From Sinomonas cyclohexanicum (lineage in GTDB: Bacteria > Actinomycetota > Actinomycetes > Actinomycetales > Micrococcaceae): DNA of 64,000 nucleotides. The DNA is taken from NCBI RefSeq assembly GCF_020886775.1, contig NZ_AP024525.1, positions 1,178,001 to 1,242,000 on the forward strand, read 5' to 3'. Below are positions 1-64,000 of this stretch, in pieces. The stretch's first letter is position 1. Each line of letters opens with the position of its first letter. Both the position numbers and the translations under genes were made by a program. The notes beneath the pieces were generated by a model, which saw nothing but the letters and a program-made list of their open reading frames with translations, did no database searches and was not told where the DNA came from.

Positions 1-1247
1 CCGATGCGTAGCCGAGGGCCACGCCGGTGCGCGGATGCCTTGGGCATCAGGGAGGTGCTGACCACGTGTAGATGGTCAGCAGGGACGAGCGAGGAGCGGG
101 CGAGGCCGAGGCCGGCGGACGTAGAGCGCAGAGGACCGAGGATCGCGAGCAGGCGGTGACCAGACCACGCGGGACATGCGCCTTGCACAGTGCCCGGTAG
201 ATGTCATGTCAGCACCAGACGATCGAGCGCCCAGGAGCACGCGGAAGCGCGAGGCCGGCTGGACGAGGCGCATGAGGAAGACGAGGGATCGCGAGCAGGC
301 GGTGACCACGAACCAGCGGACATCGCCTTGCCGTCCGTCAGCTTGCCCACGACCCAGCTGCCGATCACGAGGATGGCGCCGAGCGCCGTCGTGAGCGCGA
401 AGACCGCGGTGGGGTCCTCCTTGAAGTTGCTGCGGGCGGCGGTGGGCAGGCCGGTGTTCCAGGCGTAGTTGTAGGCCTGGGCGGCGCCGACCACGAAGAT
501 GATGGCGAGGACGGCGAGCCAGTGCTTGCGGATTCCGGTCCAGACGCCGGCGGTGGAACTGGTGGCCATCTCCTCGGGCTGCAGGGTCTCGGGCAGGGAG
601 CGGCGGAGGTAGAGGACCACGAGGCCGAACAGCGCGCCGATGACGAACGGGACGCGCCAGCCCCAGGTGCTCATCGCGGCGCCGCCGATCGTGAGGCTGC
701 ACAGGAAGCTCACGAGGGAGGCCATGAGGATGCCGAGGTTGACGTAGAAGCTCATGAGGCCGGCGACCATGCCCTCGCGGCCCTCGGGAGCCAGCTCCAC
801 CGCGTGGGAGGTGGACAGCGGGGCCTCGATGCCTGTGGAGATGCCCTGGATGATGCGGGAGGCGACGAGGATGATGCCGGACCACTGGCCGATCACCGCG
901 TAGCTCGGGGTCACCGCGACGAGCAGCGTCGTGGCGGCCATGAGCATGATCGAGAGGAGCATGATCCGGCGGCGCCCGATCCGGTCCGCGAACGTGCCCA
1001 GGAGCACGCCGCCGAGGGGGCGGAACGCGAAGCCGACGGCGAAGACCGCGAGGGTGTTCAGCGTCGCCGAGAGCGGATCGTGGGAGGGGAAGAAGCTGGG
1101 CCCGATATAGGCCGAGAGGAGGCCGAAGACCATCCAGTCGTACCATTCCAGGGCGTTGCCGAGGCCGAGTCCGAGGAGTCCTCGGCGGACTTCGGGGGTG
1201 AAGCGGCGGGAGGTCGAGGGGTCGGCGGTGACCACATTGTCGATCAT
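1..1247 (-). pseudogene. MHS-family MFS transporter, 3' part decayed
   Basis: The N-terminal ~315 residues, from ATG at 1247, form a good major facilitator of the metabolite:H+ symporter group. Visible features are the GNALEWYDW start of helix 1, the RPLGG and DRIGRRR loop, and a second half beginning near residue 240. A purine-rich RBS (AAAGGA) precedes the ATG. After GKLTDGK (about position 325) the frame is lost. The next shifted frame still gives transporter-like residues (RWFVVTACSR...VFLMRLVQPAS), and near positions 1-80 two other frames give LLTIYT, STSLMPK and TGVALGYAS, typical of the last helices of this family. Several frameshifts in about 330 bp, together with a degenerate duplication, indicate a decaying gene; assembly error is the alternative. 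The gene runs off the window edge. Substrates of the family are organic or aromatic acids, and the neighbouring XRE-cupin regulator fits such a role. Confidence 0.8.
88..333. repeat. Degenerate direct duplication inside the transporter pseudogene
   Basis: Two imperfect direct copies lie at about 88-185 and 229-333. The best-preserved parts are GGATCGCGAGCAGGCGGTGA (137-158 region and 285-305 region) and a shared ACATnCGCCTTGC ending. Small indels separate the copies. The duplication falls exactly where the transporter reading frame is lost, so it is probably part of the damage. Confidence 0.6.
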
Positions 1248-1378
1248 GGGGGGTCCTTTGCTGCGCCGCTACAGGGCGCGCGAGGGTATGACGCATCGCG
1301 GGGCGGTGCGAAAGACAGGTGTGGAAGGGGGTCAGCCTGCCGGCGGCGTGCCCGGCTGTGCCGAGGGCGCCTGAGGGG

Positions 1379-1984
1379 CTACCACGCGCGGGGGGCGCTG
1401 ACCCAGATCGCTACGCAGGGCTCTTCGTAGCTGTTGGCGTACCAGTGGGGGATCTCGGAGTTGTAGGTGATGGAGTCGCCCTCACTGAGGCTGTAGCGGA
1501 CTCCGTCGAGGTAGACGTCCTTCCGGCCCGAGATGACGAGGCAGAACTCCTCGCCGCTGTGGTGGAAGGGGGTGGCGCTCGTATCGTGGCCCGGCGGGGT
1601 GACGATCCACTGCACCTCGAGGGCGCCGTTGAGGCTCGGGGTGAGCAGTTCATGGACTGCCTCGCCCACGGACTCGCGGGTGACTCCCTTGAGGTTCCGC
1701 CGCTCGGACTTCCTGACCACGGGGGACACGCCGTCGGCCTGTCCTGCGAAGAACCGCCCGACGGGGATGTCGAGCCCGTGCGCCAGCTGCGCCAGGGTGG
1801 TGAAGGAGGGGTTGGCCAGACCGCGCTCGATCTGGCTGACGATCGCCTGGCTGAGGCCGGTGGCGTCGGAGAGCTGCGCGAGGGTCATGCCGAGCTCCTT
1901 GCGGCGGGAGCGGACCTTGGTGCCGACGGATGCCAGCAGTGCGCTCGTGGCCGCAGGGGCGCCGGGGATGCTCTCGGTGGTCAT
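1379..1984 (-). CDS. XRE-family regulator with C-terminal cupin domain
   Basis: A 201-residue DNA-binding protein. Residues ~20-75 form a classic helix-turn-helix of the XRE/Cro type (LAQLSDATGLSQAIVSQIER), and residues ~115-195 form a small cupin beta barrel (HHSGEEFCLVISG, then SEGDSITYNSEIPHWYAN). Such proteins sense a small ligand in the cupin and usually control a neighbouring transport or catabolic gene. An upstream ATG at 2014 is open, but the start at 1984 is chosen because AGGAGAGG sits 5 nt before it. It lies just upstream of, and on the same strand as, the decayed MHS transporter, so that transporter may have been its target. The promoter carries a palindrome in its spacer, consistent with autorepression. 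Confidence 0.88.
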   Translation of the reverse strand: MTTESIPGAPAATSALLASVGTKVRSRRKELGMTLAQLSDATGLSQAIVSQIERGLANPSFTTLAQLAHGLDIPVGRFFAGQADGVSPVVRKSERRNLKGVTRESVGEAVHELLTPSLNGALEVQWIVTPPGHDTSATPFHHSGEEFCLVISGRKDVYLDGVRYSLSEGDSITYNSEIPHWYANSYEEPCVAIWVSAPRAW

Positions 1985-2017
1985 CTCTGCCTCTCCTGTG
2001 GTGACCTGACTCACACA

Positions 2018-2076
2018 ACTATAGTGAAGATCTTCAGTGGATCAAGGGTTTGTCTTTATTTTCCTGAATTTCTTCA
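2018..2076 (-). promoter_or_regulatory. Promoter with two TGAA-N4-TTCA operators before the XRE-cupin gene
   Basis: Reading on the minus strand there is a -35 TTGATC (2040-2045), a 16-bp spacer and a -10 TATAGT (2018-2023). The perfect 12-bp palindrome TGAAGATCTTCA (2025-2036) occupies the spacer. A second copy differing at two positions, TGAATTTCTTCA (2065-2076), lies 40 bp upstream (centre to centre), about four helical turns. The placement suggests autorepression by the XRE-cupin protein. Confidence 0.6.
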
Positions 2077-2429
2077 CTCAGGGTCGGCCGGATGCGATCG
2101 GTAGGCCGCCGCGGTACGCACGCCGGCCCACCCGTCCGGGACCAGATCGCCGTCGGTCAGCGCGGCATAGAGCCGCCCTCCTCGCCGGTGAGGCGCGTCG
2201 GCGCCGCGCGGGTGGGCCGCGGGTCCTCGACCCACAGCTCCGCGTGCCGACGCTGCCACGGCCCGCGCGCGGCCTTCCCCGAGGACGGTACCTCATCGAC
2301 AAGGGACCCGTCGGAGCCGCGCCCCTGCAGAGGACCACCCCGCTCTGCACACTCGTCGGCACGCATGCGGGAGCGGCCGAGCCCCCAGCACCCGGTGAGG
2401 CCGGCCAGCCCGGTGAGGCCGGCCAGAAG
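2077..2429. other. No intact gene; possible coding relics
   Basis: No convincing full gene is seen here. A minus-strand frame ending near 2077 (TDGDLVPDGWAGVRT...SHPADPE, then stop) looks protein-like over about 30 residues and may be the end of a lost gene. The rest is GC-rich sequence with chance open frames. Confidence 0.35.
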
Positions 2430-2642
2430 CCAGCCCCGCCGCCGGTCTGGATCAATCTCTGGCGCCGCACCGACTACCTCGGGTTCCCCGTCTTCTCCTA
2501 CGCCGCCGTTCCCAATGCCCTGGACCGCCGAGCCTCGGAGCTCGAGCCCGACTCCTAGATGGCGGCCGTCGCGACCCACGGCAACTACCTGCCCACGGAC
2601 GCCTACCTCACCGCGCGCGCGGACCTGCTCGCGGGATGGTGA
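2430..2642 (+). pseudogene. C-terminal remnant of an unidentified protein, with internal stop
   Basis: The plus frame from about 2430 reads VWINLWRRTDYLGFPV...NALDRRASELEPDS, then TAG at 2556-2558, then in the same frame MAAVATHGNYLPTDAYLTARADLLAGW and a real stop at 2640-2642. The sequence on both sides of the TAG continues one another (DS-[Y]-MAAVATHG), so TAG probably replaces a TAC or TAT codon. WxNLWRRTDxLGFPV followed by VATHGxYL resembles the tail of hypothetical membrane proteins I remember from Arthrobacter-like genomes; I cannot name a function. The N-terminal part is gone. Confidence 0.5.
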
Positions 2643-2900
2643 CGCGCGCTGTTGTCCTGACGGCCTGTGGCGGGGACGCACGACAGCGCCCGGTCGCCCC
2701 GCGCACAAGCCGCGGGGCCGCCGTCGAACGACGTCCGCGGACAGCGCGGCCCACACAGGGGAGGTGTGCGGGCCGCGCGGGCCGCATGGATCAGGAAGTG
2801 GGGAGCATGGTGGGAATCGCGAGACTCGGGAAGCCCTCGCCCTCGACCACTACGCTCGGCATCCACCTGATGCAGTAAGCGCCGAGGCGAGCCCCTGCCG
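2643..2900. other. Gap without recognised gene
   Basis: Nothing coding is supported between the remnant and the acyltransferase. Several frames are open by chance because of the high GC content. Confidence 0.4.
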
Positions 2901-2906
2901 TACCGT
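2901..2906 (+). promoter_or_regulatory. -10 box TACCGT of a probable leaderless promoter
   Basis: TACCGT ends 6 nt before the ATG of the acyltransferase, and no Shine-Dalgarno sequence is present. This is the spacing expected when the transcript starts at the A of ATG. Confidence 0.5.
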
Positions 2907-2912
2907 GGACCC

Positions 2913-4283
2913 ATGGAGCGCGTGAGCAGCAACGACCTCACCCTGCTCGCCACGGACCGCGGCCCCGTGCCCATGCACATGGCGGCCGTCCTCGAGTTCG
3001 GCGCCGACGCGCCCGAGTTCGCCGAGGTCTCCGCGGCCCTCGCCGGGCGGATCCCGCGGGTGCCCCGCCTGCGCCAGCGGCTCACCCCCGCGCCCTGGGG
3101 GTGCGGGCGCCCGCTCTGGGCCGACGACCCGTCGTTCAGCCTCGACCGCCACCTGGAGGCGGCCGTCATCGACGGCGGGCGGGACGCGGTCCTGCGCTTC
3201 GCCGCCGACCTCGCGTGCCGCCGGCTCCCCACCGACCGGCCGCCGTGGGCCGCACGCTGGGTGCGCAGCGCCTCCGGCGGTCCCGCGGCGCTCGTGTTCG
3301 TCGCGCACCACGCCATGGCCGACGGGCTGGGCGGCCTCGCCGTCCTCGCAGCGCTCGCCGACCAGCGCCCCGAGCACTCCGCAGCGCACGACGGCGGCCC
3401 GTCACCACAAGCGGTCGGCTCGCCCGAGCCGCCCACCTCGCAGCCACCGGCGTTCCCGCAGCCGCCGCCGAGCGGGCTCACGCTCCTCGCTGACGCGTGG
3501 CGCGAACGCGCTGCCGAGCTTGCGGGCCTCCCGCGCGCACTCAAGGGCGCCGCTCGGGGCCTGCGCGAGCTGGCGATCGCCCGCGGCCTGCGGATCCGGG
3601 CCGCGCAGACCTCGTTCAACCGGCCCACGGGCGGCACCCGCCGGGTTACCGAGGTCACCGTCCCGCTGCGGCCGCTCCTCGACCGGGCCCACGCCCTCGG
3701 CTGCACCCTGAACGACCTCATCCTTGTAGCAGTCTGCGGGGCGATCGCCTCAGCGCTGCGGGCCCGCGGCGAATCGCCTGGGCCGCTCGTCGTGTCCGTG
3801 CCGATCACGTCGCGGCGCGGTACCGGAGCGGACGGGGGAGCGGCGCGCCTGGGCAACCAGAACGGCGTCGTGCCCGTCGAGGTGCCCAGCGACCCGGACC
3901 CGGAGGTGCGCCTAGCGCGCGTGGCCGCGCAGACGGCCGCGCGTGCCGGCGCGCCTCGCGGAACCTCGGCTGGGCCCCTGGGCGTGGTGTTCCGCGCGCT
4001 GGCGCGGGCCGGGATCTTCCAGCGGTTCATCGACCGGCAGCGGCTCGTGAACACGTTCCTGTCCAACATGCGCGGGCCTGCCGAGCCGCTCTCGCTCGCC
4101 GGGCACCGCATTGCCGGGATCGTGCCGTTCACCATGACGCCGGGCAACGTCGGGGTGTGCTTCACGGTCCTCTCCTACGCGGGGAGCCTCGTCGTTGCGG
4201 TCGTGGCCGACCCAGAGATCGTGCCAGAGCAGGACGAGCTGACGCGGCTGCTGGTCGAGGAGCTGGACAGGCTCACGGCGTGA
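2913..4283 (+). CDS. Wax ester synthase / diacylglycerol acyltransferase family protein
   Basis: A 456-residue protein of the bacterial WS/DGAT family, which uses acyl-CoA to esterify diacylglycerol or fatty alcohols and so builds storage lipid at the inner face of the membrane. The catalytic HHxxxDG motif is present as HHAMADG at residues 132-138. The C-terminal half has the DUF1298-type sequence (LNDLILVAVCGAI, then SNMRGPAEPLSLAGHRI). Length fits the family (about 450-480). There is no RBS; the start is set by a TACCGT box 6 nt upstream. It stands alone, flanked by decayed genes. Substrate choice (wax ester or triacylglycerol) cannot be read from the sequence. Confidence 0.87.
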   Translation: MERVSSNDLTLLATDRGPVPMHMAAVLEFGADAPEFAEVSAALAGRIPRVPRLRQRLTPAPWGCGRPLWADDPSFSLDRHLEAAVIDGGRDAVLRFAADLACRRLPTDRPPWAARWVRSASGGPAALVFVAHHAMADGLGGLAVLAALADQRPEHSAAHDGGPSPQAVGSPEPPTSQPPAFPQPPPSGLTLLADAWRERAAELAGLPRALKGAARGLRELAIARGLRIRAAQTSFNRPTGGTRRVTEVTVPLRPLLDRAHALGCTLNDLILVAVCGAIASALRARGESPGPLVVSVPITSRRGTGADGGAARLGNQNGVVPVEVPSDPDPEVRLARVAAQTAARAGAPRGTSAGPLGVVFRALARAGIFQRFIDRQRLVNTFLSNMRGPAEPLSLAGHRIAGIVPFTMTPGNVGVCFTVLSYAGSLVVAVVADPEIVPEQDELTRLLVEELDRLTA

Positions 4284-4369
4284 CACCCCTCCGGCGCGTT
4301 TCGCGCTACCTGCGGGCCACGGGGTGCTTGGAGATGACCGCGGCGCCTGCCCCGATGTGAAGCCGCCCG

Positions 4370-4663
4370 GCCGTCGATGAGCGGGTGGTTCCGGGCTACC
4401 GACTCGAGAAGCGCAGCAGCCTTGAGGCGCAGGGTCCCGTAGGCGTCGCGGCCGCCGACGGTCGTTGCCGGCCGCGCGAGTGCCGAGCCAAGGAGTCCGG
4501 CGTCCTTCACATGGAATCCGAACCGTTGGATGACGAGCAGCGCGCCCTGGAGCGGGAGGGCGCTCTTCGAGGCATGCTGTGCTGCGGCAACGGCCTCGAG
4601 CCGCTGGTCGAGATCGGCGGGAATCCGGACGTTGATGGTCGCGGTCGATGGTACCGCTTTGGT
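4370..4663 (-). pseudogene. Antitoxin-Doc toxin remnant fused by deletion
   Basis: One open minus-strand frame begins 2 bp past the stop of the DHA2 transporter gene. It first encodes TKAVPSTATINVRIPADLDQ and RLEAVAAAQHASKSAL, which look like a ribbon-helix-helix antitoxin. It then runs directly into VKDAGLLGSALARPATTVG and LKAAALLESVARNHPLIDG, the Doc (death-on-curing, Fic fold) toxin region just before its catalytic motif. The expected next residues (NKR and the following helix) are missing and the frame becomes unrelated. No start codon precedes the antitoxin part. An internal deletion has apparently joined the two genes of a toxin-antitoxin operon and both ends are lost, so it should be inactive. 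Confidence 0.65.
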
Positions 4664-4665
4664 GC

Positions 4666-6426
4666 CTAGGCGCCTCGGTCAGCCGAGCGGGCACCGCCCG
4701 GCGACCCGCCGTCGTCGTGCACGTACCGCTCGCCGCGCAGCGCCGAGGCGACCGCCGCGATGAGGCACGCGGCCACCGCGAACCCGAAGGCCACCGCGAG
4801 ACCGTCCGAGAATGGCCCCGAGATGAGCGAGGGGAAGAACGCCCGGCCGGTGAGGTACTGGACGTTCGCCGCCGGGAGCGAGCCGAGGACCTGGGGCCCG
4901 AGGAGCGACTGCACCGGGTTGTAGCCCAGCAGCGAGGCGAACAGGACCCCGACCGGCGGCAGTGCCGCGACCCGGTCCGCCGCGGCCTCCGGGACGCCCT
5001 GCGCCATGAGCCCGGCGCTCAGCGTGTGGGGGAGCGAGCCGGCCAGGCCCGTGATCATCAGCGAGAAGAAGATGCCGATGGAGAGCACCATGGACGAGTT
5101 CTGGAACGTGGTGCTCATGCCCGCGCCGACGCCGCGCTGGCCCGGGGGCAGGCTGTTCATGATCCCGGCCCGGTTCGGCGCGGCGAACAGGCCCATGCCG
5201 ATCCCGTTGGCCAGGAGCGCGAGCGCGAACACCCAGTAGTCGAAGTCCACCGGCAGGGCGAGCAGCCACAGGAAGCTCGCGGCCGCCACGACCATTCCGC
5301 CCGTGGCGAGGAGCCGGGCGCCGAAGCGGTCGGAGAGCCAGCCCGACGTCGGCCCCGCGACGAGGAAGCCGACGGTCAGCGGCAGCATGTAGATGCCCGC
5401 CCACAGCGGGGTCGACTCGAAGCTGTACCCGTGCCGCGGGAGCCAGATCCCCTGCAGCCAGATGATGAGGATGAACATGAGGCCGCCGCGGCCCAGCCCG
5501 GACAGGAGGCTCGCGAGGTTCCCGGCCGAGAACGCGCGGATGCGGAACAGGTCCAGCCCGAACATCGGCTCCGCCACGCGCCGCTCGATCACGCAGAACA
5601 CCGCCAGGACCGCGACGCCGCCGAGCAGCGCCGCGAGCACCGCCGGATTGGCCCAGCCCATCGGGCTGCCGCCGTACGGCTGGATCCCGTACGTGATGCC
5701 CACGAGCACCGCAATGAGCCCCACCGCGAACGTGAGGTTCCCCCACCAGTCCATCCGCGACCGCGGCCGGGTTCCGATCTCGTGCAGGCGCAGCGACGCC
5801 CAGACGGTCCCGAACAGGCCCACGGGCACGGAGACGAGGAACACGAGCCGCCAGTCGATCGGGCCGAGCAGCCCGCCGAGGATGAGGCCCAGGAACGAGC
5901 CCGCGATGCCGGCCACCTGGTTCAGGCCCAGGGCCAGTCCGCGCTGGTTCACCGGGAACGCGTCCGTGATGATGGCGCTCGAGTTCGCCATGAGCAGCGC
6001 CCCGCCCACGCCCTGGAGGATCCGCATGGCGATGAGCCACAGCGCCCCAGCCGTGCCGGACAGCCAGGTGACGGAGAGGAGTACCGAGAAGACGGTGAAG
6101 ATCGCAAATCCCCAATTGTACATCTTCACGCGCCCATACATGTCCCCGAGCCGGCCGAAGCTCACCACGAGCACCGCCGTGACCACGAGGTAGCCCATGA
6201 TGACCCACAGCAGCAGGCTCGTGTTGGACGGCTCGAGCGGGTTGATGCCGATCCCGCGGAAGATGTCCGGCAGCGCGATGAGCAGGATCGAGGAGTTGAT
6301 CGTGGCCATGAGCACGCCGAGCGTCGTATTCGACAGGACGATCCATTTGTAGTGCGGGCTCGCGAGATCCCGCTCGGCGTGCGCCGCGCGCCGGGCCCGG
6401 TACGAGGTCAGGGTGTTCAGACCCAT
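4666..6426 (-). CDS. DHA2-family MFS drug efflux transporter
   Basis: A 586-residue, probably 14-helix major facilitator of the drug:H+ antiporter-2 (EmrB/QacA) group. The first helix reads VLSNTTLGVLMATINSSIL and is followed by the loop motif GRLGDMYGRVKMYN. Motif C appears as GLALGLNQVAGIAGSFLGLILGG. The protein should export cationic or amphiphilic compounds using the proton gradient. The start at 6426 has GGGAGAG upstream; a second open frame on the same strand is a shadow. The C-terminus is basic and polar. The gene stops 2 bp before the remains of the antitoxin gene. Nothing adjacent indicates a substrate or a regulator. Confidence 0.9.
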   Translation of the reverse strand: MGLNTLTSYRARRAAHAERDLASPHYKWIVLSNTTLGVLMATINSSILLIALPDIFRGIGINPLEPSNTSLLLWVIMGYLVVTAVLVVSFGRLGDMYGRVKMYNWGFAIFTVFSVLLSVTWLSGTAGALWLIAMRILQGVGGALLMANSSAIITDAFPVNQRGLALGLNQVAGIAGSFLGLILGGLLGPIDWRLVFLVSVPVGLFGTVWASLRLHEIGTRPRSRMDWWGNLTFAVGLIAVLVGITYGIQPYGGSPMGWANPAVLAALLGGVAVLAVFCVIERRVAEPMFGLDLFRIRAFSAGNLASLLSGLGRGGLMFILIIWLQGIWLPRHGYSFESTPLWAGIYMLPLTVGFLVAGPTSGWLSDRFGARLLATGGMVVAAASFLWLLALPVDFDYWVFALALLANGIGMGLFAAPNRAGIMNSLPPGQRGVGAGMSTTFQNSSMVLSIGIFFSLMITGLAGSLPHTLSAGLMAQGVPEAAADRVAALPPVGVLFASLLGYNPVQSLLGPQVLGSLPAANVQYLTGRAFFPSLISGPFSDGLAVAFGFAVAACLIAAVASALRGERYVHDDGGSPGGARSADRGA

Positions 6427-6536
6427 GCGACTCTCCCAACTGCTGCGAAGCGGGTGCGAGTTGGTTGCGTCTACGAACTACCCTACGCCTGGTGGGGGCG
6501 GGGGGACCGTGCGGCGGTGTCCAGCGGCGGTCTTAC

Positions 6537-6773
6537 CTACTTGCCGGCGAGGTCGTCGGCCACCCGCCGGAGATCCTCCAGCCACCCCTTCGATCGATCC
6601 GGCTTCTGGGAGGCCCCCTCGAAGTTCTGCAGCGCATCCGCGATGCAGTCCAGTGCGGCTGAGATGTTTGCCTTCACGGAGTCGTACCCCTCATTCGAAC
6701 GGGGGTCGGCGGACGCGGTCTTGAGTAGCTCCGCCCCGGCGCGCACCACGAGGGACGCCTCAAGTTCGTTCAT
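6537..6773 (-). CDS. Small hypothetical protein, 78 aa
   Basis: A 78-residue, probably all-helical soluble protein (MNELEASLVVRAGAELLKT...GWLEDLRRVADDLAGK). The start at 6773 is fixed by GGAGGA 8 nt upstream and by an ATGA overlap with the stop of the preceding gene, which points to translational coupling. I do not recognise the family. It has no membrane segment or signal peptide. The tight coupling suggests a partner or immunity-like role for the gene upstream, but nothing more can be inferred. Confidence 0.6.
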   Translation of the reverse strand: MNELEASLVVRAGAELLKTASADPRSNEGYDSVKANISAALDCIADALQNFEGASQKPDRSKGWLEDLRRVADDLAGK

Positions 6774-7150
6774 GGTCTGCGTTCCTCCGGGAGCTGAAGC
6801 TGCGGGTCGTGGTCGCGCTGCAGCGCGACCACGCACGTGAAGCCGGCGAGGTCCTCCCAGCGCGCGGGAATGGGCTCGGCGGGCGTGGCGCCGATGGACG
6901 CGAGCCAGACGACCAAGTTGGCCCTGTCGTCGAAGGTCAGGTGCGTCCCGTCAACGAGGGCACCGGACATCAGGTCGTCCACGTCATCCGGGCGGCAGAT
7001 CACGGCCTCCCACCAGCCGCTCTCGGTCCAACCGCCCATTCGCAGGACGGCCAAACAGAGGTTGGATCCGGTCGGGAGGCCCGAGGCGGCGCCCGCAATC
7101 ATATGGCGGTACATTCGGCGGTCTTGCTCTTCCATGCCGTGGCATCCCAT
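6770..7150 (-). CDS. Hypothetical protein, 121-126 aa
   Basis: A protein of unknown family (start at 7150, or at the ATG at 7135 beginning MEEQDRRMYRHMIAG). It contains Trp-rich stretches (GGWTESGWWEAVICRPDDVDD, WLASIGATPAEPIPARWEDL) and looks cytosolic. Neither start has a clear RBS. Its last codons overlap the first codons of the 78-residue gene by ATGA, so the two are one operon. The position next to the Doc remnant and an ADP-ribosyltransferase-like gene makes a small toxin/immunity or accessory pair thinkable, but this is only context. Confidence 0.55.
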   Translation of the reverse strand: MGCHGMEEQDRRMYRHMIAGAASGLPTGSNLCLAVLRMGGWTESGWWEAVICRPDDVDDLMSGALVDGTHLTFDDRANLVVWLASIGATPAEPIPARWEDLAGFTCVVALQRDHDPQLQLPEERRP

Positions 7151-7318
7151 CGTGAGGCTCGAGAGGATGCAGCCTTGGCCGGTGACGTCATTCTCAGGTG
7201 AGTTTGAGGAGGTCGCGCGGAGAGCCGGACGCCGCGGACGGCCAACGGCCGTATGTGCCAGTATCCTCTACAGCGACCTCGAATGACACCGGCGGCGCGG
7301 CCGCGGGCAGGTGTGCAG

Positions 7319-7324
7319 TACCGT
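7319..7324 (+). promoter_or_regulatory. -10 box TACCGT of a probable leaderless promoter
   Basis: TACCGT lies 6 nt before the ATG at 7331, the same box and spacing as upstream of the acyltransferase at 2913. No Shine-Dalgarno sequence is visible. Confidence 0.45.
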
Positions 7325-7330
7325 GGCAGA

Positions 7331-7753
7331 ATGCCCTACGCCATTCTGCCTGTCGCGCCACCGAGCGGGGAATGGACGTTGACCATCCCCGATCTAGCCG
7401 AGCTCATGGGCGAGGACGCCTTCAACCACCCCCGCGACCACGGGTACGGCGAGTGCGATGAGGAGACCAGACGGCAGCTGCGGAAGGTGCGGGACGCGCC
7501 CGAGGCGCAGGTGCGCATCTATCGGGCGCTCCCCCCAGGGCTCGGCCAGATCAACACCGGGGACTGGGTCACGCTCTCCAAGGACTACGCGCGCCAGCAC
7601 GCGATGCGCGACGACGATGCCGCCAACGACTGGCCGATCGTCTTCGCCGACGTTCCCGCGCGTACCGTCGTCACCGACGGCAAGGACCTCGACCAGTACC
7701 GGTACGGCGGGCCGCCGATCTCCAGGCTCCGCGACCACACAGCAGACGCGTAG
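7331..7753 (+). CDS. Putative ADP-ribosyltransferase-like protein, 140 aa
   Basis: A 140-residue soluble protein. The central part (VRIYRALPPGLGQINTGDWV, then TLSKDYARQHAM, then a terminal DLDQYRYGG) has the layout of small phage-type ADP-ribosyltransferase domains: an Arg in a YRA strand, a Thr/Ser-Lys-xx-Tyr-Ala segment, and a late acidic-Tyr-Gly turn. The late catalytic Glu is not evident (Gln in DLDQY), so the protein may bind rather than transfer, or the assignment may be wrong. The ATG at 7331 is preferred over upstream open frame because of the TACCGT box 6 nt before it. It is a single gene followed by a strong inverted repeat. Confidence 0.5.
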   Translation: MPYAILPVAPPSGEWTLTIPDLAELMGEDAFNHPRDHGYGECDEETRRQLRKVRDAPEAQVRIYRALPPGLGQINTGDWVTLSKDYARQHAMRDDDAANDWPIVFADVPARTVVTDGKDLDQYRYGGPPISRLRDHTADA

Positions 7754-7793
7754 GGCCCGGCTGTGGGCGTATCCGCGAAAGGTGTTGCCAGGC

Positions 7794-7832
7794 AGCGCTC
7801 ACGCATCAAACGCGATCTGATGCGTGAGCGCT
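7794..7832. terminator. Perfect 15-bp inverted repeat, probable terminator
   Basis: AGCGCTCACGCATCA (7794-7808) and its exact complement (7818-7832) are separated by 9 nt. It lies 40 bp after the stop of the ADP-ribosyltransferase-like gene and at the end of a minus-strand coding remnant, so it could serve both strands. No T-run follows on either side. Confidence 0.5.
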
Positions 7833-8190
7833 CGCCGATGACGCACGACGTCGCGTAGTCGCCTCTGCGGCGACGGTGCGCCGTTGTGCGTCACGAGCCG
7901 AGAGATCACGCTCCGGAACCGGCGGGCTGATCAGGATGGTTGATCCGGGAGTGTCGCGCCGCAGCCCGAGCCCGAGGCCCAGGAGGACACCGGCCTCGCG
8001 CTCGAACCAGCATGCGACGACCACGCCAACCTTCGGGCTCGTCGCGTCAACGAATACGGCGGCGGCCGACCGGAGCTCGGCGTCCGTGACGTCAGGCGGC
8101 GGGCAGGAACGCCGCGGCGGAGACCCTGTCGTACTTGTCCGTCTTCTCCTGGTCGATCTTGTTGGGGTGCTTCGTCTCTGGCGCACCGAC
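7806..8190 (-). pseudogene. Frameshifted coding remnant, unidentified
   Basis: The minus strand encodes VGAPETKHPNKIDQEKTDKY followed by DRVSAAAFLPAA and a stop at 8092-8094. The next frame then continues with VTDAELRSAAAVFVDATSPK, VGVVVACWFEREAGVLLGLG and LRRDTPGSTILISPPVPERD, to a stop at 7806. Both parts have protein-like composition and no start codon or RBS, and one frameshift near 8095-8110 would join them. I do not recognise the family. The rest of the 7754-8278 stretch holds only the inverted repeat. Confidence 0.4.
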
Positions 8191-8278
8191 TCATGAAACC
8201 CCACGAAATCTGCTGGCGGGCGCGGGTGCGAAGCGCGGCCGTCGGAAACGCCGTGGTTGTATGTTGAGCGAGCGGCTC

Positions 8279-11200
8279 TCAGTCTGCCACCTCGAGCACC
8301 TTCCCCAGCGCTGGCAGGTGCATGAGGATCCGCAGGACGGGCTTGCCGGTCGCGGCCTCGATCGCCGATCGGTATGCCGCCATCTGGCCCAGGTAATGCG
8401 CGCGGATGTGGCCCACGGGGTCGCTGCCCGGGTACGTCTTGTGGTCCACGAGCACGAAGCCGTCCGGCCCCTCGAGCAGGAGGTCGATCCAGCCCTCCAT
8501 CGCCTGCCCCTCGGGCCGCCAGCCGATCGCGGCCTCGCGGTGCCGCGCCCAGCCCGGGAACTCGCCGTCCAGCCAGGATTCGAACCGCTCGCCCGCGGCG
8601 GTCAGCAGCGACGCTTGGACGGTCCGGCCCACGCCCCACCGCTCCACCAGCCGCTCGGCGAGGCGGGCCCGGCCGGCGTCGTCGAGCATCCGGAACTCGG
8701 TGCCCAGGTACGCGTGCACCGCCGACCCGACGGCGCCCCAGTCCTCCGAGCCGTGGGAGGCGAGGGGCGCGCCGAGGGTCGCGATGTCGCGGACGTCGGC
8801 GTCCTGCCCCGCCGAGAGGGCCTCGCTCGCCTTGAGCCGTGCGGGCTTGCGCACGACGGCGCCCTCCCACCCGGGTGCGTCGACCCACCGGGGTTCCCAC
8901 TCGCCGTCGGACGGCCCTGCCTCCGCCGGCTCGAGCGCCACGACGCGCGCGGGGATCGTGGCCTCCCGACCCACGACCACCGCGTCCGTCCCGGGCTTGA
9001 ACGCGACAAGCCCCTCGACCCCGAGGTCGTTGACCATGCTCGGTGAGCCGTTCTTCGCCGTGAGCACGGTGGTGTGCGCGGCGCGGGTCATCCCCACGTA
9101 CATGAGCCGCGCCTGGTTGCGCTGCTCCCGCGCGAGGAACCGCGCCGCCGCGTCCGAGCCCTGAGCCTGCGCATCGAGCGGGGACCCGCCGTACGGGAAC
9201 GGGCTCGGCCACAGCCGGATCCAGCGCCCGGCGAGCGGGTCTGCGAGGTCCAGGGCCCGCGTCGTCTCGACCCCGGCGCCGAACGGCCGAGCCCTCGTCT
9301 CCTTGTCCAGGCTCTCCATGACCACCACCGGCCACTCGAGGCCCTTCGCCTTGTGGTACGTGAGCACGTTGACCACGTCCGGCCCGGCGTTCTCCGCCGA
9401 GTCGTGCTCGTCCGAGCCGAAGAACGCGAGGAACCCGCGCAGCGTGGCCGGCTCCCGCAGCGCCCGGCATCGCTCGTAGTACAGCTCGACCGCGCCCCGG
9501 AACGCGTCCAGGTTCCGCAGCCTGCGCTCCGGCGCCGACCACCCCGCGATCAGGCGCGGCAGCCCCAGCGCCCCCGTCACGGCCTCGAGCACCTCGGTGG
9601 GCGTCGCCGCCACGGCCTGCGCGCGCAGCTCGTCCAGCGCGGCGACGAGCGGCGCGGCCCGCCACGCGTCGTGCACGAGCCGGGGGCCCGCGACCACCTC
9701 GCCGGGTGTTCCGTCCGGTCCGGGCATGCGTTCATCCTCCCGGCGCACGACGGCGCCGAGCAGCTCCCGCTGCCACGTCCCGTGGGAGGGGTGGTCCGGG
9801 TGGAGGGCGACCAACTCCGCGAGGGCCACCGTGTCGTGCCGATCGGCCACGTACGCCATCCCGGCCCGCGTCAGCTGCACCTCGCGGGCCCCGCCGAGCG
9901 CGCGGGGATTGAGGCTCGCGCGCAGGCCGAGGTCATCGAGGGCCTCGGCGACGGCCTTGACCTCGGCATTGGTCCGGGTCAGTACGGCGATGTCGCAGGG
10001 CCGAAGCGGCCGGCCGCCGACGGTGGGCCCACGCTCGAGCAGGTCCCTGACCCCGGCGGCGGTGGCCCGCAGCCGGTCCGCCGCGTTGCCCTGTGCCCGC
10101 GACCACGCCTCGACCCCGCCGGGATCCCCCGCATACTCCGCGGCCTTCGACTCGGGCAGCGCGAGGTGCACGGACTCCTCGCTCATGCGGTGCCCGTCCG
10201 CGTTCTGGGTGAAGACCCGCTCGAACACGGCGTTCGAGAGGTCCACGGGCGCCTGCCGGGACCGCCACGTGCACGAGAGCTGCTCGCGCCTCTCCGCGGG
10301 GACCCGGGCCATGACGGCCTCCATGAGTTCCGGGTCGGTGCCGCGGAACTCGTAGATGGCCTGCTTGGGATCGCCCACCCACACGACCCGCTGCACGAGG
10401 GCGCCGAGCTCGAGGAACAGCGCGAGCTGCAGGGGGCTGGTGTCCTGGAACTCGTCCACGACGAGCACGTCGATCCGTCCGCGGAAGGACTCGCGGAACG
10501 CCTCGTTGTGCCGGGCGAGCTCGAGGACCTTCGCCTCCTGGTCCACGAAGTCCATGAGGGCGTTGTCCCGCTTGAACGCCTCGTACGCGTCGAGGCAGGC
10601 AGCGGCGCAGCGGAACAGTCCGCGCACGTACCCCTCGAGGTCGGCGTGGAGCGCCGGATTGGAGAGCAGCTCGGCGTGGATGCGCTCGCGCAGCGGCCCG
10701 AAGATCTTCTTCAGCGGGGCCGGCGCGCCGGAGCCAAGGAATCCCCGCCACACCTCCCACGGGGTGGTCTCGACGTCCTGCGCTTTGGCGATCCTGTCCA
10801 GGACCTTCGGGTACTGCTCCTGGAATGCCTTCGTCCCGAGGTTGGCCTTGGACCCGTCGGAGTGCTCGCCGCGGGCGACGGTCTGGTCCAGTTCGGCCCG
10901 CAGCGCGTGCAGCTCCCGGAACCACTCGGCGCGGTGGTCCTCGCCGGGATCGTCGAGGAAGCCGCGGAACCCGGCCCACGAGGCGTCCGCACAGGCGCGC
11001 ACGGCGTTCGCGTCCAGCTGGTTGGTCCGGGCGAGGTTCACGATCCGCTGGAGCGTGTCCTCCCACGACTCCACCGTGTACCCCGGCGCGAGGTCCGGGT
11101 GCGTGCCCATGCGCACAGAGATCGGAGTGAGGACCTCGGCGTGCTCGGCGCGGATCTCGTCCGTGGCGAGCCGGAACATCGCCGGGAGCTGGTCCTCGCC

Positions 11201-11524
11201 GATGACCTCAAGGGCCGGGGAGAGGCCCGCGTCGATCGCGTACTCGGAGAGGAGCTGGCCGCACACGCTGTTGACGGTGCCGATGAGGCTTGCCCCGAGC
11301 TGCTGCGCGGCGAGGCCCTCACCGGACTCGAGCAGCCGCGCCGCGATCCGCTCGCGCAGCTCCCCCGCGGCCTTCTTGGTGAACGTCGTGGCCATGACCT
11401 TCTCGGGCGGGGTGCCGCGGCGGATCTCGTCCACGATCTTGCTCGTGAGCGTGTACGTCTTGCCCGTCCCGGCGCTCGCGGAGACCATCGTGACGTTCGT
11501 CAGGCCGTCTGGGCGCGCGCTCAT
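8279..11524 (-). CDS. UvrD/RecB-type helicase-nuclease, AddA-like subunit
   Basis: A 1081-residue ATP-dependent DNA helicase with a C-terminal nuclease. Walker A is SASAGTGKT at residues 15-23, and Walker B/motif II is VVDEFQDT at 355-362, followed by the GDPKQAIYEFRG motif III. Near residue 800 is the late helicase motif YVGMTRAAH. The C-terminus has a RecB-family PD-(D/E)XK nuclease (GWIDLLLEGPDGFVLVDHKT). Together with the upstream gene it should form a heterodimeric end-resecting enzyme for recombinational repair. The start at 11524 is chosen because its ATG overlaps the stop of the upstream gene by ATGA; a frame extension to 11575 has no support. Confidence 0.85.
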   Translation of the reverse strand: MSARPDGLTNVTMVSASAGTGKTYTLTSKIVDEIRRGTPPEKVMATTFTKKAAGELRERIAARLLESGEGLAAQQLGASLIGTVNSVCGQLLSEYAIDAGLSPALEVIGEDQLPAMFRLATDEIRAEHAEVLTPISVRMGTHPDLAPGYTVESWEDTLQRIVNLARTNQLDANAVRACADASWAGFRGFLDDPGEDHRAEWFRELHALRAELDQTVARGEHSDGSKANLGTKAFQEQYPKVLDRIAKAQDVETTPWEVWRGFLGSGAPAPLKKIFGPLRERIHAELLSNPALHADLEGYVRGLFRCAAACLDAYEAFKRDNALMDFVDQEAKVLELARHNEAFRESFRGRIDVLVVDEFQDTSPLQLALFLELGALVQRVVWVGDPKQAIYEFRGTDPELMEAVMARVPAERREQLSCTWRSRQAPVDLSNAVFERVFTQNADGHRMSEESVHLALPESKAAEYAGDPGGVEAWSRAQGNAADRLRATAAGVRDLLERGPTVGGRPLRPCDIAVLTRTNAEVKAVAEALDDLGLRASLNPRALGGAREVQLTRAGMAYVADRHDTVALAELVALHPDHPSHGTWQRELLGAVVRREDERMPGPDGTPGEVVAGPRLVHDAWRAAPLVAALDELRAQAVAATPTEVLEAVTGALGLPRLIAGWSAPERRLRNLDAFRGAVELYYERCRALREPATLRGFLAFFGSDEHDSAENAGPDVVNVLTYHKAKGLEWPVVVMESLDKETRARPFGAGVETTRALDLADPLAGRWIRLWPSPFPYGGSPLDAQAQGSDAAARFLAREQRNQARLMYVGMTRAAHTTVLTAKNGSPSMVNDLGVEGLVAFKPGTDAVVVGREATIPARVVALEPAEAGPSDGEWEPRWVDAPGWEGAVVRKPARLKASEALSAGQDADVRDIATLGAPLASHGSEDWGAVGSAVHAYLGTEFRMLDDAGRARLAERLVERWGVGRTVQASLLTAAGERFESWLDGEFPGWARHREAAIGWRPEGQAMEGWIDLLLEGPDGFVLVDHKTYPGSDPVGHIRAHYLGQMAAYRSAIEAATGKPVLRILMHLPALGKVLEVAD

Positions 11525-14226
11525 GAGTAGTCCCCCTTCAGCCCGCACAGGGCCCCGAAATGGCAGAACCGGCACCCCGGTTCGACGTAGAGCCTGCCCG
11601 ACGCGGTCTCGACCTCCTCGATCGTCCCCGGCGACCCGCCGGAGGCCTCAGCCTGGGCCGCGAAGTCGTCCTCGACCGGCTTGGTCGCCGTGACCCGTCC
11701 GGCGAGGACCTGCTCGACCGTGAACTCCGCGGAACGCATGGCCCGGCCCCACAGCTGCGCGGGCGGCTCGGCCCGCGGGATCCGCGCCCCGAAGTGCTCG
11801 TGGGCCGACGCGAACGCGTGCTGCTTGAGCAGGTAGTACGCCGTCGGATCGTCGGGCGGGACATCCTCGCCGTCGTGCAGCGCCCACTGGTACAGGGCCA
11901 GCTGCAGCGCTCGCCCGTCCTGGATCCGCTGCCGCAGGAACTTCGCCGAGTTGTACCACTTGAGGTCCACCACGACCGTGCGGCCCTCGGTGTCGATCCC
12001 CACCGCGTCGGCCGCGCCCTGCACCGGGATCGCGAGGACCCCTTCCTCCGTGACGAGCTTGAGCTCCTTGACGAACGCCTTCTCGACGTCCTGCAGCGCG
12101 ATGCCGGCCCTTTCGAGGCCGCGGAAGAACCCGTGCGCGGCCTCGGTGATGGCCGCCACGACGGTGAGCCGCCGCGCCTTCTGGCCCGGCAGGAGCAGCT
12201 CGGAGGCCATCTGGGGGAGGAGCTCCCCGAGCACGTTCGCGACCTCCCGGTCCTCCGGCACGGCACGGTGCTCGGCCCGGAGCAGGCCGTGCAGCACCTC
12301 GACGACCTTGTGCGCGAGGCTGCCGATCATCCTCGCGCCCTCGGGGATGTCCGCCGCGTCGGGCACGCGGAGCCGCCCCTTGCGCTCGAGCGCCCAGCGC
12401 ATCGAGCAGCCGAGCAGCACCTCGAGCTGCGTGAACGAGAGGCTCTCCGGCGCCATCGCGGTGTTGGCGCCGACCTCCTGCACGGGGTCCGGCCTTCCGG
12501 GCCGCCGGGCCTCGGCCCGCTCGAGCCGTGCGGTCCGCCCGGCGAGCCGCCACACGCCGTCGTGATCGGTGAGGCACGACGGCGCCCTGGTCACCGCCGC
12601 GATCCGCTCGCCGAGCGCCGCGCCCGCCCCAGGGTGACCGCCGGCGTACCGTTCGACGAGCGACTCGAGCAGCGGGTTCGAGTCGACGCGCTCGCCGTCC
12701 CGCTGGGCGATCTGCACAAGCACGAGCCTGCGGCAGCGTCCGGCCGCGGCGAGGGTCTCCCGTACGGCAAGGGCCGTGAGGTCCTGTGGCGTCGGCAGCT
12801 CGACCCCCACGCGGGCGAGCGTCGCGGCGTCGTGCGCGTCCCACCGTCGCGCGGCGGGCGCTGACGCGGACTGGAAGCCCCACCAGACCGCGTCCTCGAC
12901 GTCCTCGCCGAGTTCCACGAGGTGGTTGAGCCGCAGCCACGGCGCAGCCTCGGCGGGGATGATCGGCTCCGTGCTCGGGCCCACGACCGAGCCGACGATC
13001 CGCCGCAGGTCGCGCCGCGAGACGTGCCGCAGCGGCGCCACGAGCGCGAGCACCCGCTTGAGCTGCGCGGCCGTGCCCTGCAGGCGGGGCACGACCCCGG
13101 CCCGCGCGTTGAGCGCCGCGGCGAACCACCGCGCCGCCTCGATGACCTGGGCGCCGCTGGGCCGGCGCTCCTCGGACAGGAGCTGCGTGCTGAAGAGCCT
13201 GTCGAGGTCCGCGGCGAGCTCCGGGCCCAGCCGCTCGTCCTCGCGGATCTCCCGGATGGCCCAGTCCCACGCCGGTCCCCGCGTCCCCGGGGCGCGGCTG
13301 AGGGCGCGGAGCAGGTGCCTGGCCGCCGCACGCTTGACCGGCGAGTCGGGGAGCGTGAGGAACTCTGCCAGAAGGTGCACGTTGGCCGGCTCCCACACGG
13401 GCTCGAATAACAGCGGGATGAGCTGGTCCTGGGCCCGCCAGGCCGAGCGTGCGCCCACCCCCAGGCGAGGCAGGCACAGCGAGGTGAGGTACTGGTCCAG
13501 CACCGCGGTCGCGTCCGAGCTCACGACGGCGGTGCGCGAGTTCTCGTCGGCGGCGAGCCACCGCGCGACGTGCTCGGCGGCCTCCCACTCCGTCTCGGCG
13601 GCCAGGACGGTGAGCTCCGGGGCCCCCGCGGGCTCCGGCGTCTCCCTGACCCCCACGCCCCGGGCCCGAAGCGCCGCGATCATGCGGCGCCACACCGCCG
13701 GGAACGTCGACTCGGGGTGCTGAAGGATGAGCTCGTCGATGCCGAGCGGCAGGGGAGAAGACTCGAGTTCGGCAAGGAGCTCCGGGACGTCGTCCGCGAG
13801 CGACGGGGCCAACGGGAACCCGCCCCCTCTCCCGGCGCGCTCGGCCGCGGCGAGGGTCCGCAGCAGCGGCGAGGCGGCGCCGTCGTGCGCGCGATGCCTG
13901 CCGTCCGCGCCCGGGCCGGGCTCCGGGAGCGTGCCGTCCCAGCCGTTCGCGACGGCGTCGTCCCGCGCGGCGAGCAGCTCATGCGCGGTGGACCACGGGT
14001 CCGCCTCGAGCGAGCGATGGAACCACGCGTCCGGCGCATCGAGGTGCTCGAGCCGCGCGAGGTACTGGCTCACGCGCTCGGCGTTCGGCACGTCGGGCCG
14101 CGTCAGGCCGAGGCGCGTCTGCAGGAGGCCGATGAGGTTCTTCCGCCCCACCCGCACGCGGTTGAGCCCCGGCGCGGCGTACGCCCACGGCGCACGGTCC
14201 AGGAACCACCCGAACTCGACGATCAT
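11521..14226 (-). CDS. PD-(D/E)XK nuclease family protein, AddB-like subunit
   Basis: A 901-residue partner of the downstream helicase. It lacks a Walker A motif, as AddB-type subunits may. The C-terminal RecB-like nuclease has GIDTEGRTVVVDLKW (the D...DxK catalytic core). Four cysteines fit the Fe-S staple of AddB-like nucleases: one in the GCSMRW segment before the nuclease, and C885, C888 and C894 in GCRFCHFGALCG at the end. The start at 14226 (MIVEFGWFLDRAPW) follows GAGGGG by 5 nt; a much longer frame reaching 15105 runs antisense to the hydrolase gene and is not used. The ATGA overlap with the helicase gene indicates coupled translation. This replaces or complements RecBCD/AdnAB; other resection genes are not in the window. 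Confidence 0.8.
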   Translation of the reverse strand: MIVEFGWFLDRAPWAYAAPGLNRVRVGRKNLIGLLQTRLGLTRPDVPNAERVSQYLARLEHLDAPDAWFHRSLEADPWSTAHELLAARDDAVANGWDGTLPEPGPGADGRHRAHDGAASPLLRTLAAAERAGRGGGFPLAPSLADDVPELLAELESSPLPLGIDELILQHPESTFPAVWRRMIAALRARGVGVRETPEPAGAPELTVLAAETEWEAAEHVARWLAADENSRTAVVSSDATAVLDQYLTSLCLPRLGVGARSAWRAQDQLIPLLFEPVWEPANVHLLAEFLTLPDSPVKRAAARHLLRALSRAPGTRGPAWDWAIREIREDERLGPELAADLDRLFSTQLLSEERRPSGAQVIEAARWFAAALNARAGVVPRLQGTAAQLKRVLALVAPLRHVSRRDLRRIVGSVVGPSTEPIIPAEAAPWLRLNHLVELGEDVEDAVWWGFQSASAPAARRWDAHDAATLARVGVELPTPQDLTALAVRETLAAAGRCRRLVLVQIAQRDGERVDSNPLLESLVERYAGGHPGAGAALGERIAAVTRAPSCLTDHDGVWRLAGRTARLERAEARRPGRPDPVQEVGANTAMAPESLSFTQLEVLLGCSMRWALERKGRLRVPDAADIPEGARMIGSLAHKVVEVLHGLLRAEHRAVPEDREVANVLGELLPQMASELLLPGQKARRLTVVAAITEAAHGFFRGLERAGIALQDVEKAFVKELKLVTEEGVLAIPVQGAADAVGIDTEGRTVVVDLKWYNSAKFLRQRIQDGRALQLALYQWALHDGEDVPPDDPTAYYLLKQHAFASAHEHFGARIPRAEPPAQLWGRAMRSAEFTVEQVLAGRVTATKPVEDDFAAQAEASGGSPGTIEEVETASGRLYVEPGCRFCHFGALCGLKGDYS

Positions 14227-14346
14227 CGTTACCCCTCGCTCGATCCCCCTGCGTCCCTTCACCCTAGCCAACCCCTCCGACATTCCTCGGTGGCGTCTCG
14301 TCGCCGGCCGCGCGGCCCGGTCCCCAGCCGCCGCGCCGTGAAGGCG

Positions 14347-14352
14347 TAGCGT
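14347..14352 (+). promoter_or_regulatory. -10 box TAGCGT of a probable leaderless promoter
   Basis: TAGCGT is followed by 6 nt and then the ATG of the hydrolase gene, without a Shine-Dalgarno sequence. Confidence 0.45.
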
Positions 14353-14358
14353 AGGCCC

Positions 14359-15162
14359 ATGGAACATGTCACCTCCGCTGACGGAACCACCATCGCCTAC
14401 GACCGCCTCGGCTCCGGCGCCCCGCTCATCCTCGTCTCCGGCGCCACCGCGGACCGGAGCGCGGACGCCCAGATCGCCGAGGCCCTCGCCGAGACCTTCA
14501 CCGTGTACAACTACGACCGCCGCGGCCGCGGCGACAGCACGGACACCCTGCCGTTTGCCCCCGAGCGCGAGATCGAGGACATCGCCGCCCTGCTGGAGGC
14601 CGCCGCGGGGGACTCGGCGCACGACGGCGCGGGAGCGGCCGCCGTCGTGGGCTTCTCCTCGGGTGCCGCGCTCGCCGCACGCGCCGCGGCCGCCCTGCCG
14701 GCGCGCGCGCTCGTGATGTGGGAGCCGCCGTTCATGACCGACGAGGCCGGCCTGGCCCGGGCGAAGGACTACACCGAGACGCTCAACGCCAGGCTCGGCG
14801 CGGGGGACCTCGACGGGGCCCTGACCACGTTCCTTCGCTACGTCGGCCTGCCGGACGAGGCCATCGACGGCACGCGCCAGTCGCCATTCTGGGCCGCCGG
14901 CGTCCGGATCGCGCCCACCCTGGCCTACGACAACGCCGCGATGGGCAACGACGGCGTGGTCCCCGCAGACGTCTTCGGCCGGATCACGGCGCCGACGCTC
15001 GTCCTCGCGGGCGGGGCGAGCCCTGACTTCCTGCCCGCAGCCGCCAAGGCGGTGGCCGAGGCGATCCCGGGCGCCCAGACGGGCATCCTCGAGGGCCAGA
15101 TGCACAACGTCGACGCCGCCGTGTTCGCCGACGCGGTCCGCGAGTTCCTGCTGCGGGCCTGA
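14359..15162 (+). CDS. Alpha/beta-fold hydrolase
   Basis: A 267-residue cytosolic hydrolase. Features are the oxyanion region GSGAPLILVSGATADRS, the YDRRGRGDS loop, the nucleophile elbow GFSSG near residue 97, and the C-terminal His in GQMHNVD. The lid region is short. The fold supports ester or similar hydrolysis, but the substrate is not evident. The start is supported by an adjacent -10 box rather than an RBS. It is divergent from the nuclease gene and lies 34 bp before the mycothiol-type enzyme. Confidence 0.85.
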   Translation: MEHVTSADGTTIAYDRLGSGAPLILVSGATADRSADAQIAEALAETFTVYNYDRRGRGDSTDTLPFAPEREIEDIAALLEAAAGDSAHDGAGAAAVVGFSSGAALAARAAAALPARALVMWEPPFMTDEAGLARAKDYTETLNARLGAGDLDGALTTFLRYVGLPDEAIDGTRQSPFWAAGVRIAPTLAYDNAAMGNDGVVPADVFGRITAPTLVLAGGASPDFLPAAAKAVAEAIPGAQTGILEGQMHNVDAAVFADAVREFLLRA

Positions 15163-15184
15163 CCTCCAACCCGGCCCCCGGGGC

Positions 15185-15190
15185 TACTCT
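15185..15190 (+). promoter_or_regulatory. -10 box TACTCT of a probable leaderless promoter
   Basis: TACTCT lies 6 nt before the GTG start of the maleylpyruvate isomerase-family gene. No Shine-Dalgarno sequence is present. Confidence 0.4.
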
Positions 15191-15196
15191 CGTGGT

Positions 15197-15949
15197 GTGC
15201 CGGAGAACCAGATCGCCGCAGCGCCCGCCGACTTCGCCGCAGCGGTGGACCGCATCGAGTCCATGACCCACTTCTTCGCCGAGGTGGCGGAGGAGGTCGT
15301 CGACGAGGCCAGACTCGGCCAGCCCGTCCCGACGTGCAAGGGCTGGCGGATCGGCGACCTCGTGGACCACCTCGCGGGAATCCACCGCTGGGCCACCGAC
15401 GCCCTGCACGCGGAGCACGCCCCGCGCGAGACCCCGCGGCCGCCCGGCCAGGACCTCGTCCAGTGGTACCGCGCGAGCGCCGAGCGCCTGGTCGACGGGC
15501 TGCGGGCCGCCGGCCCCGAGGCGCCCGCCTGGACCATGTGGGGCGACCGGGTCGCGGCCTTCTGGGCCCGGCGCCAGCTCCACGAGACCGCCATCCACCT
15601 CTTCGATCTCCTCAACGCGTTCCGGTACGGCGACCAGTGGCACCTCGACGAGGACCTCGCCCTCGACGGCATCCGCGAGGTCCTGTTCGGCTTCTACCCG
15701 CGCCAGGTGCGGCTCGGGCGCACGAGGGGACTGCCCGGCGTCGTGCGCTTCGAGGTGACCCGCCGCGGCGCCGCGGACACCGGCATCGTCTCGCCCGCAG
15801 TCGGAGACACGCCCGACGCCTCGACGCCGCTCGGGACGGTAAGGGGCCCGGCGGCCGAGATCTACCTCGGCCTGTGGAACCGACGCCCCCTCCCGGGGAT
15901 CCTCCCTCCGCTCGCGGAGACGATCCGAGCGGCGAAGCTCACTCCCTGA
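15197..15949 (+). CDS. Maleylpyruvate isomerase family mycothiol-dependent enzyme
   Basis: A 250-residue protein of the DinB-like, mycothiol-dependent metalloenzyme family. The N-terminal four-helix part has the metal-binding pattern DHLAGIHRWA and the later RRQLHETAIHLFDLLNA, which supply the conserved histidines. CKGWRIGDLVDHLAG is the usual hallmark (normally CPGWxVxDLxxHL). The C-terminal ~90 residues form the SCP2-like domain with GPAAEIYLGLWNR. Members isomerise or detoxify using mycothiol, the low-molecular-weight thiol of actinobacteria, so the gene supports that host assignment. The GTG at 15197 is the only good start. Confidence 0.85.
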   Translation: MPENQIAAAPADFAAAVDRIESMTHFFAEVAEEVVDEARLGQPVPTCKGWRIGDLVDHLAGIHRWATDALHAEHAPRETPRPPGQDLVQWYRASAERLVDGLRAAGPEAPAWTMWGDRVAAFWARRQLHETAIHLFDLLNAFRYGDQWHLDEDLALDGIREVLFGFYPRQVRLGRTRGLPGVVRFEVTRRGAADTGIVSPAVGDTPDASTPLGTVRGPAAEIYLGLWNRRPLPGILPPLAETIRAAKLTP

Positions 15950-15959
15950 CCGGAAAGGG

Positions 15960-16005
15960 TGAAACTGGATACCGGTTGACCTGAGACTCGGTTTCAGGGT
16001 TCAAT
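15960..16005 (+). promoter_or_regulatory. Promoter and inverted repeat before the acyl-CoA ligase gene
   Basis: A -35 TTGACC (15976-15981), an 18-bp spacer and a -10 TTCAAT (16000-16005) precede the ligase. TGAAAC (15960-15965) and GTTTCA (15991-15996) form inverted half-sites that bracket the -35. A TetR-type repressor would be a typical partner, but none is adjacent. Confidence 0.4.
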
Positions 16006-16047
16006 CGATGTGGCCTACGCCACAGTAACCTGCTTCAGGGAGCACCC

Positions 16048-17577
16048 GTGAACCTTGCCCACCACCTCACCTCCAGTGCCGCCCGCTTCGGCGCGGATGC
16101 CGCGATCGTGTGCGGCGATGAGACCTGGACCTACGCGGATCTGGACGCGGCGAGCGCCCGCGTCGCTGGGGCCCTCGTCCGGGGCGGCACCGTGCCGGGC
16201 GACCGAGTCGCCGTCATGCTCCCCAACGTCCCGGAGTTCGCTGCCGTGTACTACGGGGCGCTGCGGGCGGGGGCGATCGTGGTGCCCATGAACCCGCTGC
16301 TCAAGGAGCGCGAGGTCGCCTACTACCTCGCGGACTCGGGGCCGGGCGTGCTGTTCGCGGCGTCGACCGTGGCGGAGGTGGCCCACGCCGGGGCGGCCGC
16401 AAGCGGTGCCCGGGTGACCGTCGTCGACCCCGGTGCGTTCGTGGCGGCGCTCGGCGAGGAGGGGCCGCTCGAGCAGGTCGTCGAGCGCAAGGAGGGGGAC
16501 ACCGCGGTGATCCTCTACACCTCGGGCACGACCGGCCGGCCCAAGGGCGCCGAGCTCACCCACGCGAACCTGGTCCGCAACGCGGACCTGACCGTCCGCA
16601 CGCTCCTGACCCTGACGCCGGACGACGTCGTGTTCGGCGGCCTTCCGCTGTTCCACACCTTCGGGCAGACGTGCGCGCTGAACACGACCATCATGGCCGG
16701 CGCCACGATCGCGCTCCTGCCACGATTCGGCGCACAGGAGGCGCTCGAGGCCATCGCCGCCCAGCGCGTCACGGTGTTCGCCGGCGTCCCCACGATGTAC
16801 AGCGCGCTCCTCGGCGTCCCCGACCACCGCCGCTACGACACGTCCTCGCTGCGCGTGTGCATCTCCGGCGGGGCGGCCCTGCCGGTCGAGGTCCTGCACC
16901 GCTTCGAGGACGAGTTCGGGTGCATCATCCTCGAGGGCTACGGGCTGTCCGAGACCTCCCCCGTCGCCGCGTTCAACCACCCCGACCGCGTCCGCAAGCC
17001 GGGCTCGATCGGCACGGCCGTGGAGGGGGTCGAGGTGCGGGTCGTCGGCCTCGACGGGGAGGAGGTCCCCAGCGGCGAGGTCGGCGAGATCGCCGTGCGC
17101 GGCCACAACATCATGAAGGGGTACTGGAAGAGGCCCGACGCCACGGCCGAGGCGATCCGCGACGGATGGTTCCTCACCGGGGACATGGGGCGGATCGACG
17201 AGGACGGCTGCTTCAGCATCGTGGACCGCAAGAAGGACCTCATCATCCGCGGCGGCTACAACGTGTATCCGCGGGAGGTCGAGGAGGTCCTCTACGAGCA
17301 CCCGGCCGTGGCCGAGGCTGCGGTGATCGGTGTCCCGCACGCCGAGCTCGGCGAGGAGGTGGCCGCCGTCGTCGCCCTCGCGAGCCCGGGCGCCGCCACC
17401 GCGGAGGAGCTGCGGGACTTCGTCAAGTCGCAGGTGGCCGCATACAAGTACCCGCGCGAGGTGCGGATCGTGGACCAGCTGCCCAAGGGCCCCACCGGCA
17501 AGATCCTCAAGCGCGAGCTGCGCGCGGGCTCGCCATCCCCGGCCGCGCCGGCGCCGCCGGCCTCCCAGACGCTCTAG
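16048..17577 (+). CDS. fadD: Long-chain fatty acid--CoA ligase (AMP-binding)
   Basis: A 509-residue adenylate-forming enzyme that activates a carboxylic acid, probably a fatty acid, to its CoA thioester. The P-loop is YTSGTTGRPKG at residues 157-167. GYGLSETSP, the hinge TGDMGRIDEDGCFSIVDRKK and the C-terminal catalytic lysine motif PTGKILKREL are all present. The GTG at 16048 is preceded by AGGGAG at 5 nt. The exact acid cannot be deduced. The last base of its stop codon (TAG, 17575-17577) is the first base of the adjacent IS5 element. Confidence 0.88.
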   Translation: MNLAHHLTSSAARFGADAAIVCGDETWTYADLDAASARVAGALVRGGTVPGDRVAVMLPNVPEFAAVYYGALRAGAIVVPMNPLLKEREVAYYLADSGPGVLFAASTVAEVAHAGAAASGARVTVVDPGAFVAALGEEGPLEQVVERKEGDTAVILYTSGTTGRPKGAELTHANLVRNADLTVRTLLTLTPDDVVFGGLPLFHTFGQTCALNTTIMAGATIALLPRFGAQEALEAIAAQRVTVFAGVPTMYSALLGVPDHRRYDTSSLRVCISGGAALPVEVLHRFEDEFGCIILEGYGLSETSPVAAFNHPDRVRKPGSIGTAVEGVEVRVVGLDGEEVPSGEVGEIAVRGHNIMKGYWKRPDATAEAIRDGWFLTGDMGRIDEDGCFSIVDRKKDLIIRGGYNVYPREVEEVLYEHPAVAEAAVIGVPHAELGEEVAAVVALASPGAATAEELRDFVKSQVAAYKYPREVRIVDQLPKGPTGKILKRELRAGSPSPAAPAPPASQTL

Positions 17578-18554
17578 GGCGTGTCTCCCATATGCCTCGT
17601 GATTGACGCGAGATTGTGGGTGGGTGGTATCTGTTGTGGACTCTCGTAATCGCCGGTTGACGGATGCGCAGTGGGCGTTGATCGGGCCGTTGCTGCCCTC
17701 GAACGCTGGACGGCGTGGTCACCCGTTCGGTGACGATCGCCGCATTGTCGATGGGATCATCTACCGGTTCCGCACCTCGACGCCGTGGCGGGACGTGCCG
17801 CGGGAAGAGTTCGGGCCCTGGCAGACGGTCTGGAAGCGGCACCGCCGCTACGCCGGAGACGGGACCTGGGACCGGGTGCTGCACGTGCTGCTCTCCCAGG
17901 CGGATGCGGCGGGGCTGATCGACTGGGACGTGTCCGTGGACGCGACGATCGCGCGTGCGCACCAGCACGCGACGAACACCACCCGCCCCGACCAGGACAC
18001 AGGGGGCCGTGTCGAATCACAAGAATCTGCCGCTTGAGGAAGCTGAGCCCGCCGGTCACGGCATCGGCCGCTCCCGTGGCGGCCTGACGACGAAGATCCA
18101 TCACGCCGTCGATGGCAACGGGCTCCCGCTCGCGATCGTCGTCACCGGCGGACAGCGCAACGACGGGGCGATGCTCAAGCGGGTCCTCGACGACATCCGG
18201 GTCCCCCGGGCCGGCGGCGGACGTCCACGCACACGCCCGGCCGCGGTCCTGGCGGACAAGGCGTACGGGTCCGGTGTGAACCGGCGCATGCTCCGCGCCC
18301 GCGGCATCCGGGCGGTGATCCCGGAAAAGAGCGACCAGATCACGTCCCGCAAACGCAAGGGCAGCAAGGGCGGCAGGCCGCCCGGCTTCGACGCCGACGC
18401 CTACAAGGACCGCAACGTCGTCGAACGATCATTCGCGCTCGTGAAGCAGTGGCGCGGCATCGCCACCCGCTACGACAAACTCGCGATCACCTACCGCGCC
18501 GGCGCAGTCCTCCACGCCGCCCTCATCTGGGCAACCCTATTAGGAGACACGCCC
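17577..18554 (+). mobile_element. IS5-family insertion sequence (IS427-like), about 978 bp
   Basis: Perfect 12-bp terminal inverted repeats, GGGCGTGTCTCC (17577-17588) and its complement (18543-18554), flank a two-frame transposase. The target is CTAG with a TA duplication (17575-17576 and 18555-18556), typical of this subgroup. Because of that target, fadD keeps a TAG stop at the left edge and the transposase takes its own TAG from the right-hand duplication. Sharp ends and an open second frame suggest a recent, possibly active copy. Confidence 0.88.
17603..18037 (+). CDS. IS5-family transposase, first frame (orfA)
   Basis: The N-terminal half (about 133-144 residues) contains the DUF4096-type domain (LTDAQWALIGPLLP, then WRDVPREEFGPWQTVWKRHRR) and the first catalytic Asp in WDVSVDATIARAHQ. 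The TTG at 17603 is the first open start; a GTG at 17636 (VDSRNRRLTD) is equally likely. Translation should shift by -1 at the run of five G near 18001-18005, where the frame ends 32 nt before its stop while the neighbouring frame continues the same domain. Confidence 0.8.
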   Translation: MTRDCGWVVSVVDSRNRRLTDAQWALIGPLLPSNAGRRGHPFGDDRRIVDGIIYRFRTSTPWRDVPREEFGPWQTVWKRHRRYAGDGTWDRVLHVLLSQADAAGLIDWDVSVDATIARAHQHATNTTRPDQDTGGRVESQESAA

Positions 18555-18557
18555 TAG
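17955..18557 (+). CDS. IS5-family transposase, second frame (orfB)
   Basis: The C-terminal DDE domain, meaningful from about 18003 (AVSNHKNLPLEEAEPAGHG) onward. It has the second Asp in VLADKAYGS and the catalytic Glu with the YREK-like signature NVVERSFALVKQWRGIATRYDK. Translated as a -1 frameshift product of the first frame it gives a complete transposase of about 310 residues. It runs through the right inverted repeat and ends with TAG in the target duplication. The 17955 boundary is only the start of the open frame. Confidence 0.8.
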   Translation: MRTSTRRTPPAPTRTQGAVSNHKNLPLEEAEPAGHGIGRSRGGLTTKIHHAVDGNGLPLAIVVTGGQRNDGAMLKRVLDDIRVPRAGGGRPRTRPAAVLADKAYGSGVNRRMLRARGIRAVIPEKSDQITSRKRKGSKGGRPPGFDADAYKDRNVVERSFALVKQWRGIATRYDKLAITYRAGAVLHAALIWATLLGDTP

Positions 18558-18677
18558 ACGGTATGGAGTGACCGCCTTGTGTGGGTGGTTGCGGGCCGGG
18601 GCCTCTCTCGCGCAGATTCGTGGGTTACCGGACAGAGTCCCCTGCCCGGCCTATCCGACATGCGTGGGGAGGCCCCG

Positions 18678-19772
18678 GTGTTCATTGAGCGTACGAGTGT
18701 TGGTCTGGATGTGCACGCCCGTTCGGTCGCGGCGGCGGCGATCGACGGGGTGACCGGCGAGCTGGTGCAGACCAGGCTTGCCCCGTCCCAGGAGGCCATC
18801 AGCGGATGGCTCGCCGGCCTGCCGGGCCCGATCGCCGTGGTCTACGAGGCCGGCCCGACGGGATTCGGACTTTCGAGGGCCTTGACCTCACAGGGAGTCA
18901 GGTGCGTGGTCGCCGCCCCGTCCAGGCTGCAGCGCCCGTCGGGGGACCGGGTCAAGACCGATTCCCGGGACGCGGTGCATCTGGCCAGGCTGCTGCGCCT
19001 GGACGAGGTCACCCCGGTCGCGGTCCCGACCGTGGCGCAGGAGTCCGCCCGGGATCTGGTGCGGGCGAGGGAGGACTGCCGCGGGGACCTGATGCGGGCC
19101 CGGCACCGGCTCTCCAAGCTGCTCCTGCGGTATGGGATTGTCTATGACGGCGGGGACGCCTGGACGGGGGCCCACGACGTCTGGCTTCGGAAGGAGGCAC
19201 TTCCTCAGCTGTTGTCCCCGGCGACCAGGATGGCGTTCGACTCCGACTACGAGGCGGTGCTGACGGTCAGGGCCCGCCGCGACCGGCTCGATGCCGCGAT
19301 CGGGCAGCTCGCCGCCGTCAGCGAGTTCGCCCCGCTCGTGCACCGGCTGGGCTGCCTGCGCGGGGTCAGTACCCTGACGGGGTTCGCCCTCGCGGTGGAG
19401 ATCGGGGACTGGCGCCGGTTCACTGGGGCCACGATCGGTTCCTTCGTCGGCCTGACGCCCTCGGAGCACTCCTCCGGCGCCTCCCGGGCGCAGGGGCCGA
19501 TCACCAAGACCGGGAACGCCCACGTCCGCAGGCTCCTGGTGGAGGCCGCCTGGCACCACCGGGCCCGGTATGTGGCCGGCAAGACCATGCGCGACCGATG
19601 GGACCTGGCCCCGGCCGCGGCCCGCGTGCGCGGCGATGAGGGCAACCGGCGCCTGCACGAGAGGTGGGTGGGCTTCCTCGAGCGGCGCAAGCGCCCCACC
19701 GTGGCCAACGTCGCAATCGCCCGCGAGCTGGCCGGGTGGTGCTGGTCGCTGGCAGTCATGGACGACGACTGA
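18678..19772 (+). CDS. IS110-family transposase (DEDD)
   Basis: A 364-residue transposase. The N-terminal RuvC-like DEDD domain has GLDVHARSVAAAAID, then VVYEAGPTGFGL, then KTDSRDAVHLARLLR. The C-terminal Tnp_20 domain has CLRGVSTLTGFALAVEIGDW and SFVGLTPSEHSSG with the nucleophilic Ser, followed by GNAHVRRLLVEAAWHH. The GTG at 18678 has a GGGGAGG sequence about 8 nt upstream; an ATG at 18660 is an alternative. The reading frame is intact. Members of this family use an RNA made from a non-coding end to choose donor and target. Confidence 0.88.
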   Translation: MFIERTSVGLDVHARSVAAAAIDGVTGELVQTRLAPSQEAISGWLAGLPGPIAVVYEAGPTGFGLSRALTSQGVRCVVAAPSRLQRPSGDRVKTDSRDAVHLARLLRLDEVTPVAVPTVAQESARDLVRAREDCRGDLMRARHRLSKLLLRYGIVYDGGDAWTGAHDVWLRKEALPQLLSPATRMAFDSDYEAVLTVRARRDRLDAAIGQLAAVSEFAPLVHRLGCLRGVSTLTGFALAVEIGDWRRFTGATIGSFVGLTPSEHSSGASRAQGPITKTGNAHVRRLLVEAAWHHRARYVAGKTMRDRWDLAPAAARVRGDEGNRRLHERWVGFLERRKRPTVANVAIARELAGWCWSLAVMDDD

Positions 19773-20062
19773 CCCCCGCCGCCCACAGACCGCTTCGCCG
19801 GATCCCACAGAGGTCGGCGGCAGCGCGTGGAGCCACCCGCGGCACAGCTATGAACAGGCACCCCAGAGGGGGGCCCACGTTCGCTCCTAGACACGCGGAC
19901 CGACTCCAGCCGAACCACCGTCCTGCGGTAGCCAATCCGCGCATATCAGCCTGACCGCGCGTCGCCAACGACACGCTCGCCGACCACCCCCTCCAGCGAA
20001 GCACAGAGGCGCCGCCGGGACCTCCTCCCGGCGGCGCCTCACCCTGCCCACTTGACAGCAGC
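19773..20062 (+). ncRNA. Candidate guide RNA (seekRNA/bridge RNA) region of the IS1111-like element
   Basis: About 290 nt without a gene follow the transposase, inside the element. In IS1111-group elements the guide RNA comes from this right-hand end. The region has structured potential, including a perfect 15-bp stem at 20006-20040. The limits of any RNA and its guide loops cannot be set from one copy. Confidence 0.35.
20006..20040. other. Perfect 15-bp stem-loop near the right end of the IS110 element
   Basis: GAGGCGCCGCCGGGA (20006-20020) pairs exactly with 20026-20040 across a 5-nt loop. No T-run follows. It may be part of the guide RNA or stop read-through out of the element. Confidence 0.6.
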
Positions 20063-20072
20063 TCACTCCATA

Positions 20073-20855
20073 TCAGCTGTTCTGGCGGTCGGCCCGCTCG
20101 GCCTCGAGCGCAGCCGTGAGCCGTTCGACCCGTTCGGTCAAGGCCTGGACCTTCGCCTCGAGCGTCTGATCGATGGCCTCGACCTCGGCCTCGACATCCT
20201 CGATCTCGGCCTCGACCGCCTCGACGCCCGCCTCCATCTCCGCCGCCGCCTGCGAGGTCATCGTCTCCACGAGCCACGCCGCGATGGAGGCGGTGACCAC
20301 ACCGAGGACCGCGATGCCGGAGACCATGAGCGCCGCTGCGACGAGTCGGCCGATCACGGTCACGGGGTAGTGGTCGCCGTAGCCCACGGTCGTGATGGTC
20401 TCGAGCGCCCACCAGATCGCGTCCCCGAAGCCGCGGATGTTCGAACCCGGCACGTTCTGCTCGACGTCCTCCACCGTGAGCGCTCCGCAGTACATGAGCG
20501 TCGCGGCGGCGGCGATCACGTAGATGACCAGTCGGCCGCGCAGGGCGTTGCCCGCCTTGTTGTGCACGACCCGCAGGAACGTGACGAGGCGCAGCGGCCG
20601 CAGCGCGGGGAGCGCGAGGATCGCCAGCTCGTGCAGGTTGCGCACGAACCACCGCCCCCGCCGGGGCGCGAGCCACAGCTGGCCCGCGTAGTCCACGACG
20701 AACACGGCCCAGGACGCCCACAGGATGCCCTCGGCCCACACGGACTCGGCCGGGGACAGGTTCCCGATGACCTGCACCGAGTACGCCGCGAGGAACACGA
20801 GGGCCGCCGCGAGCGTGGGCCACTCGGTCAGCTGTCGCCAGCGTTCCTGGGTCAT
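20073..20855 (-). CDS. Voltage-gated-type potassium channel with C-terminal coiled coil
   Basis: A 260-residue membrane protein. The selectivity filter TTVGYGD (155-161) sits between two membrane helices. Upstream are further helices including an Arg-rich S4-like stretch (LRPLRLVTFLRVVHNK). After the last helix comes a long acidic heptad region (EAEIEDVEAEVEAIDQTLEA and on), a probable tetramerising coiled coil. Length and layout fit six-helix Kv-like bacterial channels. The start at 20855 is supported by TACGCT 6 nt upstream. The stop codon touches the right inverted repeat of the IS110 element, so the native 3' flank may be displaced. Confidence 0.87.
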   Translation of the reverse strand: MTQERWRQLTEWPTLAAALVFLAAYSVQVIGNLSPAESVWAEGILWASWAVFVVDYAGQLWLAPRRGRWFVRNLHELAILALPALRPLRLVTFLRVVHNKAGNALRGRLVIYVIAAAATLMYCGALTVEDVEQNVPGSNIRGFGDAIWWALETITTVGYGDHYPVTVIGRLVAAALMVSGIAVLGVVTASIAAWLVETMTSQAAAEMEAGVEAVEAEIEDVEAEVEAIDQTLEAKVQALTERVERLTAALEAERADRQNS

Positions 20856-20861
20856 GCTGGA

Positions 20862-20867
20862 AGCGTA
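20862..20867 (-). promoter_or_regulatory. -10 box TACGCT of a probable leaderless promoter
   Basis: On the minus strand TACGCT is followed by 6 nt and the ATG of the channel gene; no Shine-Dalgarno sequence is present. Confidence 0.4.
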
Positions 20868-20916
20868 CCGCCGGGGGTAGGGTGAGCGGTGGGGAGAGGG
20901 GCCGGAAGGAGGCACC

Positions 20917-22194
20917 ATGCGTTCGATCCCCCCTGCCCTCACCGCACTTCCGCTGGCCGCGCTGGTACTGTCCGGCTGCGCTCCTGCCGCAGCACCGACG
21001 CAAGGCACGACGACGGCGCCCGCCGCGTCCGCGCCGTCGTCCGCCCCCGCTCTGGCACAGGTGAGCGACGACGACCTCCGTGCCGCGTTCACCGCCTCCG
21101 CGAAGGAGATGCAGGTGCCCGGCGCTGTGCTGGTCCTCAAGCGGCCCGGGAAGCCCGACCTGACCATCGCGTACGGCACGCGCGAGCGCGGCGGACCGAC
21201 GCCAGTCACCGTCGACGACCACGTCCGCGTCGGCTCCAACACCAAGACATGGACCGGCACGGTCATCCTCCAGCTCGCTCAGGAGGGGAAGATCGGCCTC
21301 ACCGACCCGGTGTCGAAGTACTGGGACGGCGTGCCCAACGGCGATTCGATCACGATCGAGCAGTTGCTCGAGATGCGCTCGGGCCTGTACAACTACACGT
21401 TCGATCCAGCGTGGAATGCCGCCGTGGACGCGAACCTCCAGCGCGCGTGGCAGCCGCAGGAGCTGCTCGCGACCGCGTTCACGCACCCCGCCGTGTTCGC
21501 GCCGGGGACCGACTACCAGTACTCGAACACGAACACCGTCCTGCTCGGGGTGATCGCCCAGAAGCTCGACGGGAAGCCGCTCGAGCAGATCTTCCAGGAC
21601 CGGCTCTTCGGCCCTCTGGGGCTGAAGGAGACCCGGCTGCCGGCGCTGACGTCGTCCGCACTCCCGGCCCCGTACTCGCGTGGGTACTCCTACGGGACGT
21701 TCGTCGAGACCATCGACACCAGCAAGCTCACCGACGACCAGTTCGCCGCCGCGCGCTCGGGCACGCTCGCCCCGCTGGACTACACCGACCAGAACCCTTC
21801 CTGGGGATGGGCCGCGGGCGCGGGCATCTCGACCGCGCCCGAGCTCGCCACGTGGGTCGAGGCGCTCGGCTCGGGCAAGCTGCTGGACTCGGCCATGCAG
21901 AAGACGCGGATGGACAGCATCAAGCCGCTCTCCGCGTCCTCCGGATACGGGATGAACATCGCCCAGTTCGGCCCGATGTACGGGCACACCGGCGAGCTGC
22001 CCGGCTACAACTCCTTCATGGGCTACGACCCCGCGAACAAGGTCACCCTCGTGACGTGGGCGAACCTGGCCCCGCTCCCGGACGGCAGCGCCCCGGCCAC
22101 AGAACTCGCGAAGCTCGTGCTCGGCAAGCTCTACGCCACCGCGGGCGCGGGCCCCTCGAGCGCGGGCCCCTCGGCAGCCACTACCGGACCGTGA
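20917..22194 (+). CDS. Serine hydrolase lipoprotein (beta-lactamase / D-Ala-D-Ala carboxypeptidase class C fold)
   Basis: A 425-residue exported lipoprotein. The signal peptide ends in the lipobox LVLSGC with lipidated Cys21. The penicillin-binding fold has SxxK as SNTK at 107-110, the YxN motif in YQYSNTN, and the KTG-equivalent HTGELPGYN. The family includes carboxypeptidases, esterases and class C-like enzymes acting outside the cell. GGAAGGAGG at 5 nt makes the start certain. Its 3' end overlaps the convergent Big2 gene by 14 bp. Confidence 0.87.
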   Translation: MRSIPPALTALPLAALVLSGCAPAAAPTQGTTTAPAASAPSSAPALAQVSDDDLRAAFTASAKEMQVPGAVLVLKRPGKPDLTIAYGTRERGGPTPVTVDDHVRVGSNTKTWTGTVILQLAQEGKIGLTDPVSKYWDGVPNGDSITIEQLLEMRSGLYNYTFDPAWNAAVDANLQRAWQPQELLATAFTHPAVFAPGTDYQYSNTNTVLLGVIAQKLDGKPLEQIFQDRLFGPLGLKETRLPALTSSALPAPYSRGYSYGTFVETIDTSKLTDDQFAAARSGTLAPLDYTDQNPSWGWAAGAGISTAPELATWVEALGSGKLLDSAMQKTRMDSIKPLSASSGYGMNIAQFGPMYGHTGELPGYNSFMGYDPANKVTLVTWANLAPLPDGSAPATELAKLVLGKLYATAGAGPSSAGPSAATTGP

Positions 22195-23215
22195 TCGTGA
22201 CCGGCTGGCTCGTCACGCCGCCGTAGCTGGCCCTGATGGCCGAGGTGCCGGACTTCTGCGGGTAGGCGTTGCCGACGTCGTCCATGCTCACCACCTCGCC
22301 GTTCTCGGACGACCACGAGACGGCCTGCACGGCCTCGGACACGCCGGTCGTGTAGGTCACGGTCGCGGTGAGCTTCACACGCTTGTCCCCGGCCGAGAGC
22401 ACCGGGACGGCCGCGGGCGAGATGACCACCCGGACCACCTCCGGGGGCGTCACCGTGACGAGCGCGAACCCCTCGTACGTTGTGCCGAAGTAGTCGTTGC
22501 CCTTGGCGGTCAGCAGCGCCGAGCCGGGCGCGACGCCGGTCACGACGCCGCTTGGGCTCACGGTCGCGACGGTGGTGTCCGACGAGGTCCACGTGAGCTG
22601 CCCCGGCGGGACCGCCGAGTCGTCGCTCAGGATCAGCTGTGCCGAGAAGGTCGTGGTCAGGCCCGCGCGCACGCTCGTGGACCCGGGGTCCACGCGCAGC
22701 TCGCGCACCGTCACGCTCGGACGAGGAGTAGGCGTGTAGCCGGGCACGACGGCGAGCGCGAGCGAGCCCGAGAACCCGCCGAACACCGCGGTGACCGAGG
22801 CGGAACCCGCCGCGACACCGGTCGCGTGCCCCGCGCCGTCGACCGTGAGGACGCCCGGATCCGAGGTGGACCACGCGACGCCCTCGTGCAGGTTCCGGGC
22901 ACCTCCGTCGCTCAGAGCGGCCGTCGCCCCCAGCTGGAGCTGCGCCCCCGGCGCGAGCTTCGTGTCCGAGGCGACCACCGTCACCCCGATCACGCTCGCC
23001 GACGGCCTCTGGGGCCCGCCCAGCCCGAGCAGGCGGACGACGACGAGCGCCGTCGCCGCGGCGAGGATCGCCACCGTCGCGATGACGCTCAGCGCGATGA
23101 CCCTGGCACGGGCCCTGGACTGCCCCCGGTCCATCGCGGCGCCGAGGTCCGCGGGGTGCCGCTCTGCGAGGGCGCGGGCCTCGAGGTAGAGGCGCTCGCG
23201 CAGCTCGTCGTTCAC
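22181..23215 (-). CDS. Membrane-anchored surface protein with Big2 (Ig-like) repeats
   Basis: A 344-residue protein with a short charged cytosolic N-terminus (~38 residues), one membrane helix (about 39-63, ending LLGLGG) and an outside part built of three bacterial Ig-like (Big2) repeats. Each carries the family signature of a TSDPGVLTVDGAGHATGVAAG-like turn (TSSDTTVATVSPSGVVTGVAPG in repeat 2). The topology is that of an anti-sigma-like sensor: small inside, beta domains outside. The GTG start has GGGGAACGG just upstream, and the gene follows the sigma-like gene by 13 nt, so the two form an operon. Confidence 0.78.
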   Translation of the reverse strand: MNDELRERLYLEARALAERHPADLGAAMDRGQSRARARVIALSVIATVAILAAATALVVVRLLGLGGPQRPSASVIGVTVVASDTKLAPGAQLQLGATAALSDGGARNLHEGVAWSTSDPGVLTVDGAGHATGVAAGSASVTAVFGGFSGSLALAVVPGYTPTPRPSVTVRELRVDPGSTSVRAGLTTTFSAQLILSDDSAVPPGQLTWTSSDTTVATVSPSGVVTGVAPGSALLTAKGNDYFGTTYEGFALVTVTPPEVVRVVISPAAVPVLSAGDKRVKLTATVTYTTGVSEAVQAVSWSSENGEVVSMDDVGNAYPQKSGTSAIRASYGGVTSQPVTITVR

Positions 23216-23228
23216 CGCCGTTCCCCGT

Positions 23229-23915
23229 TCATGGCTGGCCGCTCCCGAGCGCCAACTGCGCCGTCTGGTTGGCGTGTGCGAGGCGTTCGGCGACCACCGC
23301 CGTCGTGCTCTCGGTCAGCCCGGCGATCTCCGCGACGGTGAGCGAGGCGAAGTCGTGGAGCACGATCGCGACGCGCTCCGGGGCCGGCAGCGCCGCGAGG
23401 AGCGTCGCGGGCCGCTTGGGCTTGCCGGGCCTGCCCGGTCTGGGGGAGGCCGGAAGCCCCGCCGGCGCCTGCCAGAAGTCCTGCCGCTCGAGCAGGTGCA
23501 CGAGCGTGCAGAGCGTGAACAGGCGCAGCTGCGGGGTGACGGGACCGCGCCACACCTCCGCGGTGCGCGCCCAGGCGGCCTCGAGGAGGGCCTTGGCCTT
23601 CTCCGGGTCCCCGCACAGCAGCTGCGCGCACAGCTGGAGGTCGCCGCGCTGCTGCTCGAACACGCTCGCGATGTCCTGCTGCCTGCCGGAGAGCGCCGCG
23701 GAGAACTTCACGTCCCCGGGAAGCCCGAGCTCGATGTCACGCACCGCTGGGACGACGGCGGCGATGAGGGCGAGCGCTCCGGCGCCGATCGGCACGGCCG
23801 AGACGAGGGCCGGGACGAACAGCCCGAGCACGATCGCAGCGAGGCCCAGCGCGGCGGCAATGACGCGCGCGGGGCGGACGGCGCCGAGGAAGCGGCGCTT
23901 GGGCAGTTCGCACAT
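23229..23915 (-). CDS. Membrane protein with sigma-70 region-4-like C-terminus
   Basis: A 228-residue protein. Residues ~15-58 form two hydrophobic helices. The C-terminal ~60 residues (LAALPAPERVAIVLHDFASL, then TVAEIAGLTESTTAVVAERL) read like the region 4 helix-turn-helix of an ECF sigma factor. The middle is a helical segment with CAQLLCGDPEKAKALLEAAW. A sigma-like DNA-binding end fused to membrane helices is unusual; with the Big2 membrane protein encoded next to it, it suggests an envelope-responsive regulator. AGAAGGTG precedes the ATG. A degenerate sigma-like protein that no longer binds polymerase is possible. Confidence 0.6.
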   Translation of the reverse strand: MCELPKRRFLGAVRPARVIAAALGLAAIVLGLFVPALVSAVPIGAGALALIAAVVPAVRDIELGLPGDVKFSAALSGRQQDIASVFEQQRGDLQLCAQLLCGDPEKAKALLEAAWARTAEVWRGPVTPQLRLFTLCTLVHLLERQDFWQAPAGLPASPRPGRPGKPKRPATLLAALPAPERVAIVLHDFASLTVAEIAGLTESTTAVVAERLAHANQTAQLALGSGQP

Positions 23916-23946
23916 GCTGCACCTTCTGCGGTTGCACCCCAGTTTA

Positions 23947-23958
23947 AGTCACGTGACT
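23947..23958. promoter_or_regulatory. 12-bp palindrome upstream of the sigma-like gene
   Basis: AGTCACGTGACT is a perfect palindrome centred about 37 bp before the ATG at 23915, in the only AT-containing part of the gap. It is a plausible operator for control of the sigma-like/Big2 operon. Confidence 0.4.
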
Positions 23959-24027
23959 GGAGCAACCTAGACGTGGTGCCGCTGCGCGAGCCCAAGCGCC
24001 GCTTCGCGCCGAAGGGCCGGCCGCGGA

Positions 24028-25287
24028 TCAGCCGAACGAGGTGGCCGTCGCGTAGCCCTTCCCGTTGTATTTCTGCACGAGTACCTTCGAGATGGCCGGC
24101 TGCCCGTCCACGGTCGTGTCCACCTCGGTGCCCTGGAGCATGAGCGGGGCCGCGTAGCCCTTGATGTTCCGCAGCGCCTTCATGAACGAGTCCCGCGTCG
24201 GCTCTGTCATGTGCTGGAACGCCTGGTCGAGCGTGGCTCCCGCGATGTAGCTCCACATGCAGTGCGGGAACGCCGGCATGTCCTGGTAGTTGCCGTACTG
24301 CTTGAGGTCGGCAAGGAACTTCACCACGTCGTCGTTCGTGGCGAACTCCGGGCTCTGCGGCGCCTTCGAGAAGGCCACCGAGTACACGCCCGGGTACGCG
24401 TCCGCCTTGCCCGGCGCGAGGATGGCCGTGGGGCTGGACGTGTTCGAGGGAAGGAACCAGCTGGGCTTCCAGCCGATCTGCTGCGCCTTCTGCAGGGACG
24501 CGATGGTCAGCGGCGTGATCGACATCGCGTTGAAGAACACGTCCGCGCCCGTCGCGGCGAGCTGGGTGATCTGCGCGTCCACGGAGGTGTCCGTGGCCTC
24601 GTAGGTCTGCTCGCCCACCACGGTGACGTTCGAGGCGCCCTTGATGGCGTCCTTGAACCCGGACACGTAGCCCTTGCCGTAGTCGTCGTTCTGGGACAGG
24701 ATCGCGACCTTGTGCTGCCCGCTGGAGGACGCCACGAGCTTGCCGAACGCCGCTCCCTCGTTCTGGTAGGCCGGGACGAGGCCGAGCTGCCACGGGCTCT
24801 GCTTCTGGTCGCTGAACAGCGGGTCGCCCGTCATGACGAGGACCTGGGGCACCTTCTGGCTGATCGCGGCCTCGCGGAACGCCCTGTTGGTCGGCGTCCC
24901 GAGGCCGATGCCCTCGGCGAACACGCCGTCGGAGACCATCTGCTGGAAGTTCGCGAGCGACTTCTGCGGATCGTAGCCGTCGTCGTACGTCTTGATCTCG
25001 ACCTTGCGGGTCTTGCCGTCGCCGAACTTGATGCCGCCCTCGGCGTTCTTTGCGCCGAAGTAGGCCTTCGCGCCCGCCACCGTGCAGGTTCCGGGGCCCG
25101 CGGTGGCGCCGCTGAGCGGCGTCGTGATCCCGAGCGTGATGGTCGTGTCGGTGATGCCCGGCGACGCGGCCGCCGTGCCCCCGCTCCCGCCGCCGGCGCT
25201 GCCGCGGCATCCTGCCAGCGAGAGCGCGAGGACCGACGCCACGGCGACGGCGCCGAGGAGCCCCCGGGTCCCTTTCCTAACGTTCAT
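24028..25287 (-). CDS. livK: ABC transporter substrate-binding lipoprotein (branched-chain amino acid type)
   Basis: A 419-residue periplasmic-binding-type receptor of the Leu/Ile/Val family (type I fold). The signal peptide ends in LSLAGC with a lipidated Cys. The mature part opens with ITDTTITLGITTPLSG, the usual start of this family. It is the last gene of the livGFHMK operon and overlaps livM by ATGA. The family also binds aromatic acids, amides and other ligands. With three aromatic-type O-demethylase genes next door, an aromatic or methoxylated ligand is as likely as an amino acid. Confidence 0.87.
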   Translation of the reverse strand: MNVRKGTRGLLGAVAVASVLALSLAGCRGSAGGGSGGTAAASPGITDTTITLGITTPLSGATAGPGTCTVAGAKAYFGAKNAEGGIKFGDGKTRKVEIKTYDDGYDPQKSLANFQQMVSDGVFAEGIGLGTPTNRAFREAAISQKVPQVLVMTGDPLFSDQKQSPWQLGLVPAYQNEGAAFGKLVASSSGQHKVAILSQNDDYGKGYVSGFKDAIKGASNVTVVGEQTYEATDTSVDAQITQLAATGADVFFNAMSITPLTIASLQKAQQIGWKPSWFLPSNTSSPTAILAPGKADAYPGVYSVAFSKAPQSPEFATNDDVVKFLADLKQYGNYQDMPAFPHCMWSYIAGATLDQAFQHMTEPTRDSFMKALRNIKGYAAPLMLQGTEVDTTVDGQPAISKVLVQKYNGKGYATATSFG

Positions 25288-26429
25288 GGTCGATTCTGCC
25301 TCTCTGTCTCTTCGGGTGCCTCCGGCGCCGTCTCCCCGGCCACAGCCGTGTCCGGGGCCTGCGCGGGAGCCTGGGGCGGGGCGGACCCCGCTGCGCGGTG
25401 GGTAGGTGGGTGCTGTTGGGCAGGGGCCGAGCCGCGCCGCGCGAGCCGTCGGACCACGCGCGGCAGGCTCACGAGCCCGTCCGGGAGGAGGAACAGCACG
25501 GCGAGGAGGATCACGCCCTGACTGACCGTGGTGAAGTTCGGGTCGATCGCGTTGGTCCACTGCGGCACGAGGATGTAGTACGCGCCGCCGATGAGCGAGC
25601 CCACGATGCTGCCGGCCCCGCCGATCACCATCGCGGCGAGAAGGCTGATCGAGTGGCCGAAGCTGAGGGTCTCGGGGGAGGTGTACTGCACGGCCGCGAG
25701 GTAGAGGAACCCGCTCGCGCCGCCGTAGATCGAGGCGATCGTGAACGCGAGCACCTTGGTCCAATACGGAGACACGCCCATGGACGCGGCGACCGCCTCG
25801 TTTCCCTTCACCACGGCGAACGCGCGCCCGTACTTGCCCCGCACGAGCCTGCGGGCCAGGAGGAAGCCGGCCGCGGCCACGACCAGGATGATGTAGTACT
25901 GCCACTGGTCGTTGAACAGCCCCGACCAGTCCGGCGCGTTGGAGAAGATCGCCGAGGTCCCCTGCGAGCCGCCCGTGAACGTGTCGAGGCGCTTGGCCAG
26001 GGGCACGCCGACGATGGGCAGCGCGATGGTCACCATCGCGATCGCGAGGCCGCCGAGGCGGGCCGCCGCGAGCGCCACGAGGAGCCCGACGGCGCCCGCG
26101 ATGAGGCACGCGGCCACGAAGGAGAGCACGATGTTCCAGCCGTGCGTCACTCCGTGCGCGGTGACGTAGGCTCCGAGGCCCACGAAGAAGATCTGCCCGA
26201 GGTTGACCTGCCCGGTGTAGCCCATGACGATGTTCAGCCCGAGCACGGCCACGGCGTAGACGCCGATGCGCACGAGCGTCTGGTTGGCGATCGCGGGCAG
26301 GAACAGCGGGGCGACGACGAGCACGACGGCGACGAGCACGACGGCGCCGAGCCTCACCCAGCGCCTCGCGGGCGCGGGCGACTGGGTGCGGGGGGAGCGC
26401 GGGCTGGGGGACGTGGAGACCTTGGCCAT
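25284..26429 (-). CDS. livM: Branched-chain amino acid-type ABC permease LivM
   Basis: A 381-residue inner-membrane permease. It carries the LivM hallmarks NIVMGYTGQVNLGQIFFVGLG, RAFAVVKGNEAVAASMGV and AMVIGGAGSIVGSLIGGA. About ten membrane helices are followed by a Pro/Ala-rich C-terminal tail of about 45 residues that is longer than usual. The start at 26429 shares one base with the stop of livH (TGATG), and its end overlaps livK, so translation of the operon is coupled. Confidence 0.9.
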   Translation of the reverse strand: MAKVSTSPSPRSPRTQSPAPARRWVRLGAVVLVAVVLVVAPLFLPAIANQTLVRIGVYAVAVLGLNIVMGYTGQVNLGQIFFVGLGAYVTAHGVTHGWNIVLSFVAACLIAGAVGLLVALAAARLGGLAIAMVTIALPIVGVPLAKRLDTFTGGSQGTSAIFSNAPDWSGLFNDQWQYYIILVVAAAGFLLARRLVRGKYGRAFAVVKGNEAVAASMGVSPYWTKVLAFTIASIYGGASGFLYLAAVQYTSPETLSFGHSISLLAAMVIGGAGSIVGSLIGGAYYILVPQWTNAIDPNFTTVSQGVILLAVLFLLPDGLVSLPRVVRRLARRGSAPAQQHPPTHRAAGSAPPQAPAQAPDTAVAGETAPEAPEETERQNRP

Positions 26430-27310
26430 CAGACGCGCACCACGACCTTCCGCCCGAACAGGCCTTGGGGACGGACGATCAGGATCACGAAGATGAGCAC
26501 GAACGGCACGGCGATCTTGAGGTCGTGCCCGATCAGCGGCACGTATACCGAGACGAGGTTCTCGAGCACGCCGATCGCCCATGCCGCCGTGACGGCCCCG
26601 ATCGGGCTGTCCAGCCCGCCGAGGATCACGGCGGCGAGGGCGTACACGAGGGCGGAATCGAGCATCCCCGGCGTGAGGGTGAGCTGGGGCGCTACGAGCG
26701 CGCCCGCGATCGCGCCGAGCGCGGCGGCCAGGCCCCACCCGACCATGAGCAGCCGGCCCACCGGCAGGCCCGAGAGGGCGGCGGAGCCCGGATTGTCGGC
26801 GACGGCCCGCAGCGCGAGCCCGAGCTTGGTGCGCAGGAACATCAGCTGGAGCAGGACCATGATGACCACGATCGTCACGGTCGTCGCGAGCGAGCGGACG
26901 CTCACCACCGCACCCAGGATGTTGACGCTCGTGAGCGGGAACAGCGAGGGGAACTGGAGGTTGTTGTAGCCCCACGCGACAGCGGCGATGCCGGTCACGA
27001 GCGTGAGCAGGCCGATCGTCACGACCACGGCCGTGTCCGGGTCGCCGCGCTCGAACCGGCGGATGAGAAACCGCTCGACGAGCGCGCCGATCGCGAAGGA
27101 GAGCACGACGGCGATCAGCACCGCGAGCACGAGCGGCACCCCGGCCTGCGCGAACGCGAAGGCGAGGTATGCCGAGAGCACCGCGAGGCCGCCCTGGGCG
27201 AAGTTGATCAGGCCAGTGGCCTGGTTGACGAGCACGATCGCGAGGGCGAGCGCGGCGTAGACCGAGCCCGTCGAGAGGCCGTCCACGATGAGCTGGATCA
27301 CGGTCTCCAT
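26429..27310 (-). CDS. livH: Branched-chain amino acid-type ABC permease LivH
   Basis: A 293-residue inner-membrane permease with the LivH signatures GSVYAALALAIVLVNQATGL-INFAQG near the start and ALVYALAAVILGGLDSPIGAV near the end. It pairs with LivM to form the membrane channel. The length fits the family. It lies 5 nt after the livF stop in the same operon. Confidence 0.9.
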   Translation of the reverse strand: METVIQLIVDGLSTGSVYAALALAIVLVNQATGLINFAQGGLAVLSAYLAFAFAQAGVPLVLAVLIAVVLSFAIGALVERFLIRRFERGDPDTAVVVTIGLLTLVTGIAAVAWGYNNLQFPSLFPLTSVNILGAVVSVRSLATTVTIVVIMVLLQLMFLRTKLGLALRAVADNPGSAALSGLPVGRLLMVGWGLAAALGAIAGALVAPQLTLTPGMLDSALVYALAAVILGGLDSPIGAVTAAWAIGVLENLVSVYVPLIGHDLKIAVPFVLIFVILIVRPQGLFGRKVVVRV

Positions 27311-27315
27311 GCGTC

Positions 27316-28026
27316 TTATCCCCCCAGATAGGCTCGACGGATCTCGTCCATGCCCTTGAGCTCGGCCGAGGAACCGGTGAGGACATTGCGCCCCGTCTCG
27401 AGCACGGTGGCCGTGTCGACGAGGGAGAAGGCGAGGAGCGCGTTCTGCTCGACCACGAGCATTGCGATGCCGGATTCGAGGCGCAGCCGGCGGATGGCCT
27501 CGTACACCGTCTTCGCGGTGCTCGGGGCGAGCCCGAGGGACGCCTCGTCGAGCAGGAGGAGGGTGGGCTTGGCCATGAACGCCCGGCCCACGGCGAGCAT
27601 CTGCTGCTCGCCCCCGGAGAGCGCGGCGGCGCGGGAGCCGATGCGGTTCCGGAGCTGGGGGAACAGGTCGAGGCAGTAGTCGATGTCCGCACCGATCCGC
27701 TTGCGGTCCTTGCGCAGGTACGCGCCGACCCGCAGGTTCTCGCGCACGGTGAGCTGCCCAAGCGTCCCGCGCCCCTCGGGGACGTGCGCGATCCCGAGCG
27801 AGGCGACCCTGTCCGGCCGGAGCCCGCGGATGTCCCGGCCGTTGAATCGGATGCGCCCGCCCGTGCGCACGGTGCCGCTGATGGCGCGCAGCGTGGTGGT
27901 CTTTCCGGCCCCGTTGGCGCCGAGGATGCCCACGGCACCGCCCTCGGGCACGGTCAGGGAGACCCCGTCGAGCACCTGGACGGGACCGTAGGAGGCCGTG
28001 ACGCCCTCGAGATCAAGCAGCGTCAT
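27316..28026 (-). CDS. livF: ABC transporter ATPase LivF
   Basis: A 236-residue ATPase. Walker A is GANGAGKTT, the signature is LSGGEQQMLAVGRAFM, and Walker B is LLLLDEASLGLAP, each in LivF-type context (HVPEGRGTLGQLTVRENL). It energises uptake together with LivG. The start overlaps the livG end by 14 bp. Confidence 0.92.
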   Translation of the reverse strand: MTLLDLEGVTASYGPVQVLDGVSLTVPEGGAVGILGANGAGKTTTLRAISGTVRTGGRIRFNGRDIRGLRPDRVASLGIAHVPEGRGTLGQLTVRENLRVGAYLRKDRKRIGADIDYCLDLFPQLRNRIGSRAAALSGGEQQMLAVGRAFMAKPTLLLLDEASLGLAPSTAKTVYEAIRRLRLESGIAMLVVEQNALLAFSLVDTATVLETGRNVLTGSSAELKGMDEIRRAYLGG

Positions 28027-28795
28027 CCGCGGCGTCCTTCCCGAGGTACGCCTCGATCACGCGCGGATCGGACTGCGCCTCTGCCGCCGTGCCCTCCATG
28101 AGCTTGCGCCCGTGGTCGAGGACCACCACGCGGTCGGTGAGCGCGGAGATGAGGCCCATGTGGTGCTCGACGATGACGACCGTGATGTCCTGCTCCTCGC
28201 GCACCTTCCTGACGGTGTCGATGAGCTGGGTGACCTCCGCGTGGGAGAGGCCGGCGGCCGGCTCGTCGAGCAGTAGGAGCGAGGGCCTGGCCAGCAGGGC
28301 CCGCCACAGCTCGATGCCCTTGTGCAGCCCGTGGGAGAGCTCGTCGGCGGGGAGGTTGGCCGCCCAGCCCAGCCCGGCGGCGTCGAGCATCTCGAGTGCC
28401 TCGGCGCGGATGGCGCGCTCGGCGCGCGCGGTGTGGGGGAGGCCGAGCGCCCACTCGACCGGCCCCCCGGGGAGCCGGATGTGGCCGCCGAGCAGCACGT
28501 TCTCGAGGACCGTGGCGCGCAGCTGGAGTGCGGGGTGCTGGAACGTGCGGGCCAGCCCGAGGCGGGCGAGGTGCGACGGCGCGCGCCCCACCACCTCCGT
28601 GCCGTCGATCGTGATCGAGCCCGAGCTGGGCCGGTAGTGGCCGCTGATGCAGTTGAAGAGGGACGTCTTGCCAGCGCCGTTGGGCCCCACGAGCCCGAAG
28701 ATGACGCCCGGCTCGACGTCGAAGCTCACGCCTTCGAGGACCTTGACGCCGCCGAAGTGCAGGTTGACGTCATTCAGGCTCAGGCGAGCGGCCAT
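28013..28795 (-). CDS. livG: ABC transporter ATPase LivG
   Basis: A 260-residue ATPase. Walker A is GPNGAGKTS, followed by the LivG-type GLARTFQHPALQLRATVLEN and Walker B LLLLDEPAAGLSH. The ABC signature region is unusual: LSHGLHKGIELWRAL in place of the typical LSYGQQRxLEIARAL. GGGAGG 5 nt before the ATG fixes the start. It is the first gene of the operon; its promoter overlaps an operator-like site shared with the divergent gntR. Confidence 0.92.
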   Translation of the reverse strand: MAARLSLNDVNLHFGGVKVLEGVSFDVEPGVIFGLVGPNGAGKTSLFNCISGHYRPSSGSITIDGTEVVGRAPSHLARLGLARTFQHPALQLRATVLENVLLGGHIRLPGGPVEWALGLPHTARAERAIRAEALEMLDAAGLGWAANLPADELSHGLHKGIELWRALLARPSLLLLDEPAAGLSHAEVTQLIDTVRKVREEQDITVVIVEHHMGLISALTDRVVVLDHGRKLMEGTAAEAQSDPRVIEAYLGKDAADDAA

Positions 28796-28857
28796 CCGGC
28801 ACCTCCCATGTCACCTGCGCCAAGGGCTGATGCGGTCGGATCCGGCCGCATGTGATG

Positions 28858-28890
28858 AAGCTACGGATGGGAGACGAGATTGTCAACGAT
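28858..28890 (-). promoter_or_regulatory. liv operon promoter with operator over the -35
   Basis: On the minus strand, -35 TTGACA (28881-28886), a 17-bp spacer and -10 TAGCTT (28858-28863). The 12-bp site ATTGTCAACGAT (28879-28890, plus strand) covers the -35. It matches two further sites at 28968 and 31273, so a repressor, most simply the adjacent GntR protein, should block livGFHMK. Confidence 0.6.
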
Positions 28891-28967
28891 TTTGGATGGG
28901 GAGCGCGGCGGGGCGCGGCGGCGGGCAGCGCCTTGCCCAGCATGGTCCTCCCGCGATTGGTTCTAGG

Positions 28968-28997
28968 ATTGTAGACAAAATCGTGGCGCGGCATACT
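28968..28997 (+). promoter_or_regulatory. gntR promoter with operator over the -35
   Basis: The site ATTGTAGACAAA (28968-28979; inverse TTTGTCTACAAT) resembles the TTGT-N2-ACAA operators of FCD-type GntR regulators. It overlaps a weak -35 TTGTAG (28969-28974). A -10 CATACT (28992-28997) follows after 17 bp. The ATG of gntR lies downstream at 29082. Confidence 0.5.
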
Positions 28998-29081
28998 TGC
29001 CGCGGCGGGTATCAGGGCGTCCCGGTGCGGCGGGATCCCGAGCCACGGGAACCTCGGCACCATCGGAAGGCGTGTGGTCGC

Positions 29082-29735
29082 ATGGCGGCGGAAGCGGTGG
29101 GCAGCACTGCCGCGGAGACGCGGGTCACGGACCTCATCCGCAACGCGATCGTGCGCGGCGAGTTCGCGCCCAACCAGCGCCTCATCGAGGCAGACCTGAG
29201 CGACTCCTTCTCCGCGAGCCGCGCCACCGTTCGGACTGCTCTGCTCGAGCTGGCGGGAGAGGGCCTCGTGGAGCGCCTGCCCAACAAGGGCTCGCGGGTC
29301 CGAGCCGTCTCCTTCGAAGAGGCAATCGAGATCCTCGAGGTGCGCATCGGCGTCGAGGGCCTGTGTGCCGCCAAGGCCGCCGAGCGCCTCACGGACGCGG
29401 AGGCCGCGGAGTTCGCGGGCCTCCGGGCCGCCATGTTCGCTGCGGTGGCCGAGGGAGACCTCGTCGAGTACGCGAGCCTCCACCAGCACCTCGACGCCCG
29501 CGTGCGCGCGCTCAGCCACCACATCACCGCTTCCGACGTCCTCGCCCGGCTGCACGCCCAGAGCATCCGGCACCAGTTCAAGCTCTCCTCGAAGCCCGCG
29601 CGCGCCAAGGTCTCGGTCCTCGAGCACGCGGCGATCATCGACGCGATCCTCGCCCGGAACCCCGAGGCCGCGGAGCGCGCCGTGCGGACACACCTCCTCA
29701 GCGTCATCGGGGCGCTCCGCGAGCTGACCGCCTGA
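29082..29735 (+). CDS. GntR-family regulator with FCD domain
   Basis: A 217-residue DNA-binding protein. The N-terminal winged helix reads TRVTDLIRNAIVRGEFAPNQ and then ERLPNKGSRVRAV. The C-terminal helical FCD ligand domain has EVRIGVEGLCAAKAAERL and the metal-binding His residues in LHQHLDARVRALSHH and EHAAIIDAIL. The start at 29082 has GGAAGG 11 nt upstream; the upstream extension is antisense to livG. It is divergent from livG and probably controls liv, itself and the flanking demethylase genes through three related 12-bp sites. Confidence 0.88.
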   Translation: MAAEAVGSTAAETRVTDLIRNAIVRGEFAPNQRLIEADLSDSFSASRATVRTALLELAGEGLVERLPNKGSRVRAVSFEEAIEILEVRIGVEGLCAAKAAERLTDAEAAEFAGLRAAMFAAVAEGDLVEYASLHQHLDARVRALSHHITASDVLARLHAQSIRHQFKLSSKPARAKVSVLEHAAIIDAILARNPEAAERAVRTHLLSVIGALRELTA

Positions 29736-29823
29736 GTCGGGCGGCGCCGTCGTCCGCGACCCCGGCCATGCGGCGCGCGGGGCAATCAGCTCCGCGCGCC
29801 GCATGCCCAGCTCCGCGCGCGCG

Positions 29824-32730
<2,907 letters not shown>

Positions 32731-32949
32731 AGCCGCCGGCGAGAGGACATCATGACCGACTGCACCGCGCCACGAGCGCTGCGGCCCTCGAGCGGCGCGT
32801 GCGGGCGATCGAGGAGAGGGCCCGGGGATCGGCTGGAAGGACGGCGAGGTCGCACGGAACACCGGTCGTGCGGCAGTAGCGCGGCCGTAAGCACAAGCAG
32901 TAGTCGTCAGGCAAGGGAACAGGGTCAGCAAGGAGCCAGGAGGCATGCC

Positions 32950-34443
32950 ATGACCGAGACACTCAACACCAAGGCGCCCGTCACCACGGGCCTGTACATC
33001 GGCGGCACCGAACGCCAGACCGAGGCGACGCTCGAGGTGGCGGACCCCGGAAAGCCGGGGACCGTCGTCGGGCACGCCGCGGCGGCAAGCCCGCGCGACG
33101 TCGACGACGCGATCGCCGCCGCGAAGGCCGCCTACCCCGCGTGGAGCGCCCTGAGCCCGCAGGAGCGTGCCGCGCAGATGGCCGCCGCGATCCAGGGGAT
33201 CGCCGAGTCCCGCGACGCGGACGCCGCGATCCTGTCCCAGGAGAACGGCAAGATCCGGATCGAGGCGTGGGTGGACTCCCTCGTGTTCGAGATCCGCTGG
33301 AACCTCGCCCTCGCGCTCGCCGACGAGGTCGACGCGAGCAACGTCCTCGCACCGGCGCCGGGGATCCCGGTCACGACGACGGTCGCGTACCAGCCGCTCG
33401 GAGTCGTCACCGTGATCGTGCCGTTCAACTGGCCGATCGCCATCCTCGGGGCCTCCCTCCCGCATGCGCTCCTCGCCGGCAACACGGCCATCGTGAAGCC
33501 GCCGCCCACCACCCCGCTCGCCACGACGCGCGTGGTCCAGCGGGTCGCGGAGAAGCTGCCCCCGGGTGTCCTGAACGTCGTGACCGGCAAGGACGCAGAC
33601 ATGTCCGCGCTCATCACGAGCCCTGACATCGCGAAGGTGTGCTTCACGGGGAGCGTCGCGGGCGGCAAGCGCATCATGCAGATGGCTTCCGGCTCGCTCA
33701 CCCGGGTGACGCTCGAGCTGGGAGGCAACGACCCCGCCGTCGTGCTCGAGGACGCGACGCTCGACGACGCGGAGCTCGACCGCCTCTACGCGGCCATCTT
33801 CGACACGACCGGCCAGATCTGCATGAATGCCAAGCGGATCTACGTCCACCGCTCGCGGATGGACGACGTCGTCGCGGGGCTGTCATCGAGGCTCGACAAG
33901 GCCGTCATCGGGTACGGGCTCGACGAGGGCACCACGATGGGGCCGCTGCATTCTCCCGTGCAGAAGGCGTTCGTCGCGGAGCTCATCGAGGAGGCGAAGG
34001 CCTCCGGAGCGGAGGTCCGCGAGTTCGGGGCGCTGCCCACGGAGCCGGAGCTGGAGGGAGGCAACTTCCTGCGCCCGGCGATCGTGATCGACCCGGACCC
34101 GTCGCTGCGCGTCGTGACCCACGAGCAGTTCGGACCCGTCATCCCGCTCCTGCCGTTCGACACTGAGGAGGAGGCCGTCAGGGCAGCCAACGACACGTGG
34201 GCCGGGCTGTGTGGCTCCGTCTGGTCGGCCGACCCCGAGCACGCCAACCGGATAGCGCGGCAGCTCGAGTGCGGGTACGTCTGGGTCAACGACCACGGCG
34301 CCACCCGCCTCGACCTCCGGGCTCCCTTCGGCGGGATGAAGCAGTCCGGGTTCGGGCGCGAGCAGGGGATCGAGGGGGTCCGGGCGTTCCAGGACACCCG
34401 CTCGATCGCCCACCTCGACCCCGACGCCCTCGCCGCCGGCTGA
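32950..34443 (+). CDS. NAD(P)-dependent aldehyde dehydrogenase
   Basis: A 497-residue enzyme of the aldehyde dehydrogenase superfamily. Motifs are PFNWPIAILGASLPHALLAG, FTGSVAGGKRIM, the catalytic Glu in LELGGNDPAVV, the catalytic Cys in TGQICMNAKRIYVH, and the C-terminal PFGGMKQSGFGREQG. It would oxidise an aldehyde to the acid; given the neighbouring O-demethylases, vanillin or a related aromatic aldehyde is a fair guess. AGGAGG 8 nt before the ATG at 32950 marks the start. A 14-bp tandem repeat array and a stem-loop follow the gene. Confidence 0.88.
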   Translation: MTETLNTKAPVTTGLYIGGTERQTEATLEVADPGKPGTVVGHAAAASPRDVDDAIAAAKAAYPAWSALSPQERAAQMAAAIQGIAESRDADAAILSQENGKIRIEAWVDSLVFEIRWNLALALADEVDASNVLAPAPGIPVTTTVAYQPLGVVTVIVPFNWPIAILGASLPHALLAGNTAIVKPPPTTPLATTRVVQRVAEKLPPGVLNVVTGKDADMSALITSPDIAKVCFTGSVAGGKRIMQMASGSLTRVTLELGGNDPAVVLEDATLDDAELDRLYAAIFDTTGQICMNAKRIYVHRSRMDDVVAGLSSRLDKAVIGYGLDEGTTMGPLHSPVQKAFVAELIEEAKASGAEVREFGALPTEPELEGGNFLRPAIVIDPDPSLRVVTHEQFGPVIPLLPFDTEEEAVRAANDTWAGLCGSVWSADPEHANRIARQLECGYVWVNDHGATRLDLRAPFGGMKQSGFGREQGIEGVRAFQDTRSIAHLDPDALAAG

Positions 34444-34450
34444 CCCTCGT

Positions 34451-34562
34451 CTGGGAGTCACCTCCTGGGAGTCACCTCCTGGGAGTCACCTCCTGGGAGT
34501 CACCTCCTGAAGGCCACCTCCCGAAGGTCAGCTCCTGAAGGTCAGCTCCTGAAGGTCAGCTC
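34451..34562 (+). repeat. Eight tandem copies of a 14-bp unit
   Basis: Four identical units CTGGGAGTCACCTC (34451-34506) are followed by two transitional units (CTGAAGGCCACCTC, CCGAAGGTCAGCTC) and two identical units CTGAAGGTCAGCTC (34535-34562). The array starts 8 bp after the aldehyde dehydrogenase stop. There are no spacers, so it is not a CRISPR array. The order of variants suggests growth by slippage from two ends. Confidence 0.9.
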
Positions 34563-34606
34563 CTGCGGGTAGTCGCAGGACGTGACACCCGGGAGCTGAC
34601 CTTCAG
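34549..34606 (+). terminator. Stem-loop formed by the last tandem unit
   Basis: The last unit (CTGAAGGTCAGCTC) pairs with an inverted copy, GAGCTGACCTTCAG (34593-34606). A smaller hairpin (CTGCG...CGCAG) lies in the loop. It probably ends transcription of the aldehyde dehydrogenase gene. No T-run is present. Confidence 0.5.
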
Positions 34607-34646
34607 GCGAGGGCAGGCACCCAGTGGCTGACCCCTCCGGGTCATA

Positions 34647-34677
34647 TAACTATGGACATTCCCTATCTGCATAGTTA
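34647..34677. promoter_or_regulatory. Inverted repeat TAACTATG-N15-CATAGTTA upstream of metF
   Basis: Perfect 8-bp arms (34647-34654 and 34670-34677) lie in a notably AT-rich patch 48-78 bp before the metF ATG. It is the most probable operator of the metF-demethylase-padR operon; the PadR protein encoded at the operon end is a natural candidate to bind it. Confidence 0.55.
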
Positions 34678-34724
34678 CATTCGAAGAGGGCGCAGCGAGG
34701 CGCCCCGGCGGAAGGAGTCCGGAT

Positions 34725-37721
<2,997 letters not shown>

Positions 37722-37933
37722 CGGCAGCCGGGCGAGGTTTATAAAATCGAGTTACAAATTAATCGGTCGGCCCGAGAACCCCCAGCACTCAGGCCGACGC
37801 CCGTCAGCAGGTGCCCCGGCCACCCCGCCTCGGTGGGCGGGGCACCTCGCCGATCCGGCGCAGACAGACCGCGCGCACCCACGGCCTCCATATCCCCTGC
37901 GGCCCCGCCGCTCCCCCCGAAAGACCCCCGGCC

Positions 37934-38713
37934 ATGACCACTGAAGCAGCACCCCGCGGCACCCACTCCTATGGCTGGGTCCCGGACGTCCCCGACCAGC
38001 GCGACCACCTCTACTCCGTGCCCCGTGAGGTCCTCGGTGCGCTCCCGCCCTCCGTGGACCTAACGGCGAGCTGTCCGCCCGTCTACGACCAGGGCCAGCT
38101 CGGCTCGTGCACCGGGAACTCGATCGCCGCGGCGCTCGAGTTCGATGCAGACAAGCAGGGCATCGCCGGGTACACGACCCCGTCGAGGCTGTTCATCTAC
38201 TACAACGAGCGCGTCATGGAGCACACCGTGGCGAGCGATTCGGGCGCCCAGATCCGCGACGGCGTGAAGTCGGTCGCGACCCAGGGAGCGTGCCCCGAGA
38301 CCGAGTGGGTCTACGACATCACGAAGTTCGCCGTGAAGCCCACTGATCAGTGCTACGTCGACGCCAAGACGCACCGGGCCATCGCCTACCAGCGCGTGAC
38401 GCGGACCCTCGCGCAGATGCAGGGCTGCCTCGCAGACGGCTACCCGTTCGTCTTCGGCTTCACCGTCTACGAGTCATTCGAGAGCCAGCAGGTCGCGCAG
38501 ACCGGCGTGGCACCGATGCCCGCGCCCAACGAGCAGGTCCTCGGCGGCCACGCGGTCCTCGCCGTCGGGTACGACAACGCGAGCCAGACGTTCCGCGTCC
38601 GCAACTCGTGGGGCACCGGATGGGGGCAGGCCGGCTACTTCACGCTGCCCTACCAGTACCTGCTCTCCACTGGCCTCTCGAGCGACTTCTGGACCATCCG
38701 GACGCTCGCCTGA
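37934..38713 (+). CDS. C1-family (papain-like) cysteine peptidase
   Basis: A 259-residue protein with the papain triad: Cys59 in QGQLGSCTGNS, His206 in GGHAVLAVGYD and Asn224 in RNSWGTGWGQAGYF. The start MTTEAAPRGTHSYGWVPDVP contains no signal peptide or membrane segment, so it should be cytosolic, with an N-terminal PDVPDQRDHLY motif seen in bacterial C1 peptidases. It has no propeptide of the eukaryotic kind. The 212-bp upstream gap has an AT-rich patch (TTTATAAAAT near 37738) that may hold its promoter. The biological target is unknown. Confidence 0.85.
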   Translation: MTTEAAPRGTHSYGWVPDVPDQRDHLYSVPREVLGALPPSVDLTASCPPVYDQGQLGSCTGNSIAAALEFDADKQGIAGYTTPSRLFIYYNERVMEHTVASDSGAQIRDGVKSVATQGACPETEWVYDITKFAVKPTDQCYVDAKTHRAIAYQRVTRTLAQMQGCLADGYPFVFGFTVYESFESQQVAQTGVAPMPAPNEQVLGGHAVLAVGYDNASQTFRVRNSWGTGWGQAGYFTLPYQYLLSTGLSSDFWTIRTLA

Positions 38714-38738
38714 TCCTTCAGGGCCCCCGCGCACGACG

Positions 38739-38771
38739 GCGGCGACCCGCCGTCCGAGGGTGGGTCGCCGC
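38739..38771. terminator. Stem-loop between convergent genes
   Basis: GCGGCGACCC (38739-38748) and GGGTCGCCGC (38762-38771) form a 10-bp GC stem. It lies between the stops of the C1 peptidase and the monooxygenase and may act on both strands. Confidence 0.55.
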
Positions 38772-38793
38772 CGCGCCTGCTGTCGTGAGCGGG

Positions 38794-40134
38794 TCAGCCC
38801 GCCCGGCCCGCCGGCGGGGCGAGCCTCTCGAGGCGGCGCGCCCAGCTCGGGGCGTGCTCCGGGCGCGGGCCGATCGCGATGAACCGCGCGGGAATCCGCT
38901 GCAGGAATGGGACCCGCGTCAGGACCCGCATCGGCAGCGGGAGCCGCGTGGTAGACGTCGCGAGGGTCCCCTTCAGCGCCCGGTTCACGACGCCGCGGTG
39001 CGCCGCCCGTTGGAACGCCTGGACCAGCCGGGTGGGCAGGAGCCGGCGGCCCTGCACCGTGGCGAGCAGGCTCTCGGGGACGGGGCCCCGGGCGTGGCGC
39101 ATCCACTGGCCCACGATCCGCGACGCCGCCACGGCGTCCTGGATCGCGAGGTTGATGCCCACCCCACCCACGGGGGACATGGCGTGTGCGGCATCGCCGA
39201 TGAGCAGGAGCCCGTCCTGGTGCCACTGCTCGAGCCGGTCGACGCGGACGCTCAGGAGCTTCACGTCGTCCAGGGACGCCGGGTGGTCGCCGAGCCGGTC
39301 CGCCATCCACGGCAGGAGCCGCGCGAGGCGCGCACGGAAGGCGTCGAGGCCCTGGGCGCGCAGCACCGGGTCCTGGCCCTTCGCGATGAGGTACCCGCAC
39401 TGCCATTCGCTGCCGCGGTCGATCATGATCATGAACTCGCGCCCGGACAGGCGCCCGACGCCGCCGTCCGGATCGCCCTCGCGTCGCGGCACGCGGAACC
39501 ACCACACGTCCACGGGCGCGCCGAACTCCCGGGCGGTGAGGCCGGCCGCGGTGCGGACCGTGGACCAGCGCCCGTCGCACGCGACCACGAGGTCCGCGGC
39601 GAGCGTGCGCTCTGTGCTCCCGCTGATTTCTGTGCCCCCGGTATTCTCCGGGCTTACCGCGTGCTCCGGGCCCCCGACCCGGAAGTCGCGCCAGCGCACC
39701 CCGGTGACCCGGCCGGCGTCGTGCGTCAGGCCCACCACCTCCGCCGAGCGCAGAAGCGTGAAGTGGGGCTCCCGCGCGGCGGCGTCGGCAAGCATTTCGA
39801 GGAAGTCCCACTGCGGCACGAGCGCGATGTGCGGGTGGAGGCCCGGCAGGTAGCGGATCAGGTCCGCGAGGCGGACCGTCCCGGCGTCGAGCTGGATCTC
39901 CACCTGGTCCATGAGCCGGTGGGGGAGGGCCTCGAAGGCGGAGCCGAGGCCGAGTTCGTCGAGCAGCGTGAGGGTCGAGGCGTGGACGGTGTCCCCGCGG
40001 AAGTCGCGGAGGAAGTCCGGGTGCTTCTCGAGCACCACCGTGTCGATCCCGCCCCGAGCCAGCAGGAGTCCCAGGACCATGCCCGCGGGCCCGCCGCCCA
40101 CCACTGCCACTCGCGTCCCCTCAGGTGCAGCCAT
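38794..40134 (-). CDS. FAD-dependent aromatic monooxygenase-like oxidoreductase
   Basis: A 446-residue flavoprotein of the PHBH-type group A monooxygenases. The FAD fingerprint is VAVVGGGPAGMVLGLLLARGG; the middle DG motif is in ADLVVACDGRWSTVR; the second FAD motif is LLLIGDAAHAMSPVGGVGIN. It would hydroxylate an aromatic ring or a similar substrate with NAD(P)H and O2. The start is supported by TACTCT 6 nt before the ATG. The nearby LigM-type genes make an aromatic substrate plausible, but no ring-cleavage gene is in the window. Confidence 0.83.
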   Translation of the reverse strand: MAAPEGTRVAVVGGGPAGMVLGLLLARGGIDTVVLEKHPDFLRDFRGDTVHASTLTLLDELGLGSAFEALPHRLMDQVEIQLDAGTVRLADLIRYLPGLHPHIALVPQWDFLEMLADAAAREPHFTLLRSAEVVGLTHDAGRVTGVRWRDFRVGGPEHAVSPENTGGTEISGSTERTLAADLVVACDGRWSTVRTAAGLTAREFGAPVDVWWFRVPRREGDPDGGVGRLSGREFMIMIDRGSEWQCGYLIAKGQDPVLRAQGLDAFRARLARLLPWMADRLGDHPASLDDVKLLSVRVDRLEQWHQDGLLLIGDAAHAMSPVGGVGINLAIQDAVAASRIVGQWMRHARGPVPESLLATVQGRRLLPTRLVQAFQRAAHRGVVNRALKGTLATSTTRLPLPMRVLTRVPFLQRIPARFIAIGPRPEHAPSWARRLERLAPPAGRAG

Positions 40135-40140
40135 GCGCCC

Positions 40141-40146
40141 AGAGTA
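40141..40146 (-). promoter_or_regulatory. -10 box TACTCT of a probable leaderless promoter
   Basis: On the minus strand TACTCT is followed by 6 nt and the ATG of the monooxygenase gene, without a Shine-Dalgarno sequence. Confidence 0.4.
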
Positions 40147-40167
40147 CGCGGCCAGCTCGCGCGCCGG

Positions 40168-40222
40168 AACGCCGCATCAGGACATGCCGTCAAGCGGGAC
40201 GGCGGCATGTCCTGATGCGGCG
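40168..40222. repeat. Dispersed palindromic element, copy 1
   Basis: Nineteen base pairs (40171-40189) pair perfectly with 40203-40221 across a 13-nt loop. The right arm core GGCATGTCCTGATGCGGC is repeated at 44266-44283. It lies between fdhA and the monooxygenase gene, both on the minus strand, where it may also terminate fdhA transcription. Confidence 0.65.
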
Positions 40223-40237
40223 CTGTGCGCGGGACCG

Positions 40238-41452
40238 TCAGTTCTTGATGTAGCCGTTCGGGTTCAGCACGTACTTGCTCGCCGCCCCGGAGTCGAACTC
40301 GGCGTACCCGCGCGGGGCATCCTCGAGCGGGATCGCCGTGGCGTTGACGTTCTTCGCGATCGAAACGCGGTCGTGGAGGATCGCCATCATGAGGCCGCGG
40401 TTGTACTTCATGACCGGGCACTGGCCGGTGGTGAAGGACAGCGACTTGGCCCAGCCCGTGCCGAGGCTCAGCGAGAGCGAGCCCTTCCGGGCGGCCTCGT
40501 CGGCGGCGCCGGGATCCCCGGTGACATAGAGCCCCGGGATGCCGAGGGCGCCGCCGGCCGCCGTGATGTCCATGAGCGAGTTCAGCACGGTGGCCGGGGC
40601 CTCGGCTGCCCCCGACCCGTGCCCCTTGGCCTCGAACCCCACGGCGTCCACGCCGCAGTCCACAAGCGGCTCGCCGAGGATCTGCTCGATCTGCTCGCCA
40701 GGATCGCCCTTGGACAGGTCCACGGTCTCGCAGCCGAAGCTCGCTGCCTGCTTGAGCCGGTCCGGGTTCATGTCGCCCACGATCACGACGGCGGCGCCCA
40801 GCAGGAGCGCGCTCGTCGCCGCCGCGAGTCCCACGGGTCCGGCGCCGGCCACGTACACGGTCGAGCCGACGCCGACGCCCGCGGTGACCGCGCCGTGGAA
40901 CCCAGTCGGGAAGATGTCCGAGAGCATGGTCAGGTCCATGATCTTCTCGAGCGCCTGGTCCTTGTCGGGGAACCTGAGGCAGTTGAAGTCGGCGTAGGGG
41001 ACGAGCACGTACTCCGCCTGGCCGCCGACCCATCCGCCCATGTCCACGTACCCGTACGCCGACCCGGGCCGGTCCGGGTTGACGTTGAGGCAGATGCCGG
41101 TCTTGCGCTCCTTGCAGTTCCGGCAGCGCCCGCACGCGATGTTGAACGGGACGGAGACGAGGTCGCCGACCTTGAGGAACTCCACGTCCGGGCCCGTCTC
41201 GACCACCTCGCCGGTGATCTCGTGCCCGAGGACGAGGTCCTTTGGCGCCGTGGTGCGGCCGCGGACCATGTGCTGGTCGGAGCCGCAGATGTTCGTGGCC
41301 ACCGTCTTGAGGATGACGCCGTGCGGAACCTTGCGCCCCACGTTGGCCGGGTTGACGCCCGGCCCGTCCTTGAGCTCGAACGTCGGGTAGTCCGTGTCGA
41401 TGACCTCGACCTTGCCCGGACCCTTGTACGCGACTGCCCTGTTGCCTGCCAT
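40238..41452 (-). CDS. fdhA: Formaldehyde dehydrogenase, glutathione-independent
   Basis: A 404-residue zinc-dependent alcohol dehydrogenase-family enzyme that oxidises formaldehyde to formate with tightly bound NAD. The catalytic zinc site is in NICGSDQHMVRGR with GHEITGEVVETG; the structural zinc site is the four-Cys CGRCRNCKERKTGIC. VYVAGAGPVGLAAA is the dinucleotide fold. Length and insertions match the Pseudomonas FdhA type. In this context it would remove formaldehyde released in C1 metabolism linked to the demethylases. A GC hairpin and small repeats occupy the 197-bp upstream gap, with no gene seen. Confidence 0.9.
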   Translation of the reverse strand: MAGNRAVAYKGPGKVEVIDTDYPTFELKDGPGVNPANVGRKVPHGVILKTVATNICGSDQHMVRGRTTAPKDLVLGHEITGEVVETGPDVEFLKVGDLVSVPFNIACGRCRNCKERKTGICLNVNPDRPGSAYGYVDMGGWVGGQAEYVLVPYADFNCLRFPDKDQALEKIMDLTMLSDIFPTGFHGAVTAGVGVGSTVYVAGAGPVGLAAATSALLLGAAVVIVGDMNPDRLKQAASFGCETVDLSKGDPGEQIEQILGEPLVDCGVDAVGFEAKGHGSGAAEAPATVLNSLMDITAAGGALGIPGLYVTGDPGAADEAARKGSLSLSLGTGWAKSLSFTTGQCPVMKYNRGLMMAILHDRVSIAKNVNATAIPLEDAPRGYAEFDSGAASKYVLNPNGYIKN

Positions 41453-41649
41453 ATCTATCAGGTACCTCTCTGCTCCAGTGAAGCAGGGGCCCTGCGCCCC
41501 TGCGGTGCTGATTCAGCGGAACCGTCCACGGCGCCGGCGCCGGCGGCGGCCCGGCGGGGCGCGCACGAGTACCGGCGTCGACTGCTGGCGGTCTGTGCAC
41601 CGTAAGCACAGGGCCGAGCAGGGGTCAAGGGCGTGGGCGCCCCGGGCGC

Positions 41650-42372
41650 CTAGCCGCCGATGGGCCAGCCGGTGACCTTCTTGGGACGCGGCGTGGCGTA
41701 GGTGCGGACCTTCGAGGTGCTCAGCCCGAGCCGGACCAGGCCCTCCGCGACGGCGACGGCGGCGGCGACCCCGTCCACCACGGGGACCCCGCAGCGCTCT
41801 CGGATCTGGGAGTCGAGCCCGCTCATGCCGCCGCAGCCGAGCACGATCACCTCGGCCTTGTCATCGCTGACGGCGCTCTCGGCCTGGGCGACGATCTCCT
41901 TGACCGCGCGCTCCGGGTCCTCCTCGAGCTCGAGGACGCCGAGCCCCGAGGCGCGGACCGACGCGCAGCGCGCGTCGAGCCCCGCGAGCTTGAGCCGGTC
42001 CTCGATGAGCGGCACCGCCCGGTCCAGCGTGGTGACCACCGAGTACTTGTGCCCGAGGTACATCGCCGTGGACGCGGCGGCCTCGGTGATGTCCACGACC
42101 GGGACGTCCAGAAGCTCCTGGAGGCCCTCGCGGCCGTGCTCGCCGTAGCCGGCCTGGATCACGGCGTCGAACTCGCCCTCGTACCGCGTCACGGCGTCCA
42201 TGACGGCGATCGCCGCGAGGTAGGACTCGAAGTTCCCCTCGCACGAGTCGGCCCCGAACCGCGGCGTGATCCCGACGATTTCGGTCCCCTCCGACGCGGC
42301 AGCGCGGGCGGCCTCGACGATCGAGTCGGTCATGGACTGGGTGGTGTTGACGTTGGCAACGAGGATGCGCAT
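41650..42372 (-). CDS. Asp/Glu/hydantoin racemase family protein
   Basis: A 240-residue protein of the HyuE/Asp-Glu racemase superfamily (MRILVANVNTTQSMTDSIVE is the usual start). The second catalytic Cys is in VIVLGCGGMSGL. The first catalytic Cys, expected in an ACFxDPGL-like strand, is replaced: the sequence is VIQAGYGEHGREGLQELL. A one-cysteine pattern is known in arylmalonate decarboxylase relatives, so decarboxylation or another reaction may replace racemisation. AAGGA 6 nt before the ATG sets the start. It follows an NCS1 permease gene on the same strand, suggesting uptake and use of a hydantoin-like or purine-breakdown compound. Confidence 0.78.
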   Translation of the reverse strand: MRILVANVNTTQSMTDSIVEAARAAASEGTEIVGITPRFGADSCEGNFESYLAAIAVMDAVTRYEGEFDAVIQAGYGEHGREGLQELLDVPVVDITEAAASTAMYLGHKYSVVTTLDRAVPLIEDRLKLAGLDARCASVRASGLGVLELEEDPERAVKEIVAQAESAVSDDKAEVIVLGCGGMSGLDSQIRERCGVPVVDGVAAAVAVAEGLVRLGLSTSKVRTYATPRPKKVTGWPIGG

Positions 42373-42404
42373 GGGGGGTCCTTCTGGTGGGGGGAAGTGG
42401 TGGG

Positions 42405-42454
42405 GCACGACGGCGGCGGGCTGGCCCGCGTGGGCGGGGCCGCCGCCGTCGTGC
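42405..42454 (-). terminator. Perfect 15-bp stem-loop after the permease gene
   Basis: GCACGACGGCGGCGG (42405-42419) pairs exactly with 42440-42454. It lies between the permease stop and the racemase start, so read-through may be partial. The GCACGACGGCG stem occurs in other intergenic stem-loops of the window. Confidence 0.6.
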
Positions 42455-42472
42455 GCTGGTCCGTGCGGGGGA

Positions 42473-44011
42473 TCAGTGGACGCTGGCGACCGCGATGGCC
42501 TCGCCGTCAACGTCCTCGAACGTGCCGCGCCTGCGGTTGAGGAAGAAGAAGTTGGCAGCCGCGATGCCCGCGCCGAAGAACCAGGAGAAGGAGCTGATGG
42601 CGCCGAGGGCCGGGACGAACGCGATCGCGAGTGCCACGGCCGCGGCCGGGATGAGGGCCGCGATGGCCTTCGGGTTGACGCCCCTGACGTAGTGGTACGT
42701 GCCGTCGCGGGCCTCGGAGTAGAGCTCGGGCACGTTGACCTTGCCGCGGCGGACCAGCCAGTAGTCGGCCATGATCACGCCGAACAGCGGGCCGAGGAGG
42801 CCGCCGAGGCCGCCGAGGAAGTACACGATGACCACGGGGTTGTTGTACAGGTTCCAGGGCATGATCACGAGGCCGATCACGGCCGAGACGAGCGCGGCCT
42901 TGCGGAAGTTGAGGTGGCGCGGGAACAGGTTCGTCAGGGCGTAGGTCGGTGCCACGAAGTTGGCCATGAGGTTGACCGCGATGGTCAGGACCAGCAGGGC
43001 GGCGCACGCGCCGGCGAGGAGGAACGTGTTCGGGATCGAGGCGACAACGTCCGAGGGGCTCTCGATGATGCGGCCGTCGATCTTGAACTGCGCGCCGGCG
43101 AGGACCACGGTGATGGCGCCGAACAGGAGCATGTTGATCGGGATGCCCCAGAAATTGCCCTTGACGATCGACTTCTTCGTCTTGGCCGAGCGGGTGAAGT
43201 CGCAGAAGTTCAGGACGAATGTGCCGTAGATCGCGACCCAGAGGGCGCCGCCGCCGAGGATGTGCAGCCACATGTCGCCGCCGGCGAGGTCCTTGCCCGT
43301 GCTCCACGCGATCGAGAAGCCCGCCTTGGCGAACATCCAGATGGCCAGCGCGAGCATGGTCGCGAGGATGATGGGGCCGGCGAAGGCCTCGTACTTGCGG
43401 ATCATCTCCATGCCGTAGGAGACGATGACGACCTGGATGATCCAGAGGGCCACGAACGCCATCCAGCCGAGCGCGGACAGGCCGAGGATCGAGCCCTCGT
43501 CGAGGGGCTTGAGGCCCGGGGCCACGGCGATGAGGAGCACCCGGAGCACCACGGAGGCGAGGTAGGTCTGGATGCCGAACCAGGCGATGGCGACGCCGCC
43601 GCGGATGAGGGCCGCGATCTGCGCGCCGTGGATGCCGAAGGCGATGCGGCTCATCACGGGGAACGGGATGCCCGTCTTCTGGCCCATGAACCCGGAGAGG
43701 TTCAGGAGCGCGAAGAGGAGGACCGCGCCGACGCCGAGCGCCGCGAGGACCTGCCAGCCCCCGAGGCCGAGCGCGAAGAGCCCGATGGCGAACGCGTAGT
43801 TGCCGAGGCTGTGCACGTCGTTGGCCCACAGGGTGAAGATCGAGTACGCGGTCCACTTGCGGCCCTCGCGCTTCGTCGGGGCGAGGTCGGTGTTGTACAG
43901 GCGGGGGCTGAGGCCTGCAGGGAGGCCGTGCGTGGTGTTGCGGGCTTCAGCGTGAGTCACGTTGTGAGCCTCCAGCGTGGGGACGGCGGTGTCCGGGGTG
44001 CTGTTCATCAT
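42473..44011 (-). CDS. NCS1-family nucleobase/hydantoin/allantoin permease
   Basis: A 512-residue membrane protein of the nucleobase:cation symporter-1 family, with about 12 helices. Typical stretches are WTAYSIFTLWANDVHSLGNY, SRIAFGIHGAQIAALIRGGV-AIAWFGIQ and YGTFVLNFCDFTRSAKTKKS. It would import allantoin, hydantoin, cytosine or uracil-like compounds with H+ or Na+. ATG at 44011 (MMNSTPD) has AGAGAG 6 nt upstream. The neighbouring racemase-family gene favours a hydantoin-like substrate. Two TTTGGTAT sites lie about 140 bp upstream. Confidence 0.88.
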   Translation of the reverse strand: MMNSTPDTAVPTLEAHNVTHAEARNTTHGLPAGLSPRLYNTDLAPTKREGRKWTAYSIFTLWANDVHSLGNYAFAIGLFALGLGGWQVLAALGVGAVLLFALLNLSGFMGQKTGIPFPVMSRIAFGIHGAQIAALIRGGVAIAWFGIQTYLASVVLRVLLIAVAPGLKPLDEGSILGLSALGWMAFVALWIIQVVIVSYGMEMIRKYEAFAGPIILATMLALAIWMFAKAGFSIAWSTGKDLAGGDMWLHILGGGALWVAIYGTFVLNFCDFTRSAKTKKSIVKGNFWGIPINMLLFGAITVVLAGAQFKIDGRIIESPSDVVASIPNTFLLAGACAALLVLTIAVNLMANFVAPTYALTNLFPRHLNFRKAALVSAVIGLVIMPWNLYNNPVVIVYFLGGLGGLLGPLFGVIMADYWLVRRGKVNVPELYSEARDGTYHYVRGVNPKAIAALIPAAAVALAIAFVPALGAISSFSWFFGAGIAAANFFFLNRRRGTFEDVDGEAIAVASVH

Positions 44012-44152
44012 GATGAACTCTCTGGGATCGGGACAGGTAGGGCGCGCAACTTGGATCCGCTGGCCTGTTGTGGATGCTGTGAGGCTCAGCAGTGCGGCCC
44101 GGGGTGGGCCGCGTGTGGTGCGAATCTCGGGGTGGTGTGACCCTCGTCTCGC

Positions 44153-44188
44153 TTTGGTATTCCAAATGTAGCTGTTTGGTATCCCGAC
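44153..44188 (-). promoter_or_regulatory. Two GntR-like operator sites upstream of the permease
   Basis: TTTGGTATTCCAAA (44153-44166, inverted TTTGG/CCAAA) and a second copy of the left part, TTTGGTATCCC (44175-44185), lie 22 bp apart, i.e. two helical turns. TTGGTATNCCAA is a frequent operator form of GntR-family regulators. No regulator gene is adjacent. The rest of the 390-bp gap between the permease and rpf contains only the palindrome at 44225. Confidence 0.5.
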
Positions 44189-44224
44189 TGACAAGAGGTC
44201 TGCGGAGAAGAGGCCTGCAACGCA

Positions 44225-44287
44225 GAACGCCGCACCGGGACACGCCCTCATCCCGTGCGGAATGCGGCATGTCCTGATGCGGCGTTC
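44225..44287. repeat. Dispersed palindromic element, copy 2
   Basis: The right arm (44266-44287, GGCATGTCCTGATGCGGC then GTTC) repeats that of the element at 40168. The left arm (44225-44246) differs from a perfect complement at three positions. It lies between divergently placed non-coding flanks, about 4.1 kb from copy 1. Confidence 0.6.
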
Positions 44288-44400
44288 TCCGGGGAGGCGC
44301 GCTGGGCCCGAGGGGGGACGGGCCCAGTGCGCTCCCCGGGGAACCGGCTAGGCGCCGGGAGCCCTCATGATCGCGCGGATCATGCAGGGAGGCCCTGTGA

Positions 44401-45126
<726 letters not shown>

Positions 45127-45263
45127 TCAGGTCAATGGTGGCTGCACAGACGGCGGCGAGCGGTGGACGGCAGCACCCGGCATATGCGGCCCACGGCTGC
45201 GGGCCGTCGGGCTTTGTTGCGCCTCGCTGGGGGATGGCGGGCGGGCGGTCCGTTACCGAACCG

Positions 45264-45281
45264 ATACCTACCGTAGGGTAT
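45264..45281. promoter_or_regulatory. ATACC-N8-GGTAT repeat in the long rpf leader
   Basis: An inverted repeat (45264-45268 and 45277-45281) next to CCGTTACCGAACCG lies about 225-240 bp before rpf. It may mark a promoter or operator. Actinobacterial rpf leaders often carry a c-di-AMP riboswitch; I could not align this leader convincingly to that consensus. Confidence 0.3.
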
Positions 45282-45328
45282 GAATCCGCTGTTGCCAAAT
45301 CGTGACCAAGATCTCGTGTCCTTTGGCC

Positions 45329-48300
45329 CTATTCGAGGAGCCCGCGCACGTCCTCGGCGGTGAGCGTCGAGGAGAACATCGCGTCGTCGTCCATGACTGA
45401 GGAGAACAGGGCGGCCTTCTTCTCCTTGAGCTCCATGACCTTCTCCTCGATCGTGCCCCTCGCCACCAGCCGATACGTCATGACGCGCCTCGTCTGCCCG
45501 ATCCGGTGGGCCCGGTCCACGGCCTGGGCCTCCGCTGCGGGGTTCCACCACGGATCCAGGATGAAGCAGTAGTCGGCCTCGGTCAGGTTCAGCCCGAACC
45601 CGCCCGCCTTGAGGGAGATGAGGAACACCGGAGCCTCGCCCTCCTTGAACCGCGAGACCACCTCACCGCGGCGCCGCGTGGACCCGTCGAGGTACTCGTA
45701 GGCGATGCCCGCCGCGTCGAGCCTCGCGGCGGCCTTCTTGAGGAACGAGGTGAACTGGCTGAACACGAGGGCGCGGTGCCCTTCCGCCACGACGTCGTCC
45801 AGCTGCTCGAGGAGGGAGTCGAGCTTCGCCGGGGACACGCCGTCGTGCGCGTCGTCGACGAGCGAGGGGTCCAGCGCCATGAGCCGGAGCAGCGTGAGCG
45901 AGCGGAAGACGATGAAGCGGTTGCGGTCCAGGTCCTCGACGAGGCCGAGGACCTTCTCGCGTTCCCGCTGGAGGTACTGCTGGTAGAGCTTGCGGTGCTT
46001 CGGGTCCAGCTCGACGTCGAGGCGCTGCTCGAGCTTCTCGGGCAGCTCCTTCGCCACGGCCTCCTTGGTGCGGCGCAGCATGAGCGGGCGCACACGACGG
46101 CGCAGCCTGGCCAGGCGGTCGGCATCGCCGTTCTTCTCGATCGGCTTGGCGAAGTCCTGCCCGAAGTGGTTCGCCGCCGGAAACAGCCCCGGTGCCACGA
46201 TCGCGAAAAGCGACCACAGCTCCATGAGGTTGTTCTCGAGGGGCGTGCCCGTGAGCGCGAGCTTGAACGGGGCTTCGAGGTCTCTGGCACACTGGTGCGC
46301 CTTCGTGGCGCGATTCTTGAGGAACTGCGCCTCATCGATGATGAGTCCCGCCCAGGGGAGCGCGGCGTACGCCTCGTAGTCGAGGCGGAACAGGGCATAG
46401 CTCGTGACGACGATGTCCGCCCCCTTCGCTGACTCCTCGACCGGGGTGCCGGACTTGCCCTGCGTGTCCGTGAGCGCCACCGTGCGCAGGCCCGGGGCGA
46501 ATCTGGCCGCCTCGGCCTCCCAGTTGGCCACGACCGAGGTCGGCGCGACCACGAGGAACGGGGGCTGCGCCGCCCGCTGCGACGCCGCCGCAGGGCCCGC
46601 CTCCCGCGGAGCGGCGTCGAAACCCCGCGCGTGCAGGATGAGTGCGAGGGTCTGCAGTGTCTTGCCGAGTCCCATGTCGTCGGCAAGGACGCCCCCGAGG
46701 CCGTGGCGGTAGAGGAACGCGAGCCACTGGAAGCCGTCGTCCTGGTACGGGCGCAGCGTCGCGTTCATCCCGGCCGGTACGGGGACACGGTCGAGGGCAT
46801 GCGGGTCGAGGAGACCGGAGACGGTCTGCTTCCAGCGGGGCGGCTCCACCGTCTCGCCGGCGAGCTCGGCGATCTCGTCCCACAGGCCCGCCTGATAGAC
46901 GCTCAGCCGCGGAGGCCTCTTCGTGGACGGGCCTTCCACGCGCCACTCGCGCAGCTCGTGGGACTCGTCGATGAGCCGCTTGAGGCGCTCGATCTCGGGG
47001 GTGTCGATCCGGAACCACGTCTTGTCCGGCAGCATGACCTTGGTGCGCCCGCGGGCGAGGGCGGTGAAGATGTCCTGGAAGGGGATGCTCCGGCCCGGGA
47101 TCGTGACCATGAGGCCGAGGTCGAACCAGTCGTTCTTATCGGACTCCACGGCGCTCAGGACGAGCTTCGGGGTCCCCTCGAGGCGCCGGTAGTCGGGTCG
47201 GGTGCCCTCGATGCGGAGCTCCACGCCCTCGAGCTTGGCGAGGGCCGGGAGCGTGTTCTCGGCCGCCTCGGCCGTGTCGAGGTCCTCGAGCCGGGCCGGG
47301 CCGATGCGCTGCCCCTTCAGAGGGCTCTCCTCGAGGACGGCGGCGACGTGCTGGAGGGTGGCCTCCTCGGCCGCGCCGTCGCGGCGGATCCCCTCGCCCG
47401 GCGTGGGCACGAGCGGCAGCTGCCGCGCGCCGTCGCCCGCCGGGTACTCCCAGTGCCACGCGAGGCGGAGCACATCCTGGGGCTCGAAGGCTGCGGTGAG
47501 CACGAGGAGGGGAGGCAGGATCGGCGGGAGGTGCACGGCGTCGTCCGCCGTGAGCGTCACCGACCGCGCGAGGTCCGGGTAGAACTCGGCGAGGAACGCG
47601 TCCCGGTCCGCCGCGGGGATCTCGACGCCGTCCGGCGCCGCGAGCAGCGCGCGCTCCCGCTCTCCGAGGCGGGACTCGGAGGGGGCGAGGATGATCAGCT
47701 CCTCGCGTTCCCCCGTGCGCACGACGGCGTACGCGCCGTGGTCGCCGATCGTTCCGGCACGCTGGATCGGCACCAGGACGCCGCCGACGGCGAGGGTGGG
47801 CGCGAGGAGGAGCGCGCCGTCGTCCTCGCCCGGGAGTGCGTCGAGCCCCACTGTCGCGGTGCCGTCCGCGAGGGTGACGGTCGTGCCCTTCGCCGCCCCG
47901 CCGAGCTCGACGCCGAGCGATCGCCCAGCGTCGAGGAGCGTCCAGAGGAGCGGGCTGGCGAACTCGTCGAGGTAGAGCCACGGATCGTTGCCGTTCCAGT
48001 AGCCGGAGGCCGTGCCGAGCCGCAGCGCCTGGATCTCCCGAAAGAGCTCGAAGTGCGCGGTCAAGTAGTCGCCTACGTGGTCGGGGCGCCCGAACGTGGT
48101 CCACGAGATGTCCCCGCGCAGCCAGCGGCCGGTTGTCGGGTTGAACTCGACGGGGCGCATGCCGAGCCGGAAGTCGGGCCGGGTCTTCGGCAACGACCTC
48201 GCGAAGCGGCCGCCCAGTCTCGCGTGCGAATCGCGGAGCTCGAACTGCAGCCCGAGGCGCCGGGCCGCGCCGAGCCTGTCCCGTTCGGCCCCGGGATTGA

Positions 48301-48715
48301 TGATGCGCCGCAGCTCGCCCTTCCATGCCGGCTCGGCCCGCCTGGCCGCGCTCTGCTCGGCGGCGTCGGCGCGGAGCCGCCGGGCGTTCGCCGTCAGGAC
48401 GACGGCCGCCATGTGCTTGCAGTCCGCCGCCACCGGACACGTGCACCAGCCTCCGGCGTACCGGTAGGTGCCGTGATGGGGCTGGAGGTAGACGCCCACC
48501 TCGTAGGGCTCGTCCTCGGTGCCGAAAACCTGGGCGGTGAGCTCGGTGATCTCGGGGTGCCACGCGAGGTGCTCCACCCGGCCCTCGTGGGCGTAGGCGT
48601 GGGCGCGGGACATCGCTGCGGCACCGATCCGGGTGACCATCCCCGCCACGTCCACGAGCGGCGCGGCGTCTTCGGCGCCGGCACCGTGTGCGGTCGGGTA
48701 GGGGATCGAGGCCAT
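45329..48715 (-). CDS. SNF2-family DEAD-like helicase with SWIM zinc finger
   Basis: A 1128-residue ATP-dependent DNA translocase of the Snf2/RapA-like group. The N-terminal SWIM finger has Cys91, Cys93, Cys99 and His101 (CTCPVAADCKH). The helicase core has LADDMGLGKTLQTLALILHA (motif I), LIIDEAQFLKN (II), LTGTPLENNLMELWSL (III) and the C-terminal lobe FSQFTSFLKKAAARL...SLKAGGFGLNLTEADYC...DRAHRIGQTR. Such proteins remodel protein-DNA complexes, probably in repair. ATG at 48715 (MASIPYP) is preferred; an upstream open extension crosses a 23-bp palindrome. Confidence 0.9.
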   Translation of the reverse strand: MASIPYPTAHGAGAEDAAPLVDVAGMVTRIGAAAMSRAHAYAHEGRVEHLAWHPEITELTAQVFGTEDEPYEVGVYLQPHHGTYRYAGGWCTCPVAADCKHMAAVVLTANARRLRADAAEQSAARRAEPAWKGELRRIINPGAERDRLGAARRLGLQFELRDSHARLGGRFARSLPKTRPDFRLGMRPVEFNPTTGRWLRGDISWTTFGRPDHVGDYLTAHFELFREIQALRLGTASGYWNGNDPWLYLDEFASPLLWTLLDAGRSLGVELGGAAKGTTVTLADGTATVGLDALPGEDDGALLLAPTLAVGGVLVPIQRAGTIGDHGAYAVVRTGEREELIILAPSESRLGERERALLAAPDGVEIPAADRDAFLAEFYPDLARSVTLTADDAVHLPPILPPLLVLTAAFEPQDVLRLAWHWEYPAGDGARQLPLVPTPGEGIRRDGAAEEATLQHVAAVLEESPLKGQRIGPARLEDLDTAEAAENTLPALAKLEGVELRIEGTRPDYRRLEGTPKLVLSAVESDKNDWFDLGLMVTIPGRSIPFQDIFTALARGRTKVMLPDKTWFRIDTPEIERLKRLIDESHELREWRVEGPSTKRPPRLSVYQAGLWDEIAELAGETVEPPRWKQTVSGLLDPHALDRVPVPAGMNATLRPYQDDGFQWLAFLYRHGLGGVLADDMGLGKTLQTLALILHARGFDAAPREAGPAAASQRAAQPPFLVVAPTSVVANWEAEAARFAPGLRTVALTDTQGKSGTPVEESAKGADIVVTSYALFRLDYEAYAALPWAGLIIDEAQFLKNRATKAHQCARDLEAPFKLALTGTPLENNLMELWSLFAIVAPGLFPAANHFGQDFAKPIEKNGDADRLARLRRRVRPLMLRRTKEAVAKELPEKLEQRLDVELDPKHRKLYQQYLQREREKVLGLVEDLDRNRFIVFRSLTLLRLMALDPSLVDDAHDGVSPAKLDSLLEQLDDVVAEGHRALVFSQFTSFLKKAAARLDAAGIAYEYLDGSTRRRGEVVSRFKEGEAPVFLISLKAGGFGLNLTEADYCFILDPWWNPAAEAQAVDRAHRIGQTRRVMTYRLVARGTIEEKVMELKEKKAALFSSVMDDDAMFSSTLTAEDVRGLLE

Positions 48716-48804
48716 GCGTTCATCGTCCCATGGGTGGCGGACAGTCCTGGATTCGGGGCTGGGCCCGCGCGGGGAGGGGGGCGCCGGCGGACGTGGCCGC
48801 TTGA

Positions 48805-48862
48805 CCACAGGTTGTGGACTTTGCCCCACGCCGTGGCGCGGGGCAAAGTCCACAACCTGTGG
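48805..48862. terminator. Perfect 23-bp inverted repeat
   Basis: Positions 48805-48827 pair exactly with 48840-48862 across a 12-nt loop; the arms begin with CCACAGGTTGTGGAC. It lies in the 158-bp gap between two minus-strand genes, 12 bp after the stop of the exported-protein gene. A factor-independent terminator without a T-run is the simplest reading. Confidence 0.6.
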
Positions 48863-48873
48863 TGGAATGCCGG

Positions 48874-49740
48874 CTAGCCACAGCCCGGGCCGGCGGGGTT
48901 GGCGATGCAGTCGTCGGCGTAGAGCTTGACCTCGGAGCGCCAGATGCTGAGGGCCTTCGCCGCGCTGGGGACCTGCGCGGTTCCCGCAATCGGCTGGAAG
49001 GGCCCGCCGTCCACTGAGAACTCGCCGGTGAAGACCGTGGTGAGGCCGACGCTCACGTCACCGGTCTGGGCGTAAGCGTGGCTGGTCACGGTCTTCTCGC
49101 CCCAGCGTGCCTCGGGGATCGGCCCCCCAGGGCCACTCGTGATGAGGGATGCGCCGTCGCCGTACGACCACTGGTACTCGCTGGGCTTGACCCTGATGTC
49201 GACCCTCCGGCCCACGATGCTGATGGTGAACGACTGGTCCGCCGGTTCCGCGTAGATGTTCGTCTCCGCACCCTTGAGCGTGTGCCTCCCTGGCTGTGAG
49301 CCAAGTTCCGGGGCCTTGATCGGGAGCTCGCGCAGCTGCTTTTCGGTCACCGTGATCACGACGTCGCCGGGCCGCTCGGGCGGTTTCCCGGGATACAGGC
49401 ACGCCTGCTCGAGCCGTTCCCATGTGGCCCCCGCAGTGCGCGTATCGAGCCGTTCCCAGACGACCATGATCCCGCCCGGTTCTGCGCTGCAGCGCGCATT
49501 CAATGCGGCACACGCAGGGGCGCTCAGCGTGTCAGTTCCCTCTGAGCAGGCAGGGGCATAGGAATACGTAAAAACGTTCGCGATGCCCTCTACCTTAGGA
49601 AACTCAACGACGATCGTTCCTGACCTCGTCCCGTTAGTTACGACGGCGTCGTCACCGAATGCAGTGCTCGGCGGTGGAGGTGCCATCGGCCCGAATAGGA
49701 CTATCGCGGCGACGCCGATTGACGTGACAGTCGCGGGCAT
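48874..49740 (-). CDS. Exported hypothetical protein with PKD-like segment
   Basis: A 288-residue protein with an N-terminal hydrophobic export signal (TVTSIGVAAIVLFGPMAPP). Near residue 200 is VKPSEYQWSYGDGASLIT, resembling the WxFGDG strand of PKD domains, followed by HAYAQTGDVSVGLTTVFTG, the usual closing strand. Six Cys residues may form disulfides. The function is unknown; a surface or secreted role is likely. The start at 49740 overlaps the stop of the lipoprotein gene (TAATG), so the two are translated together. Confidence 0.65.
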   Translation of the reverse strand: MPATVTSIGVAAIVLFGPMAPPPPSTAFGDDAVVTNGTRSGTIVVEFPKVEGIANVFTYSYAPACSEGTDTLSAPACAALNARCSAEPGGIMVVWERLDTRTAGATWERLEQACLYPGKPPERPGDVVITVTEKQLRELPIKAPELGSQPGRHTLKGAETNIYAEPADQSFTISIVGRRVDIRVKPSEYQWSYGDGASLITSGPGGPIPEARWGEKTVTSHAYAQTGDVSVGLTTVFTGEFSVDGGPFQPIAGTAQVPSAAKALSIWRSEVKLYADDCIANPAGPGCG

Positions 49741-50375
49741 TAGGCATTGCCTGCCTGCGTGGTCATCCATCCCGATGGGCCGTGGATTGCATAGATGGCG
49801 CGGGGATCGGTACTAGACGACGCCTCGTAGGACTTGAGCACCTCTCCAGCCTTCCCGAATCGGGTTGATGCTGATTCGTCCAGAAGGAAATATCCGATCG
49901 CCTGACCGAGAGGATCTAGCTTCAGGGTCGATCTGAAGTCTTGGACCCGCCATCGTGGGCCGGATTCCCAACCCTCGCCGGATGACACCTTGACTGCGCG
50001 ATCCAGATAACCATTGCAGATCTTGCAGTCAGGCTTGGATGCGGCCTTCAGGGGCTCGGTATCGCCCGTTTCGAGCGCATAGGTAATCGTGTCGAACCAG
50101 TACTGGGTGAACGCCCTGAACCCAGCCTCGGTGTTCTCCCGTGCAGCCGCGGGCAGTTCGGGCTTCGGGAGGTTGCGGGCGGGCCCGGTGGAGCTGGCCG
50201 GCGTCGGGCGCGAATCGACCGTCGGCGTGGGCGTCCCGGAGGCCGAGGCGCTCGCCGCCCCCTGGGCATCAGGCCCGGCGGAGCCCGAGCCGCAGGCGGT
50301 GAGGCCAAGGACCGAGGCCAGGGCGAAAACGGACAGGGCAGAGCGAAGTGTGCGACGGCGAATCGCCATTGACAT
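49740..50375 (-). CDS. DUF6318-type lipoprotein
   Basis: A 209-211-residue lipoprotein (start at 50375, or at ATG 50369 which has a better GGGGGA spacing). The signal peptide ends LGLTAC with the lipidated Cys; a Ser/Thr/Pro-rich linker follows. The conserved part (AFTQYWFDTITYALETGDTE, then CKICNGYLDRAVKVSSGEGW) is the DUF6318 pattern known from Micrococcaceae. Function is unknown. Its coupling with the PKD-like exported protein suggests a joint role at the cell surface. Confidence 0.75.
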   Translation of the reverse strand: MSMAIRRRTLRSALSVFALASVLGLTACGSGSAGPDAQGAASASASGTPTPTVDSRPTPASSTGPARNLPKPELPAAARENTEAGFRAFTQYWFDTITYALETGDTEPLKAASKPDCKICNGYLDRAVKVSSGEGWESGPRWRVQDFRSTLKLDPLGQAIGYFLLDESASTRFGKAGEVLKSYEASSSTDPRAIYAIHGPSGWMTTQAGNA

Positions 50376-50464
50376 CCCCCGAGGTCGTTGGTGTGCCGCC
50401 GGTGCGGGTGCGGGTGCGGGTGCGGTGCGTGGCGACGTGTCTTCGGCAGTCTACAAGGATGTGA

Positions 50465-51826
50465 CTACAGGTGTTGCAGGTTATCCACAGGCTGAGGCTG
50501 CCGGCCGGTCCCGAGCCCGTGGAAGTCCCATCCCGCCGAGCGCCAGGCGTCGGCGTCGAGCACGTTGCGGGCATCGACCATGACGGGCCGCCGCACGAGC
50601 GAGGCCGCGGTGACGGGGTCCAGTGCCCGGTACTCCGCCCACTCGGTCAGCAGCAAGACGATCTCGGCGCCGTCGAGCGCTGCCCGCACGGATGGCTCGA
50701 ACTGGAGCTGCGGGAACCGCATCCACGCGTTGTTGATCGCACGCGGGTCGGTCACCACGACGTGCGCGCCGGCCGCGGCGAGCTGCACGGCGACGTCCAG
50801 CGCGGGGGAGTCGCGGATGTCGTCGGTGTCCGGCTTGAAGGCCGCGCCGAGTACGGCCACGCGCCGTCCCGCCACGGACCCGCCGCACAGCTCGGCGGCA
50901 AGGTCGGCCACGCGCCCGCGCTGCCCCACGTTGATCGAGTCCACGAGCCCCATCCACGCGTCTACCGACTCGACCGCGAGCCCGCGCGCCTGCGCCCGGA
51001 ACGACCGGATGTCCTTCGGCAGGCACCCGCCGCCGAATCCGAGGCCGGCGGCGAGATAGCGCTGCCCGATCCGCGGATCCAGGCCCATCGCCGCGGACAG
51101 CTGCGTGACGTCTGCCCCCGCCGCGTCGCACAGTTCCGCCATCGCGTTGATGTAGGAGAGCTTGGTGGCCAGGTAGGCGTTCGCCGCCGACTTGATCAGC
51201 TCCGCCGTCGCGAAGCTGCACACGATCCGCGGCACCCCTGCGTGCAGCAGGGGAGCGTAGACCTCGTCGAGGATCCGCACCGCCCTGCGGCCCGTGCCGG
51301 CCCCCGAGCCGTCGTGCGCCTCCTGGACCCCGTACACGAGCCGGTCCGGGATGAGCGAGTCCTTCACCGCCGTGCCCTGCCGCAGGAACTCGGGGTTCCA
51401 CGCGAGCTCCACGTCCGCACCGCCGAGCCACTCGCGCACCCGCTGTACGGTACCCACCGGGACCGTGGACTTGCCCACGACGGCGGCCCCCGCCTTCGCG
51501 AGCCGCCCCACCTCCCGCGCGGCCGACTCAAGATAGGTCAGGTCCGCCACATCGCTCGTCTTGGACTGCGGGGTCCCGACACAGAGGAAATGCACGTCGC
51601 AGTCGGCCACGAGGTCCATGTCCGTGGCGAACGCCAGCCGCCCTGAAGAGCGCCCGTCGGCGAGGAGGTCCTCGAGCCCGGGCTCGAAGAACGGCGCGAA
51701 CCCGCGCGCCAGGTGGCCCACCTTGTCCGCGTCCGTGTCGATGCCCACCACCTCGTGGCCCATCGAGGCGAGCGTGGCGGCGTGGACGGCCCCGAGGTAG
51801 CCGCAGCCGATGACGGAGATCTTCAT
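50465..51826 (-). CDS. ugd: UDP-glucose 6-dehydrogenase
   Basis: A 453-residue NAD-dependent enzyme that oxidises UDP-glucose twice to UDP-glucuronate for cell-surface polysaccharides. The NAD fold is ISVIGCGYLGAVHAATLASM; ESTVPVGT-like GKSTVPVGTVQ is present; the catalytic Cys is in GFGGGCLPKDIRSF. The C-terminal domain contains LGAAFKPDTDDIRDSPALDV. AAGGAAGGG 6 nt before the ATG. It follows a glycosyltransferase gene by 19 bp, so they form an operon. Confidence 0.92.
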   Translation of the reverse strand: MKISVIGCGYLGAVHAATLASMGHEVVGIDTDADKVGHLARGFAPFFEPGLEDLLADGRSSGRLAFATDMDLVADCDVHFLCVGTPQSKTSDVADLTYLESAAREVGRLAKAGAAVVGKSTVPVGTVQRVREWLGGADVELAWNPEFLRQGTAVKDSLIPDRLVYGVQEAHDGSGAGTGRRAVRILDEVYAPLLHAGVPRIVCSFATAELIKSAANAYLATKLSYINAMAELCDAAGADVTQLSAAMGLDPRIGQRYLAAGLGFGGGCLPKDIRSFRAQARGLAVESVDAWMGLVDSINVGQRGRVADLAAELCGGSVAGRRVAVLGAAFKPDTDDIRDSPALDVAVQLAAAGAHVVVTDPRAINNAWMRFPQLQFEPSVRAALDGAEIVLLLTEWAEYRALDPVTAASLVRRPVMVDARNVLDADAWRSAGWDFHGLGTGRQPQPVDNLQHL

Positions 51827-51845
51827 GGTGTTCCCTTCCTTTGGG

Positions 51846-53048
51846 TCAGCGCGCGTTGGTTTCGACTCCGCTCAACCAGCGCTGGGAGATGACGTCTTCG
51901 TAGTGGCCGACGAGCTGCTCGCCGATGGCGCGCCAGGTCCGGCCCTGCACGCTGCGCCACGCGGACTCGGCGAACGCGGCTCTCTTCGCGTCGTCGCCGA
52001 GGAGGTCCAGCGCGTAGGAGCGCAGCTGCGCCAGGTCGCCGGGGGTGTACAGCCAGCCGGTCTTAGAGTTCTCGACGAGGTCCAGCGGCCCTCCCCGCCC
52101 GGTGGCGATGACGGGCACACCCGAGGCCATCGCCTCCTGGATGGTCTGGCAGAACGTCTCGAACTCGCCCGGGTGCACGAACAGGTCGAAGCTCGCCACG
52201 ATCCGAGCGAGGTCCTCGCCGCTGCGGAACCCCGCGAAGTGGGCGCCGGGCAGCTGCGCCTCAAGCTGGGCCCGCAGGGGGCCGTCGCCCACGATCACCA
52301 GCCGCGTGCCGGGAATGTCGGCGAGGACTCGGAGGTTCTCGACCTGCTTCTCGGCCGCGAGCCGGCCCACGTACCCGATGATCTTCACCGGCTGCCCGCA
52401 TGCCCCCGTGCCGCCGGTACCGCCTCCGGCGGGAGCCGCTGCGGTCACGGACGCCCGCCACGCGCCGTCGCGCTTCCCCGGATGGAACCGCACGGTGTCG
52501 ACGCCGCGGCGCCACAGGTCCACGTCGAGGATCCCCCGTCCGCGCAGCTGGTTGAGCGCGAATGTCGAGGGGGCGAGGGTCAGGTCCGCGAGCAGGTGGA
52601 CGGCCTCGACGCGCTGCCACGCCCAGTTCTCGAGGAACGGCACGCCGTACCGGGCCGCGTAGCCTGGAACCTCGGTCTGGTACACCGCCACCGTGGGGAT
52701 GCCCAGCTCGTGGGCGGCGCGCACGGCCCGCCAGCCGAGCTCGAACGGCGACGCCAGGTGCACCACGTCCGGCGCGAAGGCGCGCAGGGCCCTCCGGACC
52801 CTCGGCACCGCGCCGAACGCGACGCGCACCTTCGGGTAGCCCGCCACCGGCAGCGCGGGCATGCGCAGCACGTGCGCCCCGTTCACCGTCTCGGGCAGCG
52901 GGAAGACTCCCGAGGCGCCCTCGCCCGAGGGTGCGATCACGAGGACGTCGTCGCCGCGCTCCTGGAGATGGTCGAGGATCCGGAGTATGGAGTGCGTCAC
53001 CCCGTTCATCTGGGGCAGGAACGACTCGGCAACGATAGCGATCCTCAC
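51846..53048 (-). CDS. GT4-family glycosyltransferase (mannosyltransferase MgtA/PimB-like)
   Basis: A 400-residue GT-B-fold enzyme. The N-terminus (RIAIVAESFLPQMNGVTHSI) and GVDTVRFHP and KIIGYVGRLAAEKQVENL are typical of actinobacterial GDP-mannose-dependent transferases that act on lipid-linked glycans. The nucleotide-sugar motif is HPGEFETFCQTIQEAMASG (EX7E). A Gly/Ala-rich insertion (TAAAPAGGGTGGTGACG) is not conserved in the family. GTG start. It is followed by ugd and preceded by an MFS gene on the same strand. Confidence 0.85.
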   Translation of the reverse strand: MRIAIVAESFLPQMNGVTHSILRILDHLQERGDDVLVIAPSGEGASGVFPLPETVNGAHVLRMPALPVAGYPKVRVAFGAVPRVRRALRAFAPDVVHLASPFELGWRAVRAAHELGIPTVAVYQTEVPGYAARYGVPFLENWAWQRVEAVHLLADLTLAPSTFALNQLRGRGILDVDLWRRGVDTVRFHPGKRDGAWRASVTAAAPAGGGTGGTGACGQPVKIIGYVGRLAAEKQVENLRVLADIPGTRLVIVGDGPLRAQLEAQLPGAHFAGFRSGEDLARIVASFDLFVHPGEFETFCQTIQEAMASGVPVIATGRGGPLDLVENSKTGWLYTPGDLAQLRSYALDLLGDDAKRAAFAESAWRSVQGRTWRAIGEQLVGHYEDVISQRWLSGVETNAR

Positions 53049-53115
53049 GCTTCAACCGTCCGGCGGCCACCTGACCGGATGGCAGAGTGCGCGTGACGTG
53101 CCGCGGAAGGCTGGG

Positions 53116-54336
53116 TTAACTGCCGGGGCCGCCCGAGGGGCGCGGCTCGTGCGAGCGTGGGACGGCGAGCCCGGCGAGGGCCACGACCGCGGCGAGTGCC
53201 GCCAGCCCCCAGCCCAGCCCCGCCCCCACGGCGACGGCTCCGACGAGGAGCGGCCCGCCGGCGTCGCCCGCCTCGCGGCCGAGCTCGGCGCTGCCCATCG
53301 TGCGGCCCATCCGCTCCGCGGGTGTCGCGTCGGCCAGGTGCGCGAAGGCCAGCGGCGTGACCGTCCCGATGCCCGCCCCGATGAGGAGCGCTGCGAGGTA
53401 GACCACGACGGCGCCGAGCGGCTCGGGCGCGGACGGCACCGCTGCCGCGGCGGCGGCCCCGAGGACGACGGCGCCGAGCCCGGCCAGGATTCCCGGCCGG
53501 TCGGCGAGGCGCCCGTCGTCCCGCAGGCGGCCGATGCGCGGCTGGAGGAGCGATGAGGCGAGGGCGAGGACGGTCACGGCGGCCACGGCCGCGGCGGTGG
53601 GCAGCCCGATGTGCGCCGCGAGGGCCGGGATGAACCCGACAGCGGCGCCGAGGGACCCCGTCGAGGCGGCGAGCACGATCGTGGGGCCGAGGAAGGAGCG
53701 CCCGCCCAGCTGGCGGGCCAGGTCCGCGAGCGTGTACCGGGGCCGGGGGAGCGGGTCGAGCCGGGGCATGGCGAGGGCGGCCCAGACGGCCACGCCCACG
53801 CCGAGCGCCGCGAGCACCCCGAACAGCACGGGGAACCCGCCGACGAACAGGGCGGCCGCGCCGAGGAGCGGCCCGATCGCGTACCCGAGGCCCTTCCACG
53901 AGCCGTACCTGCCGAAGTACCGGCCGGTGAGCGGGCCCGCGAGCCGTGCGACGCTCGCGGAGGAGGCGGGGGAGAATGCCGACGCCGCCGCACCCTGCCC
54001 CAGCCGGGCGACCGCGAGGGCCCACGGGGCCTGGACGCCCGCGCCCACGAGGGAGGCGAGCGCGAACGCGAGCAGCCCGCCGACCACCACGGGCTTGGGC
54101 CCGATGCGGTCGGAGAGCGAGCCGAAGAGCGGCTTGAGGACCACCTCCGCGAGGTCGTACAGCGCGAGCAGCACGCCGAGGGAGAGCAGGTTCAGGCCCA
54201 CCCGGCCGATCTCCGCCCCGAGCCCGGCGGCGACGCTGTGCGCGCCGAACGCGGTCGTGAAGCCCGCGGCGTAGAGGGGGACGACGGCGCGCGCGGGCGG
54301 CCGCTCGGAGGGCCGTGTGGGGTGGGGGTCCGGCAC
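53116..54336 (-). CDS. MFS transporter
   Basis: A 406-residue 12-helix major facilitator. VVPLYAAGFTTAFGAHSVAA begins helix 1; the loop motif is FGSLSDRIGPKPVVV; the second half restarts at FLGPTIVLAASTGSLGAAVG. The family is drug or sugar efflux-like; the substrate is not evident. The GTG at 54336 (VPDPHPTRPSE) is favoured by TACACT 7 nt upstream; a longer frame from 54486 overlaps the divergent ene-reductase start region. Confidence 0.8.
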   Translation of the reverse strand: MPDPHPTRPSERPPARAVVPLYAAGFTTAFGAHSVAAGLGAEIGRVGLNLLSLGVLLALYDLAEVVLKPLFGSLSDRIGPKPVVVGGLLAFALASLVGAGVQAPWALAVARLGQGAAASAFSPASSASVARLAGPLTGRYFGRYGSWKGLGYAIGPLLGAAALFVGGFPVLFGVLAALGVGVAVWAALAMPRLDPLPRPRYTLADLARQLGGRSFLGPTIVLAASTGSLGAAVGFIPALAAHIGLPTAAAVAAVTVLALASSLLQPRIGRLRDDGRLADRPGILAGLGAVVLGAAAAAAVPSAPEPLGAVVVYLAALLIGAGIGTVTPLAFAHLADATPAERMGRTMGSAELGREAGDAGGPLLVGAVAVGAGLGWGLAALAAVVALAGLAVPRSHEPRPSGGPGS

Positions 54337-54343
54337 GGGGTCG

Positions 54344-54349
54344 AGTGTA
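54344..54349 (-). promoter_or_regulatory. -10 box TACACT of a probable leaderless promoter
   Basis: On the minus strand TACACT lies 7 nt before the GTG start of the MFS gene. No Shine-Dalgarno sequence is visible. Confidence 0.35.
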
Positions 54350-54500
54350 TCGGGGCCGCACACGCCCGCGGCGCGGATACGCCCGGTCCGCGCCGCCCCA
54401 ATTCTACGTTCGGTAGTGGCAGGCGGAGTGTGCGAAAGATCACATGCCGCCTCGTGGGCTGTGCTGGAATGTGCCAAGGCAGCCACCGGTTGGGCCCTGT

Positions 54501-55655
54501 ATGACCATTGAGGACACCACCGCAGCCCCCTCCGCGGCCGCGCCCATCTCGGCCCTGTTCACCTCGTTCGACCTCGGGACCCTGCACGTGCCCAACCGGT
54601 TCGTTATGGCGCCGATGACCCGGGAGTTTTCGCCGGAGGGCACGGTGACAGACGACGTCGTGGGGTACTACGCGCGCCGCGCCGCGGCCGGCGTCGGGCT
54701 CCTCATCACGGAGGGCGTGTACGTGTCCGAGGACTCGGGCCCGAGCACCCGGGTGCCGCGCCTCTTCGGCGACGCGCAGCTGGCCGCGTGGACGCGCCTT
54801 GTGGCGGAGGTCCACGCCGCCGGCGGCCGGATCGTCCCGCAGCTGTGGCACCTCGGCGCGGCCCGCGGCGACCACGCCGAGTTCAATCCGGAGCTGCCGA
54901 GCCTGAGCCCGTCCGGGATCGCCCCCAACGGCAGCGCCCGCGGCCGCGCCGCGACCATCGAGGAGCTCGCGCGCATCCGGGACGACTTCGCCCGCGCCGC
55001 TGCTGCGGCGAAGGACGCCGGGTTCGACGGCGTCGAGCTGCACGGCGCCCACGGCTACCTGCTCGACCAGTTCCTCTGGGCCGGCACCAACAAGCGCGAG
55101 GACCAGTACGGCGGCTCCCTCGAGGCGCGCCTGCGCTTCCCCTCCGAGGTCGCGGCGGCAGTCCGCGCCGCCGTCGGGCCCGACTTCCCCGTGATCTTCC
55201 GCTTCTCCCAGTGGAAGTCCGGCGACTACGGCGCCCGCATCGCCGAGACGCCCGACGAGCTGGGCACGATCCTGCGGACCCTCGCCGAGGCTGGGGTCTC
55301 CGCGTTCCACCCCTCGACCCGGCGCCACTGGGAGCCCGCGTTCCCCGACCTTCCCGACTCCGAGCACGCGCGGCTCGGCCTGGCCGGCTGGACCAAGCGG
55401 CTCTCCGGCCTGCCGGTCATCACGGTGGGCTCCGTGGGCCTCGACAACGAGTTCGAGGTGACGTGGCAGGACGGCGGCCGCTCCGAGGTGCGCGGCCTGG
55501 ACGCGCTCCTGGAGCAGTTCGGGCGCGGCGAGTTCGACCTCGTCGCCGTGGGCCGCGTGCTCCTCTCGGACCCGGCCTGGGTGGCGAAGGTCCGCGACGG
55601 CCGCACCGGCGAGATCCGACCGTTCAGCGCGGAGGACCGGCTGAGCCTCTCCTGA
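54501..55655 (+). CDS. NADH:flavin oxidoreductase / Old Yellow Enzyme family
   Basis: A 384-residue FMN-binding TIM barrel. LGTLHVPNRFVMAPMTREFS is the typical start; GGRIVPQLWHLG follows; VELHGAHGYLLDQFLWAGTN and KREDQYGGSLEARLRF are the family signature. It would reduce activated C=C bonds or act on similar compounds with NAD(P)H. The ATG at 54501 (MTIEDTT) is preferred over 54444. It is monocistronic as far as can be seen. Confidence 0.88.
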   Translation: MTIEDTTAAPSAAAPISALFTSFDLGTLHVPNRFVMAPMTREFSPEGTVTDDVVGYYARRAAAGVGLLITEGVYVSEDSGPSTRVPRLFGDAQLAAWTRLVAEVHAAGGRIVPQLWHLGAARGDHAEFNPELPSLSPSGIAPNGSARGRAATIEELARIRDDFARAAAAAKDAGFDGVELHGAHGYLLDQFLWAGTNKREDQYGGSLEARLRFPSEVAAAVRAAVGPDFPVIFRFSQWKSGDYGARIAETPDELGTILRTLAEAGVSAFHPSTRRHWEPAFPDLPDSEHARLGLAGWTKRLSGLPVITVGSVGLDNEFEVTWQDGGRSEVRGLDALLEQFGRGEFDLVAVGRVLLSDPAWVAKVRDGRTGEIRPFSAEDRLSLS

Positions 55656-55723
55656 CCCCCGCTCCCCCCGCCCCCGGTGTGCCTGACGCGCCAGCCCGCG
55701 CAACCGTGGCACAGTGGAGGGCG

Positions 55724-57043
55724 ATGAAACTCCGCGCCGACCAGTCTGGGCTCCGCGGGCTCCCCATGCCGCTCTGGCTCCAGGGAGTCGTGGAGGCGAT
55801 CCAGGCGATCCTGATCTCCGCCGTCCTCACGCTCGTGACGGTGTTCGGGGTGTGGGCGACCGGTGGCCTCGGGACGTGGCCCGTGGAGGAGGTGGCCCGG
55901 CTCGCGGGCAAGGTGTGGCTCCTCGCGCACGGAGTACCGCTCCAGCTCAGCCTCGCCTCAGTCACGGCGGAGGGCGCCGCCCAGTCCGTGGCGGGCACAC
56001 TTTCCTTCGTCCCGCTCGGGCTCACACTCATCCCGGTGCTCCTCGCCTGGCGCGCCGGGCGGCGTCTGGCCCGAGCGTCCTACGCCGACACCCTGTGGCA
56101 GGGCCTTGCCGGCGCGGCCGGGGCCTACGCGGCGTTCTCGTTCGCGACCGCGTTCGTGTGCCGCACGCCGGAGATCGGCGTGGGCATGGTGGGCGCGACC
56201 CTCATCCCGCTCCTGCCCGTGGGCATCGGGCTCGTGGCTGGCGCGCGGCGCGAGGCCGGCTCGTGGGCCAGACTCATCGGCGTGGACGCCGTCGACTGGA
56301 TCGCACGGACCGGCCAATACTCGCGGTGGGCCGGCAGCTACGCGTGGGCCGTGCTCCGCGCCGGATTCGTCGCGGTCGTGGGTGCGCTCGGCCTGTCTGC
56401 GGCGCTGCTCGCCGTCGACCTGTTCGGACACTGGGCCGAGGCCGTCACGGTCTACGAGGGGGTGGGTGCGGATGCCGTCGGTGGGGCCGCCATGACCCTC
56501 GGGCAGCTCGGCTACCTCCCGCACCTCGTGGTGTGGACCCTGGGGTGGGCCTCCGGGGCGGGTGTGACGCTCGGGACGGGCTCGACCGCCGGGGCGCTCG
56601 CCACGGCCGTGGGCCCCCTGCCCCCCGTGCCGGTCCTCGCCGCCATCCCCACCGGTCCACTGGTGTTCGGACCCGCGGCCCTGGTGGTCCCCGTGCTGGC
56701 CGGGCTGCTGGCCGGGTGGTGGTTTGTGCGCGAGGGCGAGGACCACTTCGACGAATGGCTCTCGATCAAGGTCCGGGCGAGATGGTTCTCCGCGCCCGTC
56801 TCGGCGATCGTCCTCGGCGCGCTCGTCGGGATGGTCGCAGGCGCGCTCGCGGGGGTGCTCGCGTGGCTCACGAGCGGGTCCGTAGGTGTGGGGCGCTTCA
56901 CCGAGCTCGGCGTGAACCCGCTGTGGATGGCCGCGTGGGTCGGCGCCGAGGCCGCCGTCGGCGCGTGCCTCGGGTACGCCGTCGGCCCGTGGCTCGAGCG
57001 CTCCCGCAGCACCGAGGCGGCCCAGCGAGATCGGGTCGCGTGA
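55724..57043 (+). CDS. DUF6350 / PerM-like polytopic membrane protein
   Basis: A 439-residue protein with about 10 hydrophobic helices. Gene order (this gene, purN, purH) matches the mycobacterial perM-purN-purH locus, where PerM is needed for cell division under stress; sequence features (LPMPLWLQGVVEAIQAILIS, GTLSFVPLGLTLIPVLLAWR) fit the DUF6350 family. GTGGAGG lies 4 nt before the ATG. Assignment rests on synteny and topology rather than motifs. Confidence 0.75.
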   Translation: MKLRADQSGLRGLPMPLWLQGVVEAIQAILISAVLTLVTVFGVWATGGLGTWPVEEVARLAGKVWLLAHGVPLQLSLASVTAEGAAQSVAGTLSFVPLGLTLIPVLLAWRAGRRLARASYADTLWQGLAGAAGAYAAFSFATAFVCRTPEIGVGMVGATLIPLLPVGIGLVAGARREAGSWARLIGVDAVDWIARTGQYSRWAGSYAWAVLRAGFVAVVGALGLSAALLAVDLFGHWAEAVTVYEGVGADAVGGAAMTLGQLGYLPHLVVWTLGWASGAGVTLGTGSTAGALATAVGPLPPVPVLAAIPTGPLVFGPAALVVPVLAGLLAGWWFVREGEDHFDEWLSIKVRARWFSAPVSAIVLGALVGMVAGALAGVLAWLTSGSVGVGRFTELGVNPLWMAAWVGAEAAVGACLGYAVGPWLERSRSTEAAQRDRVA

Positions 57044-57117
57044 CGCCGAGATCGGGTCGTGTGGCGCCCGGCCAGCGGTTCCTCGGCAAGCACGCCGCAC
57101 AGCCTGCGGCCCGCCGG

Positions 57118-57123
57118 TAAGGT
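57118..57123 (+). promoter_or_regulatory. -10 box TAAGGT before purN
   Basis: TAAGGT lies 7 nt before the ATG of purN, a layout consistent with a leaderless transcript. The gene may also be read from the upstream membrane-protein gene. Confidence 0.35.
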
Positions 57124-57130
57124 GGACGCC

Positions 57131-57730
57131 ATGCGCATCGTGGTCCTCGTCTCCGGCACCGGCTCCAACCTCCAAGCGGTCATCGACGCCGTCAAGGGTG
57201 GCGAGCTCGACGTGGAGATCGCCGCCGTCGGCGCCGACCGCGAGGGCACCTACGGCGTCGAGCGCTCCGACGAGGCCGGCATCGAGACCTTCGTCGTCAA
57301 CTTCAACTCCTTCCCCACGCGCGCCGAGTGGGACGCCGCGCTCGCGGACAAGGTCGCCTCATACACCCCGGATGTCGTCGTCTCGAGTGGCTTCATGCGG
57401 ATCGTGAGCGCGGACTTCATCAGCCGGTTCGGCGGCCGCTACCTCAACACGCACCCCGCGCTCCTGCCCGCCTTCCCGGGCGCGCACGGGGTCCGGGATG
57501 CGATCGACTACGGCGTCAAGGTCACCGGCTGCACGGTCCACTGGGCGGACGCCGGCGTGGACACGGGTCCCATCGTCGCCCAGGAGGCCGTCGCGGTCGC
57601 GGACGGCGAGGACGAGGACGCCCTGCACGAGCGCATCAAGGTGGTGGAGCGCCGCCTCCTCATCGACGTGCTGCGGCGGCTCGCGGCCGGGGAGCTGAAG
57701 GCGCCCGCGGTCGCGGACTCAGCTCTCTGA
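57131..57730 (+). CDS. purN: Phosphoribosylglycinamide formyltransferase
   Basis: A 199-residue enzyme using 10-formyl-THF to formylate glycinamide ribonucleotide in purine synthesis. RIVVLVSGTGSNLQAVIDAV starts the fold; the catalytic Asn/His are in NTHPALLPAFPGAHG; the catalytic Asp is in ADAGVDTGPIVAQEAV. Length is normal. It lies 87 bp after the PerM-like gene and 1.2 kb before purH, with two minus-strand genes inserted between. Confidence 0.93.
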   Translation: MRIVVLVSGTGSNLQAVIDAVKGGELDVEIAAVGADREGTYGVERSDEAGIETFVVNFNSFPTRAEWDAALADKVASYTPDVVVSSGFMRIVSADFISRFGGRYLNTHPALLPAFPGAHGVRDAIDYGVKVTGCTVHWADAGVDTGPIVAQEAVAVADGEDEDALHERIKVVERRLLIDVLRRLAAGELKAPAVADSAL

Positions 57731-57761
57731 ACCACAACGCACGACGGCGTCTGCCGGACGG

Positions 57762-58235
57762 TCAGAAGGTGTCGCCGGTCTGCGGACCGGAGTCCACATG
57801 GCCGCGCCACGCTCCCGTGGCGCCGTTCGACTCGACGAACTCCTTGAACTTCTTCAGGTCCTTCTTCACCTGGGCGTTGTCGGCGCCGAAGGCGGCACCC
57901 ACCTTCTCCATGGCTGAGTCAGGCGCCCATTGGAACTCGACCTTCACCCGGGTCTCCCGGTCGCTGAGCGGCTCGAAGGACACCACGCCGGCGTGATCGA
58001 CGCCGTCGACGCTCTTCCACGCGACGCGCTTGTCGGGGTGCTGCTCGGTGATGACCGTGTCGAACTCCCGTTGGTGGCCGGCCACCTTGGTGGTCCAGCG
58101 GAGATGCGTGTCGTCCTGCTGGACAACGGATTCGACTCCGCCCATGAATTCGGGGAACGACTCGAACTGGGTCCACTGGTTGTAGGCCGTGGACACTGGC
58201 ACCATGACGTCGATGGCTTCCTGCACGGTGGACAT
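57762..58235 (-). CDS. SRPBCC-family protein (polyketide cyclase-like)
   Basis: A 157-residue START/SRPBCC-fold protein (MSTVQEAIDVMVPVSTAYNQ, WTQFESFPEFMGGVESV). Such proteins bind lipophilic ligands in a helix-grip cavity; many actinobacterial members have no known ligand. GAGGAG 6 nt before the ATG. It interrupts the purN-purH order and is convergent with purN. Confidence 0.85.
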   Translation of the reverse strand: MSTVQEAIDVMVPVSTAYNQWTQFESFPEFMGGVESVVQQDDTHLRWTTKVAGHQREFDTVITEQHPDKRVAWKSVDGVDHAGVVSFEPLSDRETRVKVEFQWAPDSAMEKVGAAFGADNAQVKKDLKKFKEFVESNGATGAWRGHVDSGPQTGDTF

Positions 58236-58378
58236 GCGATGCTCCTCGTCGGTAGGGGTTGGATGGACTTCAGGGGGCTACCCCGGCCCGCATGCATCCA
58301 AACACCCGACTCGCGAGCGGGAAGCCTCAGCCGAGTGACCGCTGCCGCAGGGCGCGAAGATCCGTGCCCGAGAGCGGA

Positions 58379-58834
58379 CTACTTGGCCTTGAGCGCCTTG
58401 GCTGCCTTGGTTTCCTTGGCGGGCCGCCGGTGGCTGCGGTCCACAAGCAGGGCAACGCCGATGGCGGCGAGCCAGGAGTCCTTGGCCATGGCCACGCCCG
58501 CGGGGGTGGGGCGGATGCCGTCCGGCTGGGTGAGGCCCGGCGTCTTGAGATAGGTCGCGAGGAGGCCGCCCGAGAAGGCCGTGAGCGCCAGGGCGGCCAG
58601 CCTGGTCGGGACGAACGGCGCGAGCAAGGCGGCGCCGAGGCCGATCTCGGTGCCGGCGAGGACCTTGCCGAACGTCGCGGCGGGCAACTGCTTTGCCTGC
58701 GGGAACGCGTTCGAGGTCATGGCCTGGAGCTTCTCGGCATGCTCCTCGTCGAGCGAGAGCTTGCCGACCCCCGAGTTGACCATGTACGCGCCGGTGACGA
58801 GACGCAGGACGGCGTGGCTGAGCTTGAATCCCAT
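58379..58834 (-). CDS. DoxX-like membrane protein
   Basis: A 151-residue protein with about four membrane helices ([74 protein letters not shown]) and a Lys/Ala-rich C-terminal tail. This is the DoxX/DoxD layout. GAGGAGG precedes the ATG. Its role is unknown. Confidence 0.7.
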
Positions 58835-58948
58835 GGCTTCCTCCTCGGCCGCAGGTACGGCCCTCGGTTCCGTTCCGCGTTCAGCCTAGGCGATAGACTG
58901 GCTCCGAACCCACCTTTCCCGCTCGCTTACCTTTCAGGAGAGTTGTCC

Positions 58949-60652
58949 GTGAGCCCTGAGACCGCTGCGTCTGCCTCCCGTTCCATCGAGCTGGACCGCG
59001 TCCCCATCCGCCGGGCCCTCATCTCGGTCTACGACAAGACGGGCCTCGAGGAGCTCGCCATCGGTCTGAACGAGGCTGGGGTACGGATCGTCTCGACGGG
59101 CTCGACCGCGAAGCGCATCGCCGCGGCGGGCGTGCCGGTCCAGGAGGTCGAGGAGGTCACGGGCTCCCCGGAGATGCTGGACGGCCGCGTCAAGACCCTC
59201 CACCCGCGCGTCCACGGCGGAATCCTCGCGGACCGCCGCGTCCCGGCGCACGTGCAGACGCTCGAGGACATGCAGATCGAGCCGTTCGACCTGGTCGTGG
59301 TGAACCTGTACCCGTTCGTCGAGACCGTCCGCTCCGGTGCGGCGATGGACGACGTCGTCGAGCAGATCGACATCGGCGGCCCGGCGATGGTTCGCTCGGC
59401 CGCGAAGAACCACGCCGCCGTCGCGATCGTCGTGGACCCCGGAACCTACGGCGATGTCATTGCCGCGGCGAAGGCCGGCGGATTCGACCTCAAGTCCCGT
59501 CAGCGCCTCGCGGCCAAGGCGTTCGCGCACACCGCGGCCTACGACACCGCGGTGGCCACGTGGACCGCGAGCCAGTTCAAGGACGAGGACGGCGATGGTG
59601 TGGTCAACTGGCCCGCCTATGCCGGCCTCGCGCTCGAGCGCTCCGAGGTTCTCCGCTACGGCGAGAACCCGCACCAGCAGGCGGCCCTGTACGTCGACAA
59701 GGCAGCCCCGGCGGGCATCGCCCAGGCAGACCAGCTGCACGGCAAGGCCATGAGCTACAACAACTACGTCGACGCCGACGCCGCCCTGCGGGCCGCCTTC
59801 GACTTCGACGAGCCCGCCGTGGCCATCATCAAGCACGCCAACCCGTGCGGAATCGCCGTCGCCTCCCCGGACGCCGAGGACCCCATCGCCGACGCACACC
59901 GCAAGGCCCACGCATGCGACCCGGTCTCGGCCTACGGCGGCGTCGTCGCGGCGAACCGCACGGTGAGCAAGGGCATGGCCGAGACGCTCTCAGGGATCTT
60001 CACCGAGGTGGTCATCGCCCCGGACTTCGCCCCCGAGGCCGTGGAGATCCTCTCCAAGAAGAAGAACATCCGCCTCCTCGCCCTCCCGGAGGGCTATGGC
60101 CGCTATCCCACGGAGATCAAGCAGATTTCCGGCGGCGTGCTCGTCCAGGTCACCGATACCTTCGCGGCCGACGGCGATGCCCCCTCCGCCTGGACCCTCG
60201 CCGCCGGCGAGGCTGCCGACGACGCGACCCTCGCCGACCTCGCCTTCGCGTGGCGCGCCTCCCGCGCCGCCAAGTCCAACGCGATCCTCCTCGCACACGA
60301 CGGCGCCTCCGTGGGCATCGGCATGGGCCAGGTCAACCGGGTCGATTCGTGCCGGCTCGCGGTGGAGCGGGCCAACACCCTCGGTGTCGAGGTTGCGTCT
60401 GAGGTCGACTCGGCAGGCGGCGCACAGGGCGCCGAGGGCGGCGCCGCGGTGGCTCCCGAGCGCGCGAGGGGCGCGGTCGCGGCGTCGGACGCGTTCTTCC
60501 CCTTCGCGGACGGTCTGCAGATCCTCATCGACGCCGGCGTGAAGGCCGTCGTCCAGCCCGGCGGGTCGGTGCGCGACGACGAGGTCGTCGCTGCCGCCAA
60601 GGCCGCCGGGATCACGATGTACTTCACGGGGGCGCGGCACTTCTTCCACTGA
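58949..60652 (+). CDS. purH: Bifunctional AICAR formyltransferase / IMP cyclohydrolase
   Basis: A 567-residue enzyme making IMP, the last two steps of purine synthesis. The N-terminal cyclohydrolase ([55 protein letters not shown]) and the C-terminal formyltransferase ([27 protein letters not shown], ending GARHFFH) are complete. About 25 extra residues rich in Ala, Gly and Glu (after [14 protein letters not shown]) lie before [12 protein letters not shown], making it longer than the usual ~520-530. The GTG at 58949 follows AGGAG. Confidence 0.94.
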
Positions 60653-60681
60653 CACGCTTGAAGGTGCCACACACACACGAC

Positions 60682-60715
60682 GACGGCGCGCTCCCGATTC
60701 GGGGGGCGCGCCGTC
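60682..60715. terminator. Stem-loop between purH and the peptide cluster
   Basis: GACGGCGCGC (60682-60691) and GCGCGCCGTC (60706-60715) form a 10-bp GC stem between the convergent purH and peptide A genes; it marks the end of the peptide cluster. Confidence 0.6.
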
Positions 60716-60729
60716 ACGGTAAGGCGGTG

Positions 60730-60933
60730 CTAGTTGCGCTGCCAGCTGACGATGTTCTGCCAGGCACCGGCGTTCGCCGTCGAACCGATGGTTGCCGCGT
60801 TGATCGCGAACGCGAGATTCACTCCGACGATCGGTGCAATGTTGATGTTTATCGTCAGAAGCGTATCCCGCTCTGGGAGCAGGAGCGCCGTTTCCGCACG
60901 CAACTCGCTCGGGGTTACAGCATGGGGGACCAT
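60730..60933 (-). CDS. Small peptide A of the M50-protease cluster, 67 aa
   Basis: A 67-residue peptide with the cluster's leader-like block (SELRAETALLLPERDTL) followed by a hydrophobic Asn/Ala/Ile-rich tail (NINIAPIVGVNLAFAINAAT, then IGSTANAGAWQNIVSWQRN). It aligns with peptides B and C at ET..LLP.RDTL and at AN.GA.QNI, but it has diverged most and lacks the NSSTA core. AAGGAG 7 nt before the ATG shows it is a real gene. It is the last gene of the cluster. A precursor of a modified or cleaved peptide is inferred, not known. Confidence 0.7.
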   Translation of the reverse strand: MVPHAVTPSELRAETALLLPERDTLLTININIAPIVGVNLAFAINAATIGSTANAGAWQNIVSWQRN

Positions 60934-60957
60934 GACTCAACTCCTTGGTGTGTCGCA

Positions 60958-60985
60958 CCGGGTGCCCGGCAAGCCGGGCACCCGG
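60958..60985. terminator. Strong hairpin between peptides B and A
   Basis: CCGGGTGCCCGG (60958-60969) pairs exactly with 60974-60985 across CAAG. It sits after the peptide B stop and before the RBS of A, so it may act as a partial terminator or an mRNA-stabilising end. Confidence 0.55.
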
Positions 60986-61002
60986 TCTCTGTTGCGTCAG
61001 AC

Positions 61003-61194
61003 TCAGTGCTGCGAGACGCCGATGTTCTGCATCGCGCCGCTGTTCGCGAAGGCGCCGATGCTCAGGAAGTTGACCGCGGTCGACGAATTGCTCGCGAGAA
61101 CGAGTGCGAGGTTGTCTCCGAAGTGGACGCTGCCCCATCCGAGCGTGTCGCGCGAAGGGAGGAGTTCCACGGTCTCAGCCGTAAGATCCATCAT
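61003..61194 (-). CDS. Small peptide B of the M50-protease cluster, 63 aa
   Basis: A 63-residue peptide: leader-like MMDLTAETVELLPSRDTL, then a tail with ALVLASNSSTAVN and AFANSGAMQNIGVSQH. The tail is nearly the same as in peptide C (ALVLASNSSTAAN, AIANSTAVQNIGVSQH), including the last residues. A full-strength AAGGAGGTG lies 7 nt before the ATG at 61194, suggesting high expression. It follows the M50 protease gene by 55 bp. The conserved leader with a variable junction and a hydrophilic Asn/Ser/Thr tail is what a processed precursor would show. Confidence 0.75.
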   Translation of the reverse strand: MMDLTAETVELLPSRDTLGWGSVHFGDNLALVLASNSSTAVNFLSIGAFANSGAMQNIGVSQH

Positions 61195-61249
61195 GGTGTT
61201 CACCTCCTTCCGGGGTCTCGTAGGTGCATTGCATGGTCTGTGGGCCGCC

Positions 61250-62629
61250 TCAGGCGTGGCCAGTTGGCACCTGCCGGTGGCGGGGGTTACGCCGCGTGTG
61301 GCGTCCGAGCCCGGCACGGTGTCCCCGCTCGGCGGTGAACCGGGCTGAGGCCCAGCGGACAAGTCGTGTGACGAGTTGGGCCAGGATGGCGCAGAGCCCT
61401 ACCACCGGCAGGACGAGGAGGAACAGCCCGAGCGCCGAGAGGAGGGCCTCTACGAGCTGCCCGTTCTGGACAAAGTTCAGAAGGGTCGTCAGATAGAGGG
61501 TGGCGGCGCCCACCGTCTGCTCGATGATGATCGGCAGCGTCAGGACGAGCCACGCCATGACGATGGTCAGGAACGGGATCACGACGAGCACCCAGGCGGT
61601 GACGATCCACCGGGAGTACGGCTTTAGCTCGCTTACCCGGGGGTCCGCTGGGCGGCCCGGGATGAGGCTCGCGATGACCGGCTTGACCCTTGCGAACAGG
61701 TCGGGGACTCCCGCGAGGTCCGCCAGGACGAAGTACCCGTCGAGCCGGACAAACGGCGGGAGCTGCTGCATCATCTGTATCTGCGTGGCGATGATGAGCA
61801 TGACCAGCAGCGGACTGCCGGTGGTGAGGAATCCGACGCCGGCGGTGAGGACCCAGATGAGATGGAAGTACAGGCCCCCGAGGTCGGTTCGGATGCGGCC
61901 TGCGCGGCCGAGGCGGTAGGAGTCCGTGACATTCGTATAGAAGGCCGGGAAGACCAGATACAGGCCCACCCCGATCACGCCTGGATCTGCGCCGCCGTAG
62001 CGGCACGCGGCCGCATGCCCAATCTCGTGGAAGATGGTGCCCGCGAGGAGCAGGGCATACAGCGAGAGCAGCATCGCCGGCGTGACAAGCACGGCCTGCA
62101 GGGCTGAGAAGGCGTCTGCCCTCAGGAAGAGGTAGGTGTCAAGAGCCGCGAGGGCCATCACCGCGGCGATGACGATGGGGGTCGCGAAGAGCGGCCTGAA
62201 GATGTCCGCAAGGAAGTGGACAGCGCGCTTGGGGATCAGCGTTCCCTTGACCGTTAGCGCGAGAAGGGGCGTCGCCGTGGCGAGCTTCGGCGGAGGGGGA
62301 GCGTCATCCCGCGTGAGGAACCCAATCGGGGAGAGCCGCTCGGCCAGGGTGGAGGCGCCTTCGGCGTCCAGTTCCTGCCCGCAGGCCTCTGAGACCCGGC
62401 GGGCGATTGCGGCCGGCTCGCTCGGCTCCGAGGAGCTCTCGAGGACAAGGTAGAGCAGCCGGCTGAGCTGAGCCACCTGGCCGTCGGCCCGGCGCACCAA
62501 GTAGACCGGCTTGGTCAGGCCCGTTCCGGTAGCCTCGCCCAAGAGTTCGACGCCGTCGGCACGCATCCAGCGGACGCTGCGGTCATCGTCGGGGTCATCC
62601 CGGCGGATCGCGGGTTCCTGGAGTGCCAT
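61250..62629 (-). CDS. M50-type membrane metalloprotease with PqqD-like N-terminal domain
   Basis: A 459-residue polytopic membrane protein. Residues ~20-105 (VELLGEATGTGLTKPVYLVR, then YLVLESSSEPSEPAAIARRV) resemble the PqqD-like peptide-binding fold found at the front of peptide-modifying proteins. The zinc site is HEIGH at 201-205 in a membrane helix, with the third ligand probably in RLDGYFVLADL (Asp297 or Asp304). At least six further hydrophobic helices follow, and the C-terminus is Arg/His-rich. It resembles the putative peptide zinc metalloprotease group linked to bacteriocin-like clusters. Peptides B and C lie on either side, so it is the likely processing or export partner. Confidence 0.75.
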   Translation of the reverse strand: MALQEPAIRRDDPDDDRSVRWMRADGVELLGEATGTGLTKPVYLVRRADGQVAQLSRLLYLVLESSSEPSEPAAIARRVSEACGQELDAEGASTLAERLSPIGFLTRDDAPPPPKLATATPLLALTVKGTLIPKRAVHFLADIFRPLFATPIVIAAVMALAALDTYLFLRADAFSALQAVLVTPAMLLSLYALLLAGTIFHEIGHAAACRYGGADPGVIGVGLYLVFPAFYTNVTDSYRLGRAGRIRTDLGGLYFHLIWVLTAGVGFLTTGSPLLVMLIIATQIQMMQQLPPFVRLDGYFVLADLAGVPDLFARVKPVIASLIPGRPADPRVSELKPYSRWIVTAWVLVVIPFLTIVMAWLVLTLPIIIEQTVGAATLYLTTLLNFVQNGQLVEALLSALGLFLLVLPVVGLCAILAQLVTRLVRWASARFTAERGHRAGLGRHTRRNPRHRQVPTGHA

Positions 62630-62681
62630 GGTGTCGAATCCTCTCGGAGGTCAGCGAACGGTGTGCACATCGGGGGGGAAG

Positions 62682-62730
62682 GCTGCGGGGGCCCCTGCAA
62701 GGTTGGGGGCTGCCGAAGGGCCCCCGCAGC
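62682..62730. terminator. Strong hairpin between peptide C and the M50 gene
   Basis: GCTGCGGGGGCCC (62682-62694) pairs exactly with 62718-62730. It lies just after the peptide C stop. A leaky terminator here would yield more peptide C message than protease message. Confidence 0.55.
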
Positions 62731-62754
62731 GCTTGGGTGGGTGCGTCGCCGGGT

Positions 62755-62949
62755 CTAGTGCTGCGAAACGCCGATGTTCTGGACAGCGGTGCTGTTCGCG
62801 ATCGCGAAGACCGAGCCAAGGTTGGCAGCGGTCGAGGAGTTCGAGGCCAGCACGAGGGCGACGTTGCTGCCCCAGTGGAAGCTCCACGCGAGGGTCTCGC
62901 GCGTCGGGAGCAGCTCGATGGTCTCTTCCGAGATGGACAGCTTCGTCAT
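62755..62949 (-). CDS. Small peptide C of the M50-protease cluster, 64 aa
   Basis: A 64-residue peptide: leader-like SISEETIELLPTRETL, then a tail with ALVLASNSSTAAN and AIANSTAVQNIGVSQH. AGGAG lies 8 nt before the ATG at 62949; a GTG at 62958 is a weaker start. It is the first gene of the presumed operon (C, M50 protease, B, A on the minus strand). No Cys is present, so disulfide or thioether chemistry is not indicated. The family is unknown to me. Confidence 0.75.
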   Translation of the reverse strand: MTKLSISEETIELLPTRETLAWSFHWGSNVALVLASNSSTAANLGSVFAIANSTAVQNIGVSQH

Positions 62950-63094
62950 GAGAATCACTCCTGGATTTCTTCCCGGTTTCTGACTCGATTGCTTTCCAAT
63001 CGATGTCCTCAGTCAACGGGGTGGCCAGTTACCAGAGTGTTATCGCCGCGTTATCGCTCTGACGTGGGCAGACTTTGGATGTGCATGAACGGGA

Positions 63095-63137
63095 GAGGCC
63101 CCCGACCACCGTTCCAAAACGGTCGGTCGGGGGCCTC
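63095..63137. terminator. Strong stem-loop after the secreted repeat protein gene
   Basis: GAGGCCCCCGACC (63095-63107) and GGTCGGGGGCCTC (63125-63137) form a 13-bp stem, with an inner 6-bp stem ACCGTT/AACGGT. It lies 25 bp past the stop of the secreted-protein gene on the minus strand and separates that gene from peptide C. Confidence 0.7.
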
Positions 63138-63161
63138 TTGAGCGAGGGAGACGGGCGGGCG

Positions 63162-63926
63162 TCAGCTGCCCGTCTTGACGTCCACGTTGGCCGTGACCTG
63201 TGCGCCGGTGTCCGCGGCGATGACGGCGGCGGCCTGCCGCACGGCCTCGTCCGTTGATGTGCGGGCCTTCGCCGCCTTCAGGCTGGGACCTGCCGGCGCC
63301 TTCGCGTTCGCGTCGAGACTCGCCGCGAGGGCCTCCTCGATGTGCGACACGACGCTGCGCGCGGTCGACGACAGCTCGCGCTGCTTCACACCCACGAGGA
63401 TGAACTGGATGGCCGCGCCGTTGGTCACGCACCCCGTGCAGCCCACGTTGAGCGCAGTCGAGCTGTTGTTGGCGACGATTTTACGGGCATCCGCCGTCGC
63501 GATGACTTGGATGGAGATGGCGGTCGACGTCGCGTTGTTGCCGGTGGTGCGCGCGTTCACCACGTTGTCGGCGCGGAGCGTCGACACGCCCGGAGAGGTG
63601 AGGACCTGGAGGGTCGTGGCACTGCCCGAGCACCCTTCGCAGTTGTTCTGGACCGTGGCCGACGCCGAGGCTGGGCCGCCGTTGGGCCGCAGGGGCCCCC
63701 AGACCTTGTCCGTGTCGACGGCCTTGGGGTGCCGAGCGTTCGGGATCGCGCGGGACGAGGCATGCATGTACTGGCCCCAGCCATGGCCGTCGCCGCGATC
63801 GGAATCGGCCGACGCCGGCGCGATCTGCGCGGCGAGCAGGCCTGCGGCGACGAGGCCTATGGCCGAGGCGCGGAGGAGGGGGGTGCGGGTAGGGCGGGGA
63901 CTGCGGTGGATGGCATGCTGCGTCAC
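63162..63926 (-). CDS. Secreted Asn/Ser/Thr/Ala-repeat protein with two CxxC motifs
   Basis: A 254-residue protein. The signal peptide ends near IAPASA (residues ~39-40). The central part has three related segments of about 30 residues, each closing with an Ala/Ser..[LI]Q[VF][LI] strand: NNCEGCSGSATTLQVL, NNATSTAISIQVI and NNSSTALNVGCTGCVTNGAA-IQFIL. The third matches the tail of peptides B and C (ASNSSTA.N...AN..A.QNI). Two CxxC pairs (CEGC, CTGC) may bond or bind metal. The C-terminal ~85 residues are helical. The GTG start has AGAAGGAG 5 nt upstream. A surface fibre or matrix role is inferred from the repeats. Confidence 0.65.
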   Translation of the reverse strand: MTQHAIHRSPRPTRTPLLRASAIGLVAAGLLAAQIAPASADSDRGDGHGWGQYMHASSRAIPNARHPKAVDTDKVWGPLRPNGGPASASATVQNNCEGCSGSATTLQVLTSPGVSTLRADNVVNARTTGNNATSTAISIQVIATADARKIVANNSSTALNVGCTGCVTNGAAIQFILVGVKQRELSSTARSVVSHIEEALAASLDANAKAPAGPSLKAAKARTSTDEAVRQAAAVIAADTGAQVTANVDVKTGS

Positions 63927-64000
63927 TGGGTCTCCTTCTGGGGCTGGCGTTGCCTCCCCGCCGCGTGGACGACGGCTCGGGCTCCTGCATTCTCGAGCGG

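Follow-up and report, generated by a model that had tools for sequence, protein, structure and literature searches.

A family of leader-bearing peptides encoded with an M50 protease and an exported repeat protein in Sinomonas and its relatives: a possible pathway for extracellular beta-ladder peptides

Organization of the gene set

The stretch of DNA analysed here, called the window, comprises 64,000 nucleotides of the genome of the soil bacterium Sinomonas cyclohexanicum and carries at its end, on one strand, the 3' part of a SARP regulator gene, followed by genes encoding an exported repeat protein, a small peptide (A), an M50 protease and two further small peptides (B and C). An ORF check placed the five ORFs from the exported protein to peptide C on the minus strand, at the coordinates of Table 1; the ORF of peptide A reaches a GTG at 62958 (67 aa), and the ATG three codons further in, preceded by AGGAG, represents the better start (64 aa). 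Beyond position 64000, where the original prediction had proposed to look for further enzymes, the same strand harbors the SARP gene and a small conserved gene, followed by genes on the opposite strand.

Table 1. Features of the gene set, in coordinates of the window
Feature	Position	Strand	Remarks
3' end of SARP/BTAD regulator gene	63923..64000, onward outside the window to 64678 (L004:6678)	-	PF03704 E 3.4e-16; 4-nt overlap with exported gene
Exported repeat protein, 254 aa	63162..63926	-	three N.A.A...A.x.Q repeats (CxxC in two of them) between an N-terminus that by eye is signal-peptide-like and a helical C-terminal part
Perfect 14-bp inverted repeat, gap between exported gene and peptide A	63094..63138	-	intergenic region z -3.7
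Peptide A (type 1), 64 aa from ATG	62755..62949	-	leader ETIELLPTRETL, then neutral Asn/Ser/Ala-rich core
Strong RNA hairpin, gap between peptide A and protease gene	62682..62732	-	intergenic region z -3.3
M50/site-2-protease-like membrane protein, 459 aa	61250..62629	-	HEIGH; daptide_HExxH E 1.5e-30, below cut-off
Predicted RRE/PqqD-like domain of protease, residues about 20-108	62306..62572	-	AlphaFold model and PDB fold matches
HEIGH zinc motif of protease	62015..62029	-	H201, E202, H205 invariant in 48 sequences
RLDGY motif of protease, candidate third zinc ligand D297	61733..61747	-	D297 invariant in 48 sequences
Peptide B (type 1), 63 aa	61003..61194	-	ORF and peptide profile
Perfect 14-bp inverted repeat, gap between peptides B and C	60957..60986	-	intergenic region z -3.5
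Peptide C (type 2), 67 aa	60730..60933	-	ORF and peptide profile

Hairpins with z below -2 were also seen in 49/82 type-1 and 32/57 type-2 downstream stretches, a survey that has no control gene set and is not counted as evidence.

None of the five window proteins has a Pfam match up to E 1, and the gene set is part of a large family without a Pfam name. Its leader and repeat strings gave no match in the open-access library searched and the gene set was not recognised among the matches listed by subject searches; it is so far undescribed, and present in many relatives. A defence system was considered and rejected, four window proteins (peptide B left out) having no PADLOC match up to E 0.01 and a relative in locus L053 having one weak match (E 0.0018).

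The peptides and their distribution

Peptides A, B and C share the leader E..xELLPxRETL; A and B have the common C-terminus QNIGVSQH, and peptide C ends in QNIVSWQRN. The original prediction of three small peptides with a shared leader beside a HEIGH protease on one strand, two of them (its C and B, our A and B) with the same end, is therefore confirmed by the ORFs and by a profile search of the genome. The likeness of the peptides is far beyond chance, since a profile built from 31 such peptides finds just four places in the 4.4-Mb genome, namely peptides A–C (E 1.4e-22 to 5.9e-27) and a repeat of the exported protein (E 2.9e-4).

As to the relatives, 185 peptides were found in 78/81 loci, the remaining three having variant leader proteins; a leader-type partner gene is thus present in 81/81 loci, the leader of the single L075 peptide being masked. 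L107 (E 1.7e-4) and, by a weak match, L103 (E 0.011-0.014) encode a multi-repeat protein whose leader is related, and in L106 the leader precedes a Cys-rich core (E 1.7e-5); the sister-clade substrate is a ~210-aa protein containing tandem copies of the peptide core unit. No more than 1.3 kb separates 181/185 peptides from the protease match and 178/185 share its strand, the exceptions being in L049, L059, L066 and L108. In 57 loci exactly one type-2 peptide is paired with one to four type-1 peptides, and this joint occurrence of two peptide types is an addition to the earlier reading. The substrate type tracks the protease tree, with four changes for four groups vs a mean of 27.9 upon shuffling.

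In 98 whole genomes the peptides occur in 13, exactly those 13 having the protease at ≥48% identity (the closer subfamily), and 51/53 peptides are within 1.3 kb of it, so that the co-occurrence of peptide and protease genes expected in relatives was borne out. The exported domain occurs in 18/58 genomes, exactly those with the protease at ≥41% identity, and the protease family as such was detected, at E ≤1e-30, in 23 of the 296 genomes sampled from the phylum. Furthermore, pN is smaller than pS in 247/255 type-1 and 132/132 type-2 pairs, with median dN/dS of about 0.43 and 0.20, respectively (pairs not independent in either measure); to judge from these substitutions, the peptides look to be under purifying selection.

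The cores, whose charge and composition statistics were obtained from 182/185 peptides, are nearly uncharged and almost devoid of Lys and Arg (mean net charge of type 1 -0.7, of type 2 -0.6 and of type 3 -2.3) and consist for 29-38% of Asn, Gln, Ser and Thr. Every second core residue is conserved, forming an Asn/Gln/Ala ladder (permutation p 2e-5, 1.4e-4 and 4e-5 for types 1-3, the leader controls giving 0.20, 0.07 and 0.52); Asn closes the first ladder segment and Ala opens the second, and some substrates (L078, L094, L106 and L110) depart from the ladder. The median maximum KD19 is 1.67 (last 72 residues) for the hydrophobic type-2 peptides and 1.01 for the type-1 peptides, which are only mildly hydrophobic and in this fit an intramembrane substrate poorly. 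Neither the peptides (best E 0.46) nor the exported protein (best E 0.042) has a convincing sequence relative in the PDB.

The protease

H201, E202, H205, D297 and G298 are invariant across 48 protease sequences, corresponding to HExxH and the distal LDG Asp; D297 may act as third zinc ligand, as in other M50 proteases. The AlphaFold model displays the long helices by which a membrane-helix protein was recognised, and no solved site-2-protease structure is found among the 50 of 112 fold matches listed for it. The best PDB match of the modelled N-terminus is TbiB1 with its leader peptide (probability 0.99, target TM 0.65), PqqD being at rank 17 (probability 0.63, TM 0.60), with E-values that are weak throughout (0.23-1.6); the N-terminus is predicted from this model to be RRE/PqqD-like, as had been originally proposed.

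The nearest named model is daptide_HExxH (NF041824), which matches with 106.6-106.8 bits (E 1.5e-30) vs a cut-off of 300 and thus, albeit far below cut-off, lends support to the daptide kinship suggested earlier; the epipeptide protease model NF058609 gives 51.9 bits (E 8.1e-14; cut-off 225). The window protease does not exceed the cut-off of Peptidase_M50 (PF02163) and the PF02163 matches of the whole genome do not include it, a relative in L020 reaching 15.2 bits against 27.2, and the protease alignment (A1) has no PDB sequence relative up to E 1. In 39/81 loci the protease is fused, by motif, to a MinD/ParA-like ATPase, confirmed by Pfam over cut-off in 2/3 tested.

The exported repeat protein

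The peptide core aligns with the exported repeat (hhalign probability 66, E 5.8e-5) and, together with the E 2.9e-4 of the genome search, this upholds the earlier claim of a repeat common to peptides and exported protein. The core unit, with its periodicity, is carried both by the exported protein, which has no leader, and by the sister-clade multi-repeat substrate. The exported domain is encoded by its own gene in some genomes, and in other genomes the protease carries it at its C-terminus as a domain; within the locus DNA examined, the exported gene was not detected in 26/81 loci, 12 of which have the ATPase-fused protease. Foldseek yielded no usable PDB relative, and a likeness to FapC at rank 5 (probability 0.01) is meaningless.

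Comparison with known systems

The daptide pathway has, like the one predicted here, an intramembrane site-2 protease with an N-terminal RRE, MpaP, which removes the leaders in an RRE-dependent manner; it also resembles our gene set in the presence of several small precursors per cluster and in a leader, ELExMEAP, with an ELE-type motif (PMC10036551). Unlike daptides, the gene set has a neutral Asn-rich core, an exported repeat partner and a SARP regulator. Its assignment to the daptide class was rejected: the protease is below the cut-off of the daptide model, Fe-ADH (PF00465) matches occur in the genome at 3660505 and, below cut-off, at 2255532, not near the gene set, and the C-terminal Thr that is invariant in daptide precursors is replaced by His in peptides A and B and by Asn in peptide C, being present in 0/81 type-1, 2/56 type-2 and 8/44 type-3 cores. 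Genes for the daptide Dmp-forming oxidative decarboxylase, aminotransferase or methyltransferase were not recognised by eye among the neighbours, the profile search covering Fe-ADH.

The epipeptide class has an epimerase. Its M50 protease EpeP/YydH, a weak homologue of ours, is presumed to cleave the peptide and to export it as well, and deletion of EpeP does not wholly abolish the product (PMC10885120). Unlike epipeptides, our gene set has no radical-SAM gene nearby and its protease remains far from the epipeptide cut-off (51.9 bits vs 225).

Curli subunits are exported via the CsgG route, in place of which a leader/RRE/M50 route is proposed here. CsgA/CsgB have strand-arc-strand repeats with inward Asn, small hydrophobic residues and Gln at every second place and are major and minor subunits (PMC10192328); compared as patterns only, the present peptides may be alike in these respects. 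The ladder segments, on the other hand, have 13-15 residues vs 7 and there is mostly a single repeat per peptide. A curli homologue was rejected on the lack of a convincing PDB sequence relative and on the absence in the genome of matches to Curlin_rpt (PF07012) at E up to 10, under conditions in which the E. coli control was detected.

Finally, in the TMcin system an enzyme of the site-2-protease clan, TmcP, takes off a RiPP leader in the membrane, but the precursor TmcA has a transmembrane helix and a disulfide, TmcP belongs to PF11667, and the TmcA/TmcP cluster has an ABC transporter and an escort protein; PqqD is not named in the available portion of the source (PMC13252029).

Proposed pathway and rival explanations

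On balance, we lean towards the interpretation that beta-ladder (amyloid-like) peptides, unmodified and extracellular, are the products of an RRE-guided intramembrane-protease pathway. The leader E..xELLPxRETL would be bound by the RRE at the N-terminus of the protease and the site-2-protease core would cut near the leader's end, so that a roughly 40-residue core would be freed outside the membrane; there, one type-2 and at least one type-1 peptide, their Asn/Gln/Ala ladders in register, would stack among themselves and onto the exported protein, which would act as nucleator or anchor. Speaking against this pathway are the absence of a Curlin_rpt match in the genome, of a PDB relative of the exported protein and of a site-2-protease structure among the fold matches listed, the loci in which the exported gene was not detected, the mild hydrophobicity of type 1, the ABC-type genes near some loci and the substrates that depart from the ladder. 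Removal of the leader, apparently by the protease, is likely and the peptides probably stack with the exported protein outside the cell, the leader binding, the cleavage site, the release by the protease itself and the assembly being what we infer from the features described above. The idea of an amyloid-like fibre, already present in the original prediction, gains from the alternating ladder and from the sister-clade multi-repeat substrates, and is kept here as a hypothesis.

The same genes could instead specify a two-component secreted antimicrobial, epipeptide- or bacteriocin-like, in which types 1 and 2 jointly attack competitor membranes, with the exported protein serving as receptor or as immunity factor. 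The strict pairing of one type-2 with one to four type-1 peptides in the 57 loci having type 2, the kinship of the protease with those of daptides and epipeptides, the hydrophobicity of type 2 and the presence of a SARP regulator within 3 kb in 55/81 loci (no type-3 locus among them) would suit this reading, as would the ABC or FtsX genes near some loci. The transporter genes have no common position, however: ABC ATPase ORFs occur in 22/81 loci at a median distance of 4.4 kb (three at most 3 kb away, and three sharing the strand), an FtsX-type permease lies within 3 kb on the opposite strand in 10 loci, and the nearest ABC ATPase match in the Sinomonas genome is about 11 kb upstream of the gene set. 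Moreover, the core unit is shared with the exported protein and with multi-repeat substrates and the cores are almost without Lys and Arg. Class IIb two-peptide bacteriocins are cationic and have GxxxG motifs; the net charge of -0.7/-0.6 and the scarcity of GxxxG (4/81 type-1 and 0/56 type-2 cores) rule against such a cationic bacteriocin, and an antimicrobial role in general appears rather unlikely.

A role as signal, with protease-released peptides sensed via the exported domain and the output given by SARP, by the MinD-like ATPase domain or by a two-component system, could account for the ATPase fusions and for the overlap of the SARP gene with the exported gene. A response-regulator cluster is present in 8 loci, in 4 of them within 3 kb, and a histidine-kinase cluster in 5, in 3 of them within 3 kb, but the regulators vary between clades without a common position, and a structural role is a better fit for loci with as many as four similar type-1 peptides and for substrates built of tandem repeats; we consider this explanation improbable. 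A modified RiPP with tailoring enzymes encoded elsewhere is more improbable still, despite the RRE and leader logic, a RiPP hallmark, and the two-residue periodicity of the cores, a constraint that a D/L-alternating Asn-rich pore like that of polytheonamide, for example, would likewise impose. Against it, the same periodic unit is found in the leaderless exported protein, and the modified products of the original prediction are not supported because no modification enzyme was recognised by eye among the gene clusters in at least 8 loci (Pfam being run on eight neighbours) and the nearest radical-SAM match in this genome is about 400 kb away, which also led us to reject a radical-SAM-modified RiPP; the genome searches for tailoring families covered radical SAM and Fe-ADH.

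Returning to the beta-ladder pathway, a wider proposal, made tentatively, is that it represents a new fibre-assembly route in which RRE leader recognition and intramembrane-protease release would supply unmodified beta-ladder subunits (type 2 as the single minor one, type 1 as the several major ones) polymerising on an exported nucleator of the same unit. Across Actinomycetota and MAGs labelled Chloroflexi this route would have diverged into forms in which the protease is joined either to the extracellular nucleator domain or to a MinD/ParA-like ATPase.

Significance

If this were true, RiPP leader/RRE processing and functional amyloids, so far separate fields, would be joined by a system with simple rules (one leader, one protease, two peptide types and one exported partner), whose leader/RRE/protease set could serve as a tool for freeing chosen peptides at the membrane. 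A function would also be given to a protease family whose window member has no Pfam match, and Gram-positive bacteria would be credited with a route of fibre export that may need no dedicated transporter.

Organization of the gene set

In the single-contig genome of 4413566 bases, of which the window represents bases 1178001-1242000, the genes are transcribed from the minus strand in the order SARP/BTAD regulator, exported repeat protein, peptide A, M50 protease, peptide B and peptide C, the exported-protein gene and that of the regulator overlapping by 4 nt; we infer that they constitute one operon, downstream of which lies a convergent purH (so named from a reading of the sequence). None of the five window proteins gave a Pfam match up to E 1. 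NCBIfam, one chance-level match aside, recognized the protease alone, as distantly related to those of the daptide and epipeptide pathways. Strong hairpins occupy three intergenic gaps and possibly set the peptide:protease ratio. A small gene upstream of the regulator encodes a conserved uncharacterized protein of ~80 amino acids (VLRVW...VRSWL), the relative of which in locus L049 has no Pfam match.

Coordinates of the features discussed (window positions, unless a locus, L, or genome, G, is named; L004 is the window's own locus)
Feature	Position	Strand	Remark
Exported repeat protein	63162-63926	-	
Peptide A	62755-62949	-	type 1
M50 protease	61250-62629	-	
Peptide B	61003-61194	-	type 1
Peptide C	60730-60933	-	type 2
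Hairpins	63094-63138; 62682-62732; 60957-60986		
SARP/BTAD regulator	L004:5923-6678	-	start beyond window; BTAD E 3.4e-16
Small upstream gene	L004 ~6888-7112	-	outside window; tblastn vs L036 E 1.8e-27
Unnamed gene, type-3 loci	L100:6237-7004; L059:10312-11115; L104:3019-3864		examples
ATPase-type proteases	L053:7929-10229; L048:7950-10307; L046:7932-10466		examples
Two peptides on contigs other than the protease genes'	G006:C34:35477-35665; G010:C23:297738-297917		same leader; genomes possess protease
Leader with Cys/Pro-rich core	L106, frame from 1063		Solirubrobacterales MAG; leader profile E 1.7e-5

Association of the peptides with the protease

One scan of named genomes yielded 324 loci encoding protease relatives, and the best 80 of these, together with L004, form the set of 81 loci analyzed here. 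Within these best 80 the nearest named relative of the window protease is that of Sinomonas sp. R1AF57; the 81 loci include Sinomonas, Arthrobacter and its kin, Nocardioides, Intrasporangium, Georgenia, Nakamurella, Saccharopolyspora, Frankia and Mycolicibacterium, as well as MAGs labelled Chloroflexi, Acidimicrobiia and Thermoleophilaceae. The protease occurs at E 1e-30 or better in 23 of 296 sampled genomes of the phylum.

The peptide census gave 185 peptides in 78 of the 81 loci (82 of type 1, 57 of type 2, 45 of type 3 and one other). For 181 of them the protease match is no more than 1.3 kb away, and 178 share its strand; distant peptides occur in L049 and L066 and opposite-strand ones in L059, L108 and L049. 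Since the census profiles were built from seeds of these same 81 loci, the independent test is the search of whole genomes, in which profile A4 (types 1 and 2) found peptides in 13 of 98, exactly the 13 having a protease at least 48% identical to that of the window; 51 of the 53 peptides found have such a protease gene at a distance of 1.3 kb or less, and the table gives the other two.

Exactly one type-2 peptide accompanied by one to four of type 1 is present in 57 of the 81 loci, type 1 stands alone in three (L078, L094 and the partly masked L075), and more distant proteases accompany type-3 peptides; overall, the substrate type tracks the protease tree, with 4 changes for 4 groups (quick tree, 90 rows). 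A ~210-amino-acid protein takes the place of the small peptides in L103, in L107 and in 8 of the 9 loci with a fused protease in the genome survey. It carries a related leader, matched by the profile at E 1.6e-7 in L020 and weakly in L103, followed by the core unit in tandem copies (E down to 1.2e-10); of this protein L033 shows the repeat end only. The leader is kept before other Asn/Gly/Ser-rich cores in L110, L078 and L094. In L106 it stands before a Cys/Pro-rich core and so seems portable between unrelated cores.

Neighboring genes

ORFs of the 81 loci were clustered and their distances measured to the protease match. Besides protease and peptides, the clusters comprise the SARP gene, the exported protein and the small gene. 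The SARP gene is found in 55 loci, invariably within 3 kb of the match and with type-1/2 peptides (same strand in 17). Apart from the window's own copy, the small gene occurs in 20 loci, in 11 of them on the same strand. Further clusters are restricted to certain lineages or lie farther away: purH is seen in 11 loci, and 10 have an FtsX-type permease on the opposite strand within 3 kb. ABC ATPases occur in 22 loci at a median distance of 4.4 kb (within 3 kb in 3), while eight loci contain a response regulator and five a histidine kinase. In seven type-3 loci an unnamed gene lies downstream on the protease strand (within 3 kb in six); its product looks lipoprotein-like by eye, and its L100 copy has no Pfam match. 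No modification enzyme was recognized in the clusters present in at least eight loci, as judged by eye from the listed sequences and by Pfam on eight neighbors; in the window's genome the nearest radical-SAM match is ~400 kb away and the nearest ABC ATPase match ~11 kb upstream.

The protease and its N-terminal domain

Residues H201, E202, H205, D297 and G298 are invariant in an alignment of 48 relatives of the protease. Its AlphaFold model is of good quality (pLDDT 88.9, pTM 0.81), residues 20-108 forming strands and then helices, after which long helices follow. The best PDB match by Foldseek is the leader-binding RRE protein TbiB1 (probability 0.99, target TM 0.65) and PqqD ranks 17th (probability 0.63, TM 0.60), both within weak E-values (0.23-1.6) and with unrelated proteins such as GdmN (probability up to 0.77) ranking between them; the best 50 of the 112 matches contain no site-2-protease structure. 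These matches, weak as their E-values are, suggest that the original prediction of a PqqD-like N-terminus is probably right as far as the fold is concerned, leader binding being a predicted property.

A MinD/ParA-like ATPase domain, recognized by motif, forms the end of the protease in 39 of the 81 loci, and of three such proteins submitted to Pfam those of L053 and L046 exceed the cut-off and that of L048 falls below it. The pairing of such an ATPase with a membrane protease is unusual. Other, more distant HExGH proteases of 555-586 amino acids with a different C-terminal part occur in L032 and L034.

The core pattern and the exported protein

Core statistics were obtained on 182 of the 185 peptides, three unsplittable ones being left out. 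For types 1-3 the average core length is 41-42 residues and the mean net charges are -0.7, -0.6 and -2.3, respectively; Lys/Arg are nearly absent. In type 1 the columns N.A.[VI].A.N.S.A.N, arc, A.S.A.Q.[IV].V.Q are mostly invariant and the residues in between variable, forming a ladder of conservation at every second residue; some inner columns of type 2 are looser (0.48-0.58). The permutation p-values for this alternate-position contrast (2e-5, 1.4e-4 and 4e-5 for types 1, 2 and 3) are only indicative, because the core segments were picked after the conservation columns had been viewed; the leaders, taken as control, gave 0.20, 0.07 and 0.52.

The exported family displays a ladder of its own, its most common residues being N121.A123.A125...A136.S138.Q140 and N154.A156.A158.N160...C163..C166...A172.Q174. 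Furthermore, the exported repeat is the sole non-peptide match of the peptide profile in the whole genome (E 2.9e-4), and hhalign aligns the two profiles with a probability of 65.7 (E 5.8e-5). In the model of the exported protein (pLDDT 86.0), eight strands, mostly 11-14 residues long, are accompanied by two helices and a final strand; the protein has no PDB relative by fold and no convincing one by sequence.

Of 58 genomes, 18 contain the exported domain, and these are precisely the ones whose protease has 41% identity or more; among the remaining 40, three (G019, G035, G080) carry distant M50 proteins only (27-33% identity). In five genomes (G008, G013, G022, G075, G081) the domain exists solely at the C-terminus of the protease, following an extra hydrophobic stretch (by eye) that would put it on the outer side of the membrane. 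Among the 81 loci, 53 (L097 and L104 included) carry it as a separate gene and two (L103, L107) have it fused to the protease. In 26, of which 12 are ATPase-type, no exported gene was detected within the locus DNA examined; these 26 include L075, which yielded no protease ORF.

The curlin repeats, described in PMC10192328 as having an N.x.x.Q pattern in which every second residue points inward, resemble the peptide cores in their alternation, but the core segments are longer and the curlin family yielded no sequence match; the likeness is interpreted as one of working and not of membership.

Proposed pathway and its significance

The strongest chain is one in which the leader would bind the RRE of the protease, the leader-bound peptide would be cut by the site-2-protease core, and the neutral ladder core, released after cleavage, would stack with the type-2 peptide and exported protein. 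That this protease removes the leader is very likely; for stacking of the cores outside the cell the balance tips only slightly in favor. MpaP is reported to remove daptide leaders in an RRE-dependent manner (PMC10036551). Export by the protease itself is a guess, with a precedent in EpeP, which is regarded as both cleaving and exporting, although its deletion does not wholly abolish the product (PMC10885120). For an intramembrane substrate the modest hydrophobicity of type-1 peptides is problematic, and the ABC-type genes found near some relatives allow for a different exporter.

The window protease belongs to a known kind. No description of this gene set was found among the matches listed from open-access papers. 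To employ the RRE/leader/protease logic in building an unmodified extracellular assembly from repeats would be new.
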